64,000 bases of DNA from the NCBI RefSeq assembly GCF_014207355.1, contig NZ_JACHEF010000005.1:124001-188000 (forward strand), written 5' to 3'. Every line of letters begins with the position of its first letter. Position 1 is the first letter of the stretch. Shown piece by piece: positions 1 through 64,000 of this stretch. Both the position numbers and the translations under genes were made by a program. Origin of the DNA: Mesorhizobium sangaii. GTDB lineage: Bacteria > Pseudomonadota > Alphaproteobacteria > Rhizobiales > Rhizobiaceae. The notes beneath the pieces are model-generated. The model saw nothing but the letters and a program-made list of their open reading frames with translations, was not told where the DNA came from and did not search any database.

Positions 1-935
1 ACGCCCTCAACGAAATGGTGGCAGCGCGGGCCGAAATTGCAGCCCTTCGGCCGCTCATGCGGCAGCGGCAATTGCCCCGGGATGGAGATCAGTGGCCGCG
101 AGTTCTTGTCCGCGCCGGGCAGCGGGATCGAGCGGAACAGCCCTTGCGTGTAGGGATGTCGCATGCGGTCGAACACGTCCTTAATCTTGCCGGTCTCCAC
201 AGCCTCACCCGAATACATCACCGTGATGCGGTCGCAGGTCTCCAGGATCAGGCCGAGATTGTGCGACACGAAGATCATCGAGGTGCCGAACTTCTCGCCG
301 AGCCCCTTGACCAGATCGACGATGCCCGCCTCCACAGTCACGTCGAGCGCCGTCGTCGGCTCGTCGAGCAGAAGCAGTGCCGGCTTCGACAGCAGCGCCA
401 TGGCGATGACGATGCGCTGCTGCTGGCCGCCTGAGAGCTGGTGCGGATAGGAGCGCATCATGCGCTCGGGGTCGGGCAGCTTGACCGAGCGCACCATTTC
501 GAGCGCCCGTTTATAGGCCTCTTCCTTCGACACCTTGTCGTGGATCAGCGGCACTTCCATCAATTGCTGGCCGACCTTCATCGCCGGATTGAGGCTCGCC
601 ATCGGCTCCTGGTAGATCATGGCGATCTTGTTGCCGCGGATGGCGCGCAGCTCCTCGTCGGAGAGCTCGCCCATGTCCTTGCCCTGGAACTTGATCTTGC
701 CGCCGACGATCTTCCCGATGTTGGAGAGGTCACGCATGATGCCGAGCGACACGGTCGACTTGCCGCAGCCGGATTCACCAACGATGCCCATCGCCTCGCC
801 CGGCATGACCGTGCAGGAAAAATCCATGACGGCCGGGATCTCGCCCTTGCGGGTGAAGAAGGAGATCGACAGGTTCTCGATCTCGATGATCGGCCCATTG
901 GTCGGCTTGGCGGGATTTCGAACTGCCTCATTCAT
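1..935 (-). CDS. Dipeptide/oligopeptide ABC transporter ATP-binding protein (DppD/OppD-like), 3' end outside window
   Basis: Cytoplasmic ATPase that powers the peptide-type importer encoded just upstream on the same strand. The visible part has Walker A GESGCGKST near residue 50, a Q-loop (YQEPMASLNP), the ABC signature LSGGQQQR, Walker B LLLLDEPTTALD and the switch histidine in VSHNLG. The last visible residues (GCNFGPRCHH) belong to the Cys-containing C-terminal extension typical of OppD/DppD. The ATG at 935 has GGAG six bases upstream and lies 60 bp after the permease stop. The gene runs off the left edge, and an OppF/DppF partner probably follows outside the window. The substrate cannot be read from this subunit. 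Confidence 0.93.
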   Translation of the reverse strand, partial: MNEAVRNPAKPTNGPIIEIENLSISFFTRKGEIPAVMDFSCTVMPGEAMGIVGESGCGKSTVSLGIMRDLSNIGKIVGGKIKFQGKDMGELSDEELRAIRGNKIAMIYQEPMASLNPAMKVGQQLMEVPLIHDKVSKEEAYKRALEMVRSVKLPDPERMMRSYPHQLSGGQQQRIVIAMALLSKPALLLLDEPTTALDVTVEAGIVDLVKGLGEKFGTSMIFVSHNLGLILETCDRITVMYSGEAVETGKIKDVFDRMRHPYTQGLFRSIPLPGADKNSRPLISIPGQLPLPHERPKGCNFGPRCHHFVEG

Positions 936-995
936 GGGTCGCTCCAATCCTTGTTTCAGGCCGGCTCTTCGTTCTTGGGGTTGAAGATCCGTCCA

Positions 996-2153
996 TTAGT
1001 CTTTCATCGATTGTTCGCGCAGCGAGTCGGCCAACAGGTTCAAGCCCAGCACGAACGACATCAGTGCGATCGTCGGCGGCAGCGCCGGATGGATGAAGGA
1101 GCGCAACAGCCGGCTGGCGTCCTTGATCGCGGTGCCCCAGTCCGGGCTTTCCGGCGCCAGGCCAAGGCCGAAATAACCGAGCGTGCCGAGCAGGATGGTG
1201 GTGTAGCCGATGCGCAGGCAGGCATCGACGATCAGCGGCCCGCGTGCATTGGGCAGGATCTCCCACAGCATGATGTACCAGGGTGATTCACCGCGCGTCT
1301 GCGCCGCCGCCACATAGTCGCGCGTCTTGATGTCCATCACCAGGCCGCGCACGATACGGAACACGCCGGGGCTGGAGGCGAACACCACCGCCACGAAGAT
1401 GTTGAGCTGGTTGGGGTCGATGTGCACGATCTTCAGCGGATCGGCGTCGAACACCAGGCCGGCATAGATCCAGCCACCGACGATCAAGGTGATGCCGAGC
1501 AGGATGTAGAGCCGGTCGGGCCGGTTCTTGTAGCGCGTCCAGAACAACACGCTGAAGAAGATGATCGGAAACAGGAAGAACACGCCGGCCATCGCATAGG
1601 GGATCGGCGTGTCCATGATGCCCGGCGTCACCAGCAGGTAGAACAGCAGGATCACCGGGAAGGCCAGCACGAGATTGGCCAGGAACGACAGCACGGTGTC
1701 GATCTTGCCGCCATAGTAGCCAGCAGGCAGGCCGAGCGTGATGCCGACCATCAGCGCGAAACCCGTCGCGGCAGGCGCGATGATCAGTACGATCTGGCTG
1801 CCATAGACCATGCGCGAAAACACATCGCGCGCCAGCTTGTCGCCGCCGAACAGATAGGTCAGCCCCGATTGCGGCTCGATGGCGCCCGGCAGCACGTCCT
1901 TCATGATGGGGACCTGAGCCAGCGGATCGAAAGGCGAGATGGTTGCGGCGAAGATCGCCGTGAACAGCCAGAACAGGCAGATGCCGACGCCGACGATGCC
2001 GACGCCGCTGTCGAACAACTGGCCGTAGAGCGCCAGCTTCTTCTTATAGGCGAAGCTCGCTCCCATGACGATGAGGAGCGCGATCCAGACCGGCCAGAAG
2101 CGCGACAGCACTTCGAGAACGACGGTGAAGGCACTGATGTATTGGACCGGCAT
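996..2153 (-). CDS. Peptide-type ABC transporter permease (DppC-like) with extra membrane segments
   Basis: Inner-membrane permease of the importer, 385 residues against about 280-310 for ordinary DppC proteins. The EAA-type loop that contacts the ATPase is present (DYVAAAQTRGESPWYIMLWE, about residues 283-302), followed by the usual last two helices. The extra length comes from an additional N-terminal hydrophobic segment (about 20-40) and two further hydrophobic segments (about 193-243) inserted before the EAA loop. The start has GGGAG upstream. It follows dppB by 12 bp and precedes the ATPase gene, so it is the third gene of a leftward operon. The family call is secure; transported solute unknown. 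Confidence 0.9.
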   Translation of the reverse strand: MPVQYISAFTVVLEVLSRFWPVWIALLIVMGASFAYKKKLALYGQLFDSGVGIVGVGICLFWLFTAIFAATISPFDPLAQVPIMKDVLPGAIEPQSGLTYLFGGDKLARDVFSRMVYGSQIVLIIAPAATGFALMVGITLGLPAGYYGGKIDTVLSFLANLVLAFPVILLFYLLVTPGIMDTPIPYAMAGVFFLFPIIFFSVLFWTRYKNRPDRLYILLGITLIVGGWIYAGLVFDADPLKIVHIDPNQLNIFVAVVFASSPGVFRIVRGLVMDIKTRDYVAAAQTRGESPWYIMLWEILPNARGPLIVDACLRIGYTTILLGTLGYFGLGLAPESPDWGTAIKDASRLLRSFIHPALPPTIALMSFVLGLNLLADSLREQSMKD

Positions 2154-2165
2154 CCGCTTCGCTCC

Positions 2166-3200
2166 CTACTGAACTCTGATACGCGGGTTGAGAAACGCGT
2201 AGCCGACATCGGAAATGAGCTGCGTGATCAAGACGATGAACACCGAAACCAGCGAGCAGCCGAGCAGCAGGTCGATGTCGTTGTTGCCGGCCGCTTCGAC
2301 CAGCGTGTAACCGAAGCCCTGATAGCGGAACATCACCTCGACGATGACGACGCCGGTGAGCAGCCATGGAAACTGCAGCATGATGACGGTGAACGGCGCG
2401 ATCAGAGCGTTGCGCAACGCATGTTTGACCACCACACTGCCGAAGGAGAGGCCCTTCAATCGGGCGGTACGGATATATTGCTGCGTCATCACCTCGACCA
2501 TCGAAGCGCGCGTCATGCGGGCGATGTAGCCGATGCCGTAGATCGCCAGCGTCATGACCGGCAAAGTGAAATTATAGAAGGTGATGCCCTGGCTGGCCGA
2601 AGCCGCCGAGCCGTTCAGCCAGCCAAGCCATGAGGCGAAGATGACGGTGAAGATGACGCCCGACACATATTCGGGTGTCGCCGTCGAGGCGATCGAGGCC
2701 ACCGACAGCACGCGGTCGGTTCGCGACCCCTCGCGCATGCCAGCCAGAATGCCGATCAGCAGCGAGATAGGCACCATCACCGCCAGCACGCAGAGCATCA
2801 GGGTGCCGGTCGCGCCAAGGGCGGGAAACAGTTTCGAGGCGACGCTAGCCTTGAACTTGGTAGAGCAGCCGAAATCGCCCTCGAGAACGCCAGCGAAGGT
2901 CGGCACGACCGGATCGTTACAGAAGGAGAAACGCTGCGCCGGCTTGCCGGTCGCCGGGTCGGTCACCGGCTGCTTGGGCACGACGCCCAGCCACTGTGCA
3001 TAGCGGACGAAGAAGTTCTGCCGATAGCCATGGTTGACCAGCCAACTCTCGAGCTGCTCGGCAGATGTATGCATTTCGGTTTGGCTAATCGCCAGCTTCT
3101 TCAGATTGGGTTCAAGGTTGATCAGGAAGAAGACGATCATGGTCAGGCACAGCATCGTCAATGCCATGGTGCCAAGGCGCCTGATAACGAAAGAAAGCAT
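2166..3200 (-). CDS. Peptide-type ABC transporter permease (DppB-like)
   Basis: Inner-membrane permease of 344 residues. The N-terminus (FVIRRLGTMALTMLCLTMIV) is the first helix typical of DppB/OppB. A periplasmic region of about 100 residues carries two cysteines (CNDP and FGCS) that could form a disulfide. The EAA loop (YIRTARLKGLSFGSVVVKHA) lies near residue 240, and the protein ends in the usual aromatic/Arg tail (YAFLNPRIRVQ). AGGGGA precedes the ATG. It sits between the binding protein gene, from which it is separated by about 226 bp containing a stem-loop, and the DppC-like gene 12 bp downstream. Confidence 0.92.
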   Translation of the reverse strand: MLSFVIRRLGTMALTMLCLTMIVFFLINLEPNLKKLAISQTEMHTSAEQLESWLVNHGYRQNFFVRYAQWLGVVPKQPVTDPATGKPAQRFSFCNDPVVPTFAGVLEGDFGCSTKFKASVASKLFPALGATGTLMLCVLAVMVPISLLIGILAGMREGSRTDRVLSVASIASTATPEYVSGVIFTVIFASWLGWLNGSAASASQGITFYNFTLPVMTLAIYGIGYIARMTRASMVEVMTQQYIRTARLKGLSFGSVVVKHALRNALIAPFTVIMLQFPWLLTGVVIVEVMFRYQGFGYTLVEAAGNNDIDLLLGCSLVSVFIVLITQLISDVGYAFLNPRIRVQ

Positions 3201-3389
3201 GGCGGTCCCCTGCCGATGGGTTGGGGTTTGAGCCGGCTATGAAAGCCAACCCTGCCGTGACCGGCGGGGCTGGCTGTCAGGCAGGCCTTTGGATGCGATC
3301 AACCTGTTTTTGTTGCATGACCTTGCCTGGGAGTCCGCAACATTTTTTGAGAAGCGCGGACCAACAGGCACCGATGATGCAAAGAGCAA

Positions 3390-3415
3390 GGGAAAGGGAC
3401 TGACGCCCCTTTCCC
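3390..3415 (-). terminator. Intercistronic stem-loop downstream of the binding-protein gene
   Basis: Perfect 9-bp stem (GGGAAAGGG at 3390-3398 with CCCTTTCCC at 3407-3415) and an 8-nt loop, starting 11 bases after the stop codon of the binding-protein gene. No clean U-run follows on the minus strand, so it may work as a partial terminator or mRNA-stabilising hairpin, giving more binding protein than permease. Confidence 0.6.
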
Positions 3416-3426
3416 GATCCGTGCGA

Positions 3427-5079
3427 TCAGGCCTGGTCGAGCCAGACCTTGCCGTAGTCGCGCTCGAAGGTCGGATGCATCTTGTAGTTCTGCACCGCCT
3501 TGACCGAGTGGCTGTAGAGCTTGCGCCAGTATGGCTGGATCAAGATGCCGGAATCCTGCAGGATCTGCTCGATGTCCTTCATCATTTCCTTGCGCTTGGC
3601 GGCGTCGGCAACGGCGAGCGCTGCATTGAGCTTGGCGTCCCAGTCGGGGTTCGACCAGGCCGTCTCGTTCCAGGCCTCGCCTGTGCGATAGCCGATCGCA
3701 AGCACCTGGACGCCAAGCGGCCGCATGTTCCAGTTGGTCATCGACAGCGGATACTTGGTCCAATCGTTCCAGAACGTCGAGCCAGGCAGCACGGTGCGCT
3801 TCACCTTGAGGCCGGCGTCGCGCATCTGGGCGGCGATCGCATCGCCGGTGTTCTTGTGCCAGTCCTCGTCGACGGTGATCAGCTCGTGCTCGAAGTCGGC
3901 CTGGCCTGCCTCCGCCATCAACGCCTTTGCCTTGGCCGGATCGCGGGCGACCTTCGCAAGCTCGTAATATTCCGGGTGAATCTGGCAGACATGGTGGTTT
4001 TCGGCAACGGTGCCGGCATTGCCGTAGCCGAGCTGAAGAACGACATTGTTGTCGACCGCGAGCTGCAACGCGTTGCGCACCTTCTGATCGCCATAGGGCT
4101 TGTTGTTGACGTTGGTGCGGCAGACGATGGTCGACGCCGTGACGATTTCCGACTTAACCAGGTCCATGCCGTCGAGGATCGACACGTAGTCGGCCGAGGT
4201 CTCGAAGTTGGTGTGGACTTCGCCGGCTTCGAAAGCGCTGACCATGGCTGCCGGATCGGTGCCGTAGTCGATGAATTCCAGGCCATCGAGGAACACTTCG
4301 CCGTCCCACCACTTGTCGTCGGTGCGGCGCTTGTAGACCACCTTCTGGCCGACATCGTAGGAGACCAGCTCGAACGGGCCGGTGCCGATCGGGCAGGATT
4401 TGAAATCGCCGCCCTTCTCATCGAAGCTCTTGTGAACAATGAGACCGGGATAGTCGCACATGTTCGGGATCAGCGCGATGTCAGGCTTGGCGAGCTTCAG
4501 CACGACCGTGTGGTCGTCCGGCTTTGTCACGGCGCTTTCGTCGAGCTTGTCGTCCTTCACAAGCGAGCCGAGACGGCCGGGCATGGAATTGCCTTCGGCT
4601 TTCTTGTCGGCCCAGCGCTTGAGGTTGAAGATGACGTCATCGGCGGTGAAGGGGTCGCCATTTGACCAGGTGACGCCCTTGCGCACATGCAGCGTGTACT
4701 GCGTAGCGTCGTCGTTCACGTCCCAGCTTTCCAAGAGATAGGGGCGGAACGTGTATTCGGATGTGTACTTGACCAGCGGCTCGAGCGCCTGGCGCTCGGC
4801 ATTGGCGATTTCCGACCAGTCGGCCTTGCGCGGGTCCTTCGGATCCTTGATCCACTGGGCGATCTTCAGCGTGCCGCCCTTCTTGCCTTTTACCTCTTCG
4901 GCCTTCGCCGGCGTCGGGTCGGCGAGGCCGAGCAAGCCGTAAGCCATTGCCGTCGACGCGCCGAACACGCTGGCCATGGCCAGGAATTCGCGGCGATCCA
5001 CCTTGCCTGCCTTGGCGTCTTCGGCCATGGCCAGGATGTGATCGGGAACGCGATCGCCGTTACTCTTATAAATTGTCAT
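3427..5079 (-). CDS. ABC transporter substrate-binding protein, family 5 (peptide/nickel type)
   Basis: Periplasmic solute receptor of 550 residues in the SBP_bac_5 family (DppA/OppA-like). A Tat-like signal is visible: the twin-arginine stretch [10 protein letters not shown] near residue 30 is followed by a hydrophobic segment and a likely cut after PAKA. The mature protein shows family features such as PYLLESWDV and [22 protein letters not shown]. It is the first gene of a leftward operon with two permeases and an ATPase. GGGAG lies seven bases before the ATG. Family 5 proteins bind peptides, opines, sugars or nickel, and the sequence does not say which. Tat rather than Sec export suggests it folds before export. 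Confidence 0.92.
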
Positions 5080-5112
5080 GACTTAACTCCCATTGTTGGC
5101 TTTCCGCCTTTT

Positions 5113-5141
5113 AACATTCCGCATCCAGGCCATGATGTCAA
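5113..5141 (-). promoter_or_regulatory. Possible sigma-70-like promoter of the peptide ABC operon
   Basis: On the minus strand TTGACA (5141-5136) is followed after 17 bases by AATGTT (5118-5113), a poor -10. It would start transcription about 30 bases before the binding-protein ATG. The rest of the gap to tamB (5080-5344) holds no gene that I can support. Confidence 0.3.
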
Positions 5142-5344
5142 AGCCGGTATGGATTGGAACATGTTAGCGAATGTGCAACTTTGGAAAGCGAGCGGTTCGC
5201 GTGATAACGACAGTCTTGGCGCAAAATTGCTACTGCCCGACGGATTCCTCTGGAATCTCGATAGTCAAATAAACTGAGACATTTACTCAAGGCCGGACAG
5301 CGCCAGCCTGGGGCCAACATGGGGCCAAAAGCCTCGCCGAAATC

Positions 5345-8300
5345 TCAATATTCCTTCTCGTAGAAGATGCCGCCCTTGGCTTCGCCGGCATCATTGGCCT
5401 CGCCGCGCAGTTTGACGCCGCGCCCGACATTGAGGTCGATGGTGGCTTTGCCGGAACCCGGCTTGTCACCTTTCTGGATCGTCACATAGGTGCGGTCGTT
5501 CAAATACTTGCCCGCCGAAACTGCGGTACCGCCCTTGTCGTCGGTGGTGACGTCGAGATCGTCGACGCCGATCGCGCTGCGCAGGTTTTCAAGCAGCGAC
5601 GTCGAGCCACCGACCCCGGCCAGTTGCCCGGCCGCTTCGGCGAGCTGGGCGATCTGCAGCGGCGACAGGTTCGACATCGAGCGCCCGAAGATCAGCTGCG
5701 CCAGCACCTCGTCCTCGGGCAGCGCCGGCACCGAGGAGAAGGTGAATTTCGGATTGGTCGCCTCGCCCGACACCACGATGGTGACGGTGGTGCTGCTCGT
5801 CGTCGTTGTCGCCGTCAAATTAAGGTAAGGCACCAGCGAGCCGGAAAAGCCGACCGTGCCTTCGGTGAAGGTCAGCCGCTTGCCGAGGATCGACAGCCGC
5901 CCGCGCTGCAGCGTGAAGGTGCCGACCGCTTGCGGCGACGATGCCGGGCCGGTCAGCCTGAGCGAGCCGCCGAGTTCGGCATCGACGCCCCTGCCCTGGA
6001 TGAATATCTGGTTCGGGGCGTTGACCGTGACATCGAGGGCGAGGCCGCTGCCACCGCCACCGCCACCGCCACCGGTCGTCGGCGGGCGCAGCGCCTTGTC
6101 CTGTGCCAGCACGGCGCCAGGCGCATTCTTGTGCTTGACGTCGAGTGCCGCCAGCGAGCCTGGCAGCTTGTCCGGAACCGTGATCACCGTCTTGGCGAGA
6201 TTGATGGTGCCGGCAATCACCGGTGCGGAGGTCAGCGGCCCCTTGATCGTCAGGTCGCCGCCGAGATTGGCTGTCACCACGCGGCCGTCCGTATAGCGGC
6301 CGTCGACCAGCTTGATCGACAGATCGGCCGGAAACCCTTGCGCCGGATTGATGCCGACCGTGCCACTGGCCGACAGGCTGCCGCGCGTCGACAGCGTCCC
6401 GGTCAGCCGGTTGATCCTGGCAACACCGCCGGCGATCGACACGTCGGCGGCGAGATCGTTGACCGCGAGGCCCGAGCGCGCATCGACGAGGCGGGCGCCG
6501 GAGGTGCTGACCGAGCCGCCGATGACAGGCGATGTCGCGGGACCGCGCACCTGCACATTGACATTGGCGGTTCCAGACAGCGACAGCCCCTGCGCGGCGA
6601 GTTTCTGGCTGATCAGCCCGAACGGCACGGCGCCATTGAAATCGAGCACCAGCGCCGGCGTGCCTGCCGTTGTCACGGTACCGCCGCCCTTGAGGCCAAG
6701 GCCAGCCCCATCGCTGACATTGGCGTTGAAGGTCAGCTTGTTGGCGGCGAAGGTACCGGACGAAGCAACACTCACCGCACCGACACCCGCGCCCCGAGTC
6801 TGCGACGTCTGCACACCGGCCGCGTCGATGTTGAAGGCAACAGCGGGGCTCGCCGGAGCACCCGTCACCTTCGCAGTGCCCGAGATCGAACCGGCGGCAT
6901 CGAGGCCAGGCGAGAAACTGTTGGCAAGTGACATCGGCACCCGCTCCAGCGTCGCGTTGATGTCGAGCGCCGTGCCGACCTTGCCGGTCACCGTCGCCGT
7001 ACCGCCACCCAGGTTGAGCACGAGCCGGTCCAGCGTCGTCGTGCCATTGGCAATGCTGACGGTCGAGGCTTGGGCGATGGCCGCCTTGATGCCCTTGACC
7101 ACGGCCTGGCCGGAAGCAAGCTCGATGGTGGTCGTGCCGTTGGCCACTTTCACGCGGCCAGCCGCCTGCGCCGGGATACCCTTGACTGTGGCGCCGCCGG
7201 AAAAGCCGGTCCAGTCGCCATCGCGCTTCAAATCCACATTGATGCCGCTAATCACCGTGCCGCCGGAGGTGACGGTGTCGGCGCGGACCTTTCCGGAAAT
7301 CACCGGAGCCGCGAGATAATTGGCGATGAGCGCATCGACGGAAACGGCCTTTGCCTGGAGATCGCCTCGCGAGATCGACGCCGTCGCCGCCTTGATCGCG
7401 GCTTGCGGCGCGGTGCCATTCTTGGAAAAGGCAATGGTGCCGCGCACGTCGCCTTCCGCCTTTTCCAGCGCAAGTGCCGCCAGTGGGCCGATATCGGGCA
7501 GGTCGAGTGCGATGGTGCCCACCGGCACGAACTTCTCGTCCAGCGCCAGATCGCCGGAGATCCTGTTCTTGCCGAGCGACAGCAGCAGGCCGTTGATGGC
7601 GCTTTTGCCATCCGCCGTCGCCAGCACCGCACTGCCTTGCAGTGCCTGGCCGGCGACATTGCCGGTGAGTTGCACATTCGCCGCCGGGGTGGCGGCATCG
7701 GCCTTGCCGGTGGCGGTTAGCTTCAGCCCGGTGATTTCGCGCGCCGCAACGAGCAGCCGGTCGCTGTCGACCGTCAGCGACAGGTCGGGCGCGGTCGCCG
7801 GGCCCTGGGCGTTCAACGCAAAGGCTATGGCACCCTTGGCGTCTTTCGAGAGCAGCGAGATGTCGCTCAGCGCGCCCTTGATGTCGGCGGCGACCTTGTT
7901 GTCGGCGAGGCTCGCTTGGCCCTGCGCGGTCAGCGCGCCCGAAACCAGCTTCAATCCATCGACATTGACATTGCCCGACGCATCGCGCTTCAGCGCCGCA
8001 CTCAGTTCCGTGCGTTCGGCAAGCACGCCGCGCACCGCCGCCGGCAGCGCCGCGGAGGCGGCGTCGGCTTTCAAATTGAGCTCGATGGCGCCGTCGGCCA
8101 GCGATACCCGGCCACTAAAGTCGCTGATCAGCGCATCGCTCGTCACCGAGCCGCTGTCGATGATGATGGCATCGGCGGCGAGGCTGCCGGCAACCTTGGC
8201 CGTGACCTTGCCGGCGATCAGCGGCGCGATGGTTGGGTTGTCGAGGCCGATCCGGTCGGCCGACACCGTGCCGGAGATCGGCCCTGTCCGGGACTTCAGA

Positions 8301-11300
8301 TCGAAAGCATCGGAATGCAGGGCGACAGCGACGCCTTCGAGCTTGGTCAACTTGGTGGCGACCGAGGGCAGCGTCGCCGAAATGTCGAGCCGCGGCCGCA
8401 TGCCCTGCCCCGCTGCCTTTACCGACAGTGCCTGCAGTTCGAGCTTGATCGGGCTTTCCGCGCTGCCCAGCATCAGCGGCAGGCTGGGTCCCGTCGAGGC
8501 GAGGTCGAGGGCGAAATCGCTGGCACCGTTCGGGTTGAGGGTGCCCGCCGCCTTGCCGGAAATCTTGTCGCCGGAGAGCGTCGCATGGTCGAGAGCGACG
8601 CCGCCGGCCACGGTGTAGCTGCCGGCCGCATCGACGGCGAGCAACCCGAGCCCGGCCTGGCGGGTCTGGCTGGTTTCGACGCCGGCCAATTGTGCGTTGA
8701 ACCGAACCTCGGGCATCGACGGCGATCCAGTCACTTGCGCAGTGCCGCCGAGCGTACCCACTGCATCGAGGCCGGGCGAAAAATCATTGGCAAGAGTGGC
8801 CGGCAGTGCCGAGAATTGCGCCGCGAGATCGAGCGCCTGGCCGGCGGTGCCGGACAGCGTCACCGAGCCGCCGCCGACATCGAGCGCCAGTCTTTCGATG
8901 CTGGTCGTGCCGTTGGCGATGCTCAACGTCGATGGCTGCGCGATCGCGGCCTTGATGCCGCGGACCGTGGCTTCACCCGAAGCGATCTCGATGCTGGTGG
9001 TCCCGTCCGCGATCTTGACCCGGCCGGCAGCGGTCGCCGGAATGCCCGATACGGTGGCGCCACCGGTAAAATTGGTCCAGTCGCCGTCGCGCTTCAGGTC
9101 GACGCCGATGCCGCCGATTTCCGTGGTTCCCGAGGTGACGCCGTCGGCCTTGATCGAACCGGCGATCGCCGGCGCCTTGAGATAATTGGCGATCAGCGCA
9201 TTGACGGTGATGGCCTTGGCCGTCACCTCGCCGCGCGCGATCGACGTGCTCTTGGCGTCGATCGAGACCGATGGTGCGTCGCCATCCCTGGCGAAGCGGA
9301 TAGTGCCGTCGATGTCGCCCGTCACCGCCTGGCCGGCGAGCGCGGCCAATTGGTCGATAGCGGGCGCGGCGAGCGTCAGCGTGCCCAAAGGCATGAATTT
9401 GTCATCCAGCGCGAGATCGCCCGAGACCTTGTTGTCGCCCAGCGAAACCAGGAACCCATTGATCGAACGCTTGCCTTCGCTGGTCACCAGCGCTGCCTTG
9501 ATGTCGAGCGGCTGGTCGTTGACCGAACCGGTTAGCGAGATATTGGCGGCGGGGCTCGCAATGTCGGCCTTGCCGCTTGCCGTCAGCTTTACGCTCTTCA
9601 CCGTGCGGCCCGAGGCCGTCAGGCTGTCGCTGTCGGCGGAGACCGTGAAGTCCGGCGCCGTCCTGGCGCCGCTTGCCGACAGCGCGAAATTGACGCCGCC
9701 GGCAACCGGCACGCCAACCATCGGCGACAGCACCGAAACGTCGCCCAGCTTGCCCTTGATATCGGCCTGGATGTCGGTGCCCTGCGCGCTGGCAGTGCCG
9801 CTGGCGCTGAGCGTGCCGGAGGTGAATGAAATCGAGTTGGCGGCGAACGATCCCTGCGGATCGCGCGTCGCCGCAGCCGAGAACTTCACCCGGGCGCCGA
9901 GCACCGAGGCGATCTGCGGCGGCAACGCCGTCGCCACGGCATCGGCATTCATCTTGAGCTGCATCGACAGGTCGGCAAGCGCGACCGTGGCGGTCAGCGA
10001 GGCGTTGAGCGCGTCGGAGCGCAACGTGCCCTCGTCGATGGCAATGGCATCCTTGCTGACCGACCCGGCCAGATCGACATTGACCTTGCCGGTAACCAAG
10101 GGTGCCAGTGTCGCCACGTCGGTTTTGAGGCCGCCCGCCGCTAGCTTGACGGTGACCGGCCCGGCACGATTCTGGATATCGAAGCCGTCCGAATGGATCT
10201 GCGCCGCCAGATCGTCCAGCCGCGTGCCGCCGGCGACAATCGAAACGAAGGAGGCGCCGATGTCGATGATCGGCGTCTTGCCGTCGCCGAACGCGCGTGC
10301 GGTGGCGTTGTTGATCGCCAGCGTGATCGGCTGCGCCTTGCTGCCGACGCTGATCACCACAGGCGCGCCCTTGGCGGCGAGTTCGACTGCGAGATCGCTG
10401 GCACCGGCAGGATCGACGATGCCGGATGCGGTGCCATGCACCGCATCGCTGTCGATGCTGGCGCGGTCGACGGTGACACCGCCGGCCGATGTGGCGGTCC
10501 CCGCGACATCGAAGCTGGTCTTGCCGGCGAACAGCGGCTTCAAATTGACCGGCAGGAAGCGCGCGAAATCACCGTCGCCCTTGGCCTCGATGTGATTGCC
10601 CTTGTCGGTCAGTTGATGGCGCCCGGTGAGCTGGGTGACGATCTGGCCGTCGACAACGAAGGTCCCGATGCCGCTCCAGTTGGCGAGCGGCCCCGTCCCC
10701 GAGACAATGATGTCGACCGGCGGCGCATCAGGCAGATTGAGCAGGTTGGCGATGATGCCGCCCGCCGGCTCCGATGCCTTCAGATCGAGGTCGAGCTTGT
10801 TGTCGGCTGGCGCGAAATGGACTTTGGCGTCGACATTGCCTTGCTTGCCGTCATGGCGGGTGACGTTGAGCGTCGTCTCGACCGCCAGCGGCGCGGCGTC
10901 GGCCTTGAGCATGCCCTTGGCGGCGAGCTCGGCGATGCCGCTGCCGGCCAGATCCTGGCCGAGCGCGATTTCGGGAAGGTCGATCTGCTTGATGTCAAGC
11001 GAGACCGGCAGCGCCGTCGTGCCGCCGCTCTGTACCGGCTGCGTACTGGCGACCGGCAGACGCGCCAGTTCGATGCGCTCGGCCGCGATGCGCTGGGCAC
11101 TGAAGCTTTTCGACAGCAGCGCCAGCGGCGACCAGTCGACGGCGACCTTGCGCGCCACCAGCCAGGCGCCTTGACGGTCTTCCAGCACGACATGGTCGAC
11201 GCTGAGCGCACCCGACCAGATGCCGTCGATACCGCTGACGGTGATCTTGCGGTCATCGCTCGAGGCCAGGCGCGAAATGATGCCGGCGAGATTGTCGCGT

Positions 11301-11404
11301 CCGCGCTCGGTCTTGGTCAGCACCACCAGCGCGCCGATCGCCCCGGCGACAGCGATGAGCAGCGTGTAGAGGACAATGCGAAGGATGCGCCTGAATATCT
11401 TCAT
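5345..11404 (-). CDS. tamB: Translocation and assembly module protein TamB, enlarged by internal duplication
   Basis: Large AsmA-like periplasm-spanning protein that works with TamA in outer-membrane biogenesis and lipid transport. It has 2019 residues; many TamB proteins have about 1250-1550. One N-terminal membrane anchor is visible (ILRIVLYTLLIAVAGAIGAL, about residues 8-27). The long middle is a beta-rich, repetitive region. The C-terminal DUF490/TamB domain (about 1700-2019) includes LAQLIFGRSMSNLSPLQIAQ and ends with an aromatic-rich tail (FYEKEY). A Gly run near residue 1780 is a flexible linker. Residues about 305-930 and 930-1550 are two tandem copies of the same unit, which accounts for the extra length. 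The start lies 3 bp after the tamA stop, so the two genes form an operon. Confidence 0.93.
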   Translation of the reverse strand: MKIFRRILRIVLYTLLIAVAGAIGALVVLTKTERGRDNLAGIISRLASSDDRKITVSGIDGIWSGALSVDHVVLEDRQGAWLVARKVAVDWSPLALLSKSFSAQRIAAERIELARLPVASTQPVQSGGTTALPVSLDIKQIDLPEIALGQDLAGSGIAELAAKGMLKADAAPLAVETTLNVTRHDGKQGNVDAKVHFAPADNKLDLDLKASEPAGGIIANLLNLPDAPPVDIIVSGTGPLANWSGIGTFVVDGQIVTQLTGRHQLTDKGNHIEAKGDGDFARFLPVNLKPLFAGKTSFDVAGTATSAGGVTVDRASIDSDAVHGTASGIVDPAGASDLAVELAAKGAPVVISVGSKAQPITLAINNATARAFGDGKTPIIDIGASFVSIVAGGTRLDDLAAQIHSDGFDIQNRAGPVTVKLAAGGLKTDVATLAPLVTGKVNVDLAGSVSKDAIAIDEGTLRSDALNASLTATVALADLSMQLKMNADAVATALPPQIASVLGARVKFSAAATRDPQGSFAANSISFTSGTLSASGTASAQGTDIQADIKGKLGDVSVLSPMVGVPVAGGVNFALSASGARTAPDFTVSADSDSLTASGRTVKSVKLTASGKADIASPAANISLTGSVNDQPLDIKAALVTSEGKRSINGFLVSLGDNKVSGDLALDDKFMPLGTLTLAAPAIDQLAALAGQAVTGDIDGTIRFARDGDAPSVSIDAKSTSIARGEVTAKAITVNALIANYLKAPAIAGSIKADGVTSGTTEIGGIGVDLKRDGDWTNFTGGATVSGIPATAAGRVKIADGTTSIEIASGEATVRGIKAAIAQPSTLSIANGTTSIERLALDVGGGSVTLSGTAGQALDLAAQFSALPATLANDFSPGLDAVGTLGGTAQVTGSPSMPEVRFNAQLAGVETSQTRQAGLGLLAVDAAGSYTVAGGVALDHATLSGDKISGKAAGTLNPNGASDFALDLASTGPSLPLMLGSAESPIKLELQALSVKAAGQGMRPRLDISATLPSVATKLTKLEGVAVALHSDAFDLKSRTGPISGTVSADRIGLDNPTIAPLIAGKVTAKVAGSLAADAIIIDSGSVTSDALISDFSGRVSLADGAIELNLKADAASAALPAAVRGVLAERTELSAALKRDASGNVNVDGLKLVSGALTAQGQASLADNKVAADIKGALSDISLLSKDAKGAIAFALNAQGPATAPDLSLTVDSDRLLVAAREITGLKLTATGKADAATPAANVQLTGNVAGQALQGSAVLATADGKSAINGLLLSLGKNRISGDLALDEKFVPVGTIALDLPDIGPLAALALEKAEGDVRGTIAFSKNGTAPQAAIKAATASISRGDLQAKAVSVDALIANYLAAPVISGKVRADTVTSGGTVISGINVDLKRDGDWTGFSGGATVKGIPAQAAGRVKVANGTTTIELASGQAVVKGIKAAIAQASTVSIANGTTTLDRLVLNLGGGTATVTGKVGTALDINATLERVPMSLANSFSPGLDAAGSISGTAKVTGAPASPAVAFNIDAAGVQTSQTRGAGVGAVSVASSGTFAANKLTFNANVSDGAGLGLKGGGTVTTAGTPALVLDFNGAVPFGLISQKLAAQGLSLSGTANVNVQVRGPATSPVIGGSVSTSGARLVDARSGLAVNDLAADVSIAGGVARINRLTGTLSTRGSLSASGTVGINPAQGFPADLSIKLVDGRYTDGRVVTANLGGDLTIKGPLTSAPVIAGTINLAKTVITVPDKLPGSLAALDVKHKNAPGAVLAQDKALRPPTTGGGGGGGGSGLALDVTVNAPNQIFIQGRGVDAELGGSLRLTGPASSPQAVGTFTLQRGRLSILGKRLTFTEGTVGFSGSLVPYLNLTATTTTSSTTVTIVVSGEATNPKFTFSSVPALPEDEVLAQLIFGRSMSNLSPLQIAQLAEAAGQLAGVGGSTSLLENLRSAIGVDDLDVTTDDKGGTAVSAGKYLNDRTYVTIQKGDKPGSGKATIDLNVGRGVKLRGEANDAGEAKGGIFYEKEY
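6755..10490 (-). repeat. Tandem intragenic duplication in tamB (two units of about 1.87 kb)
   Basis: Two diverged in-frame copies lie head to tail. Landmark pairs include LIANYLKAPAIAGSIKADG with LIANYLAAPVISGKVRAD, VDLKRDGDWTNFTGG with VDLKRDGDWTGFSGG, and GISGDLALDEKF-type segments, offset by about 620-628 codons. The limits are approximate because the copies differ at about half of their residues. Confidence 0.85.
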
Positions 11405-11407
11405 CGC

Positions 11408-13336
11408 TCAGAACGCCTGCCCGATGCCGGCATAGATGCCGAAATGCGGATCGTCTGGGTCGCGATTGAGCGGCACCGCCGCGTCGATGCGCAGCGGCCC
11501 GAATGGCGTGACATAGCGCAGGCCGACACCAGCGCCGACCTTGACGTCGGAGAAATTGGGCACCGATTTGGTCGACACCGTGCCGGCATCGACAAACGGC
11601 ACGATGCCGATCGTATCGGTGATGGCGATGCGCATTTCGACCGAGGTCTCGAAGAAGGACAGACCGCCGATCGGCTGGCCGGTGAAATCCTTGGGACCGA
11701 TGCCCTGGTAGGCATAGCCGCGCACCGAACCGCCGCCGCCGGAATAGAAGCGCCGGTCGGCTGGTACATTTTCAAGGCTGGTGCCGACGATCGAGCCGAC
11801 GGCGACACGCTCGGCCAACACGAACTTCGAAGCCGAATCCAGGGACTGATAGGCCGAACCCTCGCCCTTCAGCTTGAGGAATGCCGCACCGCTCAGAATG
11901 TCATAGCTCGGCTCGGCATAGGCCAGGATCCGGAAGCCGCCGGTCGGGTTCAGACGGTTGTCACGGTTATCGTAGACATATTGCAGCGGAATGCTGGCGA
12001 TCAGATATTTGTGCTTGCCGAAAGCATCGTGGATACGCGAATAGTCGAGCGACACTTCCGCCGAAACCGTCTGCTTCTTGGTGAGTTCGTAGGACAGGCC
12101 GGTGCTGCCCTTGACCGAGAAATGGTCATAGGCGTCCGGATGCTCGAGCACGGTCTTGAACCTGGCGAAGAACTTTGACGCCGGCCCGATCACGCCCGGT
12201 TTTTCGAACATGATTCCGGCATTGTAGTTGAGCTCGCTGAGGTCGTTGCTGCCAATACCGCTGATGGCCCCGTCGATGCGCAGCTTTTCGGCCCGGCCAA
12301 ACAGGTTGCGATGGCCCCAATAACCTTCCAGGCCGAGGCCCTCGGTGTTAGAGAAGGTGCCGCCGACACCGAAAAAGCGTGGCTTGCGCTCGCTGACCTG
12401 GACGCCGATCGGAATGTTGCCGTCGGCATCGAGCTTGTCGGCTTCCTTGAACGTCACGCTGTTGAACACCTCGAGCGCCAGCAACCGGTCGCGCGCATCG
12501 CTGATCTCGTCGGGCGAATATTGCCGGCCGCGCTTGAGGCCGGTCATGTATTCGGTGAAGTCGCGATCGACCTTCTCGGTGCCTTCCACCGTGGTGTCGC
12601 CATAGCCGGCGACCGGCCCGGCGGCGACCGTCAGCGTCACGTCGAGCGTCGAGGTAGCATGGTCGGCGACGATCTGGCGGTCAGTCACCTTGGCCAGCGG
12701 CCTGCCCTCCTGCTTCAGCGCCCGCACGATCAGCGCTTCGGCCTTGAGCACAGCGCCGGATCCGGCGTCACCGCCGGCGATCAGGCCATAATCGGCGCTC
12801 ATCAAGCCCGCCGCGTCACCCTCCAACCGGATATTGCCGAGAGTGAATTTCGGCCCGCTGGCGATATCGATGACCACCGGGACCGGCTGCGGGCCCTTGA
12901 ATTCGGCATCGGGCGGCAAATCGTCGAGCGGCTTGCCGTCGATGGTGATGGTGACGACACCTTCATAGCGGGCATCGGCATAGAGCGCCGCGACCAGCTG
13001 TTCACGGTCGCTACGCGCCTTCGCCATCAGCCCGAGCGAGCCGGAAACCGGACGCTCCTCGTCACTTTTCAGGGCCGAGGCATTTTCGAGCTTCTTGACG
13101 AGATCCTTGTCGGCATCGGGCGCGGAAATGGTGACGGCATAGCGCAGGGGGTCGACGATGTCGGCGTCCTCGTCCTTCGACGATCCCCACAGCTTGATGC
13201 CGAAAAGCTCGAACGCAGCAGCATCTCCGGCCTCGGCGACAAGCGCGGTTGAGCAGATCATGACCAAAAGCAGGGCGCGCGAAAGCACACGCCCTGGCGC
13301 GGTACCTCCTGACATCTGCTCTTCATGCGCCGGCAT
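11408..13336 (-). CDS. tamA: Outer-membrane autotransporter assembly factor TamA (BamA/Omp85 family)
   Basis: Omp85-family outer-membrane protein of 642 residues, partner of TamB. A signal peptide (VLSRALLLVMICSTALVAEA) is followed by POTRA-like domains (about 60-330) and a 16-strand barrel (about 340-642). The barrel shows the family segments FYSGGGGSVRGYAYQ, the conserved L6-loop region, and DAGTV, and it ends GIYAGIGQAF with the terminal Phe used for BAM recognition. Its size and pairing with tamB argue for TamA rather than BamA. The first ATG at 13336 has little Shine-Dalgarno support; an ATG at 13315 (MSGGTAPG) is an alternative start. Upstream, 13337-13608 separates it from the divergent macroglobulin gene. 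Confidence 0.93.
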   Translation of the reverse strand: MPAHEEQMSGGTAPGRVLSRALLLVMICSTALVAEAGDAAAFELFGIKLWGSSKDEDADIVDPLRYAVTISAPDADKDLVKKLENASALKSDEERPVSGSLGLMAKARSDREQLVAALYADARYEGVVTITIDGKPLDDLPPDAEFKGPQPVPVVIDIASGPKFTLGNIRLEGDAAGLMSADYGLIAGGDAGSGAVLKAEALIVRALKQEGRPLAKVTDRQIVADHATSTLDVTLTVAAGPVAGYGDTTVEGTEKVDRDFTEYMTGLKRGRQYSPDEISDARDRLLALEVFNSVTFKEADKLDADGNIPIGVQVSERKPRFFGVGGTFSNTEGLGLEGYWGHRNLFGRAEKLRIDGAISGIGSNDLSELNYNAGIMFEKPGVIGPASKFFARFKTVLEHPDAYDHFSVKGSTGLSYELTKKQTVSAEVSLDYSRIHDAFGKHKYLIASIPLQYVYDNRDNRLNPTGGFRILAYAEPSYDILSGAAFLKLKGEGSAYQSLDSASKFVLAERVAVGSIVGTSLENVPADRRFYSGGGGSVRGYAYQGIGPKDFTGQPIGGLSFFETSVEMRIAITDTIGIVPFVDAGTVSTKSVPNFSDVKVGAGVGLRYVTPFGPLRIDAAVPLNRDPDDPHFGIYAGIGQAF

Positions 13337-13608
13337 TAAGACAACCTAGAATGAAAACCTAAAATTGGAATGAAGTTCTGAAGCGCTCGTAAAGGGGCCA
13401 CAATCCAATTGTCTGAAATAGGATGGGCTTGGAATTCACACCTTCTGCGTCGCCGCAAGAAAGCGTGATCCCCTGTCCTATGGAGCTACTACCGGTGATC
13501 GGCCGGAAAGGAAACCGTTGGCAGGCGGAACCCTGTCGCGTCCTTGTGTTGACAAGCCTGACTGATGCTTGATCATGCCTGGACGTCAGCAGTGTCTGGG
13601 AGGGTGTT

Positions 13609-16600
13609 ATGGCAATGCGCGCGGCCCGTGGTCTGTCGATCCTGATTTTTCTCTTTTTTGCCTGGAGTGGTGTCGCGCAAGCGGCTGAAGCCAGGCGAAT
13701 CGCGACAACGGACAATTCCGATTATTTCGGATTTGATCTCCGGTCCGACCAGAATGTCACGCTCGACCAGTGCAAGACGACATGTCTGGGTGATCCGGCC
13801 TGCCGCGCCTTCACCTACAACACCAAGGCCAAATGGTGTTTCCTCAAATCCGACTACAATCAGCTGAAGCCGTTCAGCGGCGCGGTCGCCGGCAAGGTCG
13901 TCAACATCGATGGCGACCCCGACATCGGCGCGCCGCCGGAACTTGCCTTCTTCCCCAACTGGATGGCCGATCAGGCCCAGCAATACCGCAACAAGCTGTT
14001 GGGTCCGGCCTATGTCAAGCCGACGGAAGGGCTGACGGCGCTGACGAATGCCGCCGAACAGTCCGTGCTTACCGGCGACCACCGCTCCGCCATGCTGAGA
14101 TATGAAGGCGCCGTGTCCGTCATGCCCGATGATGGCCAGCTCTGGCTCGACCTCGCGCGCGAAACGCTGGCCGTGCAGCCTGCCGCCAACACCTCCGAGG
14201 CTTCCACTTTGCCGGCAAACGGCACCTCGGCCGCCTTCAACGCCTATAAGCTGCTGCGCACCGCCAAGACGCGCGCCGAAGTGCTGGCGTTGCTCGGCAA
14301 CGGCCTCGACAAGCGCGACCTCTACCGGCCAGCGCTGCAGGCCTATGAGGCGAGCCTTGCGCTGGTCCCCTCGCCGGCAGTCCAGGCCGACTATGCCGAC
14401 CTGAAGGCCCGCAAGGGTTTCCGCGTCATCGACCACACTGTCGACGCCGACACCAGCGCGCCGCGCATCTGCGCACAATTCTCCGAGGATCTGGTCAAGA
14501 CCGGCGTCGACTACGCCCAGTTCGTCACCGTCGACAACGCGCCGCCCAAGGGCGTCGAGGCCAAGGACAAGCAGATCTGCGTCGAAGGTCTGGAGCACGG
14601 CCAGCATTACGAGGTCACCTTCCGCGCCGGCCTGCCGGCCGCCATCGGCGAGGTGACTGCCGCCCCCGTGGTGCTGTCGATCTATGTGCAGGACCGGGCG
14701 CCCTCGGCCCGCTTCACCGGCGACAGCTTCGTGCTGCCGGCGGGCGCGCGCCGCGGCATTCCGGTTGTCACCGTCAACATGATCGCGGCCGAGATGAAGC
14801 TCTACCGCATCGGCGACCGTTCGCTGGCGCAGCTTCTTTCGGGCTATCAGTTCCTCCACCAGCTCGACAGCTATGATATCTCCAACATTTCCGAGCAGAT
14901 GGGCGAGCCGGTCTGGCAAGGCCAGCTCGACATCGCCAATGATCTGAACAAGGAGGTCACCACCTCCTTCCCAGTCGACGAGGCGTTGCCGCAACGCAAG
15001 CCCGGCGTCTATGTGCTGACCGCCCAGGCCGTCAACGACAAGAGCGACGACTACAACTCGATGGCCACGCAATGGTTCGTCGTCTCCGACATCGGCCTGT
15101 CGACCTACACCGGCCAGGACGGGCTCAATGTCTTTGCCCGTTCGCTGGGCAGCGCCAAGCCGATATCGGGCGCCGAACTGACGCTGGTTGCTCGGAACAA
15201 CGAGGTTCTCGGCACCGCGACCACGGATGCCGACGGCCACGCCGTCTTCAACCCCGGCCTGACGCGTGGCGACGGCGGCATGGTGCCGGCGGTGCTGATG
15301 GCCAAGCAGGGCGACAATGATTTCGTCTTCCTCGACATGGGCCGGGCCGGCTTCGACCTGTCCGACCGCGGTGTCACCGGACGCGCGGCGCCCGGCGCGC
15401 TCGACGTCTATGCCTGGACCGAGCGCGGCATCTACCGCGCCGGCGAGGATGTCCATGTCGCCGCCCTTGCCCGCGACGGCGCTGCCAAGGCGGTCGAGAA
15501 CCTGCCGCTGACCTTCATCTTCTCGCGCCCCGACGGCGTCGAGGACCGCCGCATCGTCAGCGACGGCGCATCGGCCGGCGGCCATGCCGTTGACCTGCCG
15601 CTCGAGCCCAACGCCATGCGCGGCACCTGGTCAGTGTCGATCTACACCGATCCCAAGCAGCCGGCGGTCGCCAGCCAGATGTTCCTGGTCGAGGATTTCG
15701 TACCGGATCGCATCGAATTCGACCTGAAGGCTGACAAACAGGAGATCGCGCAGGGCGAAACCGCCAACATCAACATTGACGGCCGCTTCCTCTACGGCGC
15801 GCCGGCAGCAGGCCTGGCGCTCGAAGGCGAGCTGACGCTGTCGACGTCCCGCGATTGGGACCGTTTCCAGGGTTTTTCCTTCGGCCTCGCCGATGAGCAG
15901 TCGGCCGAACCCACGGTCACCCCCCTCACCGATCTGCCGGTGGTCGGCGATGACGGCAAGGCGACCTTCCCGGTCTCTGTCGAGCAACTGCCCTCGACCA
16001 CCAAGCTGGTCGACGCCAAGGTGACGGTCAGGATGCGCGAAACCGGTGGCCGCGCCATCGAGCGTTCGCTCAACATCGGCATCCGCCCGCAAGGTCATAT
16101 GATCGGCATCCGCCCGGATTTCGCCGACAATGAAGTGCCGCAAGGCGGCACGGCGAAGTTCAGCCTGATCGCCGTCGATCCCGACGGCAAGCGTGAGGCG
16201 CTGAAAGGCGCGCAGTGGACGCTGGTCAAGGTCGAACGCAATTACCAGTGGTACCGCTCCAACAACTCCTGGAACTACGAGCCGGTCACCTTCACCAAGT
16301 CGATCGCCAACGGCCAGGTGGACCTCAGCGCCGACGGCGACGCAACGGTCTCCGTGCCGGTCGACTGGGGCCAGTACCGACTCGAGGTCGAAACCGCCGA
16401 TCCCGAGGGACCAGCGACCAGCTATGAGTTCGACGCCGGCTGGTACGTCTCCTCGACCACCACCGAAACGCCTGACGGCCTCGAGATCGGCCTAGACAAG
16501 GACACCTATGCCGCCGGCGAAGTGGCCAAGCTCAAGGTCTCGCCGCATTTTGCCGGCGAACTCCTGATCAACATCGGCTCGGACAAGCTGTTGAAGACCG

Positions 16601-19089
16601 TCACGGCAACCGTGCCGGCCGGCGGCAGCACCGTCGACATCCCGGTCGGTGACGACTGGGGCGCCGGCGCCTATGTCACGGCGACCCTGTTCCGGCCTGG
16701 CGACGCGCAGGAATCGCGCATGCCGGCCCGGGCCATCGGCGTGAAATGGCTGAAGGTCGATCCGGGCTCGAAGAAGCTCGCCATCACCCTGACGCCGCCG
16801 GACAAGACCATGCCGCGCCAGCAGCTGTCGATCCCGGTCGCGGTGGCCGGCGTGCAGCCTGGCAGCAACGCCTATGTCATGGTTGCCGCCGTCGATGTCG
16901 GCATCCTCAACCTGACCAACTACAAGGCGCCCGATCCGGAAAACTGGTTCTTTGGCCAGCGCATGCTGGGCATGGAAATCCGCGACCTCTACGGCCGCCT
17001 GATCGACGGCTCGCTGGGCAACACGGGCAAGCTCAGGACCGGCGGCGACGGCGCGAACATGCAGACGCAAGGCAGCCCGCCGACCGAAAAGCTGGTCGCC
17101 TTCTTCTCTGGTCCGGTTCAGCTCGACGCCGACGGCAAGGCGCGGATCGACTTCGACATTCCGCAGTTCAACGGCACCGTGCGCGTCATGGCTGTCGCCT
17201 GGACCAAGGAAGCGGTCGGCCATGCCCAGTCCGACGTCATCGTGCGTGATCCGGTGGTCATAACCGCCGGCCTGCCGCGCTTCCTGGCGCCTGGCGACGC
17301 CGCCGTCATGCGCCTCGATGTCGCCGACACCGATGGCCCGGCCGGTGACTATGCGCTGTCGATAAACACCACAGGCGACCTGTCGACCGGCGACAAGCCT
17401 CTGCCTGAGAAGCTGACGCTGGCCAAGGGCAAGCGGCAGACACTGACCGTGCCGCTGATCGCACAGACGGCGGGCAATGCCTCGATCATCATCAAGCTTG
17501 CCCATGCCGACGGCACCGCTGTCGAGCAGACGCTGTACGTGCCGGTGCGGCCGGCGCAATTGCCGGTCACCACCCGCCTGGTCGTCGACCTCAAGGGCAA
17601 TGGAGGCGCACTGCGCGTCGACAAGGAACTCCTGGCGGCAAGCCTGCTCGACGGCGCTTCCGTCAGCGTCGGCGTTTCGCAGGCGGCAGCCTTCGACGTA
17701 CCCTCGCTTTTGATGACGCTCGACCGCTACCCCTACGGTTGCGCCGAGCAGACCACCAGCCGCGCCATGCCGCTTCTCTACGTCAATGAATTGGCGTCCG
17801 GCATCGGCATGGCCAGTGACCCTGACCTGCACGGCCGCATCCAGGACGCCATCTACAAGGTTCTGAGCTACCAGGCCTCTGCCGGCAGCTTCGGCCTGTG
17901 GGGCCCGGGCTCCGGCGACCTCTGGCTCGACGCCTATGTCACCGACTTCCTGACCAGGGCGCGCGAGCAGAAATACGACGTGCCGAGCCTGGCCATGAAC
18001 CAGGCGCTGAGCAACCTGCAGAACTCGCTCGGCTACGATCAAAGCGTACAGGACCGTGGCAGCGAGATCGCCTACGCCCTCTACGTCCTGGCCCGCAACA
18101 AGAAGGCCTCGATCGGCGACCTGCGCTACTATGCCGATACCCAGCTCGAAGCCTTCTCGAGCCCGATGGCGGTTGCCCAGCTGGCGGCGAGCCTGGCGCT
18201 CTACGGCGACACGCCGCGCGGTGAAGCGACGTTCAAGACCGCGCTGCAGCTCGCCAAGGCAACAACCGACTATGACTACTACCGCTCCGACTATGGCTCG
18301 CCGCTCCGTGACGGCGCGGCGATGCTGGCACTGGCGGCGGAATCGAAGCCGGTGCCAACGATCGTGCCGGAGCTTATCAAGCTGGTGACGAAGGAACGCG
18401 CCGAAGCCGATTGGACCACCACCCAGGACGAATCCTGGATGCTGCTGGCGGCCCGCGCATTGAAGGAAGGCAATGATTCGATCACGCTGACCGTCAATGG
18501 CGCGCCGCATTCTGGCGGTTATTCCAACCAGATCAACGGCAGCGACCTGGTCGACAGCCCGCTCGCCATCGCCAACACCGGCAAGACCCCGCTGCAGGCC
18601 GTCGTCACCACCGTGGCGTCGCCGATCCAGCCGTTGCCGGCCAGCGGCGACGGCTTCACCATCGGCCGAACCTACTACAAGCTCGATGGCACCGAAGCCA
18701 ACGTCACCGAGGCGACGCAGAACGAACGCTACGTCGTTGTGCTCAAGATCTACGAGCAGAACAACTGGCCTTCGCGCCTCTTGATCACCGACTTGTTGCC
18801 GGCAGGCTTCGAGATCGACAATCCAGGCCTGGTCTCCAGTGCGCAATTGTCGAACTTCTCCTGGCTCGCCCAGACCGACGCCGCCCATCTCGAATTCCGC
18901 GACGACCGTTTCGTCGCTGCGTTCAACCCCAATGAGGGCGACGGCGACCGCAACATCACGCTTGCCTATGTCGTGCGCGCGGTGACGCCGGGCACCTACG
19001 CCCATCCGGCGGCAACGGTGGAGGATATGTACCGGCCGCAGTATTCGGCCCGCACCGCCACCGGCATGATGGAGGTCAAGGCGCCGTAA
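13609..19089 (+). CDS. Alpha-2-macroglobulin family protein with N-terminal PAN/Apple-like domain
   Basis: Bacterial macroglobulin (YfhM/ECAM-like) of 1826 residues, thought to trap foreign proteases in the periplasm. It has a Sec signal (LSILIFLFFAWSGVAQA). A Cys-rich PAN/Apple-like segment follows (about 40-105: DQCKTTCLGDPACRAFTY, then WCFLKSDYNQL). MG domains come next (AWTERGIYRAGEDVHVAAL near 605 is a family signature). The thioester motif CAEQ has Cys1378, within YPYGCAEQTTSR. An alpha-alpha toroid and C-terminal MG domain (LLITDLLPAGFEIDNPG) complete it. No lipobox Cys follows the signal, unlike the E. coli lipoprotein. GGGAGG precedes the ATG, and a possible TTGACA box lies at 13549. 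pbpC follows, the usual pairing. Confidence 0.95.
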   Translation: MAMRAARGLSILIFLFFAWSGVAQAAEARRIATTDNSDYFGFDLRSDQNVTLDQCKTTCLGDPACRAFTYNTKAKWCFLKSDYNQLKPFSGAVAGKVVNIDGDPDIGAPPELAFFPNWMADQAQQYRNKLLGPAYVKPTEGLTALTNAAEQSVLTGDHRSAMLRYEGAVSVMPDDGQLWLDLARETLAVQPAANTSEASTLPANGTSAAFNAYKLLRTAKTRAEVLALLGNGLDKRDLYRPALQAYEASLALVPSPAVQADYADLKARKGFRVIDHTVDADTSAPRICAQFSEDLVKTGVDYAQFVTVDNAPPKGVEAKDKQICVEGLEHGQHYEVTFRAGLPAAIGEVTAAPVVLSIYVQDRAPSARFTGDSFVLPAGARRGIPVVTVNMIAAEMKLYRIGDRSLAQLLSGYQFLHQLDSYDISNISEQMGEPVWQGQLDIANDLNKEVTTSFPVDEALPQRKPGVYVLTAQAVNDKSDDYNSMATQWFVVSDIGLSTYTGQDGLNVFARSLGSAKPISGAELTLVARNNEVLGTATTDADGHAVFNPGLTRGDGGMVPAVLMAKQGDNDFVFLDMGRAGFDLSDRGVTGRAAPGALDVYAWTERGIYRAGEDVHVAALARDGAAKAVENLPLTFIFSRPDGVEDRRIVSDGASAGGHAVDLPLEPNAMRGTWSVSIYTDPKQPAVASQMFLVEDFVPDRIEFDLKADKQEIAQGETANINIDGRFLYGAPAAGLALEGELTLSTSRDWDRFQGFSFGLADEQSAEPTVTPLTDLPVVGDDGKATFPVSVEQLPSTTKLVDAKVTVRMRETGGRAIERSLNIGIRPQGHMIGIRPDFADNEVPQGGTAKFSLIAVDPDGKREALKGAQWTLVKVERNYQWYRSNNSWNYEPVTFTKSIANGQVDLSADGDATVSVPVDWGQYRLEVETADPEGPATSYEFDAGWYVSSTTTETPDGLEIGLDKDTYAAGEVAKLKVSPHFAGELLINIGSDKLLKTVTATVPAGGSTVDIPVGDDWGAGAYVTATLFRPGDAQESRMPARAIGVKWLKVDPGSKKLAITLTPPDKTMPRQQLSIPVAVAGVQPGSNAYVMVAAVDVGILNLTNYKAPDPENWFFGQRMLGMEIRDLYGRLIDGSLGNTGKLRTGGDGANMQTQGSPPTEKLVAFFSGPVQLDADGKARIDFDIPQFNGTVRVMAVAWTKEAVGHAQSDVIVRDPVVITAGLPRFLAPGDAAVMRLDVADTDGPAGDYALSINTTGDLSTGDKPLPEKLTLAKGKRQTLTVPLIAQTAGNASIIIKLAHADGTAVEQTLYVPVRPAQLPVTTRLVVDLKGNGGALRVDKELLAASLLDGASVSVGVSQAAAFDVPSLLMTLDRYPYGCAEQTTSRAMPLLYVNELASGIGMASDPDLHGRIQDAIYKVLSYQASAGSFGLWGPGSGDLWLDAYVTDFLTRAREQKYDVPSLAMNQALSNLQNSLGYDQSVQDRGSEIAYALYVLARNKKASIGDLRYYADTQLEAFSSPMAVAQLAASLALYGDTPRGEATFKTALQLAKATTDYDYYRSDYGSPLRDGAAMLALAAESKPVPTIVPELIKLVTKERAEADWTTTQDESWMLLAARALKEGNDSITLTVNGAPHSGGYSNQINGSDLVDSPLAIANTGKTPLQAVVTTVASPIQPLPASGDGFTIGRTYYKLDGTEANVTEATQNERYVVVLKIYEQNNWPSRLLITDLLPAGFEIDNPGLVSSAQLSNFSWLAQTDAAHLEFRDDRFVAAFNPNEGDGDRNITLAYVVRAVTPGTYAHPAATVEDMYRPQYSARTATGMMEVKAP

Positions 19090-19129
19090 GGCGTCGATGA
19101 TGGCGATCATGAACATGGCGACAGCGCTG

Positions 19130-19298
19130 CCCCTCATCCGCCTGCCGGCACCTTCTCCCCGTATAGTGACGGGGAGAGGGGGACTGCCGCGATCGTCGGC
19201 ACCTGTTCTGCAATGTTGGAAATTGGCGAAAGCCTCTGCGCAGGCTCCTTTCTCCCCGTTTCTATACGGGGAGAAATGCCCGGAAGGGCAATGAGGGG
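19130..19298 (+). repeat. Inverted pair of rhizobial palindromic intergenic elements
   Basis: Two copies of the same roughly 49-bp element face each other: 19130-19178 (begins CCCCTCATCC, contains CTCCCCG-tatagtga-CGGGGAG) and 19249-19298 (the inverse, ending AATGAGGGG). Each forms its own hairpin, and together they could form one long imperfect stem. I recognise similar elements between genes in rhizobia. The second copy supplies the Shine-Dalgarno bases of pbpC. Confidence 0.8.
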
Positions 19299-19305
19299 CG
19301 GCGCA

Positions 19306-21396
19306 ATGCTCTCAAGAAAACTCGTTCACCGCTCCGCAATTGCCGCCGCCTCCCTCGTCGGCTTCTTAGCAATCGCCACCGCCTCCCTCTGGGAACTCGA
19401 CCGCGCCTTTCCGCCCCCACTGCCGGCCAAGCTCACGGTCTCGACGGAAGTCCAGGACCGCGACGGCCAGCTGTTGCGCGCCTTCGCCACCCCTGACGGC
19501 TATTGGCGGCTCGAAACCAGGCTCGACCAGGTCGACAAGCCGTTCGTAGACATGCTGGTCACCTATGAGGACAAGCGCTTCTGGGACCATGAGGGCGTCG
19601 ACGTGCTGGCGCTGGCGCGCGCCGCCGGCCAGTTCGCCACCAGCGGCCATATCGTCTCCGGCGGCTCGACCCTGTCGATGCAGCTCGCCCGGCTGATCGA
19701 GCCGCGCGAAAGCCGCAGCCTCGGCTCCAAGATCAAGCAGATGCTGCGCGCCATCCAGATCGAGCGCCGGCTGTCCAAGCGCGAGATCCTCGAACGCTAC
19801 CTGACCCTGGCGCCCTATGGCGGCAATCTGGAAGGCGTGCGCGCCGCCTCGCTGGCCTATTTCGGCAAGGAGCCGAAGCGGCTCACCGTTTCCGAAGCCG
19901 CCCTGCTCGTTGCCTTGCCGCAGTTGCCGGAAAAGCGCCGGCCCGACCGCAATCTGCAGATCGCCCATGCCGCGCGCGACCGGGTGCTGACCCGCATGGT
20001 GTCAGCCGGCCTGCTCGGCGAGCGCGAGGCCGCGCGCGCGGCTCTCGACGATGTGTCGGGCCTGCGCCGCACCTTGCCGGCGCTCGCCGCGCACGCCGCC
20101 TATGCGATGCTGCCCAAGGCCGTCCCCGGCCAACCCTTGCAACTGACGATCCGCAAGAGCGTCCAGGAAGGGCTGGAGCAGGTGGCCAGGGACGCCGCCA
20201 CCAAGCTTGGGCCTCGCCTCTCCGTTGCCATGGTGCTGGCCGACGCCCGCACTGGCGATATTCTCGGCGAGGTCGGCTCCGCCAATTTTTTCGATGCCAG
20301 CCGCTCCGGCTGGATCGACATGACCAAGATCGTCCGCTCGCCCGGCTCGACGCTGAAGCCGTTCATCTATGGGCTTGCCTTCGAACAGGGGCTGGTGGCA
20401 CAGGAAACGCTGATTGACGACAGCCCGGTCGATTTCTCCGGCTACCGGCCGAAGAATTTCGACATGGGCTACCAGGGCGACGTCAGTATCCGCCAGGCGC
20501 TGCAGCTGTCGCTCAACGTGCCGGCGATCCGCGTGCTCGACGCGGTCGGGCCAACGCGGCTGATGGCGCGCTTCCGGCAGGCTGGGGTGAGCCCCATGCT
20601 GCCCGTCAACGAGGCGCCGGGCCTGGCCATCGGCCTCGGCGGCGTCGGTGTGTCGCTGCGCGATCTCGTCCAGCTCTACACAGGCCTAGCCAACGGCGGC
20701 AAGACGCACACGCTGCATGACGGCACCGAGCCGGCCAATGCCGAGCGCAACACCGCCACCATCCTCGACGGTCAGGCCAACTGGCAGATCATCGACATCC
20801 TGTCGGGCGTCAAGCCGCCCGAAGGTGCCTTGCAACGCGGCATCGCCTACAAGACCGGCACCTCTTACGGCTACCGCGACGCCTGGTCGGTCGGCTTCGA
20901 CGGCCGCTACGTGCTGGGCGTCTGGGTCGGCCGTGCCGACGCCGGCGCGGTTCCCGGCCTCTCCGGCTATGTCTCGGCCGCCCCCATCCTGTTCGAGGGC
21001 TTTGTCCGTTCGGGTCTGGTCACCGTGCCTTTGCCCGACAAGCCGCCCGGCGTCTTCAGCCCCAAACGCGAGGACCTGCCGATGACACTCGCCCGCTTCG
21101 GCACCGGTTCGGACGGCCTGGTGCAGGCGACACCGACCGAACCCGCGCCGACCATCATCTTTCCGCCGGACGGCGCCCGCGTCGACCGCGGCACCAACTC
21201 GGCCGATGCCTCGCCGCTGGTGCTGAAGCTGCAAGGCGGCCGCGCGCCGTTCCGCTGGCTGGCCAACGGCAAGCCGCTGACCGGCATCGACCGCCGCCGC
21301 ACCGCAACCTGGCAGCCGGACGGCGCCGGCTATTCGACCCTGACCGTGATCGATGCCGCTGGGCGCGCAGCCAGCGTGAAAGTGTTCGTCGAGTGA
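19306..21396 (+). CDS. pbpC: Penicillin-binding protein 1C (bifunctional glycosyltransferase/transpeptidase)
   Basis: Class A PBP that polymerises and cross-links peptidoglycan in the periplasm while anchored in the inner membrane. From the ATG at 19306 it has 696 residues: a membrane anchor (about 10-28); a GT51 glycosyltransferase domain with the catalytic Glu in [13 protein letters not shown], and [12 protein letters not shown]; a transpeptidase domain with SPGSTLKPF (SxxK), SLNVPA (SxN) and KTGTSYG (KTG); and a C-terminal biPBP_C domain ([13 protein letters not shown] onward). I chose 19306 because GAGGGG lies seven bases upstream and the anchor then begins close to the N-terminus; in-frame starts at 19291 and 19213 fall inside the repeat. 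Pairing with the macroglobulin gene suggests a linked envelope repair and defence role. Confidence 0.93.
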
Positions 21397-21414
21397 AAGC
21401 GTTCCTTGAATAGA

Positions 21415-22137
21415 ATGCGCCATGCGATTCAGCGCATTGGCTTTTGCGCGCTGATGGTCGCGGCTTTCGCTCTGCCGGCACATGCCGACACCCTGCCCAC
21501 CGGCTTTGTTCGCCTCGCCGACATCGACCCTTCGATCCGCCAGGACATCCGCTACGCCGGATCGGGCAATTTCCTGCGTCGCAAGGTGAACGGCTATGAA
21601 GCGCCGGCCTGCATACTCACCGAGCAGGCGGCCAAGGCGCTTTCCGGCGTCCAGAAGGCGATTGCCGCCAACGGCCTGACGCTGGTCGTGTTCGATTGCT
21701 ACCGCCCTGCCCTTGCCGTCGCCGACATGGGGGAATGGACGCGAGAGGGCGGGCCGCCCGATCCGCAATGGTATCCGCGGGTCAAGCGCGGCGACCTCAT
21801 CGCCAAGGGCTATGTCGGAGAACTGTCCAGCCATTCTCGCGGCTCGACGGTCGATGTCGCCATCGCGCGAGCCGACAGCAGATCCACGCCGAAACCGGCC
21901 TGCGGCGCCCTCGACGCCGACACGCTCGATTTCGGCAGCGGCTTCGACTGCTTTGACCCGATGAGCGAAACCGCCCACCGCGGCCTCGCCGGCGAAGCCG
22001 CGCTAAACCGCAAGATGCTTCTCGATGTCATGCGCACCGGCGGCTTCAAAAACTATGCCCGCGAGTGGTGGCATTTCACGCTGGCAAATGAACCGTTCGC
22101 CAAGCAGCGATTCGACTTTCCCGTGACCGCCAGGTGA
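21415..22137 (+). CDS. D-alanyl-D-alanine dipeptidase (VanX/DdpX family, M15D)
   Basis: Zinc dipeptidase that splits D-Ala-D-Ala. It has 240 residues from the ATG at 21415; a TTG at 21406 is possible. A signal peptide (MVAAFALPAHA) indicates a periplasmic enzyme, so it probably recycles released cell-wall dipeptide rather than conferring vancomycin resistance. Active-site residues of the family are present: Arg97 in CYRPAL, zinc ligands His140 and Asp147 in SSHSRGSTVD, catalytic Glu217 and zinc ligand His220 in EWWHF. It starts only about 18 bp after pbpC and is likely co-transcribed. Relatives in many proteobacteria are annotated as M15 family peptidases. Confidence 0.9.
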   Translation: MRHAIQRIGFCALMVAAFALPAHADTLPTGFVRLADIDPSIRQDIRYAGSGNFLRRKVNGYEAPACILTEQAAKALSGVQKAIAANGLTLVVFDCYRPALAVADMGEWTREGGPPDPQWYPRVKRGDLIAKGYVGELSSHSRGSTVDVAIARADSRSTPKPACGALDADTLDFGSGFDCFDPMSETAHRGLAGEAALNRKMLLDVMRTGGFKNYAREWWHFTLANEPFAKQRFDFPVTAR

Positions 22138-22184
22138 GACAGCCACCAAACCGGCGGAACTGCTGTTCAGCGAACTGATACTTC

Positions 22185-22207
22185 AAGTTGTTGTATAAAT
22201 ACAACTT
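22185..22207. promoter_or_regulatory. AT-rich dyad overlapping a possible -10 box before the autotransporter
   Basis: Perfect 7-bp arms AAGTTGT (22185-22191) and ACAACTT (22201-22207) around TGTATAAAT, which contains a TATAAA-like -10. It lies about 75-95 bp before the autotransporter start in otherwise GC-rich DNA and could be an operator placed over the promoter. Confidence 0.45.
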
Positions 22208-22280
22208 AAATTGCCCGTCACTAACGATCGCCCTGAAATCGCGCAGTCTCGAATTGCAATTCCCTTCCGCAAGGATACGC

Positions 22281-25200
22281 ATGGCCGCTGGAGGGCTTCC
22301 AATGGGTTTTACGTCGGGTTTTGACGTCGTGTTCGTGCGCGACGTCGTTCAACTATGTCCAAAGCGTCGCCGCTCGCTGCTTTTGGGCACGGCGCTCGGC
22401 TCGACGCTGGCGGCGCTCTCCGCCTCCCCTTCATTTGCAGCAAACTGCACGCAGCCGGCCTCGCCCTCGCCGATCACGGTCAACGCTGCGGCAACGCCGA
22501 TTTCGTGCACCAACACTGTTGCACGCACGGCAAGCGTGGCTGGCGACAACGCCATCGGCATTGTGACGACCGGCAATGGCAACATCGTCGACATCACCAA
22601 CAGCGGGCTGCTGACCACGACTTCGACTTCACTCATTCCGGGGCCGACTTTCTCGCAGTCTACCGGCGCGCGCGGTATCTATGCCGGCACCAACGGCATT
22701 GGCGCTGACATCACCATCAACAACACCGGCACCATCAACTCCTACAGCGACAGCATCAAGGCGACCGACGCCGCCACGAGCGGCACCGTTTTCAGCAGCG
22801 ACACCCACATCACCATCACCAATTCAGGCAAGCTGACCTCTGGCCCCAACGCCGAGGGCATCTATGCCAACGCCAGCTACGGTTCCAACAACGTCGTGAC
22901 CATCGACAACAGCGGCGCCATCCAGACCGGCGCCAGTGCCTCCCAGAGCGGCACATCGTCCGGCATCCTCGCCACCGTCGACGGCGACAACAGCCAGATC
23001 AACATCACCAACAGTGGCGCCATCAACACGATCGGCGACACCGCTTCGGATATCTCGGCGATCGCCAACCATTACTATGGCAACAACGGCAGCATCGTCA
23101 TCGACAACAAGGCAGCCATCATCGCGACGGGCGCCGGCGCCAATGGCATCCTCGCCCAGGCCGGCAATCCGGACAATGGTGGCACGGTCAAGATCACCAA
23201 TGCAGCCACCGTCAGTGCCGGCAATATCGGCATCGCCAGTTTCACCAACGGCGCAGGCGGCAACATTACCATCGACAATAAGGGCAACATCACGGCCGGC
23301 ACCAGCGGCGCCAATGTCTCCGACGGCATCATGGCTGTCGCCTACGGCAGTGACGCGACCATCACCATCACCAACAGTGGTGCCATCGACACGACCGCCG
23401 GCGGTCACCGGTCTGTCGGCATCGAGGCCACGGCCGGCTACTACGACTCCAGCAATGCGCACATTTCAGTAAACAACACAGCCAGCATCACCACTGGCAC
23501 CTACTTCGAGGGCATCCTCGCCCGCTCCTATGGCACCGGCGCCACGGTCACCATCGACAACAGCGGCGCCATCAATGCCGGCTCGCTCGGTATCGTCGCC
23601 AACGTCTACGGCGACAGCAGCCAGATCAGCGTCACCAACAGCGGGGCGATCACAACCACGGACCCGAACGCGAATGGCATTACGGCGGTCGCCATTTCCT
23701 ATGGCAGCAGCGGCGACAGCATTGTCATCGACAACAAGGCCGGCGGCACCATCGACACCAGCACCGGTACGTTCGGCATCTTCGCGCTGGCAGGTAGCAA
23801 CGGCAATACCGACCCCGACAATGGCGGCACCATCACCATTACCAATGCCGCCACGATAAATTCGGGCCACACCGGCATCGCTGCCATCACCTATGGCAAT
23901 GGCGGCGCCCTAACGGTTTCGAACTCGGCCACGATCACAGCCGGAAAACTAGGCGAGAACGGTTCCTACGGCATCCTGGCTGTTGCCATTGGCAGCGACA
24001 TAGCCATCGATATCTCCAACACCGGCGCCATCGACACGACTGCCGGCGGTCCTAACGCGACGGGCATCCAGGCCATGGGCACCTATTCCTCGGCCAGCAA
24101 CGTGCACATTTCGGTCACCAACAGCGCCAGCATCACCACCGCCGCCAATTCCGAAGGCATCTTCGCCCAGTCCTACGGCGACGGCGGCATTGTTACTGTC
24201 GACAACAGCGGCGCCATCAAGACCGGCGACAGCACCTCGACGAACGGTCGTTCGTCCGGCATCGCCGCCAATGTCAATGGCGACAACAGCCAGATCAGCG
24301 TCACCAACAGTGGCGCGATCACAACCATCGGCGTCGGTGCGAACGGCATCACCGCGATCGCCAACCTGTATGGCACCTGCAGCTGCCAAGGGCCCCTTTT
24401 CCCGGCCACCAGCAACGGCAGCATCGTCATCAGCAACAAGGCTGGCGGCACGATAACCACGACAGGCAACTATGCGTCGGGCATCTTTGCACGGGCCGGC
24501 AACAAGGATCCGTCCGACCCGGGTAATTCCAATCCCGACGATGGCGGCTCGATCAGCATTGCCAATGCCGCCGTCATCAAATCGGGGGGCAAGGGCATTG
24601 CCGCCGGCACTTACGGAACCGGAGGCACCATCAGCGTCACCAACAGTGGCGACATCGTCTCGACGGCCGGCGAAGGCCTCTATGCCAAGTCCAGTGGCAA
24701 CAACAGCAGCGTTACCGCCGCCAATACGGCATTCGTCAATGCCAAGGGCGGCGTTGCCGGGCTGGCTGCCTACACGAGCGGCAGCGGCAGCAACATCGTC
24801 ATCGCCAACACCGGAAACAATGCGGAACTGTTCAGCAGCGTGGGTTTCGGCGCAATCGCCGGCGCAACCGGCGCGTCGAGCACGGTGCTCGTCACCAACG
24901 ATGGCAAGATTCACGGCCAGGTCGGCGGCCTGCAGGTCAATTCGAGCGGCGGCTCCACGGTCACCATCGGCACGTCCGGCTTTGTCGGCGCCAACAACAG
25001 CCTGGCCATCAAAGTCGACCGTGGGCACAACCAGGATCGACGATGCCGGCGTGATTGCCGGCCGGGTCGAATTGAGCGACGCCGGAAATATCATGAACGT
25101 CAACGACGCCGGCATCTTCAGGGCATTCACCGACAGCAAGTTCGGCGCCGGGGCCGATGCGCTAAACAATGGCGGCACCCTCTACGCATCAGGCAGCTTC

Positions 25201-26592
25201 TTCGGGTCTTCACCGGGCACTGTCAGCTTCATCGGCCTCGAAAACTTCGTCAACGGCAGCCCGGGCTCCGGAGCCGGCCTGACAACGATGATCGATGGCG
25301 TGGCAGGCGACAGACTAACCACGAGCGGCAATTTCACCGGCCAAGGCAATTCGAAGCTCGGCGTCGACGCCAACTTTACCACCGGCGTCGCCGATACTCT
25401 GACGATCGGCGGCAACTCGTCCGGTCATACCGATTTGGTCGTGAATGTCGTCGGCGCCGGCGCGCCGGCGGTCTTCATTCCCGTGGTCACGGTGACCGGA
25501 ACAACCGCCGACAGCGATTTCGATCTGGCTGGTCCCGTCAATGCCGGCTTCTTCACCTACGGCCTGTTCCTGCAGGGCAACACACACGGCCTGCGTTCCA
25601 TCGGGCTTGACAATGCCGGTTTCGAACTGCCTGCCGGCGTGACCGGAGCACAGGATGTGTGGCTGGACACGACCGGCTTCTGGCAGGACCGCATGGCGGA
25701 TCTGCGCACCCAGGAAAGCGGCGTCCACAACGCGGATTTGCCGGAGGACAAACTCGCCGCGCGCATGGGCGGCCTCTGGGCGCGGGCGTCCGGCGATTGG
25801 TCTAATCGCGACAGCAGCGTAGGCTTCACCGATCCGGTCTCGCAGCAGGCCGAGACCCTCAACCTCGATCGCAAGCAGCGCACCAGTGCCTTCGTCGGCG
25901 GCATCGACATGGGGCTCGAAGGTATCGCCGGCGGCGATATGCTGTTCGGTGTCATGGGCGGCTACGTCACCTCCAGGCTCGACTTCACCGCCACAGACGA
26001 CAGCTGGAACTACAAGGGCGGGACGGTCGGCGCCTATGCTACCTACCTTAACGGTGGCTTCTACCTCGACGGCCTCGTCAAGGCAGACTTCCTCGATGTC
26101 GACATCAACGACGTCGGCGGCAAGGCAACCACCAACGCCACCAATATCGGCGCACGCCTCGACGCAGGTTACCGCGTCGCCATGGGCTGGGGCTTCGTCG
26201 AGCCGCAGGCCAGCCTGGAGTGGGTCCGCACCAATATGGATTCGGTCTCGCTGTTCGGCGGCGACATCGACTTCCAGAACGGCAGCAGCGGCCGCGCCAA
26301 GATCGGCGTGCGCATCGGCACCGATATGCAGATGAACGGCATGACTGTCAGCCCCGACCTGACGCTGAGTGTCTGGAACCATTTCGGCGACGGCAACGCC
26401 GTCGACATCAACTTCCCCGGCAGCGCCTTCTCGGCCACCGACAGTGCCGGCAACGGCACATTCGGCGAGGTCGGCGTCGGCGTGAACGTGGCCAGCGCCA
26501 GCAACTGGTCCGGCGTGGTCCGCGGCAGCGTCCGCTTCGGCGACAGCTACAGCGCCGGCTCCATTGGCGCGGCACTCCGTTACGGCTCGTAG
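22281..26592 (+). pseudogene. Autotransporter outer-membrane beta-barrel protein, interrupted by a +1 frameshift near 25020
   Basis: Surface adhesin-like type V secretion protein of about 1436 codons. The start at 22281 has AAGGA upstream (22302 is an alternative). An extended signal peptide (KRRRSLLLGTALGSTLAALS, cut near SFAA) precedes a low-complexity Asn/Gly/Thr passenger with many ITNSGAI-type beta-helix rungs. The autotransporter barrel (about 25770-26592) runs from LWARASGDWSNRDSS to the terminal ALRYGS. The reading frame changes between 25011 and 25030: the passenger reads NSLAIKVD, then the linker continues in another frame as VGTTRIDDAGVIAGRV. Removing one C at 25019-25020 restores one continuous protein. 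In the sequence as given, the passenger frame runs to a stop at 25610 without the barrel. It may be a sequencing error, phase variation or a true pseudogene. Confidence 0.85.
22840..24700 (+). repeat. Repetitive passenger region of the autotransporter
   Basis: Short rungs of about 20-25 residues (patterns such as VTIDNSGAIKTG and ITITNSGAIDTT) are arranged in a higher-order unit of about 215-240 codons. The unit is seen nearly three times, starting near 23190 (ITNAATVSAGNIGIA), 23840 (ITNAATINSGHTGIA) and 24555 (IANAAVIKSGGKGIA). The boundaries are approximate. Confidence 0.75.
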
Positions 26593-26619
26593 TCCAGCGG
26601 ATTGCGTCTGAACTTCTTG

Positions 26620-26640
26620 CGCCGGCCCTCGCGGCCGGCG
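26620..26640 (+). terminator. Stem-loop after the autotransporter gene
   Basis: Perfect 8-bp stem CGCCGGCC / GGCCGGCG with a 5-nt loop, 28 bases after the stop codon. It has no T-run, so it is a probable terminator-like or stabilising hairpin rather than a classical terminator. Confidence 0.5.
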
Positions 26641-26652
26641 TAGTCATGACTG

Positions 26653-26754
26653 GAGCAACTCCAGGAAAAGTGTGAAACGGTTTTCCGTCCGGAATTGCGT
26701 CAAAAACAAAGAGATAGAGCGGTTCTGCGGTTCCGTGAAACGATGAACCGCTCT
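26653..26754. repeat. Rhizobial intergenic palindromic repeat
   Basis: About 100-bp element with near-inverted ends GCAACTCC / GGAATTGC and a perfect 9-bp dyad AGAGCGGTT (26716-26724) / AACCGCTCT (26746-26754). I recognise this sequence type as dispersed between genes in Mesorhizobium and related genomes. ATG codons inside it are not credible gene starts. Confidence 0.75.
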
Positions 26755-26775
26755 GGGTCCACCCATGGAGCAAGC

Positions 26776-27879
26776 GTGAGCACATCCAAGGCCACCGACG
26801 AGGTTCCTGCGAAACCGGCTGAAACCCCGCCTGCCGGCCTGGCCGAACAGCAGACCAACATCTCGCTGTCGCGCGGCTTCATCAACTGGATGGAGACGGC
26901 GCAGTGCTCGTTGGCCTTCACCTCCTACCAGACCGGACAGCTGTTCCTGGTCGGTCTCACCGGCGACAGGAAGGCCTCGATCCACCAGACCAGTTTTGTA
27001 AGGGCCATGGGCGTGACCGTTGCCGGGCAGCGCATCATCCTGGCCTCCGACACGGCAGTGTGGCGGCTGGAAAACATCCTCGGGCCTGACCAGGTCGCTA
27101 ACGCCATCTACGACCGCATGTACATGCCGCGCGCCGCTTCTTACACGGGCGATCTCGACATCCATGAGCTGGCCGTCCGCGAAGATGGCCAGATCGTCTT
27201 CATCAACACCAAGTTCTCTTGCCTGGCGACGCTGAGCCCGACGCATTCCTTCCGGCCGTTGTGGAAGCCCTCTTTCATCAGCAAGCTGGTGCCGGAGGAC
27301 CGTTGCCATCTCAACGGCCTCGCCATGCAGAACGGGCGGGCCCGCTATGTCAGCGCGATCAGCCGGTCGGACTCGGTCGGCGGCTGGCGCGACCGCCGCT
27401 GGGAAGGCGGCATGATCATCGACATCACCGAGGACAAAGTGGTGGTCGACGATCTGTCGATGCCGCATTCGCCGCGCGTCCATGACGGTGCGCTGTGGGT
27501 ACTGGATTCCGGCCGCGGCATCCTGGTCCGTGTCGATCCAGCAACCGGACAGCGGCAGAACATCGCCTTCTGCCCCGGCTTCCTGCGCGGCCTGAGCTTT
27601 CACGGCCGCTTTGCCATCGTCACCACGTCGTTGCCGCGCGACGGCCTGTTCAAGGACCTACCGCTGCAGGACAATCTGCAGACGCGCGACGCCGAGCCGC
27701 GCTGCGCGCTCTACATCATCGACCTGCATACCGGCGGTATAGCCGAGTGGATCGAGTTGAAGGGACACATCACCGAGTTGTTCGACGTCGCCGTCATTGC
27801 TGGCTGTCGCTGTCCCTCGTCGGTGCCGCTCAACAGCGCGAACATGGCTTCGCTGATCACCATCGACAGCGAAGGTTGA
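26776..27879 (+). CDS. TIGR03032 family protein of unknown function
   Basis: Protein of 367 residues from a GTG at 26776, which has GGAG five bases upstream; earlier in-frame ATGs lie inside the palindromic repeat. I recognise the TIGR03032 family from the stretches WMETAQCSLAFTSYQTGQLF, FLVGLTGDRKASIHQTSFVR, and SFRPLWKPSFISKLVPEDRCHLNGLA. The repeated short blade-like segments and DSGRGILVRVDPATGQ suggest a beta-propeller-like fold. No signal peptide or membrane segment is visible, so it is probably cytoplasmic. The family has no settled function, though related genes are often found near surface proteins or glycosyltransferases. It stands alone between the autotransporter and the sulfate genes. 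Confidence 0.75.
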   Translation: MSTSKATDEVPAKPAETPPAGLAEQQTNISLSRGFINWMETAQCSLAFTSYQTGQLFLVGLTGDRKASIHQTSFVRAMGVTVAGQRIILASDTAVWRLENILGPDQVANAIYDRMYMPRAASYTGDLDIHELAVREDGQIVFINTKFSCLATLSPTHSFRPLWKPSFISKLVPEDRCHLNGLAMQNGRARYVSAISRSDSVGGWRDRRWEGGMIIDITEDKVVVDDLSMPHSPRVHDGALWVLDSGRGILVRVDPATGQRQNIAFCPGFLRGLSFHGRFAIVTTSLPRDGLFKDLPLQDNLQTRDAEPRCALYIIDLHTGGIAEWIELKGHITELFDVAVIAGCRCPSSVPLNSANMASLITIDSEG

Positions 27880-28102
27880 GCGAATCGGGCTCGGCCTGCG
27901 AAGTCCTTGTCCCGGCCGGTCCAAAGCCTAGATTAAACGTCAGGCAGGCTCGGAGTTCGCTCAGCGCAGCCAAGAGGAAGAAATTTCTCCACACGCCGAA
28001 ATATCGTCGAATATTTTCTTCAGGAGGGCAAAAAAGGCAACATTGAATGCATCTAAATTCTATCAATTCGGTAGATTTGGCGCCGGTTCAACGGAGGCAG
28101 AA

Positions 28103-29131
28103 ATGACCAAACCTCATTTCAGGAAACTGCTCGGCGCACTGGTCGCCACATCTGTCCAGTTCGGCACGCTCGGTTTCGCGTTTGCCGACACCACGATCCT
28201 CAACGTGTCCTACGATCCGACACGCGAGCTCTACAAGGCCTATGACGAAGCCTTCGCGGCGCATTGGAAAGCCGAGACCGGCGAGACGGTCACCATCCAG
28301 CAGTCGCATGGCGGATCGGGCGCCCAGGCCCGCGCCGTAATCGATGGCCTCGACGCCGATGTGGTGACGCTGGCGCTCGAAGGCGACATCAACGCCATCG
28401 TCTCCAAGTCGAAGAAGATCAATCCCGACTGGCGCACCAAATTCGAAAACAATTCAGCGCCTTACACCTCGACCATCATCTTCCTTGTCCGCAAGGGTAA
28501 TCCCAAGGGCATTCACGACTGGAACGACCTGGTCAAGGACGGCACCCAGGTGATCACGCCCAATCCCAAGACCTCCGGCGGCGCGCGCTGGAACTATCTC
28601 GCGGCCTGGGCCTACGCCAACGCCAATGACGGCGGCGACGAGGCGAAGACCAAGGAATTCGTCGGCAAGCTCTACGCCAATGCCCCGGTGCTCGACACCG
28701 GCGCTCGCGGCTCGACCGTGACCTTTGCGCAAAAGGGCATCGGCGACGTGCTGATTGGCTGGGAAAACGATGCCTACCTGGCGCTCGACGAATTCGGCGC
28801 TGACAATTTCGACATCGTCTATCCCCCGACATCGATCCTGGCCGAGCCGCCGGTGGCGGTTGTCGACGCCAATGTCGACGCCAAGGGCACGCGTAAGGTC
28901 GCCGAAGCCTATCTGGGCTGGCTCTATTCCAAGGAAGGCCAGACAATCATTGCCAAGAACCACTATCGTCCGGCCAAGCCTGACCTTGTGGCTCCGGCTG
29001 ATCTTCCGAAGACACCCGATATCAAGCTGATCTCCATCGACGATCCGCTTTTTGGCGGCTGGAAGAAAGCACAGCCTTATCATTTCGGCGACGGTGGTAT
29101 ATTCGACCAGATCTACAAGCCGGCCCAGTGA
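28103..29131 (+). CDS. sbp: Sulfate ABC transporter substrate-binding protein (first copy)
   Basis: Periplasmic sulfate/thiosulfate receptor of 342 residues. It has a signal peptide ([20 protein letters not shown]) and then family motifs: [36 protein letters not shown] with the anion-binding Ser/Gly loop, [16 protein letters not shown], and [15 protein letters not shown]. The start at 28103 is chosen for the GGAGG ten bases upstream and because the signal peptide then sits at the N-terminus. It is the first gene of a rightward operon with cysT 22 bp downstream. The AT-rich upstream gap (27880-28102) contains imperfect dyads that could bind the neighbouring Rrf2 regulator. Confidence 0.93.
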
Positions 29132-29153
29132 GCTAGATCTAGATCAGGACGAT

Positions 29154-30005
29154 ATGACCACAGCACCCGCGCAGGCGGGGTGGCGGTTCAGACAGCCGAG
29201 TGTCATTCCGGGTTTCGGACTGACGCTCGGCTTCTCGCTTGCCTACCTCACCCTCATCATCCTCATCCCGCTGTCCGGGCTGCTCTGGCGGTCCGCCGCC
29301 CTTGGCTGGCCTGAATTCTGGGCCATCGCCACCGATCGCCGCACCATCAAGGCGCTGGAAATCAGCTTCGGCACCGCCTTCATCGCGGCTGCCGTCAATG
29401 TCGTCTTTGGCACGCTGGTCGCCTGGGTGCTGGTGCGCTACCGCTTTCCCGGCCGCCGCATCGTCGATGCCATGGTTGACCTGCCGTTCGCGCTGCCGAC
29501 AGCGGTGGCCGGCATCGCGCTGACCACGCTCTACGCGCCGAACGGCTGGATCGGCAAATTGCTGATGCCTCTCGGCATCAAGGTCGCCTATACGCCGCTC
29601 GGCATCGTCATCGCACTGGTCTTCATCGGCCTGCCCTTCGTCGTGCGTACAGTGCAGCCGATCATGGAAGAGATCGACAAGGAAGTTGAAGAAGCTGCCG
29701 CCACGCTTGGCGCCAGCCGCTTCCAGATCATCACCCGCATCCTGTTTCCGGGGCTGGCGCCGGCCATAGTCACCGGCTTTTCGCTGGCCTTCGCGCGCGG
29801 CGTCGGCGAATACGGCTCGGTCATCTTCATAGCCGGCAACCTGCCTTACAAATCCGAGATCGCGCCGCTGCTGATCGTCATCCGGCTGGAGGAATACAAT
29901 TACCCGGCGGCGACCGCGATCGCGGCGATCATGCTCGCTCTGTCGTTCGTCATGCTGCTGGTCGTCAATCTCGTGCAGGCATGGAGCCGCAAGCGCTATG
30001 GCTGA
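29154..30005 (+). CDS. cysT: Sulfate ABC transporter permease CysT
   Basis: Inner-membrane permease of 283 residues. It shows the CysT pattern of six hydrophobic segments, the motif [20 protein letters not shown], and the EAA loop [20 protein letters not shown] near residue 180. The start at 29154 removes a non-homologous upstream extension. Its end overlaps the start of cysW by 8 bp, so the two subunits are translationally coupled. It works with CysW and CysA in sulfate/thiosulfate import for cysteine synthesis. Confidence 0.95.
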
Positions 30006-30882
30006 TCCCGAGATCAAATCCTATGAGCCGCATCACGAGAGCCAGTCGGCGGCGGTCACGGAAAGCCGCCCGGCGCGGCTGGCGCTGATGGCAGTTGCCT
30101 TCACCTTCCTCGGCATCTTCCTGCTGTTGCCGCTGATCATCGTCTTCAACGAGGCGCTGGCGAAAGGCGTCGGCGCCTATACGCAATCGCTGAGCGATCC
30201 CGACGCGCGCTCGGCGATCCGGCTGACGCTGCTTGTCGCCGCGATCTCGGTGCCGCTCAACATCGTCTTCGGCATCTCCGCCGCCTGGGCGATCGCCAAG
30301 TTCGAGTTCAAGGGCAAGGCCTTCCTGACCACGCTGATCGACCTGCCCTTCTCGGTCTCGCCGGTCATATCGGGCCTGGTCTATGTGCTTTTGTTCGGCG
30401 CCCAGGGGCTGCTCGGCGGCTGGCTGAAGGCGCATGGCATCGTCATCCTGTTTGCCGTGCCGGGCATCGTGCTGGCCACCGTCTTCGTCACCTTTCCCTT
30501 CGTCGCCCGCGAACTGATCCCGCTGATGCAGGAACAGGGCAATGGCGACGAGGAGGCAGCCCTGTCGCTCGGCGCCAATGGCTGGCAGACCTTCTGGTAC
30601 GTGACCTTGCCCAACGTCAAATGGGGGCTGCTCTACGGCGTGCTTCTGTGCAACGCGCGTGCCATGGGCGAGTTCGGCGCGGTGTCGGTGGTGTCGGGGC
30701 ACATACGCGGCCTGACCAACACCATGCCGCTGCATGTCGAAATCCTCTATAACGAGTACAACGCCGTCGGCGCCTTTGCCGTCGCTTCATTGCTTGCGGG
30801 CCTGGCGCTCGTCACGCTGGTCTTGAAAACACTTCTCGAGATGCGCTACGGCGCCGAGATCGCCGCGACGCGCGGACACTGA
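29998..30882 (+). CDS. cysW: Sulfate ABC transporter permease CysW
   Basis: Second permease subunit, 294 residues. Characteristic stretches are [19 protein letters not shown], the EAA loop [20 protein letters not shown], and [18 protein letters not shown], which is diagnostic for CysW. The N-terminal 30 residues are hydrophilic before the first helix ([20 protein letters not shown]). It overlaps cysT by 8 bp and precedes cysA by 13 bp. The three genes make a complete membrane/ATPase complex served by two flanking binding proteins. Confidence 0.95.
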
Positions 30883-30895
30883 TAGAGGGGTTTGC

Positions 30896-31936
30896 ATGGA
30901 AGTTCGCGTTGCCAACGTGCGCAAGGAGTTTGACCGGTTTCCGGCGCTTCACGACGTGTCGCTCGACATCAAGTCGGGCGAGCTGATCGCGCTTCTGGGG
31001 CCGTCCGGTTCCGGCAAGACGACGCTGCTCAGGCTGATTGCCGGGCTGGAGCGGCCGACACGGGGAAAGATCTTCTTCGGCGACGAGGACGCCTCGCAAA
31101 GGTCGATCCAGGAACGCAATGTCGGCTTCGTGTTCCAGCACTATGCGCTGTTCCGGCACATGACGGTGGCCGACAATATCGGCTTCGGCCTCAAGGTCCG
31201 GCACGGTCCGTCGCGTCCGCCGGCGCAGGAGATCCGCCGCCGCGCTTCGGAACTGCTCGACCTTGTCCAGCTTTCGGGGCTGGAAAAGCGCTATCCGGCA
31301 CAGCTCTCCGGTGGCCAGCGCCAGCGCGTGGCGCTGGCGCGCGCCATGGCGATCGAGCCCAAGGTGCTGCTGCTCGACGAGCCATTCGGCGCGCTCGACG
31401 CACAGGTGCGCCGGGAATTGCGCCGCTGGCTGCGCGAAATCCATGACGCCACCGGCCACACCACCGTCTTCGTCACCCATGACCAGGAAGAGGCGCTGGA
31501 GCTTGCCGACCGCGTCGTGGTGATGAGCCAGGGCCGCATCGAGCAGGTCGGCACCGCCGACGACATCTACGACACGCCGAACTCGCCCTTCGTCTATGGC
31601 TTTATCGGTGAATCGAGCTCGCTTCCCGTCAAGGTCGAGAATGGCGAGATCTGGCTCGCCGACCGTCCGATCGGACTTGCCGCGCCCCACGAGCCCTCGG
31701 GCGACGCGACGCTGTTCTTCCGCCCGCACGATGTCGAATTGCTCGACGGCTGCAGCGGCTGCATCGCCGGCACGGTCGCCGCCAGCCGCCGCGTCGCCGG
31801 TACGCGGCGAGTGGAGCTTGAGATCGGCGGCGAGCGCCAGCGGGTCGAAATCGAATTGCCGGTCGATCACCCCGCGGCGCAGAAAAGCCGGGTGGCCTTC
31901 CGCCCCGGTCGCTGGAAGCTTTTCCCGGCCACTTGA
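30896..31936 (+). CDS. cysA: Sulfate/thiosulfate ABC transporter ATP-binding protein CysA
   Basis: Cytoplasmic ATPase, 346 residues. It has Walker A GPSGSGKTT (about 36-44), Q-loop FVFQHYALFRHMTVADNI, signature LSGGQRQRVALARA, Walker B VLLLDEPFGALD and switch His in VTHDQEEALE. The N-terminus MEVRVANVRKEFDRF is typical of CysA. A C-terminal TOBE-like regulatory extension runs from about 240 (ESSSLPVKVENGEIW), with FFRPHDVELL. GAGGGG precedes the ATG. It is the last gene of the tight cysTWA block. The gap after it (31937-32166) carries dyad symmetry and leads to a second sulfate-binding protein gene. Confidence 0.95.
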   Translation: MEVRVANVRKEFDRFPALHDVSLDIKSGELIALLGPSGSGKTTLLRLIAGLERPTRGKIFFGDEDASQRSIQERNVGFVFQHYALFRHMTVADNIGFGLKVRHGPSRPPAQEIRRRASELLDLVQLSGLEKRYPAQLSGGQRQRVALARAMAIEPKVLLLDEPFGALDAQVRRELRRWLREIHDATGHTTVFVTHDQEEALELADRVVVMSQGRIEQVGTADDIYDTPNSPFVYGFIGESSSLPVKVENGEIWLADRPIGLAAPHEPSGDATLFFRPHDVELLDGCSGCIAGTVAASRRVAGTRRVELEIGGERQRVEIELPVDHPAAQKSRVAFRPGRWKLFPAT

Positions 31937-32001
31937 TCCAATTCGCCTCCCCATCAGTTTGGGAAGGATTGTGCGCGTACCCAGCGTCATTGTGCCGGCT
32001 G

Positions 32002-32037
32002 GGACATTAAAAAGACTCATGCCTGGAAGGCATGTCC
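32002..32037. promoter_or_regulatory. Nested dyad between cysA and the second sulfate-binding protein gene
   Basis: Inner arms CATGCCT (32018-32024) and AGGCATG (32028-32034) with a 3-nt centre, and outer arms GGACAT (32002-32007) and ATGTCC (32032-32037). It lies 130 bp before the next gene. It could be an operator or an mRNA hairpin that separates expression of the second binding protein from cysA. Confidence 0.4.
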
Positions 32038-32166
32038 TAACAGCCGGCCGTTTTGGCGATATCTTTTCTCGCGATACGAGCGTGGAACCGTTGCGCGTAC
32101 CTCGTCGCGCATCCTGCGCCACGGCTATGGTCCGACTATAAACGCATTGCATCGGAGCCCGTTTTC

Positions 32167-33153
32167 ATGAAGCGATTTTTCCTTGGCGTCGCCGCCGTCG
32201 CCGGCCTGTTCCTCGCATCCTCCCAAGCCTGGTCGGCCGACAAACTGCTCAACGCATCCTATGACGTCGGCCGCGAACTGTTCGTCCAGGTCAACAAGGC
32301 CTTCGTCGCAGGGCATCCCGGCGTCACCGTCGACCAATCGCACGCCGGCACCTCGGCGCAGGCGCGCGCCATCGCCGAAGGGCTCGGCGCCGATGTCGTC
32401 ACGTTCAACCAGGTCACCGACATCGATTTCCTGGTCAAGAAGGGCCTCGTGTCGGCCGACTGGCAGAAGGGTTTTCCTGACAACGCCTCGCCCTTCTATT
32501 CGCTGCCGTCCTTCCTCGTGCGCGCCGGCAATCCCAAGCACATCAAGGACTGGAACGATCTCGTGCGCGACGACGTGCAGGTGATCTTCCCCAACCCGAA
32601 AACCTCGGGAAATGCGCGCTACACCTATCTAGCGGCCACCGCCTACGCCAAGGAAGCCTTCAAGGGCGACGACGCCAAGGTGAAGGAATTCATCACCAAG
32701 CTGTTCAACAACGTGCCGATCTTCGACACCGGCGGCCGCGCCGCGACCACCACCTTCGTGCAGCGCGAGATCGGTGACGTGCTGATCACCTTCGAGTCCG
32801 AGACGCGCGGCATCCGCAAGGAATATGGCGACGACAAGTTCGAGCAGGTCACGCCCTCGGTCAGCCTGCTCGCCGAATTCCCGGTGGCGATCGTCGACAA
32901 GGTGGCCGACGAGCATGGCACGCGCGATCTGGCCAAGACCTATCTCGACTTCCTCTACACGCCGGAGGGCCAGGACATCCTCGCCCAGAACGGCAACCGG
33001 GTCCGCGACGCGACCGTTGCCGCCAAGTACAAGGCCGACTTTCCCGATGTCCGCCTGCTGACCGTGGATGACGTCTTCGGCGGCTGGGACAAGGTCCAGA
33101 AGGAGCATTTCGCCGCCGGTGGCCTACTCGACCAGACCTACGGCAGCCGCTGA
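32167..33153 (+). CDS. Sulfate ABC transporter substrate-binding protein (second copy)
   Basis: Periplasmic anion receptor of 328 residues with signal peptide FFLGVAAVAGLFLASSQAWS. It has the family motifs LLNASYDVGRELFVQVN, DQSHAGTSAQARAIAEGLGA, NPKTSGNARYTYLAATAYA and GDVLITFESETRG. It resembles the first binding protein (28103-29131) in overall plan but differs along its length, so it is a paralogue rather than a recent duplicate; it may have a different preference, such as thiosulfate against sulfate. It follows cysA by 230 bp and ends just before a strong terminator. The start at 32167 puts the signal peptide at the N-terminus. Confidence 0.92.
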   Translation: MKRFFLGVAAVAGLFLASSQAWSADKLLNASYDVGRELFVQVNKAFVAGHPGVTVDQSHAGTSAQARAIAEGLGADVVTFNQVTDIDFLVKKGLVSADWQKGFPDNASPFYSLPSFLVRAGNPKHIKDWNDLVRDDVQVIFPNPKTSGNARYTYLAATAYAKEAFKGDDAKVKEFITKLFNNVPIFDTGGRAATTTFVQREIGDVLITFESETRGIRKEYGDDKFEQVTPSVSLLAEFPVAIVDKVADEHGTRDLAKTYLDFLYTPEGQDILAQNGNRVRDATVAAKYKADFPDVRLLTVDDVFGGWDKVQKEHFAAGGLLDQTYGSR

Positions 33154-33181
33154 CGGCAGCAACATCCGAGGGTGAACGCGG

Positions 33182-33206
33182 AAGCCGGCGCTTTGCCGGC
33201 TTTTTT
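33182..33206 (+). terminator. Rho-independent terminator of the sulfate operon
   Basis: Perfect 8-bp stem AAGCCGGC / GCCGGCTT with a 5-nt loop, followed by a T-run, 28 bases after the stop of the second sulfate-binding protein gene. It is the best classical terminator in the window. Confidence 0.88.
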
Positions 33207-33245
33207 CGTTTCATGTGCCGGCAATCCGGTTTCAGCGGACCCAAA

Positions 33246-33292
33246 GCATGATCTCGAACAGCGGAATCCGGTTTTCGCTAGAGGTCATGTTC
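33246..33292. repeat. Diverged copy of a rhizobial palindromic element
   Basis: It contains GCATGATCTCGAA, ATCCGGTTTTCG and AGGTCATG in the same order as the better copy at 49508-49573, where CATGATC and GATCATG form the ends. This copy is shorter and imperfect. It lies in the 357-bp gap (33154-33510) between the sulfate operon and the Rrf2 gene. Confidence 0.55.
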
Positions 33293-33399
33293 AAGCCGAG
33301 AAGCAGAGTTCCAGCCCGATTCTATCGGGTGGAACTGACTCTATCGGCTTCATCCCTGCAAAACGTTACAAAGAATCAACGCGTTTGTGCCTAACGTGC

Positions 33400-33476
33400 C
33401 ATCTGGCGGCTTGTTTTCGGGAAACGTCATCGCGCGGCGAAAACGTCATTATTTGCACACAAACAGTCGCCAGATG
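33400..33476. promoter_or_regulatory. Probable regulatory region of the Rrf2 gene
   Basis: A 9-bp inverted repeat CATCTGGCG (33400-33408) / CGCCAGATG (33468-33476) encloses two direct copies of AAACGTCAT (33422-33430 and 33441-33449), 19 bp apart. It ends 34 bp before the Rrf2 ATG. This arrangement suits binding by the gene's own product, which is inference. Confidence 0.45.
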
Positions 33477-33510
33477 CGGGTGGTTGGGGCTTCAATGGGT
33501 TGATCTGGGC

Positions 33511-33960
33511 ATGCTGACTAAAAAAGGCAAATACGGCCTCAAGGCCCTCGTGCATCTGTCCGGCCTGCCGGCTGGCCAACTGGCCTTTGTCAACGACATC
33601 GCGGTTGCCAACAACATCCCGAAGAAGTTCCTCGATGCCATCCTGGGCGAGTTGCGCAACGCCGGCTTCGTCCAGAGCCGCAAGGGCAAGGAAGGTGGCT
33701 ACCGCCTTGCCCGGCCGGCCTCCGAAATCAAGATCGGCCATGTCGTGCGCGTGCTTGACGGACCGCTGGCGCCGATCCCCTGCGCCAGCCGCACACAGTA
33801 TCAGCGCTGCGAGGACTGCGACGAGGCGACCTGCCAGGTCCGGCACATGATGTTGGAAGTGCGCCAGGCGATTGCCGAAGTGCTGGACAATCGCAGCCTC
33901 GCCGCCATGCGCGACGCCGACAATGATGATTTTCCGGTCGAACTGACGTCGCAGATTTAG
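33511..33960 (+). CDS. Rrf2-family transcriptional regulator with cysteine cluster
   Basis: DNA-binding regulator of 149 residues. The winged-helix N-terminus (MLTKKGKYGLKALVHLSG, then IPKKFLDAILGELRNAGFV and the wing RKGKEGGYRLARP) is typical of Rrf2 proteins. Four cysteines, Cys91, Cys100, Cys103 and Cys108, with His112 nearby, lie in the region where IscR, NsrR and RirA hold a [2Fe-2S] or [4Fe-4S] cluster, so cluster sensing is likely. Spacing differs from IscR (92, 98, 104). Its place directly after the sulfate import operon suggests control of sulfur uptake or Fe-S supply; this is inference. The start at 33511 fits the family; upstream in-frame codons are non-homologous. Its stop overlaps the convergent gluconokinase stop by 4 bp. 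Confidence 0.88.
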   Translation: MLTKKGKYGLKALVHLSGLPAGQLAFVNDIAVANNIPKKFLDAILGELRNAGFVQSRKGKEGGYRLARPASEIKIGHVVRVLDGPLAPIPCASRTQYQRCEDCDEATCQVRHMMLEVRQAIAEVLDNRSLAAMRDADNDDFPVELTSQI

Positions 33961-34496
33961 CGCATCTGACGAATCGCGGCAGCGACAAGTTCGTCGACCG
34001 GGCGCGTCGCATCGAGCGTCAATGCCCGCTCGTCCGCCGCCGGCGGCTCAAGGATGGCGAACTGGCTGTCGACAAGGCTCGCCGGCATGAAATGGCCCTT
34101 GCGGCTGGCGACGCGTCGCCTCGCCGCAGCAGCGTCGATCTCCAGGTAGAGGAAGACGATCTCCGGGCAGAAGCCGCTCAGCCGCTCGCGATAGCTGCGC
34201 TTCAGCGCCGAGCAGGCGGCAACCACGCCTTCGCCTTGCCCTACCGAGACCACGATGCGCTCGCCGATCGCGTCGAGCCAGCCTTCGCGCAGTTGATCGG
34301 TGAGCGGTTCGCCTCTTGCCATGCGCGCGACGTTTTCGGGCGGATGCAACCTGTCGCCCTCGATGAAGATGGCGCCCAGCGTGGCGGCCAGCGCGGTGCC
34401 GACGGCCGACTTGCCGCAGCCGGCGACGCCCATCACCACAATGGCCGGCACCGAACCGGGAGCGCCCGTTGGCGCCTGTTCTGTCTTTTCGTCCAC
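33957..34496 (-). CDS. gntK: Gluconokinase (GntK/IdnK family)
   Basis: Phosphorylates D-gluconate to 6-phosphogluconate, feeding the Entner-Doudoroff and pentose phosphate routes. It has 179 residues, close to E. coli GntK (175). P-loop GVAGCGKSAVG (about 19-29) is followed by family motifs EGDRLHPPENVARMARGEPL, CSALKRSYRERL and ASRKGHFMPASLVDSQFAIL. The GTG start at 34496 lies 2 bp after the permease stop; there is no good ATG upstream in frame, and a longer open frame reading back through the permease gene is spurious. It is the last gene of a CUT2 ABC operon, which strongly suggests the imported solute is gluconate or a related aldonate. Confidence 0.9.
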   Translation of the reverse strand: MDEKTEQAPTGAPGSVPAIVVMGVAGCGKSAVGTALAATLGAIFIEGDRLHPPENVARMARGEPLTDQLREGWLDAIGERIVVSVGQGEGVVAACSALKRSYRERLSGFCPEIVFLYLEIDAAAARRRVASRKGHFMPASLVDSQFAILEPPAADERALTLDATRPVDELVAAAIRQMR

Positions 34497-34498
34497 TG

Positions 34499-35494
34499 TC
34501 AGCGGCTTGCCGGCGCGCGGCCGTAGAGCAACAGCATGGCAACGATGACGATGCCATAGATGATCTGCCGCCCCGCCTCCGGCATCTGCATGACCGACAG
34601 GATGGATTGCAGCAGCGTGATCAGGATGACGCCTGCAACGGTGCCGAGATAGGAGCCGCGCCCGCCCAGGATCGAGGTGCCACCAAGCACCACCGCGGCG
34701 ATTGACGGCAACAGATAGGCGTCGCCCATCGATTGCGCCGCCTTGGAAGCATAGCCGGCAAGAAGCACGCCGCCGAAGGCCGAGAGCCCGCCGGAGACGG
34801 CGAAGGCGATCATCACTACGCGCCGCGTGTCGATACCAGAGAGATAGGCGGCGCGCTCGCGGTTGCCGATGCCGTAGACGGCGCGGCCGAAGCTGGTGCG
34901 GGTCAGCACGAACACCATCGCCGCGCCGATCAGCGCCCAGATGATGACCGCGTTGGGCACACCCGGAATGGCAAACCCGGTTGCCAGGTAGCGCATGGCG
35001 CCCGTCGCCGAATCCTGTGGCGAGAAGCCGCCGGTGTAGACCACCATCAGCCCCTGCGCGACGGCGTTGGTGGCCAGCGTGATGATCATCGAGGGGATGC
35101 GCAGATAGGCGACGCCGATGCCGTTGACGACGCCGATCAGCATGCCGCAGATGATGCCGAACGGGATGGCCACCGCCACGCCGACCGGACCATAGGCGGC
35201 TGCCGCACTGGCCATCATGGCGCCCATTGCGACCGACCACGGCACCGACAGGTCGATCTGGCCAAGCAGGATGACCAGCATCATGCCGGTGGCGATGACG
35301 CCGAGGAACGACGCCACCTTGAGCTGCTGCAGAAGATATTCAGGTGACAGGAAGCTTCTGGAATAGAGGCTGCCGAGGAACAGCAGCAGCACGATGCAGG
35401 CAAAGGCCGTCAGTACCGCCGGATCGGCGCGCCGGATGAATCGGGGCATGCGGCCGGCAATGCCGCCAAGCGTCGTTTCGCTCACAGGAACCAC
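34499..35494 (-). CDS. Sugar ABC transporter permease (CUT2/RbsC-like), second permease
   Basis: Inner-membrane permease of 331 residues with about 8-10 hydrophobic segments. RbsC-family stretches include GMMLVILLGQIDLSVPWSVA, GLMVVYTGGFSP, YGIGNRERAAYLSGIDTRRV and VVLGGTSILGGRGSYLGTVAG. It overlaps the preceding permease gene by 13 bp and is followed 2 bp later by gluconokinase. With two different permease genes in the operon, the channel is probably a heterodimer. The solute is unproven, but gntK and the GntR-like regulator point to a sugar acid. Confidence 0.92.
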   Translation of the reverse strand: MVPVSETTLGGIAGRMPRFIRRADPAVLTAFACIVLLLFLGSLYSRSFLSPEYLLQQLKVASFLGVIATGMMLVILLGQIDLSVPWSVAMGAMMASAAAAYGPVGVAVAIPFGIICGMLIGVVNGIGVAYLRIPSMIITLATNAVAQGLMVVYTGGFSPQDSATGAMRYLATGFAIPGVPNAVIIWALIGAAMVFVLTRTSFGRAVYGIGNRERAAYLSGIDTRRVVMIAFAVSGGLSAFGGVLLAGYASKAAQSMGDAYLLPSIAAVVLGGTSILGGRGSYLGTVAGVILITLLQSILSVMQMPEAGRQIIYGIVIVAMLLLYGRAPASR

Positions 35495-36462
35495 TCCAGC
35501 CGGTTGCGGACCCGAAACAGGGCGAAGGCGCCGAGGCTGACCGCGATCAGCAGGATAACGCCCTGGAACAGCGGTTGCCAGAGCGGATCGAAATCGAAGA
35601 CGAAGAGCAGGTCACCGATGGTGCGGAACGCCAGCGCGCCGAAGATCGCCCCGATGGCGCTGCCCTTGCCGCCGAACAGCGAGACGCCGCCAAGCACCAC
35701 GGCGGCGATCGAAAACAGCGTATAGGCGTTGCCGCTGGCATAGGCTGCCTCGCCGGTATAGGTGAAGAAGGTCAGGAACAGCCCGCCGACTGCGGCAAGC
35801 AACCCGGCCAGAGCGTAGGCCGCGAATTTTCCACGGCGGATCGGCACGCCGGACATGTAGGCCGCCGTCTCCGACGAGCCGGCTGCGTAAGCCGCACGAC
35901 CGAGCACCGAGCGGCTGAACGGCACCCAGACAAACAACACCACGGCCAGCAGCACGACCAAGCTTGCCGGCACCACGCCGAACAGTCGTCCAGTCAAAGC
36001 GTCGGCGAGGTCCTCGTTGACCGAGCCGCCGGGAAAAGGCCGCAGCAGCAGGGCAATGCCGAAGTAGACGGCGCCGGTGGCGATGGTGGCGACAATCGGC
36101 TGCAGCCGTCCATAGATGACGATGGCCCCGTTGATCGCCCCGCACAGCAGCCCGGTGCCGAGCACCGCGAGGACGCCGAAGGCTGTTTCGATGCCGGTAC
36201 CGATGACCAGCCAGGACGCCAGGCAATTGGTCAGGGTGAAGATCATGCCCACGGACAGGTCGATGCCGGCGGTGATCACGACCAGCGTCTGGGCCATGGC
36301 GACGAAGGCGAGCAGCACGCCCTTGTTGGCTGCCGTCTGCACGACATTGGCGGTGAAGCCGGCCGGATGGTTCGAGGTGTAGATGACGAACATAACGATG
36401 AAGATGCCGAGCGCCAGTAGCGTCCCACGCTGCTCGGCCAGCCAGTAGCGCCAATCCTTCAC
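35482..36462 (-). CDS. Sugar ABC transporter permease (CUT2/RbsC-like), first permease
   Basis: Inner-membrane permease of 326 residues. Family motifs are AMAQTLVVITAGIDLSVGMI, YAAGSSETAAYMSGVPIRRG and AAVVLGGVSLFGGKGSAIGA. An N-terminal helix (LLALGIFIVMFVIYTSNHPA) precedes the core. Its ATG overlaps the ATPase stop codon in an ATGA arrangement, indicating translational coupling, and its 3' end overlaps the next permease gene by 13 bp. It forms the membrane channel with the second permease. Confidence 0.92.
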   Translation of the reverse strand: MKDWRYWLAEQRGTLLALGIFIVMFVIYTSNHPAGFTANVVQTAANKGVLLAFVAMAQTLVVITAGIDLSVGMIFTLTNCLASWLVIGTGIETAFGVLAVLGTGLLCGAINGAIVIYGRLQPIVATIATGAVYFGIALLLRPFPGGSVNEDLADALTGRLFGVVPASLVVLLAVVLFVWVPFSRSVLGRAAYAAGSSETAAYMSGVPIRRGKFAAYALAGLLAAVGGLFLTFFTYTGEAAYASGNAYTLFSIAAVVLGGVSLFGGKGSAIGAIFGALAFRTIGDLLFVFDFDPLWQPLFQGVILLIAVSLGAFALFRVRNRLEWFL

Positions 36463-38006
36463 GCGTTTGCTCCCAGGCTCACGGGGCTCTCCTCGCCGTG
36501 AATGTTGAGCGCGCTGGCGATCAGCGCCCGCTCGGTGATCTCGGCGCCAACCAACTCGCGCTTGACCGCCCCGTCATAGAGCACCAGCACGCGGTCGCAG
36601 CAGCCGATCAACTCGTCATAGTCGGTCGAATAGAACAGGATCGCAGCGCCGGCATCGGCGAGCTTGCGCATCAGTTGGTAGAGCTCCTGCTTGGTGCCGA
36701 CATCGATGCCGCGCGTCGGATCGTTGAGCAGGATGATGCGCGGCTGGCGCATCAGCCATTTGGCGATGACCACCTTCTGCTGGTTGCCGCCCGACAGCGC
36801 GCCGACCGGAATGTCGAGCCCCGCGGTCTTGATCGCCAGCAGGCCGACCATGTCGTCGATCAGCCGCTGCTCGGCGGCACGGTCGATGATGCCGGCTTTG
36901 GACAGCCGGTCGAGCGCGGCGAAGGACAGGTTCTCGCGCACCGTCATCGGCAGCATCAGCCCTTCGGTCTTGCGGTCTTCGGGAATGAGCGCCATCCCGA
37001 TACCGTCTTCACGCGCGCCAGCGGGGCTGGCAATGGCAACGGGCCTGCCGTCGATGAGGACCTGGCCCGACAGACCGCGCAACACCCCGAAGAAGGCAAG
37101 CAGCAATTCGCGTTGGCCCTGACCGTCGAGGCCGCCAAGACCGACGACCTCGCCTGCCCCAACCGTCAGCGAGACATTGTCCAGCCGGTCGGTCCATGAA
37201 AGCTTGCGTGCCTCCAACACCGGAACGGCGGCAACCGAAGCGCGTGCCGGCTTCGGCGGAAAGATATGGCTGTATTCTCGCCCGATCATCAGTTCGACGA
37301 CTTCATTGTCACTCTTTGTGCCCGCCGCATAACTGGCGACATTGCGACCGTTGCGAAACACCGTGCATTGGTCGGCCAGTTCGGCGATCTCGTTCATGCG
37401 GTGCGAGATATAGAGCAGCGCCAGCCCTTCCAAGCGCAGTCGTTTCAGCACGCCGAAAATCTTGGCGACATCCGTCGCGGTCAGCGCCGAGGTCGCCTCG
37501 TCGAGGATCAGGATTCGCGGCTTGCGTGCCAGCGCCTTGGCGATCTCGACCATCTGGCGGCGCGACAGCGGCAGGTCCTTGACCAGTGCCAACGGGTGGA
37601 TGTCTGCGGCGCCCGCGCGCGCCAACGCTTCCTCCGCAATCCGGCGTTGTGCCTTGCGGTCGATCATGCCGAACCGCGTCGGCGGGTCCGAGATAACAAT
37701 GTTGTCGGCAACGCTGAGTTCGGGAACCAGCGACAATTCCTGGAAGATGCAGACGATGCCGGCCTGGTTGGCGGCAGCCGGCGAAGCGAATGTCACCTCG
37801 CGGCCATCGAGCGTCATGCGGCCTTCGTCGGGCGCAACGACACCCGCCATCACCTTGATCAGCGTCGATTTGCCGGCACCGTTTTCGCCGAGAATGGCAT
37901 GGATGCTGCCGGATGAGACCGAAAGCTCGGCCTTTTCCAGCGCCCGCACACCACCATAGCGCTTGGATATGCCTTCCATCCGGAAGAGCGGAACCGCACC
38001 GTCCAT
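36459..38006 (-). CDS. Sugar ABC transporter ATP-binding protein (CUT2/RbsA-like, two ATPase domains)
   Basis: Cytoplasmic ATPase of 515 residues with two fused nucleotide-binding domains. Domain 1 has Walker A GENGAGKST (about 40-48), Q-loop CIFQELSLVPELSV, signature LPLSRRQMVEIAKAL and Walker B ILILDEATSALT. Domain 2 (from about 260) has a degenerate Walker A (GLDGQGQRE), a good signature LSGGNQQKVVIAKWL and an altered Walker B, LLNDPTRGID in place of LLDEPTRGID. Such asymmetry is usual in RbsA proteins, though Asn-Asp here is a further change. It lies between the binding protein gene and the first permease, which it overlaps by 4 bp. Confidence 0.93.
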   Translation of the reverse strand: MDGAVPLFRMEGISKRYGGVRALEKAELSVSSGSIHAILGENGAGKSTLIKVMAGVVAPDEGRMTLDGREVTFASPAAANQAGIVCIFQELSLVPELSVADNIVISDPPTRFGMIDRKAQRRIAEEALARAGAADIHPLALVKDLPLSRRQMVEIAKALARKPRILILDEATSALTATDVAKIFGVLKRLRLEGLALLYISHRMNEIAELADQCTVFRNGRNVASYAAGTKSDNEVVELMIGREYSHIFPPKPARASVAAVPVLEARKLSWTDRLDNVSLTVGAGEVVGLGGLDGQGQRELLLAFFGVLRGLSGQVLIDGRPVAIASPAGAREDGIGMALIPEDRKTEGLMLPMTVRENLSFAALDRLSKAGIIDRAAEQRLIDDMVGLLAIKTAGLDIPVGALSGGNQQKVVIAKWLMRQPRIILLNDPTRGIDVGTKQELYQLMRKLADAGAAILFYSTDYDELIGCCDRVLVLYDGAVKRELVGAEITERALIASALNIHGEESPVSLGANA

Positions 38007-38049
38007 CGGGCCTCCCGAGGCTCTTTGACGACTAGGGATATCGAGTGGT

Positions 38050-38076
38050 CGGCGCCGTGGGGTCTCCGCGGCGCCG
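38050..38076 (-). terminator. Strong intercistronic stem-loop after the sugar-binding protein gene
   Basis: An 11-bp stem is made of CGGCGCCG arms (38050-38057 and 38069-38076) extended inward by TGG/CCG pairs, with a 5-nt loop. It lies about 9 bases after the binding-protein stop and before the ATPase gene. It has no U-run, so a partial terminator or mRNA-protecting hairpin is likelier than full termination. Confidence 0.6.
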
Positions 38077-38084
38077 GGGTGCAG

Positions 38085-39212
38085 CTACTGGTCGGCCTTG
38101 GTCTGGCCCATGATTTCCTGCGCGGTGAAATTGATACCGCAGGTCGGGAAGGAATTGCCGACGAAGAAATTGTCGGACTGATCGGGGAAGAAATCCTGAC
38201 CTGCCTTGAAGTTCGGATCCTCGACGATCGCAAGCGGCAGCTTGACCGACTGCGGGACGACATTGCCTTCAAGAGCTGAGATCGCCGTCTTGATGGCAAC
38301 CGCCACCTGGGCCGGGCCGGTACCGGCTGACGAGCATTTCAGTCCGTCCGCCGCATGCGCCGCGCAGAACTTGCGGAAGCCGTTCTCCGTTTCGCCGCCG
38401 AACGGCACGAACGGATGCTTGGCGTCGATCATCGCCTGCACGATACCGGTGTCGCCACCCTGGCCGGTGATGCCGACGAACGGACCATTGGTGGCGATCG
38501 CGTCAGCGGTGACCTTCTGCGCTGTCGGATCGTCCCACTTGCCGGCGACTTCGGTGACGTCCCATTTCTTGCCCGAAGCGTCGAGAACCTCATGGATGCC
38601 ATTGTGGCGATCGGTGTCGACCGACGTGCCGGCGACGCCACGGACTTCAAGAATCTTGCCGCCTTCGGGTATATGGCCGGTCAGCCATTTGCCCCAAAGT
38701 TCGCCGAGGCCCTTCTGATCGACATTGACGTTGATGGCATCCTTGGTGTCGAGAATGTTGTCGAAGGCGACCAGCACGACGCCGGCTTCCTTGGCGCGCT
38801 TGATGACCGGCGCGAAAGCTGTCGGGTTCTGCGCGTTGACAACAATGGCGTCATAGCCGGAATCGATGAAGTTATTGATCGCCGAAATCTGCGCCGGCAC
38901 ATCCTCGCCGGTCGACACCACCTTGAATTCCTTCAGCTTGGCGGCGACGTCCTTTTGCGCTGCATACGCCTTGGCTGTCTGGATCATCTGGATACGCCAG
39001 GTGTTGGCGATATAGCCATTGGCGAGCGCGATCCGGTATGGGCCATCTTTTTTGGGAAACTTGAAGAACTGCGTATCTGCGGCCCAGGGCGCGAAGCAGT
39101 CCGGTTCGGCGGCTGGTCCCTTCACGATTTCGGGGCCGGCGGCCATTGCGGCCGAGTTGAGCATGACAAATGCAGTGGCGGCAACGATGCCACCCACGAG
39201 TGACTTGATCAT
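38085..39212 (-). CDS. Sugar ABC transporter substrate-binding protein (CUT2 type) linked to gluconokinase
   Basis: Periplasmic receptor of 375 residues, periplasmic-binding-protein type 1 fold. The signal peptide GGIVAATAFVMLNSAAMA is followed by a mature protein with PYRIALANGYIANTWRIQMI, NFIDSGYDAIVVNAQNPTAF, VLVAFDNILDTKDAINVNVDQ and GPFVGITGQGGDTGIVQAMI. Mature cysteines (DCFAPW, KFCAAH, LKCSS, PTCGIN) could pair in the periplasm. It heads the leftward operon with ATPase, two permeases and gluconokinase, and has a 303-bp upstream gap with a LacI-type operator and AT-rich promoter. The ligand is not known; gluconate or a related aldonate is my inference. Confidence 0.9.
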   Translation of the reverse strand: MIKSLVGGIVAATAFVMLNSAAMAAGPEIVKGPAAEPDCFAPWAADTQFFKFPKKDGPYRIALANGYIANTWRIQMIQTAKAYAAQKDVAAKLKEFKVVSTGEDVPAQISAINNFIDSGYDAIVVNAQNPTAFAPVIKRAKEAGVVLVAFDNILDTKDAINVNVDQKGLGELWGKWLTGHIPEGGKILEVRGVAGTSVDTDRHNGIHEVLDASGKKWDVTEVAGKWDDPTAQKVTADAIATNGPFVGITGQGGDTGIVQAMIDAKHPFVPFGGETENGFRKFCAAHAADGLKCSSAGTGPAQVAVAIKTAISALEGNVVPQSVKLPLAIVEDPNFKAGQDFFPDQSDNFFVGNSFPTCGINFTAQEIMGQTKADQ

Positions 39213-39371
39213 CGATATTCCTCCCAGTTGCAGTTTTGATTGTTTTGGCTGCCATGCACTTCACGCGTCCGGCCAGACACCTCCTGCCTTGCCTGTCGCG
39301 CTTTCTTAAGTCGCCAATGTCGACCGGGCTCCCTCCCTTGCCACCTCTAAATGGGAAATAAAAACTATCAT

Positions 39372-39419
39372 ATTATACATAATAAACAAGCATCAGCTGT
39401 CGCTTATGTATAATAAACA
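39372..39419 (-). promoter_or_regulatory. AT-rich promoter region with direct repeats
   Basis: A TATAAT -10 box reads on the minus strand at 39377-39372. Two copies of ATAATAAACA (39379-39388 and 39410-39419) are 31 bp apart, three helical turns, in an AT-rich island. The leader would be about 150 nt. Apart from the operator at 39458, I see nothing else in the 303-bp gap 39213-39515. Confidence 0.45.
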
Positions 39420-39457
39420 GGACTTGGCTTTTGCCGTAGGTTTCCATCTTAGGCAAT

Positions 39458-39471
39458 TGGTAGCGCTACCA
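39458..39471. promoter_or_regulatory. LacI-family operator
   Basis: Perfect 14-bp palindrome TGGTAGCGCTACCA with the central CG step typical of LacI/GntR operators. It lies between the LacI-family regulator gene and the ABC operon it probably controls, about 80 bp upstream of the likely -10 box. Confidence 0.8.
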
Positions 39472-39515
39472 TGACGTTGTGTAAACCGGCATTCACACAG
39501 TCGCTTCTGTGTGTT

Positions 39516-40568
39516 TCAACGGGCAGTGCTCTCGCGGCGCTTGAGTTCGAAGCCGAGATCGACGATCCGTTGTTCCGGCCTGCTGCCGGCGATCGCCGCC
39601 AGCGCCATGGCGACCGCGCGTCGGCCGATCTCATAGCGGTGGGTGCGGATGCTGGTGATCGAAGGAAACGCCACCTGCATCATGTCGAGATCGTTGAAGC
39701 CGACGATGCCGATCGTCTTCGGCACGGCTATCGAGGCCCGATGGCACTCGAACAACACCCCGAGCGCGATGTCGTCATTGTTGCAGAACACACCGTCGAG
39801 CGTAGGCACCTTGGCCAGCGCGTCGCGGAGCATTTCGCGCCCGAGCGGCACGCTGGACAGCACCGGCGTGGTGGTGACGAGGCGTGGGTCGAACAGGCCG
39901 GCGGCCTCCATCGCCGCCCGATAGCCGGCCAGACGCCGCTGCGAGCGCGGGTCCATGCGCGCGCCGATGAAGCCGATGCGGCGGTAGCCAGCCTCGATCA
40001 GATGTTCGGTCGCCGTCCTGCCGCCGTCGAAATGCGAGAAGCCGACCATCATGTCGACAGGATCGGGCCCGGTTTCCATGACCTGCACCACCGGGCAGCC
40101 GGCACTCTCCAGCAGTTTTCGCGAGATCGGCGTCTGGTCGATGCCGGCGACGATCAACGCTGCCGGCCGCTGCGAGCCGAAGACCTGCAGCAGCCGCTCT
40201 TCCTCGAGGCCGGAATAATGGGTGTTGCCAAGCTGGATGCGGAACGGGCTGGCCGACAGGCTGTCGTAGATGCCGCGCACCACCTCAGCAAAGACGTTGT
40301 TGGTGAGCGACGGCACCAGCACGCCAAACACCTCGGCGCGCGCCGAAGCCAGTGCCCGCGCATTCGGGTCCGGCACGTAACCGAGTTCGTCGACTGCGGC
40401 CTGGATCTGGCGTCGCAATTCCTCCGAGACGCGCTCCGGCTCGCGCAGGGCGCGCGACACGGTGATGGCGCCGACGCCGGCCTTGCGCGCGACATCGGCA
40501 ATCGTTGGGCGGCCGCCGCCCCTGCGCGAGCGCGGCTTGATCAAGGACCCGCTCGCTCTGAAGCGCAC
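39516..40568 (-). CDS. LacI-family transcriptional regulator (GntR-like, sugar-acid responsive)
   Basis: Regulator of 350 residues. The N-terminal helix-turn-helix is RPTIADVARKAGVGAITVSRALREP (abridged: TIADVARKAGVGAITVSRAL) with hinge helix ALASARAEVFGVLVPSL, followed by a PBP1-like ligand domain ending in SIRTHRYEIGRRAVAMAL. It resembles the GntR repressors of gluconate utilisation. The GTG at 40568 is the earliest in-frame start; a TTG at 40544 is an alternative. A perfect LacI-type operator lies 45-58 bp beyond its 3' end, in front of the ABC/gluconokinase operon, making that operon the likely target. It lies downstream of the MFS gene on the same strand and may be co-transcribed with it. 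Confidence 0.88.
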   Translation of the reverse strand: MRFRASGSLIKPRSRRGGGRPTIADVARKAGVGAITVSRALREPERVSEELRRQIQAAVDELGYVPDPNARALASARAEVFGVLVPSLTNNVFAEVVRGIYDSLSASPFRIQLGNTHYSGLEEERLLQVFGSQRPAALIVAGIDQTPISRKLLESAGCPVVQVMETGPDPVDMMVGFSHFDGGRTATEHLIEAGYRRIGFIGARMDPRSQRRLAGYRAAMEAAGLFDPRLVTTTPVLSSVPLGREMLRDALAKVPTLDGVFCNNDDIALGVLFECHRASIAVPKTIGIVGFNDLDMMQVAFPSITSIRTHRYEIGRRAVAMALAAIAGSRPEQRIVDLGFELKRRESTAR

Positions 40569-40700
40569 CCACCAAAGCGCGGTTGCGCCACGATCGTCCT
40601 TCCAGTCGTCATCACACCCGGCTTGCTTTGCCGTACCACTCGCCTTCTGGCGTCGCGCAGCCTCTCGCCCTTGTCAAGCAATGCGAACTGCCCTGCCCGT

Positions 40701-41930
40701 TCAAGCCATCGCCACGGCACGTTGCCTTGCCTTCCAGAACAACAGACCGATCGCCAGTACGTTCAGCAGATTCCAGGCGATACCGTTGAGGAATGCCGCG
40801 GCGTAGGAGCCGGTCAGGTCGTAGATCCAGCCCGACATCCAGCCGCCGATCGCCATGCCGAAGATCGTCGCCATCATGACGATGCCGATACGCTGGCCGG
40901 CCTCCCTGGCCGGCATGTATTCGCGCACGATGATCGCGTAGCAGGGTACGATGCCGCCTTGCGACAGGCCGAACACCAGCGACACGACGTAAAGCGATGC
41001 AAGCCCGTCGAAGGGAATGTAGAACAGCAGCGACAGGCATTGCAGCACCGAGCCGATGAGCAGCGTTTTTACGCCGCCGATGCGGTCAGCGAGAAAACCG
41101 GAGGCCAGCCGGCTGGCGACGCCCGCCGCCATCATGATCGACAGCATGTCAGCTCCGTGCGCCATGCCGTAGCCGAGATCCATGCAATAGGCGACGATAT
41201 GCACCTGCGGCATCGACATCGCCACACAGCAGCCGAGGCCGGCGATGACCAGCAGCACCTGCAAGGTCGCCGGCGACAGCGGGATCGGCTGCACCGGCCG
41301 GCTTCCCGGCGAACCAGCTGCGGCAGTCTCCGGGGCACCGCGCCGCAGCATCAGCACCAGCGGCACCATGGTCACCAGACAGAAGACGCCGATCGCGGCA
41401 TAGGTGAAGCGCCAGCCTTCCGCCTTCATCAGCGTCGGCATGATGGTCGGCCAGATCGCTCCAGCAAGGTAGTTGCCGGCGGCGGCCGCGGTCACCGCGA
41501 CACCGCGCCGGCGATTGAACCAGTGCGAGATATCGGCGATCAGCGGCCCGAAGATCACCGATGTACCGACACCGATCAATAGCCCTTGAGCAAGGGTGAA
41601 TTGCAGGATGGAGGTCGACAGCGCCGCGAGCAGGAGGCCGGCGGCGAGCGCAATCGAGGAGAGCAGCGCCGGGATCCAGTAGCCCATGCGGTCGATGGCG
41701 CGGCCGACCAGCACGTTGCCGGCGGCGAAACCGACCATGGTCGCGGTGTAAGGCATGGACGCCGCGGCGCGATCAACGCCGAACTCGGCCTGCACGGCGG
41801 GCAGCACGACGACGACAGCCCACATGCCGACGCCGCCGATCGTCGCCAGCAGCATCGAAATGGCGAGCCGCATCCAGGAATAGCTGCTGTCGATACCGGG
41901 GCTCGGCCGGCTCAAATCGGTTCGGGTCAA
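40701..41930 (-). CDS. MFS transporter (OFA/monocarboxylate-like)
   Basis: Twelve-helix inner-membrane carrier of 409 residues if started at the TTG at 41930; an ATG at 41873 is possible. Helix 1 is LAISMLLATIGGVGMWAVVV. The motif-A-like loop GRAIDRMGYW follows helix 2, and FLADRIGGVKTLLIGSVLQ is its repeat in the second half. HWFNRRRGVAVTAAAAGNY is typical of the oxalate/formate antiporter-type and monocarboxylate carriers. It sits upstream of the LacI regulator and near gluconokinase, so a carboxylated sugar or organic acid is a reasonable guess, but the sequence does not prove it. Confidence 0.85.
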   Translation of the reverse strand: MTRTDLSRPSPGIDSSYSWMRLAISMLLATIGGVGMWAVVVVLPAVQAEFGVDRAAASMPYTATMVGFAAGNVLVGRAIDRMGYWIPALLSSIALAAGLLLAALSTSILQFTLAQGLLIGVGTSVIFGPLIADISHWFNRRRGVAVTAAAAGNYLAGAIWPTIMPTLMKAEGWRFTYAAIGVFCLVTMVPLVLMLRRGAPETAAAGSPGSRPVQPIPLSPATLQVLLVIAGLGCCVAMSMPQVHIVAYCMDLGYGMAHGADMLSIMMAAGVASRLASGFLADRIGGVKTLLIGSVLQCLSLLFYIPFDGLASLYVVSLVFGLSQGGIVPCYAIIVREYMPAREAGQRIGIVMMATIFGMAIGGWMSGWIYDLTGSYAAAFLNGIAWNLLNVLAIGLLFWKARQRAVAMA

Positions 41931-42106
41931 GGCGTTACCTATCGGCGGTCTCGAAAATCGGCTGCCGTTTGCGCCACTATCGGCACATTCGCAACGCGCA
42001 GCAGCGCCACGGTGGGCAAATCTGTCGCACCAGACCCAAGACGAATGAGGAACCGATGCCAAGGTGTGGAGTTTCCCGGCAAGCCACCCTGCAAAGGAGT
42101 CCTGCC

Positions 42107-42391
42107 ATGACGGCGAAGAAGAAATGGTCGGCCGAGGTGACCGAGCACAGCGACGCTATGGATCTCGAGGACCACGTCTTCGAGTCCGACGCTAGGAAGA
42201 TCGCCGCCTCCCTCAAACGATCCGCCGAACACAGCCACCGGCGCAAGGCCGAGCCGTTCAAGTCCGCCATGTCGATGCTGAACTTCTACATCAACCGCGC
42301 CGGCAAGAATCTGCCCGCTTCGCGCAGACAAGTGCTTGAGGACGCCAAGGACGAGCTTCGCGCCGCCCTCGGGCGGGAGAAGGAGGGTTAG
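42107..42391 (+). CDS. DUF3175 family protein
   Basis: Small protein of 94 residues, KWSAEVTEHSDAMDLEDHVF at the start and FYINRAGKNLPASRRQVLED toward the end, which I recognise as DUF3175. It is rich in Lys, Arg and Glu, lacks a signal or membrane segment, and its role is unknown. AAAGGAG lies eight bases before the ATG at 42107. It is divergent from the MFS gene and convergent with the FadR-type gene, so it is a single-gene unit inside a sugar catabolism region. Confidence 0.8.
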   Translation: MTAKKKWSAEVTEHSDAMDLEDHVFESDARKIAASLKRSAEHSHRRKAEPFKSAMSMLNFYINRAGKNLPASRRQVLEDAKDELRAALGREKEG

Positions 42392-42407
42392 CCGCGCCCT
42401 TTAGGCC

Positions 42408-43184
42408 CTACCGTGAACGGATGACGCCGTCGGTGTTGGCCAACAACTTGCGCACCGCATTGCGTGCCGCATCCGGCCGCTGCAGGCGGATGTTCTTCTC
42501 GATCGCCTCATGCAGCTTCTGTGCGTGCTGCAAATCATCCAACTCCCGCGTCGTATAGGCGAACAGGTGATCGAACGCGGATTCGATGAGCACGCCGAGT
42601 GGCACCAAAAGGTCGTTGCCGGATGCCCGCAGGATCGCCAGGTGGAAACGCGTGTCGGCACGCGTGCGCTCCTGCAGGTTCGTCGCCTCGCCCATCTCGC
42701 GGCAGGCCTGGCTGATCTCGGCCATCTGCTCGTCGGTCCGCCGCACGGCGGCAAAGGCGGTCGCTTCCGGCTCGATGATGTGGCGGAACTCCTGCACGGT
42801 TTTCAGGAACACCTCACGATCCGGGGACGTCGCGTACCAGGCGAGTACATCGCGATCGAGCAGGTTCCAGCGTTCCTTCGGCTCGACCCAGCTGCCGATC
42901 TTGGGGCGCGACGCCAACAGGCTCTTGGCCATCAGCATCTTGATCGCTTCGCGCACCGCCGAGCGGCTGACGCTGAAGGTCTCCGACCATTTCGCTTCAT
43001 TGGGCAGGATGGTACCGGGCGGGTAGTCGCCGCGCACGATCCTGAGACCTATCTCGCTGGCCAGCGAAGCATGGACGCTCGAGCCGGGGATACGCGCCGA
43101 GTCAGCTCGGCGAACGCCGGCCGGGCGCTCCCCGGAGGCCGCTTTCGCCGGCGATTTTTCCTTGTTCGGCTTCGCGTCCCGCAT
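42408..43184 (-). CDS. FadR-type GntR-family transcriptional regulator (first of two paralogues)
   Basis: Regulator of 258 residues from the ATG at 43184 (GGAG upstream; ATG at 43244 possible). Winged-helix N-terminus: GLRIVRGDYPPGTILPNEAK and VSRSAVREAIKMLMAKSLL. The all-helical FCD ligand domain has metal-site-like residues (ADTRFHLAILRASGN and LHEAIEKNIRL). From about residue 35 it is roughly 85% identical by eye to the regulator at 45305-46087; the first 35 residues differ. The two enclose a divergent epimerase/dehydrogenase pair. FadR-type proteins commonly bind TNGTNNNACNA, and such dyads occur at 44217 and 47537. The ligand is probably a sugar acid. Confidence 0.9.
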   Translation of the reverse strand: MRDAKPNKEKSPAKAASGERPAGVRRADSARIPGSSVHASLASEIGLRIVRGDYPPGTILPNEAKWSETFSVSRSAVREAIKMLMAKSLLASRPKIGSWVEPKERWNLLDRDVLAWYATSPDREVFLKTVQEFRHIIEPEATAFAAVRRTDEQMAEISQACREMGEATNLQERTRADTRFHLAILRASGNDLLVPLGVLIESAFDHLFAYTTRELDDLQHAQKLHEAIEKNIRLQRPDAARNAVRKLLANTDGVIRSR

Positions 43185-43286
43185 AGGCTCCAGAAAGGCC
43201 GGATTGCAGGGGCTGTCAAGCGCGGCAAGCGGCTTGGGCGGCAAAGCCGGCCGCTGTGCACAGATCAGCCCGATTGCTCCGGTGGG

Positions 43287-44183
43287 TCAGGCCTGCTTAA
43301 CGTATTTGCGCCAGCTGTGCTCCGGGCGGAAGCCGAGAATATCCCGCGCCTTGCGGTTCGAGAGCAGCGTCTCGTATTCACCGAGTTCGGCCTTGACCGG
43401 TACGCTGGGATAGAACCGCTTCAAGAGTTCGGCGGTCGGCAGGTCGGATGAGGTATCGTCATTGGCGGCGTTAAACACCTGATAGCCGAGCCCGTCCTTC
43501 TCGATGGCACGCAGCGTGATCTGGCCAAGGTCCCGCGCGTCGACATAGCTCCAGGCGATGCGCTTGCGGAACCCCGGGTCGGCGAACCATTTCGGAAACA
43601 GCGAATATTCATGTGGCTCGATGACGTTGCCGATGCGCAGCGCATAGATGTCGGTGCCGTTGCGCAGTGCAAAGGCGCGCGCCGTCTTTTCGTTGACGAC
43701 CTTGGACAGCGCGTAGCTGTCCATCGGATCGACATCGTAATCCTCGTCGAGCGGGAAGTACTGGGGATCACGCGGCTCGTTGGCGAACACCAGCCCATAG
43801 GTCGTTTCGCTGGAGGCGATCACAACCTTGCGGATGCCGAGCTTCACCGCCGCCTCGATGACATTGTAGGTGCCGAGCGCATTGATGCGGAACACCTCAT
43901 TGTCGGTGGTGATCATGATGCGGGGAATGGCGGCGAAATGCACCACGGCATCGATAGGCTGTGGGCGCAGTGACGGGTCGAATTCGTGCAACCCCATATA
44001 GCTCGACAGCGCATTGAACACCTGTCCGCTGTCGGTGATGTCGGTGATCAGCGTGCGCACCTTGGGGTTGTCGAGCGGCTTGGTGTCGATGTTGAGCACC
44101 TGGCAGCCCTGCTCCACCAGATATTGCACGACATGGCGTCCGGCCTTTCCGCTGCCGCCGGTGAACATGATCCGCTTCGACAT
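43287..44183 (-). CDS. NAD-dependent epimerase/dehydratase family protein (extended SDR)
   Basis: Rossmann-fold enzyme of 298 residues from the ATG at 44183, with GGAG upstream. Nucleotide-binding motif TGGSGKAGRHV (about 8-18), DITD after strand 3, HFAAIPR, and the catalytic pair YALSK (YxxxK) with Ser-Ser-Glu (VIASSETTYG). The C-terminus resembles GalE-like and uronate dehydrogenase-like proteins rather than a classical sugar-nucleotide epimerase. It is divergent from the HIBADH-family gene with a TTGTCAGACAA dyad between them. Candidate roles are uronate, erythronate or other sugar-acid oxidation; the substrate is unknown. Confidence 0.85.
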   Translation of the reverse strand: MSKRIMFTGGSGKAGRHVVQYLVEQGCQVLNIDTKPLDNPKVRTLITDITDSGQVFNALSSYMGLHEFDPSLRPQPIDAVVHFAAIPRIMITTDNEVFRINALGTYNVIEAAVKLGIRKVVIASSETTYGLVFANEPRDPQYFPLDEDYDVDPMDSYALSKVVNEKTARAFALRNGTDIYALRIGNVIEPHEYSLFPKWFADPGFRKRIAWSYVDARDLGQITLRAIEKDGLGYQVFNAANDDTSSDLPTAELLKRFYPSVPVKAELGEYETLLSNRKARDILGFRPEHSWRKYVKQA

Positions 44184-44216
44184 TTTGCTCTCCACATCCG
44201 CTGGGGTTTATGTGTA

Positions 44217-44227
44217 TTGTCAGACAA
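44217..44227. promoter_or_regulatory. Candidate FadR-type operator in a divergent promoter
   Basis: TTGTCAGACAA, a perfect dyad about one central base, matches the TNGTNNNACNA pattern known for FadR-subfamily regulators. It lies in the 119-bp gap between the epimerase and HIBADH genes, 33 bp from the former and 75 bp from the latter. Confidence 0.6.
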
Positions 44228-44302
44228 AATCGCAATCCGCAACCACCCTCGCCTGCAAAACGGCAGCGCTGATCATCAATCATTGCAACAGGACTTGAAG
44301 AC

Positions 44303-45241
44303 ATGAACACGACCGCCGCGCGCGAAAAGATCGGCTTCATCGGGCTTGGCCTGATGGGGCACGGGATCGCCAAGAACATCGTCGACAAGGGCTACAGCCT
44401 GACGTTTCTCGGCCGCAAGAACCGCAAGCCGGCGGAAGACCTGCTTGGCCGCGGTGCCGCGGAAGCATCGACCTCGCGCGACGTCGCGGCGGCATCGGAT
44501 ATCGTCTTTATCTGCGTCACCGGATCGCGCGAAGTCGAGGCCATCATTCGCGGCCCGGGCGGCCTCAAGGAGGGCTTGAAAAAGGGCGCGGTCGTCGTCG
44601 ACTGCTCGACCTCCGATCCAGTCTCGACCATTGCACTGGCGGCCGAACTCAAGGCGCTCGGCATCGACTATGTCGATGCGCCGCTGAGCCGCACGCCAAA
44701 GGAGGCCTGGGAAGGCACGCTCGACGCCATGGTCGGCGCGCCCGACGCCATCTTCGCCCGGCTGAAGCCGGTGCTCGAAACCTGGGCCGGCCGCATCGTC
44801 CATATCGGCGACACCGGCGACGGCCACCGCATGAAACTGCTCAACAACTTCATCTCGCTCGGCTATGCCGCGATCTATTCCGAGGCGCTGGCGCTGGCGC
44901 AGAAGGTCGGCATCTCGCCGCCGCGCTTCGACAGCGTCATCCGCAACGGCCGCATGGATTGCGGTTTCTACCAGACCTTCATGCGCTGGACGCTGGATGG
45001 CGACCGCGACGCCCACAAATTCTCCATCGCCAACGCCTTCAAGGACCTGACCTATTTGGAATCGATGGCCGGCGCGGCCGGCATCGCCAACCCGCTCGGC
45101 AACGCCACCAAGAACTCTTTCGCCGGCGCCTTCGCCACCGGCCCGGCCGAGCAATTCGTGCCGATGCTGGCAACCCATATCGGCAAGGTCAACGGCGTCG
45201 ACCTGATGCCGACCAAGGATGGCAAGAAACAGACGATTTGA
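44303..45241 (+). CDS. NAD(P)-dependent oxidoreductase, 3-hydroxyisobutyrate dehydrogenase family
   Basis: Beta-hydroxyacid dehydrogenase of 312 residues. The N-terminal Rossmann motif GFIGLGLMGHGIAKNI is intact, as is the family motif around the catalytic Lys (HRMKLLNNFI). The second family motif, usually DAPVSGG, here reads DAPLSRTPKEAWEG, pointing to a different substrate from 3-hydroxyisobutyrate. The family includes L-threonate and tartronate semialdehyde reductases, which fits the sugar-acid context. It is divergent from the epimerase gene and convergent with the second FadR-type gene. Confidence 0.88.
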   Translation: MNTTAAREKIGFIGLGLMGHGIAKNIVDKGYSLTFLGRKNRKPAEDLLGRGAAEASTSRDVAAASDIVFICVTGSREVEAIIRGPGGLKEGLKKGAVVVDCSTSDPVSTIALAAELKALGIDYVDAPLSRTPKEAWEGTLDAMVGAPDAIFARLKPVLETWAGRIVHIGDTGDGHRMKLLNNFISLGYAAIYSEALALAQKVGISPPRFDSVIRNGRMDCGFYQTFMRWTLDGDRDAHKFSIANAFKDLTYLESMAGAAGIANPLGNATKNSFAGAFATGPAEQFVPMLATHIGKVNGVDLMPTKDGKKQTI

Positions 45242-45304
45242 GGGGAGAAGCGGTCGGCGCAGCGGACGGAAAGCCAATTAAGGGCCGGCGTCACTGCCGC
45301 GCTA

Positions 45305-46087
45305 TCACCGCCGTGACCGCCCGATCCCTTCATCGGTGTTCTCAAGCAGTTTGTGCACGGCGTTGCGCGCGGCTGTCGGACGCCGCAGGCGGATGTTCTT
45401 CTCGATCGCCTCATGCAGCTTCTGCGCATGCCGCTGATCACCAACCCTCTGCGTCGTGAAGTCGAAGAGATGGTCGAGTGCCGATTCGATCAGCACGCCG
45501 AGCGGCACCAGAAGGTCGTTGCCGGAGGCGCGCAGGATGGCGAGGTGAAAACGCGTGTCGGCGCGGATACGCTCCTGCAGGCTCAAGGCATCGCCCATCT
45601 CGCGGCAGGCCTGGCTGATCTCGGCCATCTGCTCGTCGCTGCGCCGCATGGCGGCAAAGGCCGAGGCTTCCGGCTCGATGATATGGCGAAATTCCTGCAC
45701 GGTGCGCAGGAAAGCCTCGCGGTCTGGCGCCGTCGCGTACCAGGCCAGCACGTCGCGGTCGAGCAGGTTCCAGCGCTCTTTCGGCTCGACCCAACTGCCG
45801 ATCTTGGGGCGCGAGGCCAGAAGGCTCTTGGCCATCAGCATCTTGATGGCTTCGCGCACCGCCGAACGGCTGACATCGAAGATTTCGGCCCATTTGGCCT
45901 CGTTTGGCAGGATGGTGCCGGGCAGATAATCGCCGCGCACGATCCTGAGACCGATCTCGGCGGCCAGCGAGACATGAACGCTCGCTCCCGAAAAGTGTGC
46001 GGCGCCAGCCCTGCGCATGACAGCCGGACGAAGGCTGGCTTGTGCCTTGGCCCGGTCGGCTGGCTTCTTTGACTTCTTGTCCGGCAT
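45305..46087 (-). CDS. FadR-type GntR-family transcriptional regulator (second paralogue)
   Basis: Regulator of 260 residues from the ATG at 46087; an earlier in-frame ATG at 46261 gives a non-homologous extension. Helix-turn-helix VSRSAVREAIKMLMAKSLL and FCD domain (ADTRFHLAILRASGN, LHEAIEKNIRL) are nearly the same as in the protein at 42408-43184, with differences concentrated in the N-terminal tail and the last 30 residues. The recognition helix is identical, so both probably bind the same operators. It lies downstream of a CUT2 binding-protein gene on the same strand, separated by a GC-rich hairpin. Confidence 0.9.
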   Translation of the reverse strand: MPDKKSKKPADRAKAQASLRPAVMRRAGAAHFSGASVHVSLAAEIGLRIVRGDYLPGTILPNEAKWAEIFDVSRSAVREAIKMLMAKSLLASRPKIGSWVEPKERWNLLDRDVLAWYATAPDREAFLRTVQEFRHIIEPEASAFAAMRRSDEQMAEISQACREMGDALSLQERIRADTRFHLAILRASGNDLLVPLGVLIESALDHLFDFTTQRVGDQRHAQKLHEAIEKNIRLRRPTAARNAVHKLLENTDEGIGRSRR

Positions 46088-46235
46088 CCACGTTCCAATG
46101 CGTCGGCCGTCTGTCGTCCGGACTGGTCCGAACCCGCACGGCGCGCCGATCTCGTTGCCGAAAAATCCAGACCATGGACGCGTCAAAGCCGGAGCCTGTC
46201 GCCCCAACCGCAGCGTCCCGCTCAGGAATCGACGG

Positions 46236-46259
46236 GGGGCGCTCGTTGCCGAGCGCCCC
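46236..46259 (-). terminator. GC-rich hairpin after the second CUT2 binding-protein gene
   Basis: Perfect 10-bp stem GGGGCGCTCG / CGAGCGCCCC with a TTGC tetraloop, 12 bases after the stop codon. It has no U-run. It should separate or attenuate transcription between the binding protein and the downstream FadR-type gene. Confidence 0.7.
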
Positions 46260-46270
46260 AAATCAAGAAC

Positions 46271-47260
46271 CTACTTCTGGATGCAGGTGTCGACGGTGTC
46301 CTTGGTGCATTCGTCGAGACCGGTAAACACCGGATCGGCGACGGCCTTGCCTTCGATCAGGTCGATCATGACCGATGGTGCCTTGTAGCCCATTTCGAAC
46401 GGCCGCTGGCCGACCAGTGCGGTGACCAGGCCGTCACGAGCAATCGCGACCTCGTCGCCGATCGTGTCGGCTGCGCCGATGACGAAGTCGTTGCTGGCGA
46501 TGCGGTCCTTGAGCGGCCCGAACAGATCACGATAGGGCTGCGGCGCACCGAACAGCGGCCAGCCGCCCATGATGCCGAACGCATCCAGCTTGGGGTTGGC
46601 GGCGAGGATATCGGTCATCGCCTGAACGCCCTTGGCGCCATCGTCATTGGTGAACACCGGGCAGCCGGCGACTTCGGTCCAGCCACCTTCGCCGGCCAGC
46701 GCCGCGAGGCCTTCCTTGCCCGACAGTGCATCGCGCATGCCTTGCGCGCGGCGCAGGATGTTGTCGGCCGCAGGATTGCCCTCGATGGTGCAGATCGTGC
46801 CGCCATTCGGCTTGCCCTTCTTGATATACTCGCCGATCTTCTTGCCCATCAAATAGTTGTCGGTGCCGAGATAGGTCTTGCGCAGCGCCGCATCTTCCTT
46901 GCTGAGGTCGGCATCGACCGTCATGATCGGGATCGTCGGATTGGCGGTCTTGATCGTTTGCGCGATCAGCGGCGCGTTGGACGGCGAAATCGCCATCGCC
47001 ACGGTGTCGGCCTTGCTCAGCATGTCCTGGACGATCTGCGCCTCGCCGGCCTCGTCCGAGGTCGAAGCCGGGCCGGTGTAGAAGCATTCATATTCCGAGC
47101 TGGCGTTTTCCTTGTTCCATTTCTCGCAACCCTGGTGGATGGCTTCGAAGAACGGATTGTCGAGACCTTTCACGACAATGACGAGCTGTTTCTTGGCCAA
47201 AGCCGGCCCGGCGCCAAGCGCCATCATGGCGGCGGCGGCAAGCAAAAGTGATTTCCTCAT
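46271..47260 (-). CDS. Sugar ABC transporter substrate-binding protein (CUT2 type), divergent from its ATPase
   Basis: Periplasmic receptor of 329 residues. The signal peptide LLLAAAAMMALGAGPALA is followed by VIVVKGLDNPFFEAIHQGCE, IVQDMLSKADTVAMAISPSN, IMTVDADLSKEDAALR and NGGTICTIEGNPAADNILRR, a plan seen in ribose/fructose-type binding proteins. The start at 47260 has GGAGG upstream and places the signal at the N-terminus. Its ATPase and permease are transcribed the other way from 47731, so the three subunits share a bidirectional control region. The ligand is unknown; fructose-like sugars or aldonates are possible. Confidence 0.9.
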   Translation of the reverse strand: MRKSLLLAAAAMMALGAGPALAKKQLVIVVKGLDNPFFEAIHQGCEKWNKENASSEYECFYTGPASTSDEAGEAQIVQDMLSKADTVAMAISPSNAPLIAQTIKTANPTIPIMTVDADLSKEDAALRKTYLGTDNYLMGKKIGEYIKKGKPNGGTICTIEGNPAADNILRRAQGMRDALSGKEGLAALAGEGGWTEVAGCPVFTNDDGAKGVQAMTDILAANPKLDAFGIMGGWPLFGAPQPYRDLFGPLKDRIASNDFVIGAADTIGDEVAIARDGLVTALVGQRPFEMGYKAPSVMIDLIEGKAVADPVFTGLDECTKDTVDTCIQK

Positions 47261-47730
47261 GTCAGTCCTCCCTTGAAACAGACGGACACGGCGTGCCCGC
47301 CACACAGATCGATCGGACGCGTGATGACCGAGGTTCGTTTTGCGAGCTCTCGTGTCGCCAAGACAGATCGATAAGCATTTCCAGATGCGGCCTTGGACCG
47401 GCTCAACACACGGTGTGCCGCCGGAACCTCCACCGATAAACCTCCACCGATTCCACCCAGCGAACCGCAGGCAGGGATCGGCAAAATCTCCTCCGACGCT
47501 TAGCTAATATCGGCTCGCCGCCAACGTCAATGCTATTTGTCCTACAAAACAGATTTTTAGAATAATCCAGCCTTAATTCATCCGACAATTGATTGACGCG
47601 CGCCGGCTTTTGCGTAAAAGAACGCTGACGCTGTTTCCGGGAGGAGTTGGGGAGAGCGAGGCCAAAGCAGCGTCGGCATTCACGCCGGGAACAGCAGCAG
47701 GTCGCAAAGCACGGGGAGGCAAGAAGGCTG
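47261..47730. promoter_or_regulatory. Divergent promoter region of the second CUT2 transporter
   Basis: The 470-bp gap contains no supported gene. It holds a 13-bp dyad TTTGTCCTACAAA (47536-47548) matching the FadR-type TNGTNNNACNA pattern. An AT-rich stretch around it probably includes promoters in both directions. A tandem direct repeat AACCTCCACCGAT (47425-47437 and 47439-47451) is also present. The dyad resembles the site at 44217, suggesting joint control by the paired FadR-type regulators. Confidence 0.55.
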
Positions 47731-48471
47731 GTGGCGGTTCTCGAACTCACCAACATATCGAAGCATTTCGGCGCCATCCAGGCGGTCAACGACGTGTCGT
47801 TGTCGATCGAGCCCGGCCAGGTTGTCGGCCTGATGGGCGACAATGGCGCCGGCAAGTCGACGCTGGTCAAGATGATCGCCGGCAATTTCCGCCCGAGCCA
47901 CGGCACCATGCAGATGGACGGCAAGGATTTGATCCTGCACAAGCCGGTCGAGGCCCGCCAGCACGGCATCGAGATCGTCCATCAGGATCTGGCGCTTTGC
48001 AACAATCTGACGGCAGCGGCGAATGTCTATCTCGGCCGTGAATTGCGCCGCGGCGTCGGCCCCTTCCGCATTCTCGACTACGCTTCTATGTACAAGCGCG
48101 CCGGCCAGATCTTTGCGGAGCTCAAATCCGAGACCCGCCCGCGCGACCTCGTCAAGCAGATGTCGGGTGGCCAGCGCCAGGCGGTGGCGATCGCCCGCAC
48201 CATGCTGTCGCAAGCCAAGATCGTGCTGATGGACGAGCCGACGGCGGCGATCTCGGTGCGGCAGGTCGCCGAGGTGCTGAACCTGATCCGCCATTTGCGC
48301 GACCAGGGCATTGCCGTCGTACTGATCAGCCACCGCATGCCCGACGTCTTCACCGTCGCCGACCGCGTCATTGTCATGCGGCGTGGCCGCAAGGTCGCCG
48401 ACAAGACGATCGCGTCCAGTTCGCCCGAGGAAGTCACCGGGCTGATTACTGGTGCTATCGAACAGGTTTGA
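47731..48471 (+). CDS. Sugar ABC transporter ATP-binding protein (single-domain, FrcA-like)
   Basis: Cytoplasmic ATPase of 246 residues with one nucleotide-binding domain: Walker A GDNGAGKST, Q-loop IVHQDLALCNNLTAAANVYL, signature MSGGQRQAVAIARTM, Walker B VLMDEPTAAIS and switch His in ISHRMPDV. A single-domain ATPase is unlike the RbsA type used by the other two CUT2 systems here but is like FrcA of the rhizobial fructose importer. The GTG at 47731 fits the family start (VAVLELTNISKHFGAIQA) and has AGAAGG upstream; earlier in-frame codons are not homologous. The permease gene follows 35 bp later. Confidence 0.92.
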   Translation: MAVLELTNISKHFGAIQAVNDVSLSIEPGQVVGLMGDNGAGKSTLVKMIAGNFRPSHGTMQMDGKDLILHKPVEARQHGIEIVHQDLALCNNLTAAANVYLGRELRRGVGPFRILDYASMYKRAGQIFAELKSETRPRDLVKQMSGGQRQAVAIARTMLSQAKIVLMDEPTAAISVRQVAEVLNLIRHLRDQGIAVVLISHRMPDVFTVADRVIVMRRGRKVADKTIASSSPEEVTGLITGAIEQV

Positions 48472-48506
48472 TTTCAGCGCGTTCCACCGGCAGATAAAGG
48501 TCGATA

Positions 48507-49505
48507 ATGGCAGTCACCCTTGACCAGACGATCGCACAGAAACAGCACACCTTGCTGTCGAAGATGTTTGCCAGCCAGACCTTCTGGGTGGTTATCGCGG
48601 TCATCCTCGCCTGCCTGTTCCTGTCGTTTGCCACCGACGCCTTCGCCACGCAGAAGAACCTCTACAACATCACCCGCAACATCACCTTCGTCGCCATCAT
48701 CGCGCTCGGCATGACCTTCGTTATCATCACCGGCGGCATCGACCTCTCGGTCGGTTCGGTGCTGTGCCTGTCGTCGATGGTGCTTGCGGTCACCATGCAT
48801 GCCGGCTACTCGATCGAGATCGGCATCCTGGCCTCTATCGCAACCGCGCTTGCCATCGGCGCCTTCAACGGAATCCTGATCGCCTATCTCGGCTTTCCGC
48901 CGTTCGTGGTGACGCTCGGCATGTTGTCGATCGCCCGCAGCCTGGCCATGGTCGCCTCCAACAACACCGTCGTCTTCCAGTTCGGACCGGACCACAACAA
49001 GCTGCTGGCGCTGGGCGGCGGCGCCTGGGTGTTCGGCATCGCCAATCCAGTGCTTTACATGATCCTTTTGGCGCTGATCACCGGCTTCGTCCTGCGCTGG
49101 ACCAAGTTCGGCCGGCACATCTTCGCCATCGGCGGCAACGAGCATGCGGCGACGCTGACGGGCGTTCCGGTGCGCCAGATCAAGGTCGCCGTCTACATGA
49201 TTTCGGCGCTGTCGGCCGGCATTGCCGGTATCATCCAGACTGGATGGCTGGGCGCCGTCACCACCAATCTAGGCACCGGCATGGAGCTTCAGGTCATCGC
49301 CGCCACCGTCATCGGCGGCGCCAACCTTGCCGGCGGCGTCGGCACCGCCTTCGGCGCCATCGTCGGCGCCGCGCTCATCGAGGTGATCCGCAACAGTCTC
49401 GGCCTGCTCGGCATCAATGCGTTCTGGCAGGGCGTGTTCATCGGCGGCGCCATCCTGCTGGCGGTTCTGTTCGACCGCATCCGCAATTTCCGCCGCAACG
49501 ACTAG
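48507..49505 (+). CDS. Sugar ABC transporter permease (CUT2, FrcC/RbsC-like)
   Basis: Inner-membrane permease of 332 residues. Family motifs: ALGMTFVIITGGIDLSVGSV, LIAYLGFPPFVVTLGMLSIA, FAIGGNEHAATLTGVPVRQI and VIGGANLAGGVGTAFGAIVG. It has about ten hydrophobic segments and ends with the cytoplasmic tail FDRIRNFRRND. As the only permease gene in this unit it probably acts as a homodimer with the 47731 ATPase and the divergently encoded binding protein. A palindromic repeat begins 2 bp after its stop codon. Confidence 0.92.
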   Translation: MAVTLDQTIAQKQHTLLSKMFASQTFWVVIAVILACLFLSFATDAFATQKNLYNITRNITFVAIIALGMTFVIITGGIDLSVGSVLCLSSMVLAVTMHAGYSIEIGILASIATALAIGAFNGILIAYLGFPPFVVTLGMLSIARSLAMVASNNTVVFQFGPDHNKLLALGGGAWVFGIANPVLYMILLALITGFVLRWTKFGRHIFAIGGNEHAATLTGVPVRQIKVAVYMISALSAGIAGIIQTGWLGAVTTNLGTGMELQVIAATVIGGANLAGGVGTAFGAIVGAALIEVIRNSLGLLGINAFWQGVFIGGAILLAVLFDRIRNFRRND

Positions 49506-49507
49506 GA

Positions 49508-49573
49508 CCATGATCCCGAAAAGTGGAAACCGGTTTTCTCGGACAAACGGAAACCGTTTGTCCGAGATCATGG
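49508..49573. repeat. Rhizobial palindromic element, well-preserved copy
   Basis: A 66-bp element bounded by CCATGATC (49508-49515) and GATCATGG (49566-49573). It contains AAACCGGTTT and a perfect 13-bp hairpin CTCGGACAAACGG / CCGTTTGTCCGAG with an AAA loop (49538-49566). It is located directly between the permease and SDR genes, so it becomes part of any read-through transcript. A diverged relative lies at 33246-33292. Confidence 0.8.
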
Positions 49574-49592
49574 TCGAACACAAGACAGCCTG

Positions 49593-50360
49593 ATGGCAAA
49601 CTCGCTGTTCAGCCTTGAGGGCCGGCTGGCGCTGGTAACCGGCTCTGGTCAGGGCATAGGTTTTGCCCTGGCGCGTGGCCTAGCCGAACATGGCGCCAGC
49701 GTGGTGCTGAACGGCCGCGATGCCGCCAGGATCGGCGGCGCCGTCGAAAGGCTGCGCGCTACCGGCTTCAAGGCGCACGCCTCGACCTTCGACGTCACCG
49801 ATTTTCAAGCGGTCAACGCGGACATCGCCCGCATCGAAGCCGAGATCGGCGCCATCGACATCCTGATCAACAATGCCGGCGTCCAGTTCCGCGCCCCGCT
49901 CGAGGATTTTCCCGAGGAGCAATGGGAGCGGCTGTTCAAGACCAATGTGTCGGGCGCCTTCCATGCCGGCAAGGCGGTTGCCCGCCACATGATCGCGCGC
50001 GGCATGGGCAAGATCATCAACATCGGCTCGGTGCAGAGCGAACTGGCCCGGCCGAACATCGCGCCCTACACGGCAACCAAGGGCGCGATCAGGAATCTGA
50101 CCAGAGGCATGTGCGCCGACTGGGCGAAACACGGCCTGCAGATCAACGCGATCGCGCCCGGCTACTTCCGCACCGAGATGAATCAGGCGCTGGTCGACAA
50201 TCCCGAATTTTCCGCCTGGCTGGAGAAGCGCACGCCCGCCGGGCGCTGGGGCAATGTCGACGAACTGATCGGCGCCGCCGTGTTCCTCGCCTCCGACGCA
50301 TCGTCCTTCGTCAACGGCCATACGCTCTATGTCGATGGCGGCATGACGGCTTCGGTTTGA
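49593..50360 (+). CDS. SDR-family oxidoreductase, gluconate 5-dehydrogenase-like (IdnO type)
   Basis: Classical short-chain dehydrogenase of 255 residues, probably interconverting D-gluconate and 5-ketogluconate with NAD(P). The cofactor motif TGSGQGIG (about 16-23), NNAG, and catalytic Ser and YxxxK (YTATKGA) are present. Strong likeness to E. coli IdnO is seen in LFSLEGRLALVTGSGQGIGF, NIGSVQSELARPNIAPYTAT, TRGMCADWAKH, IAPGYFRTEM, LEKRTPAGRWG and the end FVNGHTLYVDGGMTASV. It follows the CUT2 permease by 87 bp across a palindromic repeat. With gluconokinase 15 kb away it supports a gluconate/idonate-type pathway. Confidence 0.85.
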   Translation: MANSLFSLEGRLALVTGSGQGIGFALARGLAEHGASVVLNGRDAARIGGAVERLRATGFKAHASTFDVTDFQAVNADIARIEAEIGAIDILINNAGVQFRAPLEDFPEEQWERLFKTNVSGAFHAGKAVARHMIARGMGKIINIGSVQSELARPNIAPYTATKGAIRNLTRGMCADWAKHGLQINAIAPGYFRTEMNQALVDNPEFSAWLEKRTPAGRWGNVDELIGAAVFLASDASSFVNGHTLYVDGGMTASV

Positions 50361-50546
50361 GGCACCAACTCTGGCGCGGCCATCCAACCGTTGTTCGGTT
50401 CACTACCTATCGCTCAGTCTGAAAATCCACCGGCATCGGCCGTCACCCGACCCTCGCCAAAGGCCACGCCTTGACGCGGCCCCGAACTCCGCCGCACAAT
50501 CCCCCTGCAGGCGAAGGGAGGCCAGTCGTCTGCGGGAGGAATACCC

Positions 50547-51374
50547 ATGACGGAAGCGATCAGGCTCTACTGGGGCCGGTTCGGACATGTTTCTGTCCTG
50601 AATGTCGCAAGCGACTTCGTCACCCATGCCCATGTCGAAGCACATTTGATCATCTGGCTGGAAGGCACGGCCGGCGAGATGACCATCGGCCGCGAGACGG
50701 TACGGCTTGGACCGCGCACCGCCGCCGGCATCAACTCCTTCCAGCCGCACAGCCATGTCCTGTCGCGGAACGGCACTCCGGGCCTGTTCCTCGCCTTCTA
50801 CATCGATCCCGACTGGGCGCGCCGGCGCCGCGACCTGCCTTCGTCCGCACCGCTGTTCTCGCAGGCCGCAATCACGCTGGAGCCCTGGCTGCACCAGGCC
50901 GCCGCCAGTCTGCTCGATCACCTCATCGACAATGAAAGCGTCGACGATGTCGCCAATTACGAGATCGAGCGTTTCATCGACAGTGTCCTTGATGCCGCTG
51001 ACGCTTCGGCGCCGCAGGAAGCCCGCGTCCACATAAACACCATGCAGGATTTCCGCGTCCGCAAGGCAATTCAGCTAATGAAGGCCAATGTCTGCGAGCG
51101 CATCTGCTTCGACGACGTGGCGCGCGCCGTCGGCCTGTCACGGCCGCACTTCTTCGCCCTGTTCAAGGAACAGACCAATCTGACGCCCAATGTCTACTGG
51201 AACACGCTGCGCATGGAGGAAGCGGTGCGGCAATTGCAGTGGTCGCAGGAACCGCTGATTTCGGTCGCCTGCAATCTCGGCTTCACCACGCAGGGCAATT
51301 TCTCGCGCTTCTTCCGCGACCATGTCGGCGTGCCGCCGACACTCTACCGTGAAGCGGCGCGGATGATCGCCTGA
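50547..51374 (+). CDS. AraC-family transcriptional regulator
   Basis: Regulator of 275 residues. The N-terminal cupin-like sensing domain (about 1-150; FVTHAHVEAHLIIWLEGTAG, SFQPHSHVLSRNG) is followed by two C-terminal helix-turn-helix motifs (about 172-270; CFDDVARAVGLSRPHFFALF, then ISVACNLGFTTQGNFSRFFR with DHVGVPPTLYRE). GGGAGGA precedes the ATG. It lies 137 bp before the molybdenum-hydroxylase operon on the same strand and is its most likely activator. The inducer is probably the substrate of that enzyme. Confidence 0.92.
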   Translation: MTEAIRLYWGRFGHVSVLNVASDFVTHAHVEAHLIIWLEGTAGEMTIGRETVRLGPRTAAGINSFQPHSHVLSRNGTPGLFLAFYIDPDWARRRRDLPSSAPLFSQAAITLEPWLHQAAASLLDHLIDNESVDDVANYEIERFIDSVLDAADASAPQEARVHINTMQDFRVRKAIQLMKANVCERICFDDVARAVGLSRPHFFALFKEQTNLTPNVYWNTLRMEEAVRQLQWSQEPLISVACNLGFTTQGNFSRFFRDHVGVPPTLYREAARMIA

Positions 51375-51511
51375 GCCAACCGGCCGCACCCTTTTTCAGA
51401 CTCCCACCGTTTTTCAGACTCATTGATACGGGCTCAAGACGCATTGATAAGCGCCTTTGACTTGGCCGCCCTACCCTTGCCCAACTGCCGCATCTGCAAG
51501 GGGACATCCAT

Positions 51512-51955
51512 ATGGCGAACGTCACCATCTCCAGCGTCATCGACGCACCGGTCGAACAGGTCTGGGCGCGCATTCGCGACTTTAACGGCCTGCCAGGCTG
51601 GCACCCGCGAATGGTGGAAAGCCATATCGAGGACGGCAAGGACGCCTCGACGATCGGCTGCGTGCGCAATTTCCAGCTCGCCAGCGGCGCCCGCATTCGC
51701 GAAAAGCTGCTCGACTTCTCCGACAACAATTTCCTCGTCAGCTACTCGATCTTGGAGACACCGCAGCCGCTCACCAACCACAAGGCGACGCTGCAGCTGC
51801 GACGCGTGACCGATGGCGACCGAACCTATGCCGAATGGACCGCCAGCTTCGACGCGGCGCCCGAGGAAGCCGGCAAGCTGGCCGAGGGCATGGGCGCCAA
51901 CGTCTTCCAGGGCGGCTTCAATGCCCTGAAGAGCCATTTCGCCGGCCAGAGCTGA
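51512..51955 (+). CDS. SRPBCC family protein (polyketide cyclase/CoxG-like fold)
   Basis: Small START/Bet v1-like protein of 147 residues: VTISSVIDAPVEQVWARIRD at the N-terminus, FNGLPGWHPRMVESHIEDG, and the long C-terminal helix EEAGKLAEGMGANVFQGGFN. These proteins form a hydrophobic cavity for small ligands. It is the first gene of the molybdenum hydroxylase operon, 12 bp before the FAD subunit. In cox-type operons, CoxG of this fold helps place the enzyme at the membrane; a similar role or a role in handling the product is possible. No signal peptide. Confidence 0.82.
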   Translation: MANVTISSVIDAPVEQVWARIRDFNGLPGWHPRMVESHIEDGKDASTIGCVRNFQLASGARIREKLLDFSDNNFLVSYSILETPQPLTNHKATLQLRRVTDGDRTYAEWTASFDAAPEEAGKLAEGMGANVFQGGFNALKSHFAGQS

Positions 51956-51967
51956 GGGAGCCCGGCT

Positions 51968-52762
51968 ATGGCGCTAGCACTGCACACTTTTGCGACGGTG
52001 AAGGAGGCCAACGCGGCGCTGAAATCCCGGGGCAGCCGCTATCTCGGAGGCGGCACGCTGGTCGTGCGCGCCGCCAATGAAGGCGATGTTTCCGTCTCCA
52101 GCCTGATCCGTTCGACCGAGCCGTCGCTTTCATCGATTGCCGTCACCGACAGCAAGGTCCGCATTGGCGCTTCAGTGACCATGGCGGCGATCGCTCGTCA
52201 TCCGGACCTCAGCTTCCTTACCAAGGCCGCGAGCGCCGTCGGCGGCCCAGCGGTCCGCAACATGGCGACCGTTGGCGGCAATCTGTTCGCACCGGCGCCC
52301 TATGGCGACTTTGCCGTTGCCCTGCTGGCGCTCGATGCCACGGTTGGCACCGATGATGGCGAAACGCCGATCGAAACCTTCCTGGCCGGGCGCGACACCA
52401 ACCGTGCCATAGTCACTTCGGTCGCTTTCGCGCTTCCGAAGGCAGACGGCTTTCGCTTCCTGAAAGTGTCGCGTGTCAAGCCGAAGGGGGTCTCGGTGCT
52501 CAGCATCGCCGCCGTGCTTGAGCTGGCCGGCGACGGCGCTGTGTCCTCGGCACGGATCGCGCTCGGCTGCATGGCAGACCGGCCAATGCGCGCCAAGGCT
52601 GCGGAAAAAGCGCTGATCGGCAAAAGCCTGACCAAGGACGGCATCGCGCCGGCGCTCGCCGCGGGCAACGAAGGCACCTCGCCCATCACCGATCCGATCG
52701 CCAGCGCCTGGTATCGCAACGAAGTTCTGCCGGTGCATCTCGGCCGGCTGCTGCTGACCTGA
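51968..52762 (+). CDS. Molybdenum hydroxylase FAD-binding subunit (CoxM/XdhB-like)
   Basis: FAD-binding medium subunit of 264 residues. Both FAD motifs are visible: RYLGGGTLVV (about 24-33) and VRNMATVGGNLFAPAPYGDF (about 99-118). A CO dehydrogenase flavoprotein C-terminal domain follows (FRFLKVSRVKPKGVSVLSIA onward). It passes electrons from the 2Fe-2S centres to the final acceptor. It lies in the order FAD, FeS, Mo, Mo, the order common in cytosolic hydroxylases of this family. The 61-bp gap to the next gene is the largest within the operon. Confidence 0.92.
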   Translation: MALALHTFATVKEANAALKSRGSRYLGGGTLVVRAANEGDVSVSSLIRSTEPSLSSIAVTDSKVRIGASVTMAAIARHPDLSFLTKAASAVGGPAVRNMATVGGNLFAPAPYGDFAVALLALDATVGTDDGETPIETFLAGRDTNRAIVTSVAFALPKADGFRFLKVSRVKPKGVSVLSIAAVLELAGDGAVSSARIALGCMADRPMRAKAAEKALIGKSLTKDGIAPALAAGNEGTSPITDPIASAWYRNEVLPVHLGRLLLT

Positions 52763-52823
52763 AAACACCCGTTGGGGGGCGCGCGTCTGTCCGATCATTC
52801 GGGCAGGCGCGCAAGGAGGAAAC

Positions 52824-53306
52824 ATGGCAAAGGTCCCGGTCCAGTTCACGCTCAACGGTTCTGAAAAGGCCGAATTCATCGACAGCGGCACGACCCTGCT
52901 TCACGCGCTGCGCGACAAGATCGGCGACACGTCGCCGAAAGGCGGCTGTCACCAGGGCACCTGCGGCGCCTGTTCGGTCATCATCGACGGCGAGCTCCGG
53001 CTGTCCTGCCTGACACTGGCCGAGACCTGCAATGGAGCCGTTATCACGACGACGTCAGGGCTTTCGGAGGGCGGCGTTCTGCATCCGCTGCAGCACGCCT
53101 TCCTCGACACCTTCGCCACGCAATGCGGCTTCTGCACGCCGGGCATGATCATGGCCGCCAAGGTGCTGCTCGACCATAAACCCAATCCCAGTCGCGACGA
53201 GGTGGTCGAGGCGCTGTCGGGCAACATCTGCCGCTGCACCGGCTACGAGCCGATCATCCAGGCGGTGCTGCACGCCGCCCGCGCCAATTCGCAGAACGCC
53301 GCCTGA
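52824..53306 (+). CDS. Molybdenum hydroxylase 2Fe-2S subunit (CoxS/XdhC-like)
   Basis: Small iron-sulfur subunit of 160 residues carrying two [2Fe-2S] clusters. The N-terminal plant-ferredoxin-type site is GGCHQGTCGACSVIIDG plus LSCLTLAE. The C-terminal helical site is QCGFCTPGMI and GNICRCTGYEP. All eight cluster cysteines are present. GGAGG lies before the ATG. No twin-arginine signal is visible, so the enzyme complex is cytoplasmic. It transfers electrons from the molybdenum site to FAD. Confidence 0.95.
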   Translation: MAKVPVQFTLNGSEKAEFIDSGTTLLHALRDKIGDTSPKGGCHQGTCGACSVIIDGELRLSCLTLAETCNGAVITTTSGLSEGGVLHPLQHAFLDTFATQCGFCTPGMIMAAKVLLDHKPNPSRDEVVEALSGNICRCTGYEPIIQAVLHAARANSQNAA

Positions 53307-53317
53307 GGGAAGCAAAC

Positions 53318-54685
53318 ATGGACCTGCGCAAGAGCTACTTCGCCGATGTCCGCAAGGATGATCTGCACGAGATCGGCCAGCCCCGGCCGCGCTCGGATTC
53401 ACCCGGTCATGTCACCGGCAAGACCGCTTTTTTCGCCGACCGCAATTTCCCCGGCATGCTGCACCTGAAGATGGTGCGCAGCCCGCACCATCACGCCCGC
53501 ATCCGCTCGATCGATACGTCGGAGGCCGAAAAGCATCCCGGCGTGGTGAAGATCCTCACCGCCAAGGACGTGCCGCACAATGTCTACACCATCCTGATCC
53601 TGATCCAGATCGGACCGGAGGACGAGACGGTGCTGGCCGACGGCAAGGTGCGCTGGAAGGGCGAGGCCGTGGTCGCGGTGCTGGCCGAAACCGAGCGCGC
53701 CGCGCAAGAGGCCGCTGCCAAGGTCAAGGTCGACTATGAGGTGCTGCCGGCCGTCTTCGACATGGAGGAAGCGCTGAAGCCTGGCGCCCCGCTGGTCAAC
53801 GAATACCATGGCCAGAATTATTATCTCTATGACAGCGGCGAATGCCGCAAGGTGCGTTTCGGCGACGTCGACGCAGGCTTCGCTGCCGCTGACCATGTGC
53901 TGGAGCAGAGCTACCAGTCCTCGCCGATCGAGCATGCGCCGACCGAAACCACCGGCTGCGTGGTGGCGCCCGAAGGCAATGACCGCTTCACCTGCTACAC
54001 CAACACGCAGGCGATGTTCTTCACCCTCGACAACGCCTCGATCATCCTGCAGATGCCCGGCAACAAATTGCATTTCGTCGGCGGCACCGTCGGCGGCGGC
54101 TTCGGCGGCAAGGTCGACGTCATCGTCGAGCCGATCGCCATTCTTGGCGCCAAGCTGACCGGCCGGCCGGTTTCCTTCATCTACAGTCGCGAGGAGGAGA
54201 TGCAGATCTCCTCGCCGCGCGCCGCCGAAAAGGTCGTCATCAAGGACGGCGTCATGAAGGACGGCCGCATCGTCGCGCGCAAGGTCACCGGCTATACCGA
54301 TGCCGGCGCCTATTCGCGCCACTCACCCTACGGCGCGCAGAAGGGCGCTGGCCATTATCCCGGGCCCTACACCATCCCCAATGTCTGGATCGACACCTAC
54401 TGCGTCTACACCAACCGCACGCCCTCCTCGGCCATGCGCGGCTTCGGCGTCACCATTGGCGACTTCGCGCTGGAGGTGCAGATGGACAAGCTGGCGCGGC
54501 TGATCGGCATGGATCCGCTCGAGTTCCGCTTCATCAACGCCTATCGTGACGGCGACATGAAGGCGCATCGCCAGCCGACCGAAGGTGCGGCGCTGATCGA
54601 GTGCATGCAGGAAGCCTCGCGCGCCGCCAACTGGCCGGTGGCGGAAAAATTCATGGCGATATCCTCCTACGTGAAGGGAGCTTGA
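53318..54685 (+). CDS. Molybdenum hydroxylase molybdopterin subunit, N-terminal half (large)
   Basis: Protein of 455 residues equal to the first 60% of a normal XdhA/CoxL-type subunit. The domain order is an aldehyde oxidase a/b hammerhead domain (about 25-145; GKTAFFADRNFPGMLHLKMV), then molybdopterin-binding domain 1 (about 150-440) with VGGGFGGKVD and SSAMRGFGVTIGDFALEVQM. It lacks the CoxL active-site loop AYxCSFR, so it is not a CO dehydrogenase. It stops at 54685 in the normal linker between the two molybdopterin domains; the missing half is the next gene. The substrate is likely an N-heterocycle, purine or aldehyde. Confidence 0.9.
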   Translation: MDLRKSYFADVRKDDLHEIGQPRPRSDSPGHVTGKTAFFADRNFPGMLHLKMVRSPHHHARIRSIDTSEAEKHPGVVKILTAKDVPHNVYTILILIQIGPEDETVLADGKVRWKGEAVVAVLAETERAAQEAAAKVKVDYEVLPAVFDMEEALKPGAPLVNEYHGQNYYLYDSGECRKVRFGDVDAGFAAADHVLEQSYQSSPIEHAPTETTGCVVAPEGNDRFTCYTNTQAMFFTLDNASIILQMPGNKLHFVGGTVGGGFGGKVDVIVEPIAILGAKLTGRPVSFIYSREEEMQISSPRAAEKVVIKDGVMKDGRIVARKVTGYTDAGAYSRHSPYGAQKGAGHYPGPYTIPNVWIDTYCVYTNRTPSSAMRGFGVTIGDFALEVQMDKLARLIGMDPLEFRFINAYRDGDMKAHRQPTEGAALIECMQEASRAANWPVAEKFMAISSYVKGA

Positions 54686-54686
54686 G

Positions 54687-55691
54687 ATGGCGATCAGGCT
54701 CGGGCGCGGCGTTGCAGCGATCAACTATCCGACTGGCATGAACCTTGGCGGCGACCCGACCCAGGCGCTGGTGCATTCGACGCCGACCGGCAATTTCATG
54801 GTGACGCTGTCATCGGTCGATCTCGGCCAGGGCATGAAACAGATCATGGCGCAGATTTGCGCAGAGACCATCGGCGTGCCGACCGACCGCGTCGTCGTCG
54901 ACACCGCCGACACCGACACCGGCCCGCACTGCATGGGCACCTTCGCCTCGCGCGGCACCCACCGCGCCGGCAATGCCGTCATCCAGGCCGCCAAGGAAGC
55001 CCGCCAGGTGATGCTGGAAGTGGCCGCCGAGGAGCTAGAAGTGAACGCCTCCGACCTCGAGACCGACGGACAGGGCAACATCCTGGTCAAGGGCGCGCCG
55101 CAAAAATCGATCTCGATCTTCGATGTCGCACTGTCAGCGCATTTCAAGCGCGGCCGCTCGATCTCCGGCCGCGGCATGTTCCTGATCCCGCGCTCCTACC
55201 CCGAGAAAGAGACCGGCGCGATGAAGCCGTCGACCTGCTATGCGCATGCCTGCACTGTGGCCGAGGTCGAGGTCGACGACGAAACCGGCGAGGTTACCGT
55301 GTTGACGGTAAAGAACATTTTTGAGATCGGCCGTGCGCTGAACCCGAAAATGGTCGAGCAGCAGTTGGTCGGCGGCTCATGGATGGGCATCAGCCACGCG
55401 CTCTACGAGACGACCGAGCCCTATTATCCCAACCGCGACCATGGCGGCACCGACTTCAACCAATATCTGATGCCCGGTCCCGGCGATCTTGCGGAGACCG
55501 AGATCATCGTGCTGGAGCGGCCGTCGGCCGACGGGCCTTATGGCGCCAAGGGTCCGGGCGAAATGTGCGCCAACCCGCAGATACCAGCGGTTGCCAATGC
55601 CGTCTTCGACGCCGTCGGCGTGCGCATCGACACGCTGCCGATCACGCCAGAGCGCATCCTGCGCGCGCTCAAGGCGCAAGCGGCGAACTGA
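54687..55691 (+). CDS. Molybdenum hydroxylase molybdopterin subunit, C-terminal half (medium)
   Basis: Protein of 334 residues equal to the second molybdopterin domain. MAIRLGRGVAAINYPTGMNL begins where single-chain subunits show the linker Gly-Arg-Gly motif. VDLGQGMKQIMAQI and GTFASRGTHRAGNAV are cofactor-contact segments, and YGAKGPGEM holds the catalytic Glu292 of the family. It has its own start (AGGGAG seven bases upstream), one base after the stop of the first half, so the split looks genuine and the two chains should assemble together. Sizes of about 50 and 37 kDa recall the separate subunits NdhL and NdhM of Eubacterium barkeri nicotinate dehydrogenase. Confidence 0.9.
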   Translation: MAIRLGRGVAAINYPTGMNLGGDPTQALVHSTPTGNFMVTLSSVDLGQGMKQIMAQICAETIGVPTDRVVVDTADTDTGPHCMGTFASRGTHRAGNAVIQAAKEARQVMLEVAAEELEVNASDLETDGQGNILVKGAPQKSISIFDVALSAHFKRGRSISGRGMFLIPRSYPEKETGAMKPSTCYAHACTVAEVEVDDETGEVTVLTVKNIFEIGRALNPKMVEQQLVGGSWMGISHALYETTEPYYPNRDHGGTDFNQYLMPGPGDLAETEIIVLERPSADGPYGAKGPGEMCANPQIPAVANAVFDAVGVRIDTLPITPERILRALKAQAAN

Positions 55692-56582
55692 GTGATAGAA
55701 ATGCCTGAGGTGAACGCCGAGACTGTCGCGACCTCGCCGGAGGCGATGGCGCAGCACCTGGCCGCGACGCGCTATCTGGCCGATGACAGCTTGGCGACCG
55801 CCATCTTCCTGGCCATCCGGCTGGGCAAGCCGCTGCTGCTCGAAGGCGCGCCGGGCGTCGGCAAGACGGAAGCAGCCAAGGCGATCGCGCAGCTGCTCGG
55901 CCGCGATCTCGTGCGGCTGCAATGCTACGAAGGCATCGACGCTTCGCACGCGCTCTACGAATGGAACTACCAGCGCCAGCTGCTCGCCATCCGCCACGCC
56001 GGCGAGCACGAGATCGACATCTATGACGACCGCTTCCTGATCGCCCGGCCGCTGCTGCAGGTGCTGAAGGCGCCGGTGCAGCGCGTGCTGCTGGTCGACG
56101 AGATTGACCGTTCGGACCATGAATTCGAGGCGCTGCTTCTGGAATTCCTCTCCGATTTCCAGATCAGCATTCCGGAGCGCGGCACCATCCGCGCCACAAC
56201 CCAGCCGATCGTCATCCTGACCTCGAACCGCACCCGCGAACTCGCCGAAGCGCTGCGCCGCCGCTGCGTCTACCACTGGATCGGCTATCCCAACGCCGAG
56301 CGCGAGGCCGCCATCATCATGCTGCGCGCCGGCGATGTCGCCGAGGCGACGGCGCGCGCGGTGGCGGCAGCCGTGCAGAGCATCCGTGCCCGCCCGCTGG
56401 CCAAGCCGCCCGGCATTGCCGAGGCGGTCGAATGGGCCAACGCCGCGACCATTCTGGAAAGGGGCGGCAGCCCGTGGCCCGAAGCGTTCCGCCGTGCCAT
56501 TGGCGTGCTGATCAAGGACGAAGAAGACCTGACCTACATCGCGCCCGAGCTTGGCCGGATTGTCGAGGAGGCACTGGCGTGA
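55692..56582 (+). CDS. MoxR-family AAA+ ATPase (CoxD-like)
   Basis: AAA+ ATPase of 296 residues: Walker A EGAPGVGKTEAAK (about 50-62), Walker B VLLVDEIDRSD, sensor-1 region IVILTSNRTRELAEALRRRC. CoxD-type MoxR proteins work with a VWA partner in late assembly of the molybdenum centre, which fits its place directly after the hydroxylase subunits. The GTG at 55692 abuts the preceding stop; an ATG at 55701 is possible. Its stop overlaps the start of the VWA gene in a GTGA arrangement. Confidence 0.92.
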   Translation: MIEMPEVNAETVATSPEAMAQHLAATRYLADDSLATAIFLAIRLGKPLLLEGAPGVGKTEAAKAIAQLLGRDLVRLQCYEGIDASHALYEWNYQRQLLAIRHAGEHEIDIYDDRFLIARPLLQVLKAPVQRVLLVDEIDRSDHEFEALLLEFLSDFQISIPERGTIRATTQPIVILTSNRTRELAEALRRRCVYHWIGYPNAEREAAIIMLRAGDVAEATARAVAAAVQSIRARPLAKPPGIAEAVEWANAATILERGGSPWPEAFRRAIGVLIKDEEDLTYIAPELGRIVEEALA

Positions 56583-57706
56583 ACGCCCTGCCCCGCGCGG
56601 CCACGCCGTTCCTCGGCTTCGGCCGGCTGCTGCGCCGCTACGGTTTCGCCGTCGCGCCGGAGCAGGTGTCCGGCTTCATGCAGGCCGTGACATTGCTCGG
56701 GCCGCGTTCGATGGCCGATATCCGAGAAGCCGCCCTTGCCACGTTGGCGCCACCACCCGACCGCCGCGACGAATTCGAGGCGCATTTCCAGAGCCATTTC
56801 TACGGCAACGCATCTGCCTTGGTCGAAGGCGATGCCGACGAGGAAACCCGCATCAAGGACGATGGTGGCGCGAGCCAGGAAGAGATCGAGGTGATCAGCC
56901 GGCAGGAAGGCGGCGAGTTGTCCTCCGGCGCCGAACAGCTGAGCACGCGCGATTTTCAGCGCGACGACGATAGGCTGGCCGCCTTCCGCCGCAAGCTCGC
57001 TTCCGCCTTGCCCGCCCGCCGCTCCTTCCGCACCGTGCGCACCCACTCACGCGGCAAGCTCGATTTGCGCCGGTCGCTCCGGGAAATCGTCAGCGCCGAC
57101 GGCGACGTACCCTCGCCGCTGCTGCGCCGCCGGCAGACTGTGCCGCGCAAGCTGCTGATCCTGATCGACGTCTCCGGTTCGATGAAGCTGCACACAGCCG
57201 ACTATCTCAAGCTCGCCCATGCCGCCGTGCAAGGTGCTGACCGCGCCGAAATCTTCACCTTCGGCACGCGGCTCACCCGCATCACCGCCGCACTTCGCAT
57301 TCGCGACCGGGACCAGGCGCTGGCCCGCGCGGCGACGCAGGTCGACGACTGGGACGGAGGCACCCGCATGGGGCCGACGCTGCTCGCTTTCCTGTCGGTG
57401 CCACGCTTCTCCGCTTTCGCCCGCGGTGCAGCGGTCGTCATCCTCTCCGACGCGCTGGAGCGCGGCGACCACGTCGAACTGGAGACTGCGATGCGCCGGC
57501 TGAGCGCGCGCGCTTTCCGATTGTCTCTTGCAACGCCCCTGGCCGGCGACCCGCGCTTCCGGCCGGCAACGGCGGCACTGCGCGCCATCCTGCCGGTGCT
57601 CGACGATCTCATCGACGGCTCGTCGCTCAAGGGCCTCACCGATTTCATCCTGTCGCTCGCCAGTCCAGCCCCGGCGGCGGCGGCAATCTGGAAGAAGGTT
57701 TCGTGA
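56579..57706 (+). CDS. VWA domain-containing protein (CoxE-like)
   Basis: Protein of 375 residues from the GTG at 56579 that overlaps the MoxR stop. The N-terminal part (LGFGRLLRRYGFAVAPEQVS) is helical and charged. The C-terminal VWA domain (about 190-375) has the MIDAS motif LILIDVSGSMKLH and a conserved Thr/Asp region (DDWDGGTRMGPTLLAFL). CoxE and CoxD pairs help insert or activate the molybdenum cofactor site of cox-type hydroxylases. No signal peptide is visible, so it acts in the cytoplasm with MoxR. Earlier in-frame ATGs overlap the MoxR gene and are not homologous. Confidence 0.9.
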   Translation: MNALPRAATPFLGFGRLLRRYGFAVAPEQVSGFMQAVTLLGPRSMADIREAALATLAPPPDRRDEFEAHFQSHFYGNASALVEGDADEETRIKDDGGASQEEIEVISRQEGGELSSGAEQLSTRDFQRDDDRLAAFRRKLASALPARRSFRTVRTHSRGKLDLRRSLREIVSADGDVPSPLLRRRQTVPRKLLILIDVSGSMKLHTADYLKLAHAAVQGADRAEIFTFGTRLTRITAALRIRDRDQALARAATQVDDWDGGTRMGPTLLAFLSVPRFSAFARGAAVVILSDALERGDHVELETAMRRLSARAFRLSLATPLAGDPRFRPATAALRAILPVLDDLIDGSSLKGLTDFILSLASPAPAAAAIWKKVS

Positions 57707-58593
57707 TGCAGAAAGCAATCGACGCGCATTTCCACATCTGGCGCCAGCAGGACCAGCCCTGGCTGGTCGGGCCGATGGTGCCGCGCATCTTTGGCCCCTA
57801 TGAGCCGATCCGCCGCGACTACCCGATCGAGGAATTCTTGGCCGACCAGAAGGGTGCCGGCGTCGAAAAAGCCGTCTATGTCCAGACCAACTGGGCCAAG
57901 GAGGATTTCGAGAAGGAGGTCGCCTTCCTGCAGAGGACCGCTGACGAGACCGGCTGGCCGCACGCCATCGTCGGCTATACCGACATGACCGTGGACGATA
58001 TCAGGCCGCAGATCGACCGGTTGAAAAAATATCCGCTGCTGCGCGGCGTGCGCATGCAATTGCACTGGCACGAGACGCCGGCCTTCCGCTTTGCCACTTC
58101 GGCCGATCAGGTCATCGACCCCAAGGTGCGGGCGAATGTGCCGCGACTCAGGGATTATGGTCTCTCCTTCGATCTGCAGCTCTTTCCCGCCCAGATGAAG
58201 GACGGGCTGACCCTGGTCGGCGAGAACCCCGAGACCAATTTCATCCTCACCCATGCCGGCATGTTGACCGGCATGGAGCCCGAAATCACGGAAGCCTGGA
58301 AGGCTGGCCTGCGCACGCTGTCAGCGGCGCCAAATTTCTACGCCAAGCTGTCCGGCCTTGGTACCTTCGTCCATCGCAACGACCCGGCACTGATCGCCTA
58401 TATCGTCGACAATGCGATCGACATCCTGGGCGCGGATCATCTGATGTTCGGCTCGAACTTCCCGATCGAGAAACTGTGGACCAGCCACGCCGAGCTGATC
58501 AAGGCGCATCGCGCGGCGGTGTCAAAGCACGGCGCGAAAGCTGAGGCGGATATTTTCTGGAACACGGCCGAGAGGGTTTATCGGCCGGTATAG
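57706..58593 (+). CDS. Amidohydrolase family protein (amidohydrolase 2 type)
   Basis: TIM-barrel hydrolase of 295 residues. The N-terminal DAHFHIW motif supplies metal-type ligands. RGVRMQLHWHETPAFRF, FILTHAGMLTGM, YAKLSGLGTF and the conserved Asp region HLMFGSNFPIEKL near the end follow the pattern of pyrone dicarboxylate hydrolase and sugar-lactone hydrolases. The ATG at 57706 overlaps the VWA stop by one base; a GTG at 57703 is also possible. As the last gene of the hydroxylase operon it probably opens the ring or lactone formed from the hydroxylated product. Confidence 0.87.
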   Translation: MQKAIDAHFHIWRQQDQPWLVGPMVPRIFGPYEPIRRDYPIEEFLADQKGAGVEKAVYVQTNWAKEDFEKEVAFLQRTADETGWPHAIVGYTDMTVDDIRPQIDRLKKYPLLRGVRMQLHWHETPAFRFATSADQVIDPKVRANVPRLRDYGLSFDLQLFPAQMKDGLTLVGENPETNFILTHAGMLTGMEPEITEAWKAGLRTLSAAPNFYAKLSGLGTFVHRNDPALIAYIVDNAIDILGADHLMFGSNFPIEKLWTSHAELIKAHRAAVSKHGAKAEADIFWNTAERVYRPV

Positions 58594-58638
58594 CGCGCGC
58601 CTTCCAGAAGGTGGGCCGAGCGCCTGTGATGGATCTGC

Positions 58639-59169
58639 TCACAATGGCCGGCCTAAAACCTGGACCATATGCCGTTTTGCCCCAATGCTGACTGGCCCCG
58701 CCGTCCGCACCAGCTCGAAGCCTTGCCCCTGCCAAAATCGAAGAGCCTGCTCATTTTCTGTGATCACGCCGAGCTCCACGCGCTTGACGTTCTGGGATTT
58801 CAGCCACCTGAAAAAGTCGTCGCACAGCGCTCGCCCCAACCCTCTTCCGCGAAGTGTTTTGTCGATCATGAACAACGCGATCCACCAACACTCAACTCGC
58901 GGATAATTGCGGTCGCAGGCCAGCAAGCCCACGAATTCACCATCGATTGCCTTCATCCCGAATACGAATTTGTCTGCTTCAGTTCGGTTCGGTGGAAAGT
59001 TCTCAAATTCCTCCTTTGCAGTGGCAACGTTGGGCGGCTCGCCTCTTTCCAGCACGACATAGTCCGAGCAGCCCTGATACAGCGGCACCAGTCGTGGAGC
59101 ATCAATTCCAATCAGGCCTTCAATCTCGTAGCCAGAGAGCGAGGTTGGAAATCTGATGCTTTTGTCCAT
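58639..59169 (-). CDS. GNAT family N-acetyltransferase
   Basis: Acetyltransferase of 176 residues with the acetyl-CoA pyrophosphate-binding motif RGRGLGRALCDDFF (about 120-133) and the closing motif ITENEQALRFWQGQGFELV. The family modifies amines of small molecules or proteins; the substrate here is unknown. The N-terminal half (PLYQGCSDYVVLERGEPPNV) resembles a subgroup of uncharacterised GNAT proteins. It is convergent with the amidohydrolase gene and lies downstream of the AhpD-like gene. Confidence 0.87.
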   Translation of the reverse strand: MDKSIRFPTSLSGYEIEGLIGIDAPRLVPLYQGCSDYVVLERGEPPNVATAKEEFENFPPNRTEADKFVFGMKAIDGEFVGLLACDRNYPRVECWWIALFMIDKTLRGRGLGRALCDDFFRWLKSQNVKRVELGVITENEQALRFWQGQGFELVRTAGPVSIGAKRHMVQVLGRPL

Positions 59170-59199
59170 GAAAATTCCAGCCCCGGAAAGCAGCCACCC

Positions 59200-59607
59200 T
59201 CACTTCACCTCGAACTGCGGATCGACCGGGATCTGCATCGCCGTGACCATATGATTGGTCTGCCCGGCGAGCCCAATGATCGACACCAGTTCGCCATGCT
59301 GTGCATCGGTCATGCCTTTCGCACGGGCGGCGGCGGTGTGCGAGTGGACGCAATAGGAGCAGCCATTGGCGGTCGACACCGCGATATAGATCATCTCCTT
59401 GGTCAATGGATCGATGGCGCTGTCAGCGACCATCACCACCTTCAGCTGTTCCCAGATCCGCTTCAGCGCCGGTGGATCATTGGCCAGCCCGCGCCAGAAA
59501 TTGTTGACGAAATCGGATTTGCGCGTCGCACGGATGTCGTCGAACACCGCCTTCACAGCCGGGATTTTCTCCACCTCGGTATCGCTCAGAAGTTTCGTCG
59601 TGGCCAT
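59200..59607 (-). CDS. Carboxymuconolactone decarboxylase/AhpD-like protein
   Basis: Small all-helical protein of 135 residues. The redox motif GCSYCVHSHTAAARAKGM (Cys-x-x-Cys followed by His) is typical of AhpD-like peroxidase members rather than true carboxymuconolactone decarboxylases. The preceding Glu (LTKEMIYIAVSTANG) is the conserved proton-relay position. It may act in peroxide or dithiol chemistry. AGAGGA lies upstream of the ATG at 59607. It lies 30 bp before the GNAT gene on the same strand and they may be co-transcribed. Confidence 0.88.
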   Translation of the reverse strand: MATTKLLSDTEVEKIPAVKAVFDDIRATRKSDFVNNFWRGLANDPPALKRIWEQLKVVMVADSAIDPLTKEMIYIAVSTANGCSYCVHSHTAAARAKGMTDAQHGELVSIIGLAGQTNHMVTAMQIPVDPQFEVK

Positions 59608-59760
59608 GGTCTGGTCCTCTTTGTTTCAATCGTCGTGTGAAGTAAATCGGGTCTTGAGCAATCGCAGCCAATCCATTTGCCCGATTCACTTTTTGGCGGG
59701 TTGGCGATTCAGATCAGGAAGCCCAGGAAGCCGCCATTTGCAGGCCGGCCTCACCTGAAT

Positions 59761-61257
59761 CTAGTGAACCGCCGCGTACATGATCTTTTCCTCTGTGGCC
59801 TCCGCCGGCGAAAACTCTTCGACGATGCGGCCTTGCCGGCAGACCAGGATGCGGTCGGACAGGTTCATGATCTCCGGCAGGTAGGAGGAAATCACGACGA
59901 CAGCCAAGCCCTCGTCGGCCAGCCGGTTGATGATCTGGTGGATCTCGGCGATCGCGCCGACATCGACGCCGCGCGTCGGTTCGTCGAAGATGACGACGCG
60001 CGGCTGCTGCACCAGCCCCTTGCCGATCACCACCTTCTGCTGGTTGCCGCCGGACAGCTCGACGACGCGCGCATTGTCGTTGATCGCCTTGATGTTAAGC
60101 GTTTTGGTCCATTCGGCTGACAGCGCGCGCATCTCCTGCTGGTTGATCACCCAGGCCTTTTCGCGGCCCGCCGCCAGCAGCCCGCCGAACAGGTTCTCGG
60201 CAATGCCCATCGTCTCGAAGATGCCCTCGCTCTTGCGGTCCTCGGTGACATAGACGATGCCGTCGGCCACGGCCTCGCTCGGCACGAGATAGCGCACTGG
60301 CCTGTCATCCAACTCGATCGCCCCGCCACGCAGGAAATCGCGCTTGTAGATGCCGGAGACGATCTTGAAGGTCTCGGTGCGGCCAGAACCGATCAGCCCG
60401 AACACGCCGGTGATCTGGCCCTCGAAGATCGAGAACGAATTGTTGCGCACGACATTGCTCATCGAAATGTCCTGCACCGACAGCACCTTCTTGCCGGCCT
60501 TGCGCAATTTCGCTTCGTCGCGCTGCCGGTAAATCTGCCCGGACAGTGTTCTCCCGACCATGGCGGCGACGATCCGGTCGCGGTCGAAGGCGGATGTGTC
60601 GTCGGTGACAACCAGCTCGCCATCGCGCAGGATGGTGATGCGATCGGCAATCATCAACGCCTCTTCCAGCGCGTGGCTGATGAAGACGATCGACACGCCA
60701 TTCGCCTTCAGCCGCCGGATCAACGCGAAGAAATGCCGTTTCTCCTCTGGCGTCAGCGTCGCCGTCGGCTCGTCGAAGATGATGACCTCGGCATTGTGGT
60801 GGACGGCGCGCGCGATCTCGACCATCTGCCGCTTGGCGGCACCCAGCGTCGACACCATCGCGTTCGGGTCGACGGGAAAGTTGAGGGACTGCAGGAATTG
60901 CTGCGCCGAAATGTAGGTGCCACGCAGCCGGTTGAGGAATTTCTCGGTGCCGAGATAGAGGTTCTGCGCCACCGTCATCGACGGCACCAGGCTGGTTTCC
61001 TGGAACACCATGGCAATGCCGGCTTCGAGCGCCGCATGCGGCGAGGCGTAGGCAATTTCGGCGCCCTTGTGGAACATTCTGCCGGAGGTGGCGTCGACGA
61101 CCCCGGCGACGATTTTGGTCAGAGTCGACTTGCCCGCACCGTTCTCGCCGAGCAGCGCGTGGATCTCGCCCTTGCGCAGGTCGAAGCTGACGTTTTTCAC
61201 CGCGGGCACGCCGCGATAAGTCTTGGTGACATTTTCCAGGCGAATGATCGGTTCCAT
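59761..61257 (-). CDS. Sugar ABC transporter ATP-binding protein (CUT2/RbsA-like, two domains)
   Basis: Cytoplasmic ATPase of 498 residues with two fused domains. Domain 1: Walker A GENGAGKST, Q-loop MVFQETSLVPSMTVAQNL, signature-like LGAAKRQMVEIARAV and Walker B VIIFDEPTATLT. Domain 2: degenerate Walker A GLIGSGRTE, signature LSGGNQQKVVIGKGL and Walker B VVIFDEPTRGVD. The ATG at 61257 overlaps the stop of the upstream SMP-30-like gene (TGATG), so translation is coupled. It is the last gene of a leftward operon that includes a permease-propeller fusion. A longer open frame to 61896 is spurious. Confidence 0.93.
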   Translation of the reverse strand: MEPIIRLENVTKTYRGVPAVKNVSFDLRKGEIHALLGENGAGKSTLTKIVAGVVDATSGRMFHKGAEIAYASPHAALEAGIAMVFQETSLVPSMTVAQNLYLGTEKFLNRLRGTYISAQQFLQSLNFPVDPNAMVSTLGAAKRQMVEIARAVHHNAEVIIFDEPTATLTPEEKRHFFALIRRLKANGVSIVFISHALEEALMIADRITILRDGELVVTDDTSAFDRDRIVAAMVGRTLSGQIYRQRDEAKLRKAGKKVLSVQDISMSNVVRNNSFSIFEGQITGVFGLIGSGRTETFKIVSGIYKRDFLRGGAIELDDRPVRYLVPSEAVADGIVYVTEDRKSEGIFETMGIAENLFGGLLAAGREKAWVINQQEMRALSAEWTKTLNIKAINDNARVVELSGGNQQKVVIGKGLVQQPRVVIFDEPTRGVDVGAIAEIHQIINRLADEGLAVVVISSYLPEIMNLSDRILVCRQGRIVEEFSPAEATEEKIMYAAVH

Positions 61258-62312
61258 CAAAAACCTCCCGAGGCGAGGTCGACGGACAACACGCAGTCGC
61301 CGCCCCTGGAGGCGATGAACAGAAGGCCGGCCTTTTCGGCAACGCTGCAAATGCCGTGGCGCGTGCCGTTGGCGCGGCTGTGCAGGCTGAATTGCGGCTG
61401 CAGCTTCTGGTCGAGCCTTACTACCAGCCCGTAGGAGCGGCTTGGCGACCAAGGCTTGTGGATGCCCATGGTGCGGATGCCGCCGCATTGCAGCGGTTCG
61501 AGGAAGCTGCGGCTGGAAGCCAGCGCCGGCGCGATCCAGTAGGCCGGCGGCACCTGCTCGATCATGTCCTGCCGGTAGTGCGTTTCCTGCAGCACGAATT
61601 CGATCAGCCGGTTGCGCGGCGCAAACAAGGTCAGCCATGCCCCGCCATCGGCGGTCCGTGACAGCCGTGCGGGATAGCCGGGCAGATGCGCCAGCACCGT
61701 CGAGCGGTCGCCGGTCGCGCCGTCGAAGCGGACGAGTTGGTGGCGCCAGCTTTCGCTGACCAGCACATCCCGCCCCATGGGATGGAGCCCATAGGGAAAG
61801 GCGATCTCGCCGGCCACCTTGCGGAAGTCGCCGCCCGCCACGTCCCGCTTCCACAGCGAACCGGATGCGCCCATCTTCATCAGGTCGGCGGCCCATTGCG
61901 ACGGCGCGTGTTCAGCCGAACCATTGGCCAGCCACAGCGTGCCGTCGTCTGCATAGGCAAGTGCGGTGATGCAGCCGATCCCGGCCGGCAGCGAAACCTC
62001 CTTACCGGCAATCAACAGCCTGCCGCTCTCCAACCCGACCGTCAGTTCGCCTGATGGCGACAGCGCCAGCGCCGTGACCGGAGATGAAAAGGTCTCGACC
62101 ACGGTGGACATGGCGCCGGCCGCAATAGCGTGGATGGCATTGCCGCTGGAGGCCAACAGCCTGTCGCTGGAAACCAGCAGATTGTCTGGCTCGGTCATCT
62201 CGGCGAAAGCCGGCGCGTCGTCCAGCCGCGTGTTGGGGCGGAAGGCGCCGTCGAGCGGCGGAATGGTCACCGCCTTGCCGCGAAACAGGTCAAGCACCGG
62301 ATCGAGGATCAT
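61257..62312 (-). CDS. SMP-30/strictosidine synthase-like beta-propeller protein
   Basis: Protein of 351 residues with repeated blade-like segments (VTALALSPSGELTVGLESGR, ITALAYADDGTLWLANGSAE, FPYGLHPMGRDVLVSESWRH, LPGYPARLSRTADGGAWLTL), matching the SMP-30/gluconolactonase/strictosidine synthase propeller group. No signal peptide or membrane segment is visible, so it is probably cytoplasmic. It overlaps the upstream permease-propeller fusion gene by 4 bp (ATGA) and the ATPase gene by one base. Members hydrolyse sugar lactones or related esters; metal ligands cannot be assigned with certainty here. Two propeller units in one transporter operon imply the solute is imported as, or converted through, a lactone. 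Confidence 0.82.
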   Translation of the reverse strand: MILDPVLDLFRGKAVTIPPLDGAFRPNTRLDDAPAFAEMTEPDNLLVSSDRLLASSGNAIHAIAAGAMSTVVETFSSPVTALALSPSGELTVGLESGRLLIAGKEVSLPAGIGCITALAYADDGTLWLANGSAEHAPSQWAADLMKMGASGSLWKRDVAGGDFRKVAGEIAFPYGLHPMGRDVLVSESWRHQLVRFDGATGDRSTVLAHLPGYPARLSRTADGGAWLTLFAPRNRLIEFVLQETHYRQDMIEQVPPAYWIAPALASSRSFLEPLQCGGIRTMGIHKPWSPSRSYGLVVRLDQKLQPQFSLHSRANGTRHGICSVAEKAGLLFIASRGGDCVLSVDLASGGF

Positions 62313-64000
62313 GACGCCGCCCCCCAGTAGGAAGCGGGGCTGGTCCAGTTCGGGTCGGCGCCTGATATCTTGTAGCGACCGATGCGGTTGTTGAGGATGC
62401 CGCCGACGAACAGATACCCCTTGTGCTCGCGCATCGAGGTGACCATCGGGTGCGCGCCACCGGTGAGGTCGCCCATCGCCTCGACGATGCCGCCCTTTTC
62501 GTTGAACTTCACCACGCCGCCGGTGTTGATGTTGGGGAACAGCCATTCATCTTGCGGCAGCCGGCGCGTCATGCGCTTGCGCATGTCGGGGTGGCGCAGC
62601 GACAGGTCGAAGCTCGGCGTGCGCATGCCGAGCCACGCCATCCAGTAATTGCCGTCGGAGGCGCGGTTGATGTTGTCGGGGTAGCCCGGCATGTCGCGGA
62701 TGACGCATTCGGCGGTATCCGCCTTCGGCCCTTCCAGCCAGTAGCGGTGCACGCGACAGGCCCAGCTTTCGGCGAAGAACAGCGACTTGCCATCATGCGC
62801 CATGCACACGCCGTTGGTGTAGCGGTAGCCGTCGAGCAGGGTCTTGGTCGAACCGTCCTTCGGGTCGTAGACCAGCAGCCGGCCGGTGGCACGGTTCTCG
62901 ATCGAATCCAGCGCCCAGTCATGGGCGTCGTAACGCTTGGTCGAGTCGGTGAAATAGATACGGCCGTCGGGTGCCACGTCGCAGTCGTTGGGATCGCGCA
63001 TCCGCGCATCGTCGACGATCGAGGTCCAGGAGCGCGAGGTCTCGGCCGATAGGCGTTTCACCTCCCGATCCGGCGACACGGAATAGAGCCCCATGGCGCC
63101 GACACAGCTGATCAGGTTGCCTGATTTGTCGAAGGCTAGGCCGAGCGGAAAGCCGCCAATATGGGCAAACACTTCCGACCTGACATAGTCCGGCGCGAAG
63201 AAGCGGATGATCTCGCCATGGCGCGTACCGCAATAGAGATTGTCGTCGCGGTCGAGGATGACATCCTCCGGCCCTTCCAGTTCGCCAAGCCCGATATGGT
63301 CAGCTTCTGACAATCGATTATCGAGTTCGTATGGCGTGCCCGAACCGGGTGCCGCCGACTGGGTCGCGCCCATCCTGAGGTAGACCGGCGCGACATAGAC
63401 TTCGTTCAGCACCTTGTGCCGGTTCTTCAGCCAGCGGATGTCGATGGTCACCGCCACCGCCAGCATGATGCCGAGCACCATCTGGTTGGTTCCGGTGCCA
63501 TAGCCCAGCCGGATCAGCCCGTTGGTCATGGTCAAGACGATGATGGCGCCCATCAGCCCCTTGACCACCGAGCCGCGCCCACCGCCCAAGCTGACGCCGC
63601 CGACCACGGCCGCCGTCAGCGCCATGATCTCGAGATTGAGGCCGGTGCCCGGCCCTGCCCCGCTCAGGCGGCAAGCGATGAGAAAGCCGCCGATCGAGGC
63701 GCAGAAGCCGGAGAAGACATAGGTCATGAACACGGTGCGGCGCACCCGAATGCCGGCATTATGGGCCGAACGCCTGGAGCCGCCGACCGCCAGCACATGC
63801 CAGCCCGGCCGCGAACGCGTCAGCGCGATATGGGTGACGATCGCCAGGATGATGGCCAGCCAGACCGAGACCGACAGGCCCCAGAAGGTGCTGTCGCCGA
63901 TGAAGTCGAGCACATCCGACGTCGCCGTCGAGAGCTGCACGTCGGCGGCATAGGTGGTGACCAGGATGTCGAACAGCGCCCGCCCGAAGATGAAGGTGAC
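62309..64000 (-). CDS. ABC transporter permease (CUT2) fused to SMP-30-like beta-propeller, 5' end outside window
   Basis: The visible 563 residues start inside a CUT2 permease and the frame is open to the right edge. Permease part (about 1-215): HVLAVGGSRRSAHNAGIRVR, the cytoplasmic loop signature of RbsC-like proteins, then EIMALTAAVVGGVSLGGGRG and a last helix before RWLKNRHKVLNE, whose positive charge suggests a cytoplasmic end. Propeller part (about 230-563): LEGPEDVILDRDDNLYCGTR, HIGGFPLGLAFDKSGNLISC, DPNDCDVAPDGRIYFTDSTK, TNGVCMAHDGKSLFFAES and MPGYPDNINRASDGNYWMAW, typical of strictosidine synthase/SMP-30 proteins. The frame is continuous with no start or stop at the junction. It overlaps the next propeller gene by 4 bp. 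Confidence 0.88.
   Translation of the reverse strand, partial: VTFIFGRALFDILVTTYAADVQLSTATSDVLDFIGDSTFWGLSVSVWLAIILAIVTHIALTRSRPGWHVLAVGGSRRSAHNAGIRVRRTVFMTYVFSGFCASIGGFLIACRLSGAGPGTGLNLEIMALTAAVVGGVSLGGGRGSVVKGLMGAIIVLTMTNGLIRLGYGTGTNQMVLGIMLAVAVTIDIRWLKNRHKVLNEVYVAPVYLRMGATQSAAPGSGTPYELDNRLSEADHIGLGELEGPEDVILDRDDNLYCGTRHGEIIRFFAPDYVRSEVFAHIGGFPLGLAFDKSGNLISCVGAMGLYSVSPDREVKRLSAETSRSWTSIVDDARMRDPNDCDVAPDGRIYFTDSTKRYDAHDWALDSIENRATGRLLVYDPKDGSTKTLLDGYRYTNGVCMAHDGKSLFFAESWACRVHRYWLEGPKADTAECVIRDMPGYPDNINRASDGNYWMAWLGMRTPSFDLSLRHPDMRKRMTRRLPQDEWLFPNINTGGVVKFNEKGGIVEAMGDLTGGAHPMVTSMREHKGYLFVGGILNNRIGRYKISGADPNWTSPASYWGAAS

Follow-up and report, generated by a model that had tools for sequence, protein, structure and literature searches.

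An ABC permease whose reading frame runs on into a complete β-propeller raises two questions: whether the two parts form one genuine protein, and what a propeller related to hydrolases would do on an importer. The gene examined here enters a stretch of 64,000 nucleotides of Mesorhizobium sangaii (contig NZ_JACHEF010000005.1, positions 124,001 to 188,000 of the forward strand), referred to below as the window.

Layout of the permease-propeller gene and its operon

The fusion gene, FUS, lies only partly within the window. Its 5′ 432 bases lie past the window end and were read in the parent contig (locus L002, G000:C5:181000-197000; window coordinate = L002 coordinate + 56999), where the ATG start is found outside the window at window coordinate 64432 (L002:7433). 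An earlier interpretation made from the DNA alone (the sequence-only reading) had described a permease and a propeller in one uninterrupted frame, followed by an overlapping gene for a second propeller, PROP2, and by an ATPase gene overlapping that one in turn. The frame is indeed intact over 707 codons, with no stop at the junction or elsewhere, and the overlaps are as described: the start of PROP2 sits in a 4-bp overlap with FUS, and the PROP2 stop and the ATPase start share one base (Table 1). The parent contig carries five genes on the (-) strand in the order permease 1, solute-binding protein, FUS, PROP2, and ATPase.

Table 1. Positions of the FUS operon and of features within FUS, in window coordinates (residue numbers refer to FUS)
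Feature	Position	Strand	Basis or remark
FUS, permease-propeller fusion gene, 707 aa	62309-64432 (3′ part in the window, 62309-64000)	(-)	Reading frame, Pfam
C-terminal part of CUT2 permease domain, residues 145-345	63398-64000	(-)	Pfam PF02653 at 68-327; model helices
FUS junction/linker, residues 346-365	63338-63397	(-)	Conserved in alignment; P349 invariant in 34 fusions
Predicted six-bladed strictosidine-synthase-like (SSL)/N6P propeller, residues 366-707	62312-63337	(-)	Pfam Str_synth, SSL_N, SGL; AlphaFold model, which resembles TGW6 and strictosidine synthase in fold
Codon of E389, candidate metal ligand (aligned with TGW6 E59)	63266-63268	(-)	Alignment, conservation
Codon of N482, candidate metal ligand (aligned with TGW6 N167)	62987-62989	(-)	Alignment, conservation
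Codon of N540, candidate metal ligand (aligned with TGW6 N226)	62813-62815	(-)	Alignment, conservation
Codons of D586-N587, candidate ligand and base (aligned with TGW6 D271-N272)	62672-62677	(-)	Alignment, conservation
Permease 1	65594-66580, beyond the window	(-)	PF02653
Solute-binding protein	64507-65532, beyond the window	(-)	Peripla_BP_4, PF13407 at 126 bits
PROP2, second propeller, 351 aa, degenerate metal site	61257-62312	(-)	4-bp overlap with FUS (ATGA)
Double-NBD ATPase of the importer, 498 aa	59761-61257	(-)	Pfam ABC_tran (PF00005), two stretches; 1-bp overlap with PROP2 (TGATG)
CMD/AhpD-like protein, downstream	59200-59607	(-)	Profile match, neighbourhood; recurs beside related cassettes, outside the core

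Four Pfam families match FUS above their gathering cut-offs. The permease domain BPD_transp_2 (PF02653) covers residues 68-327 with 114.9 bits, against 95.9 bits for permease 1 (cut-off 26.8), and the propeller is matched by SSL_N at 369-411 (48.6 bits, cut-off 18.9), Str_synth at 482-568 (77.1 bits, cut-off 25), and SGL at 417-602 (61.2 bits). In the AlphaFold model (pTM 0.70), the last permease helix spans residues 313-345. The pLDDT is 64-68 over residues 331-350, comprising the end of this helix and the hinge, and about 90 over 351-370, so the model does not settle how the propeller sits relative to the channel. A PDB sequence search at E 1e-5 retrieved no solved relative of the permease, and the fold listing for FUS is filled by propeller matches and hardly probes the permease fold.

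Residues 333-345, after the last helix, contain 4-5 K/R and 0-1 D/E in each of 34 aligned fusions (means 4.7 and 0.3). Positive charge beside membrane helices marks their cytosolic side, according to the positive-inside rule. The fused propeller is therefore probably located in the cytosol, in agreement with the sequence-only reading, which had placed it there by charge. No obvious export signal was seen by eye in PROP2.

The operon resembles the CUT2 importers RbsABC, AlsABC, and AraFGH in its PF02653 permeases, its Peripla_BP_4 binding protein, and its single ATPase chain with two ABC domains, but it differs from them in having two permeases, one with a C-terminal propeller, as well as a free second propeller. 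The binding protein gave generic sugar-type matches only. The cassette scores well below the cut-offs of the NCBIfam models for sugar-specific permeases and ATPases, which leaves the importer with no assignable substrate.

Occurrence of the fusion and conservation of the cassette

The fusion is common and not peculiar to the genome of the window. Counted from the search table, it occurs in 76 of 119 genomes of the genus (in G073 the protein is split over two contigs), in 11 of 398 genomes of the phylum at E 1e-80, all from one class, and at no fewer than 566 places in species genomes. We kept 80 of these loci for study, selected by patterns of the fused propeller and not by PROP2; they include Yersinia proxima as well as MAGs of Thiotrichales, Arenicellales, Enterobacterales, and Xylophilus. 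Annotated plasmids contributed 16 records with the fusion, 15 of them with at least 80% query coverage and Pantoea and Paraburkholderia among them. In the FUS protein search, 3848 of 7997 scored candidates passed E 0.001, and each of the best 120, on which the domain check was made, has both permease and Str_synth and covers 99-100% of the query.

An artefact of assembly or gene calling, which absence of the fusion from relatives or a frameshift or stop at the junction would have indicated, thus has a negligible probability, and nothing was found to speak for it. Chance or assembly error is excluded because the relatives carry the fusion: hundreds of genomes and several complete plasmids have the same frame of about 700 codons, and the linker aligns in all 34 fusions with few gaps. 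Databases already contain the domain pair, both in entry names and among the Pfam architectures, so the sequence family as such is known to them; literature searches for this architecture brought up no paper that deals with a permease-propeller fusion by title or abstract.

PROP2 lies directly behind the fusion in all 80 kept loci. The five genes stand in order in 74 of them, and the outer genes are missing in five (L076, L104, L129, L131, L140) where the contig ends. One more has PROP2 in two pieces: L139 from Brucella pituitosa shows two overlapping frames at L139:10046-11196, an apparent frameshift or sequencing error. In the set of 33 loci L002 and L041-L072, PROP2 follows 33 of the 34 fusions, the exception being L047, which stops at a contig edge. 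Across 249 genomes of the order, FUS was found in 28 and PROP2 in the identical 28, neither being present in the other 221; the matches number 35 for FUS (E ≤1e-80) and 35 for PROP2 (E ≤1e-100), plus two FUS pieces at contig ends. Within the genus, the same 75 of 118 genomes have both and 43 have neither, the sets being compared by hand.

A permease split from a separate close propeller was not found among the matches in the 249 order genomes. Order matches of at least 50% identity are frames of 707 codons or more, or contig pieces (two in G662, and G640:C6, which reaches only 90 residues into the propeller before the contig stops). Matches in 13 further order genomes are standalone SSLs of at most 35% identity, and beside the eight standalone SSLs that we fetched there was no cassette gene except one ATPase-domain match at a locus edge (L161). 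Two related cassettes, L048:6943-11714 and L171:4404-9096, keep the gene order of the fused ones, but their permease 2 is unfused and lies between the binding protein and the ATPase, behind permease 1, with neither propeller present. They cluster together in the tree (99.8/100) among the fused cassettes, which would mean joint loss of the propellers; the outgroup branch is very long, however, so joint gain may apply instead. In two other genomes, two complete or nearly complete fusion cassettes from different family branches adjoin in one stretch (L044, G087:C27:15000-34900; L043, G118:C19:241000-260900).

Among the 32 of 34 cassettes with all six parts, the mean p-distances are 0.38 for the ATPase, 0.41 for the fused propeller, 0.52 for the permeases, 0.59 for the binding protein, and 0.60 for PROP2. 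By these values, the fused propeller behaves as a core part and PROP2 as a variable part. All distance matrices correlate with one another (0.66-0.92), in sequences that are related and hence not independent.

The genes around the cassette vary. Single-linkage clustering of neighbours in 81 loci (L002, L041-L072, L105-L152), with one representative annotated per cluster, gave CMD in 35 loci, LysR in 28, MDR in 26, aminotransferase in 20, SDR in 20, and aldehyde dehydrogenase in 10; the CMD gene of the window was missed by the gene caller used for the clustering and was tested separately. In other genera, cassettes in the ortholog group of the window frequently lie downstream of LysR, with a class IV aminotransferase, CMD/AhpD, and an MDR reductase on their downstream side. 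The genome of the window carries a 58% identical class IV aminotransferase elsewhere. Depending on the cassette, the flanking enzymes are class IV aminotransferase, MDR reductase, SDR, aldehyde dehydrogenase, or acyl-CoA genes. Because other cassettes have other enzymes, we claim no substrate from the neighbourhood; it points away from simple sugar-lactone catabolism without proving another substrate, and sugar lactones are not supported as the substrate of the importer.

In several genera (L114, L116, L120, L123, and others), genes for an RpiR regulator and for isochorismatase-like, glutamine-synthetase-like, and N-formylglutamate-amidohydrolase-like proteins lie upstream of the cassette on the opposite strand, a set that hints at amine chemistry. 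Past the window end, at L002:11347-13919 on the (+) strand, an ornithine-cyclodeaminase/mu-crystallin gene overlaps an aromatic amino acid lyase gene, and an MFS-transporter-like gene runs divergently from the pair.

The fused propeller and its paralog PROP2

The sequence-only reading had called the propeller SMP-30-like and hydrolysing. The propeller itself and the hydrolase superfamily stand, and its predicted six-bladed fold matches TGW6, strictosidine synthase, and DFPase. From sequence and model, the domain is best placed in the SSL subgroup of the N6P hydrolase superfamily and lies closer to SSL than to SMP-30: although SGL passes its cut-off, the best PDB sequence matches are SSL proteins. 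A gluconolactonase proper is not favoured, the SSL profiles and structures scoring higher.

A hydrolytic site is plausible from the alignment. All seven columns tested for the putative metal site are kept in 33 of 33 fusions, including four candidate metal ligands, one of whose positions is D or N (column 482, D in 27 of 33). Column 430, which we take from a mapping by hand to be the position of a PON1 His, does not keep this residue and has L in 28 of 33 fusions.

TGW6, the rice IAA-glucose hydrolase (PDB 8KG3), is the closest relative by sequence and by fold, tied in fold with strictosidine synthase, and has the same ligand positions. The FUS propeller differs from it by being fused to a transporter and by the prevalent D at column 482, where TGW6 has N; the TGW6 crystal showed no Ca2+. 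Strictosidine synthase proper lacks the metal ligands, whereas the ligand residues are present in FUS. SMP-30/gluconolactonase, PON1, and DFPase have the superfamily fold and ligand pattern in common with the fused propeller, with lower sequence and fold similarity to it than the SSL proteins. The ligands are E21, N120, N175, and D229 in DFPase (named in a PDB mutant title) and E53, N168, N224, D269, and N270 in PON1 (PMC6100192). DrSOD is another naturally occurring protein in which a calcium propeller lactonase is joined to an unrelated domain, in this case a Cu/Zn-SOD; unlike in FUS, where the partner is a transporter, this partner is a soluble enzyme, and the fusion is reported from Deinococcus only (PMC12362111).

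PROP2 is predicted to be a propeller as well (pLDDT 86.1, pTM 0.86), with strictosidine synthases as the best fold matches. Its homology to the fused propeller (hhalign probability 100, E 3e-40) marks it as a paralog, one that has lost the metal ligands, and both models have a matching helical stretch (FUS 606-630, PROP2 235-253). Pfam gave no match for PROP2 of the window at E 0.001, and 26 of 33 PROP2 proteins match Str_synth at E up to 1. At the ligand columns in FUS numbering, PROP2 has D/E at 389 in 32 of 33 sequences, no common residue at 540, A/G/S/C at 586 in all 33, and R at 587 in 32 with K in one. These columns rule out a second enzyme of the same kind. PROP2 has invariant residues of its own in the 33 sequences, among them R233, E243, W259, K286, S312-R313, and H319. 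Together with the lost metal site, this set indicates that selection maintains PROP2, though for a purpose different from the metal chemistry of the fused propeller.

Possible roles of the propeller pair

The most likely reading, to which we give about an even chance, is an importer with a cytosolic metal-dependent hydrolase paired with a pseudoenzyme. Permease 1, the solute-binding protein, permease 2, and the double-NBD ATPase would form a CUT2-type importer in which the C-terminus of permease 2 bears an SSL N6P propeller in the cytosol, and PROP2, the paralog with a dead metal site made in trans, would accompany it as in every complete case seen. The two propellers may form an active/pseudoenzyme module at the inner membrane face, where the fused propeller would hydrolyse a bond of the ester or lactone type, either in the solute as it arrives or in a close derivative, and hydrolysis would pull import in one direction. 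Whether the fused propeller acts on the imported solute is, to our mind, evenly balanced. A narrower version, in which it cleaves the solute leaving the channel while the dead partner, with Arg in place of a metal ligand, is a gate or an anion sensor, is tentative and somewhat doubtful. The ATPase of ABC importers sits beneath the channel exit, so that direct hand-over of solute to the propeller is not obvious. Against the hydrolase reading we also count TGW6 without Ca2+, the L at column 430, L048 and L171 without either propeller, and the fact that we found no member with a measured activity, metal, or substrate.

Because the fused propeller is conserved nearly as well as the ATPase while binding proteins and flanking enzymes vary, a generic or sensing role fits as well as a solute-specific enzyme. 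The strongest rival, although unlikely, is a sensor, in which the propeller pair would bind the solute or its product inside the cell and stop or start the pump (trans-inhibition) with no catalysis, the conserved Arg of PROP2 forming an anion or effector site. Such a role would suit a fused propeller kept across cassettes with differing binding proteins and neighbours, and a PROP2 selected for something besides the lost metal chemistry; the metal ligands, including D586, kept in 33 of 33 fusions are more than a binding site needs. The constancy of the propeller beside changing neighbour enzymes would also agree with hydrolysis of another molecule, an intracellular signal or inhibitor, the fusion merely fixing place or dose. 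We find this improbable, as dose alone hardly explains a joint and conserved linker in all 34 aligned fusions, nor the lack of split versions among the matches in the 249 order genomes. Similarly improbable is a scaffold role, in which the propellers would assemble or stabilise an asymmetric permease pair, with PROP2 substituting for the propeller that permease 1 does not have: each complete fused cassette observed has one fused and one free propeller for its two permeases, which would fit, but a scaffold needs no seven-residue metal site, and L048 and L171 do without both propellers.

Those two cassettes are natural controls for the role of the propellers. Classical ABC importers release their solute unchanged, and the preferred hydrolase reading, if true, would couple import to chemistry in one ABC machine. 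The widespread fusion with its constant dead twin makes it possible to test transport coupled to modification or to product sensing, and offers a way into hundreds of loci whose present names say no more than ribose transport permease, SMP-30 family protein, or hypothetical protein.
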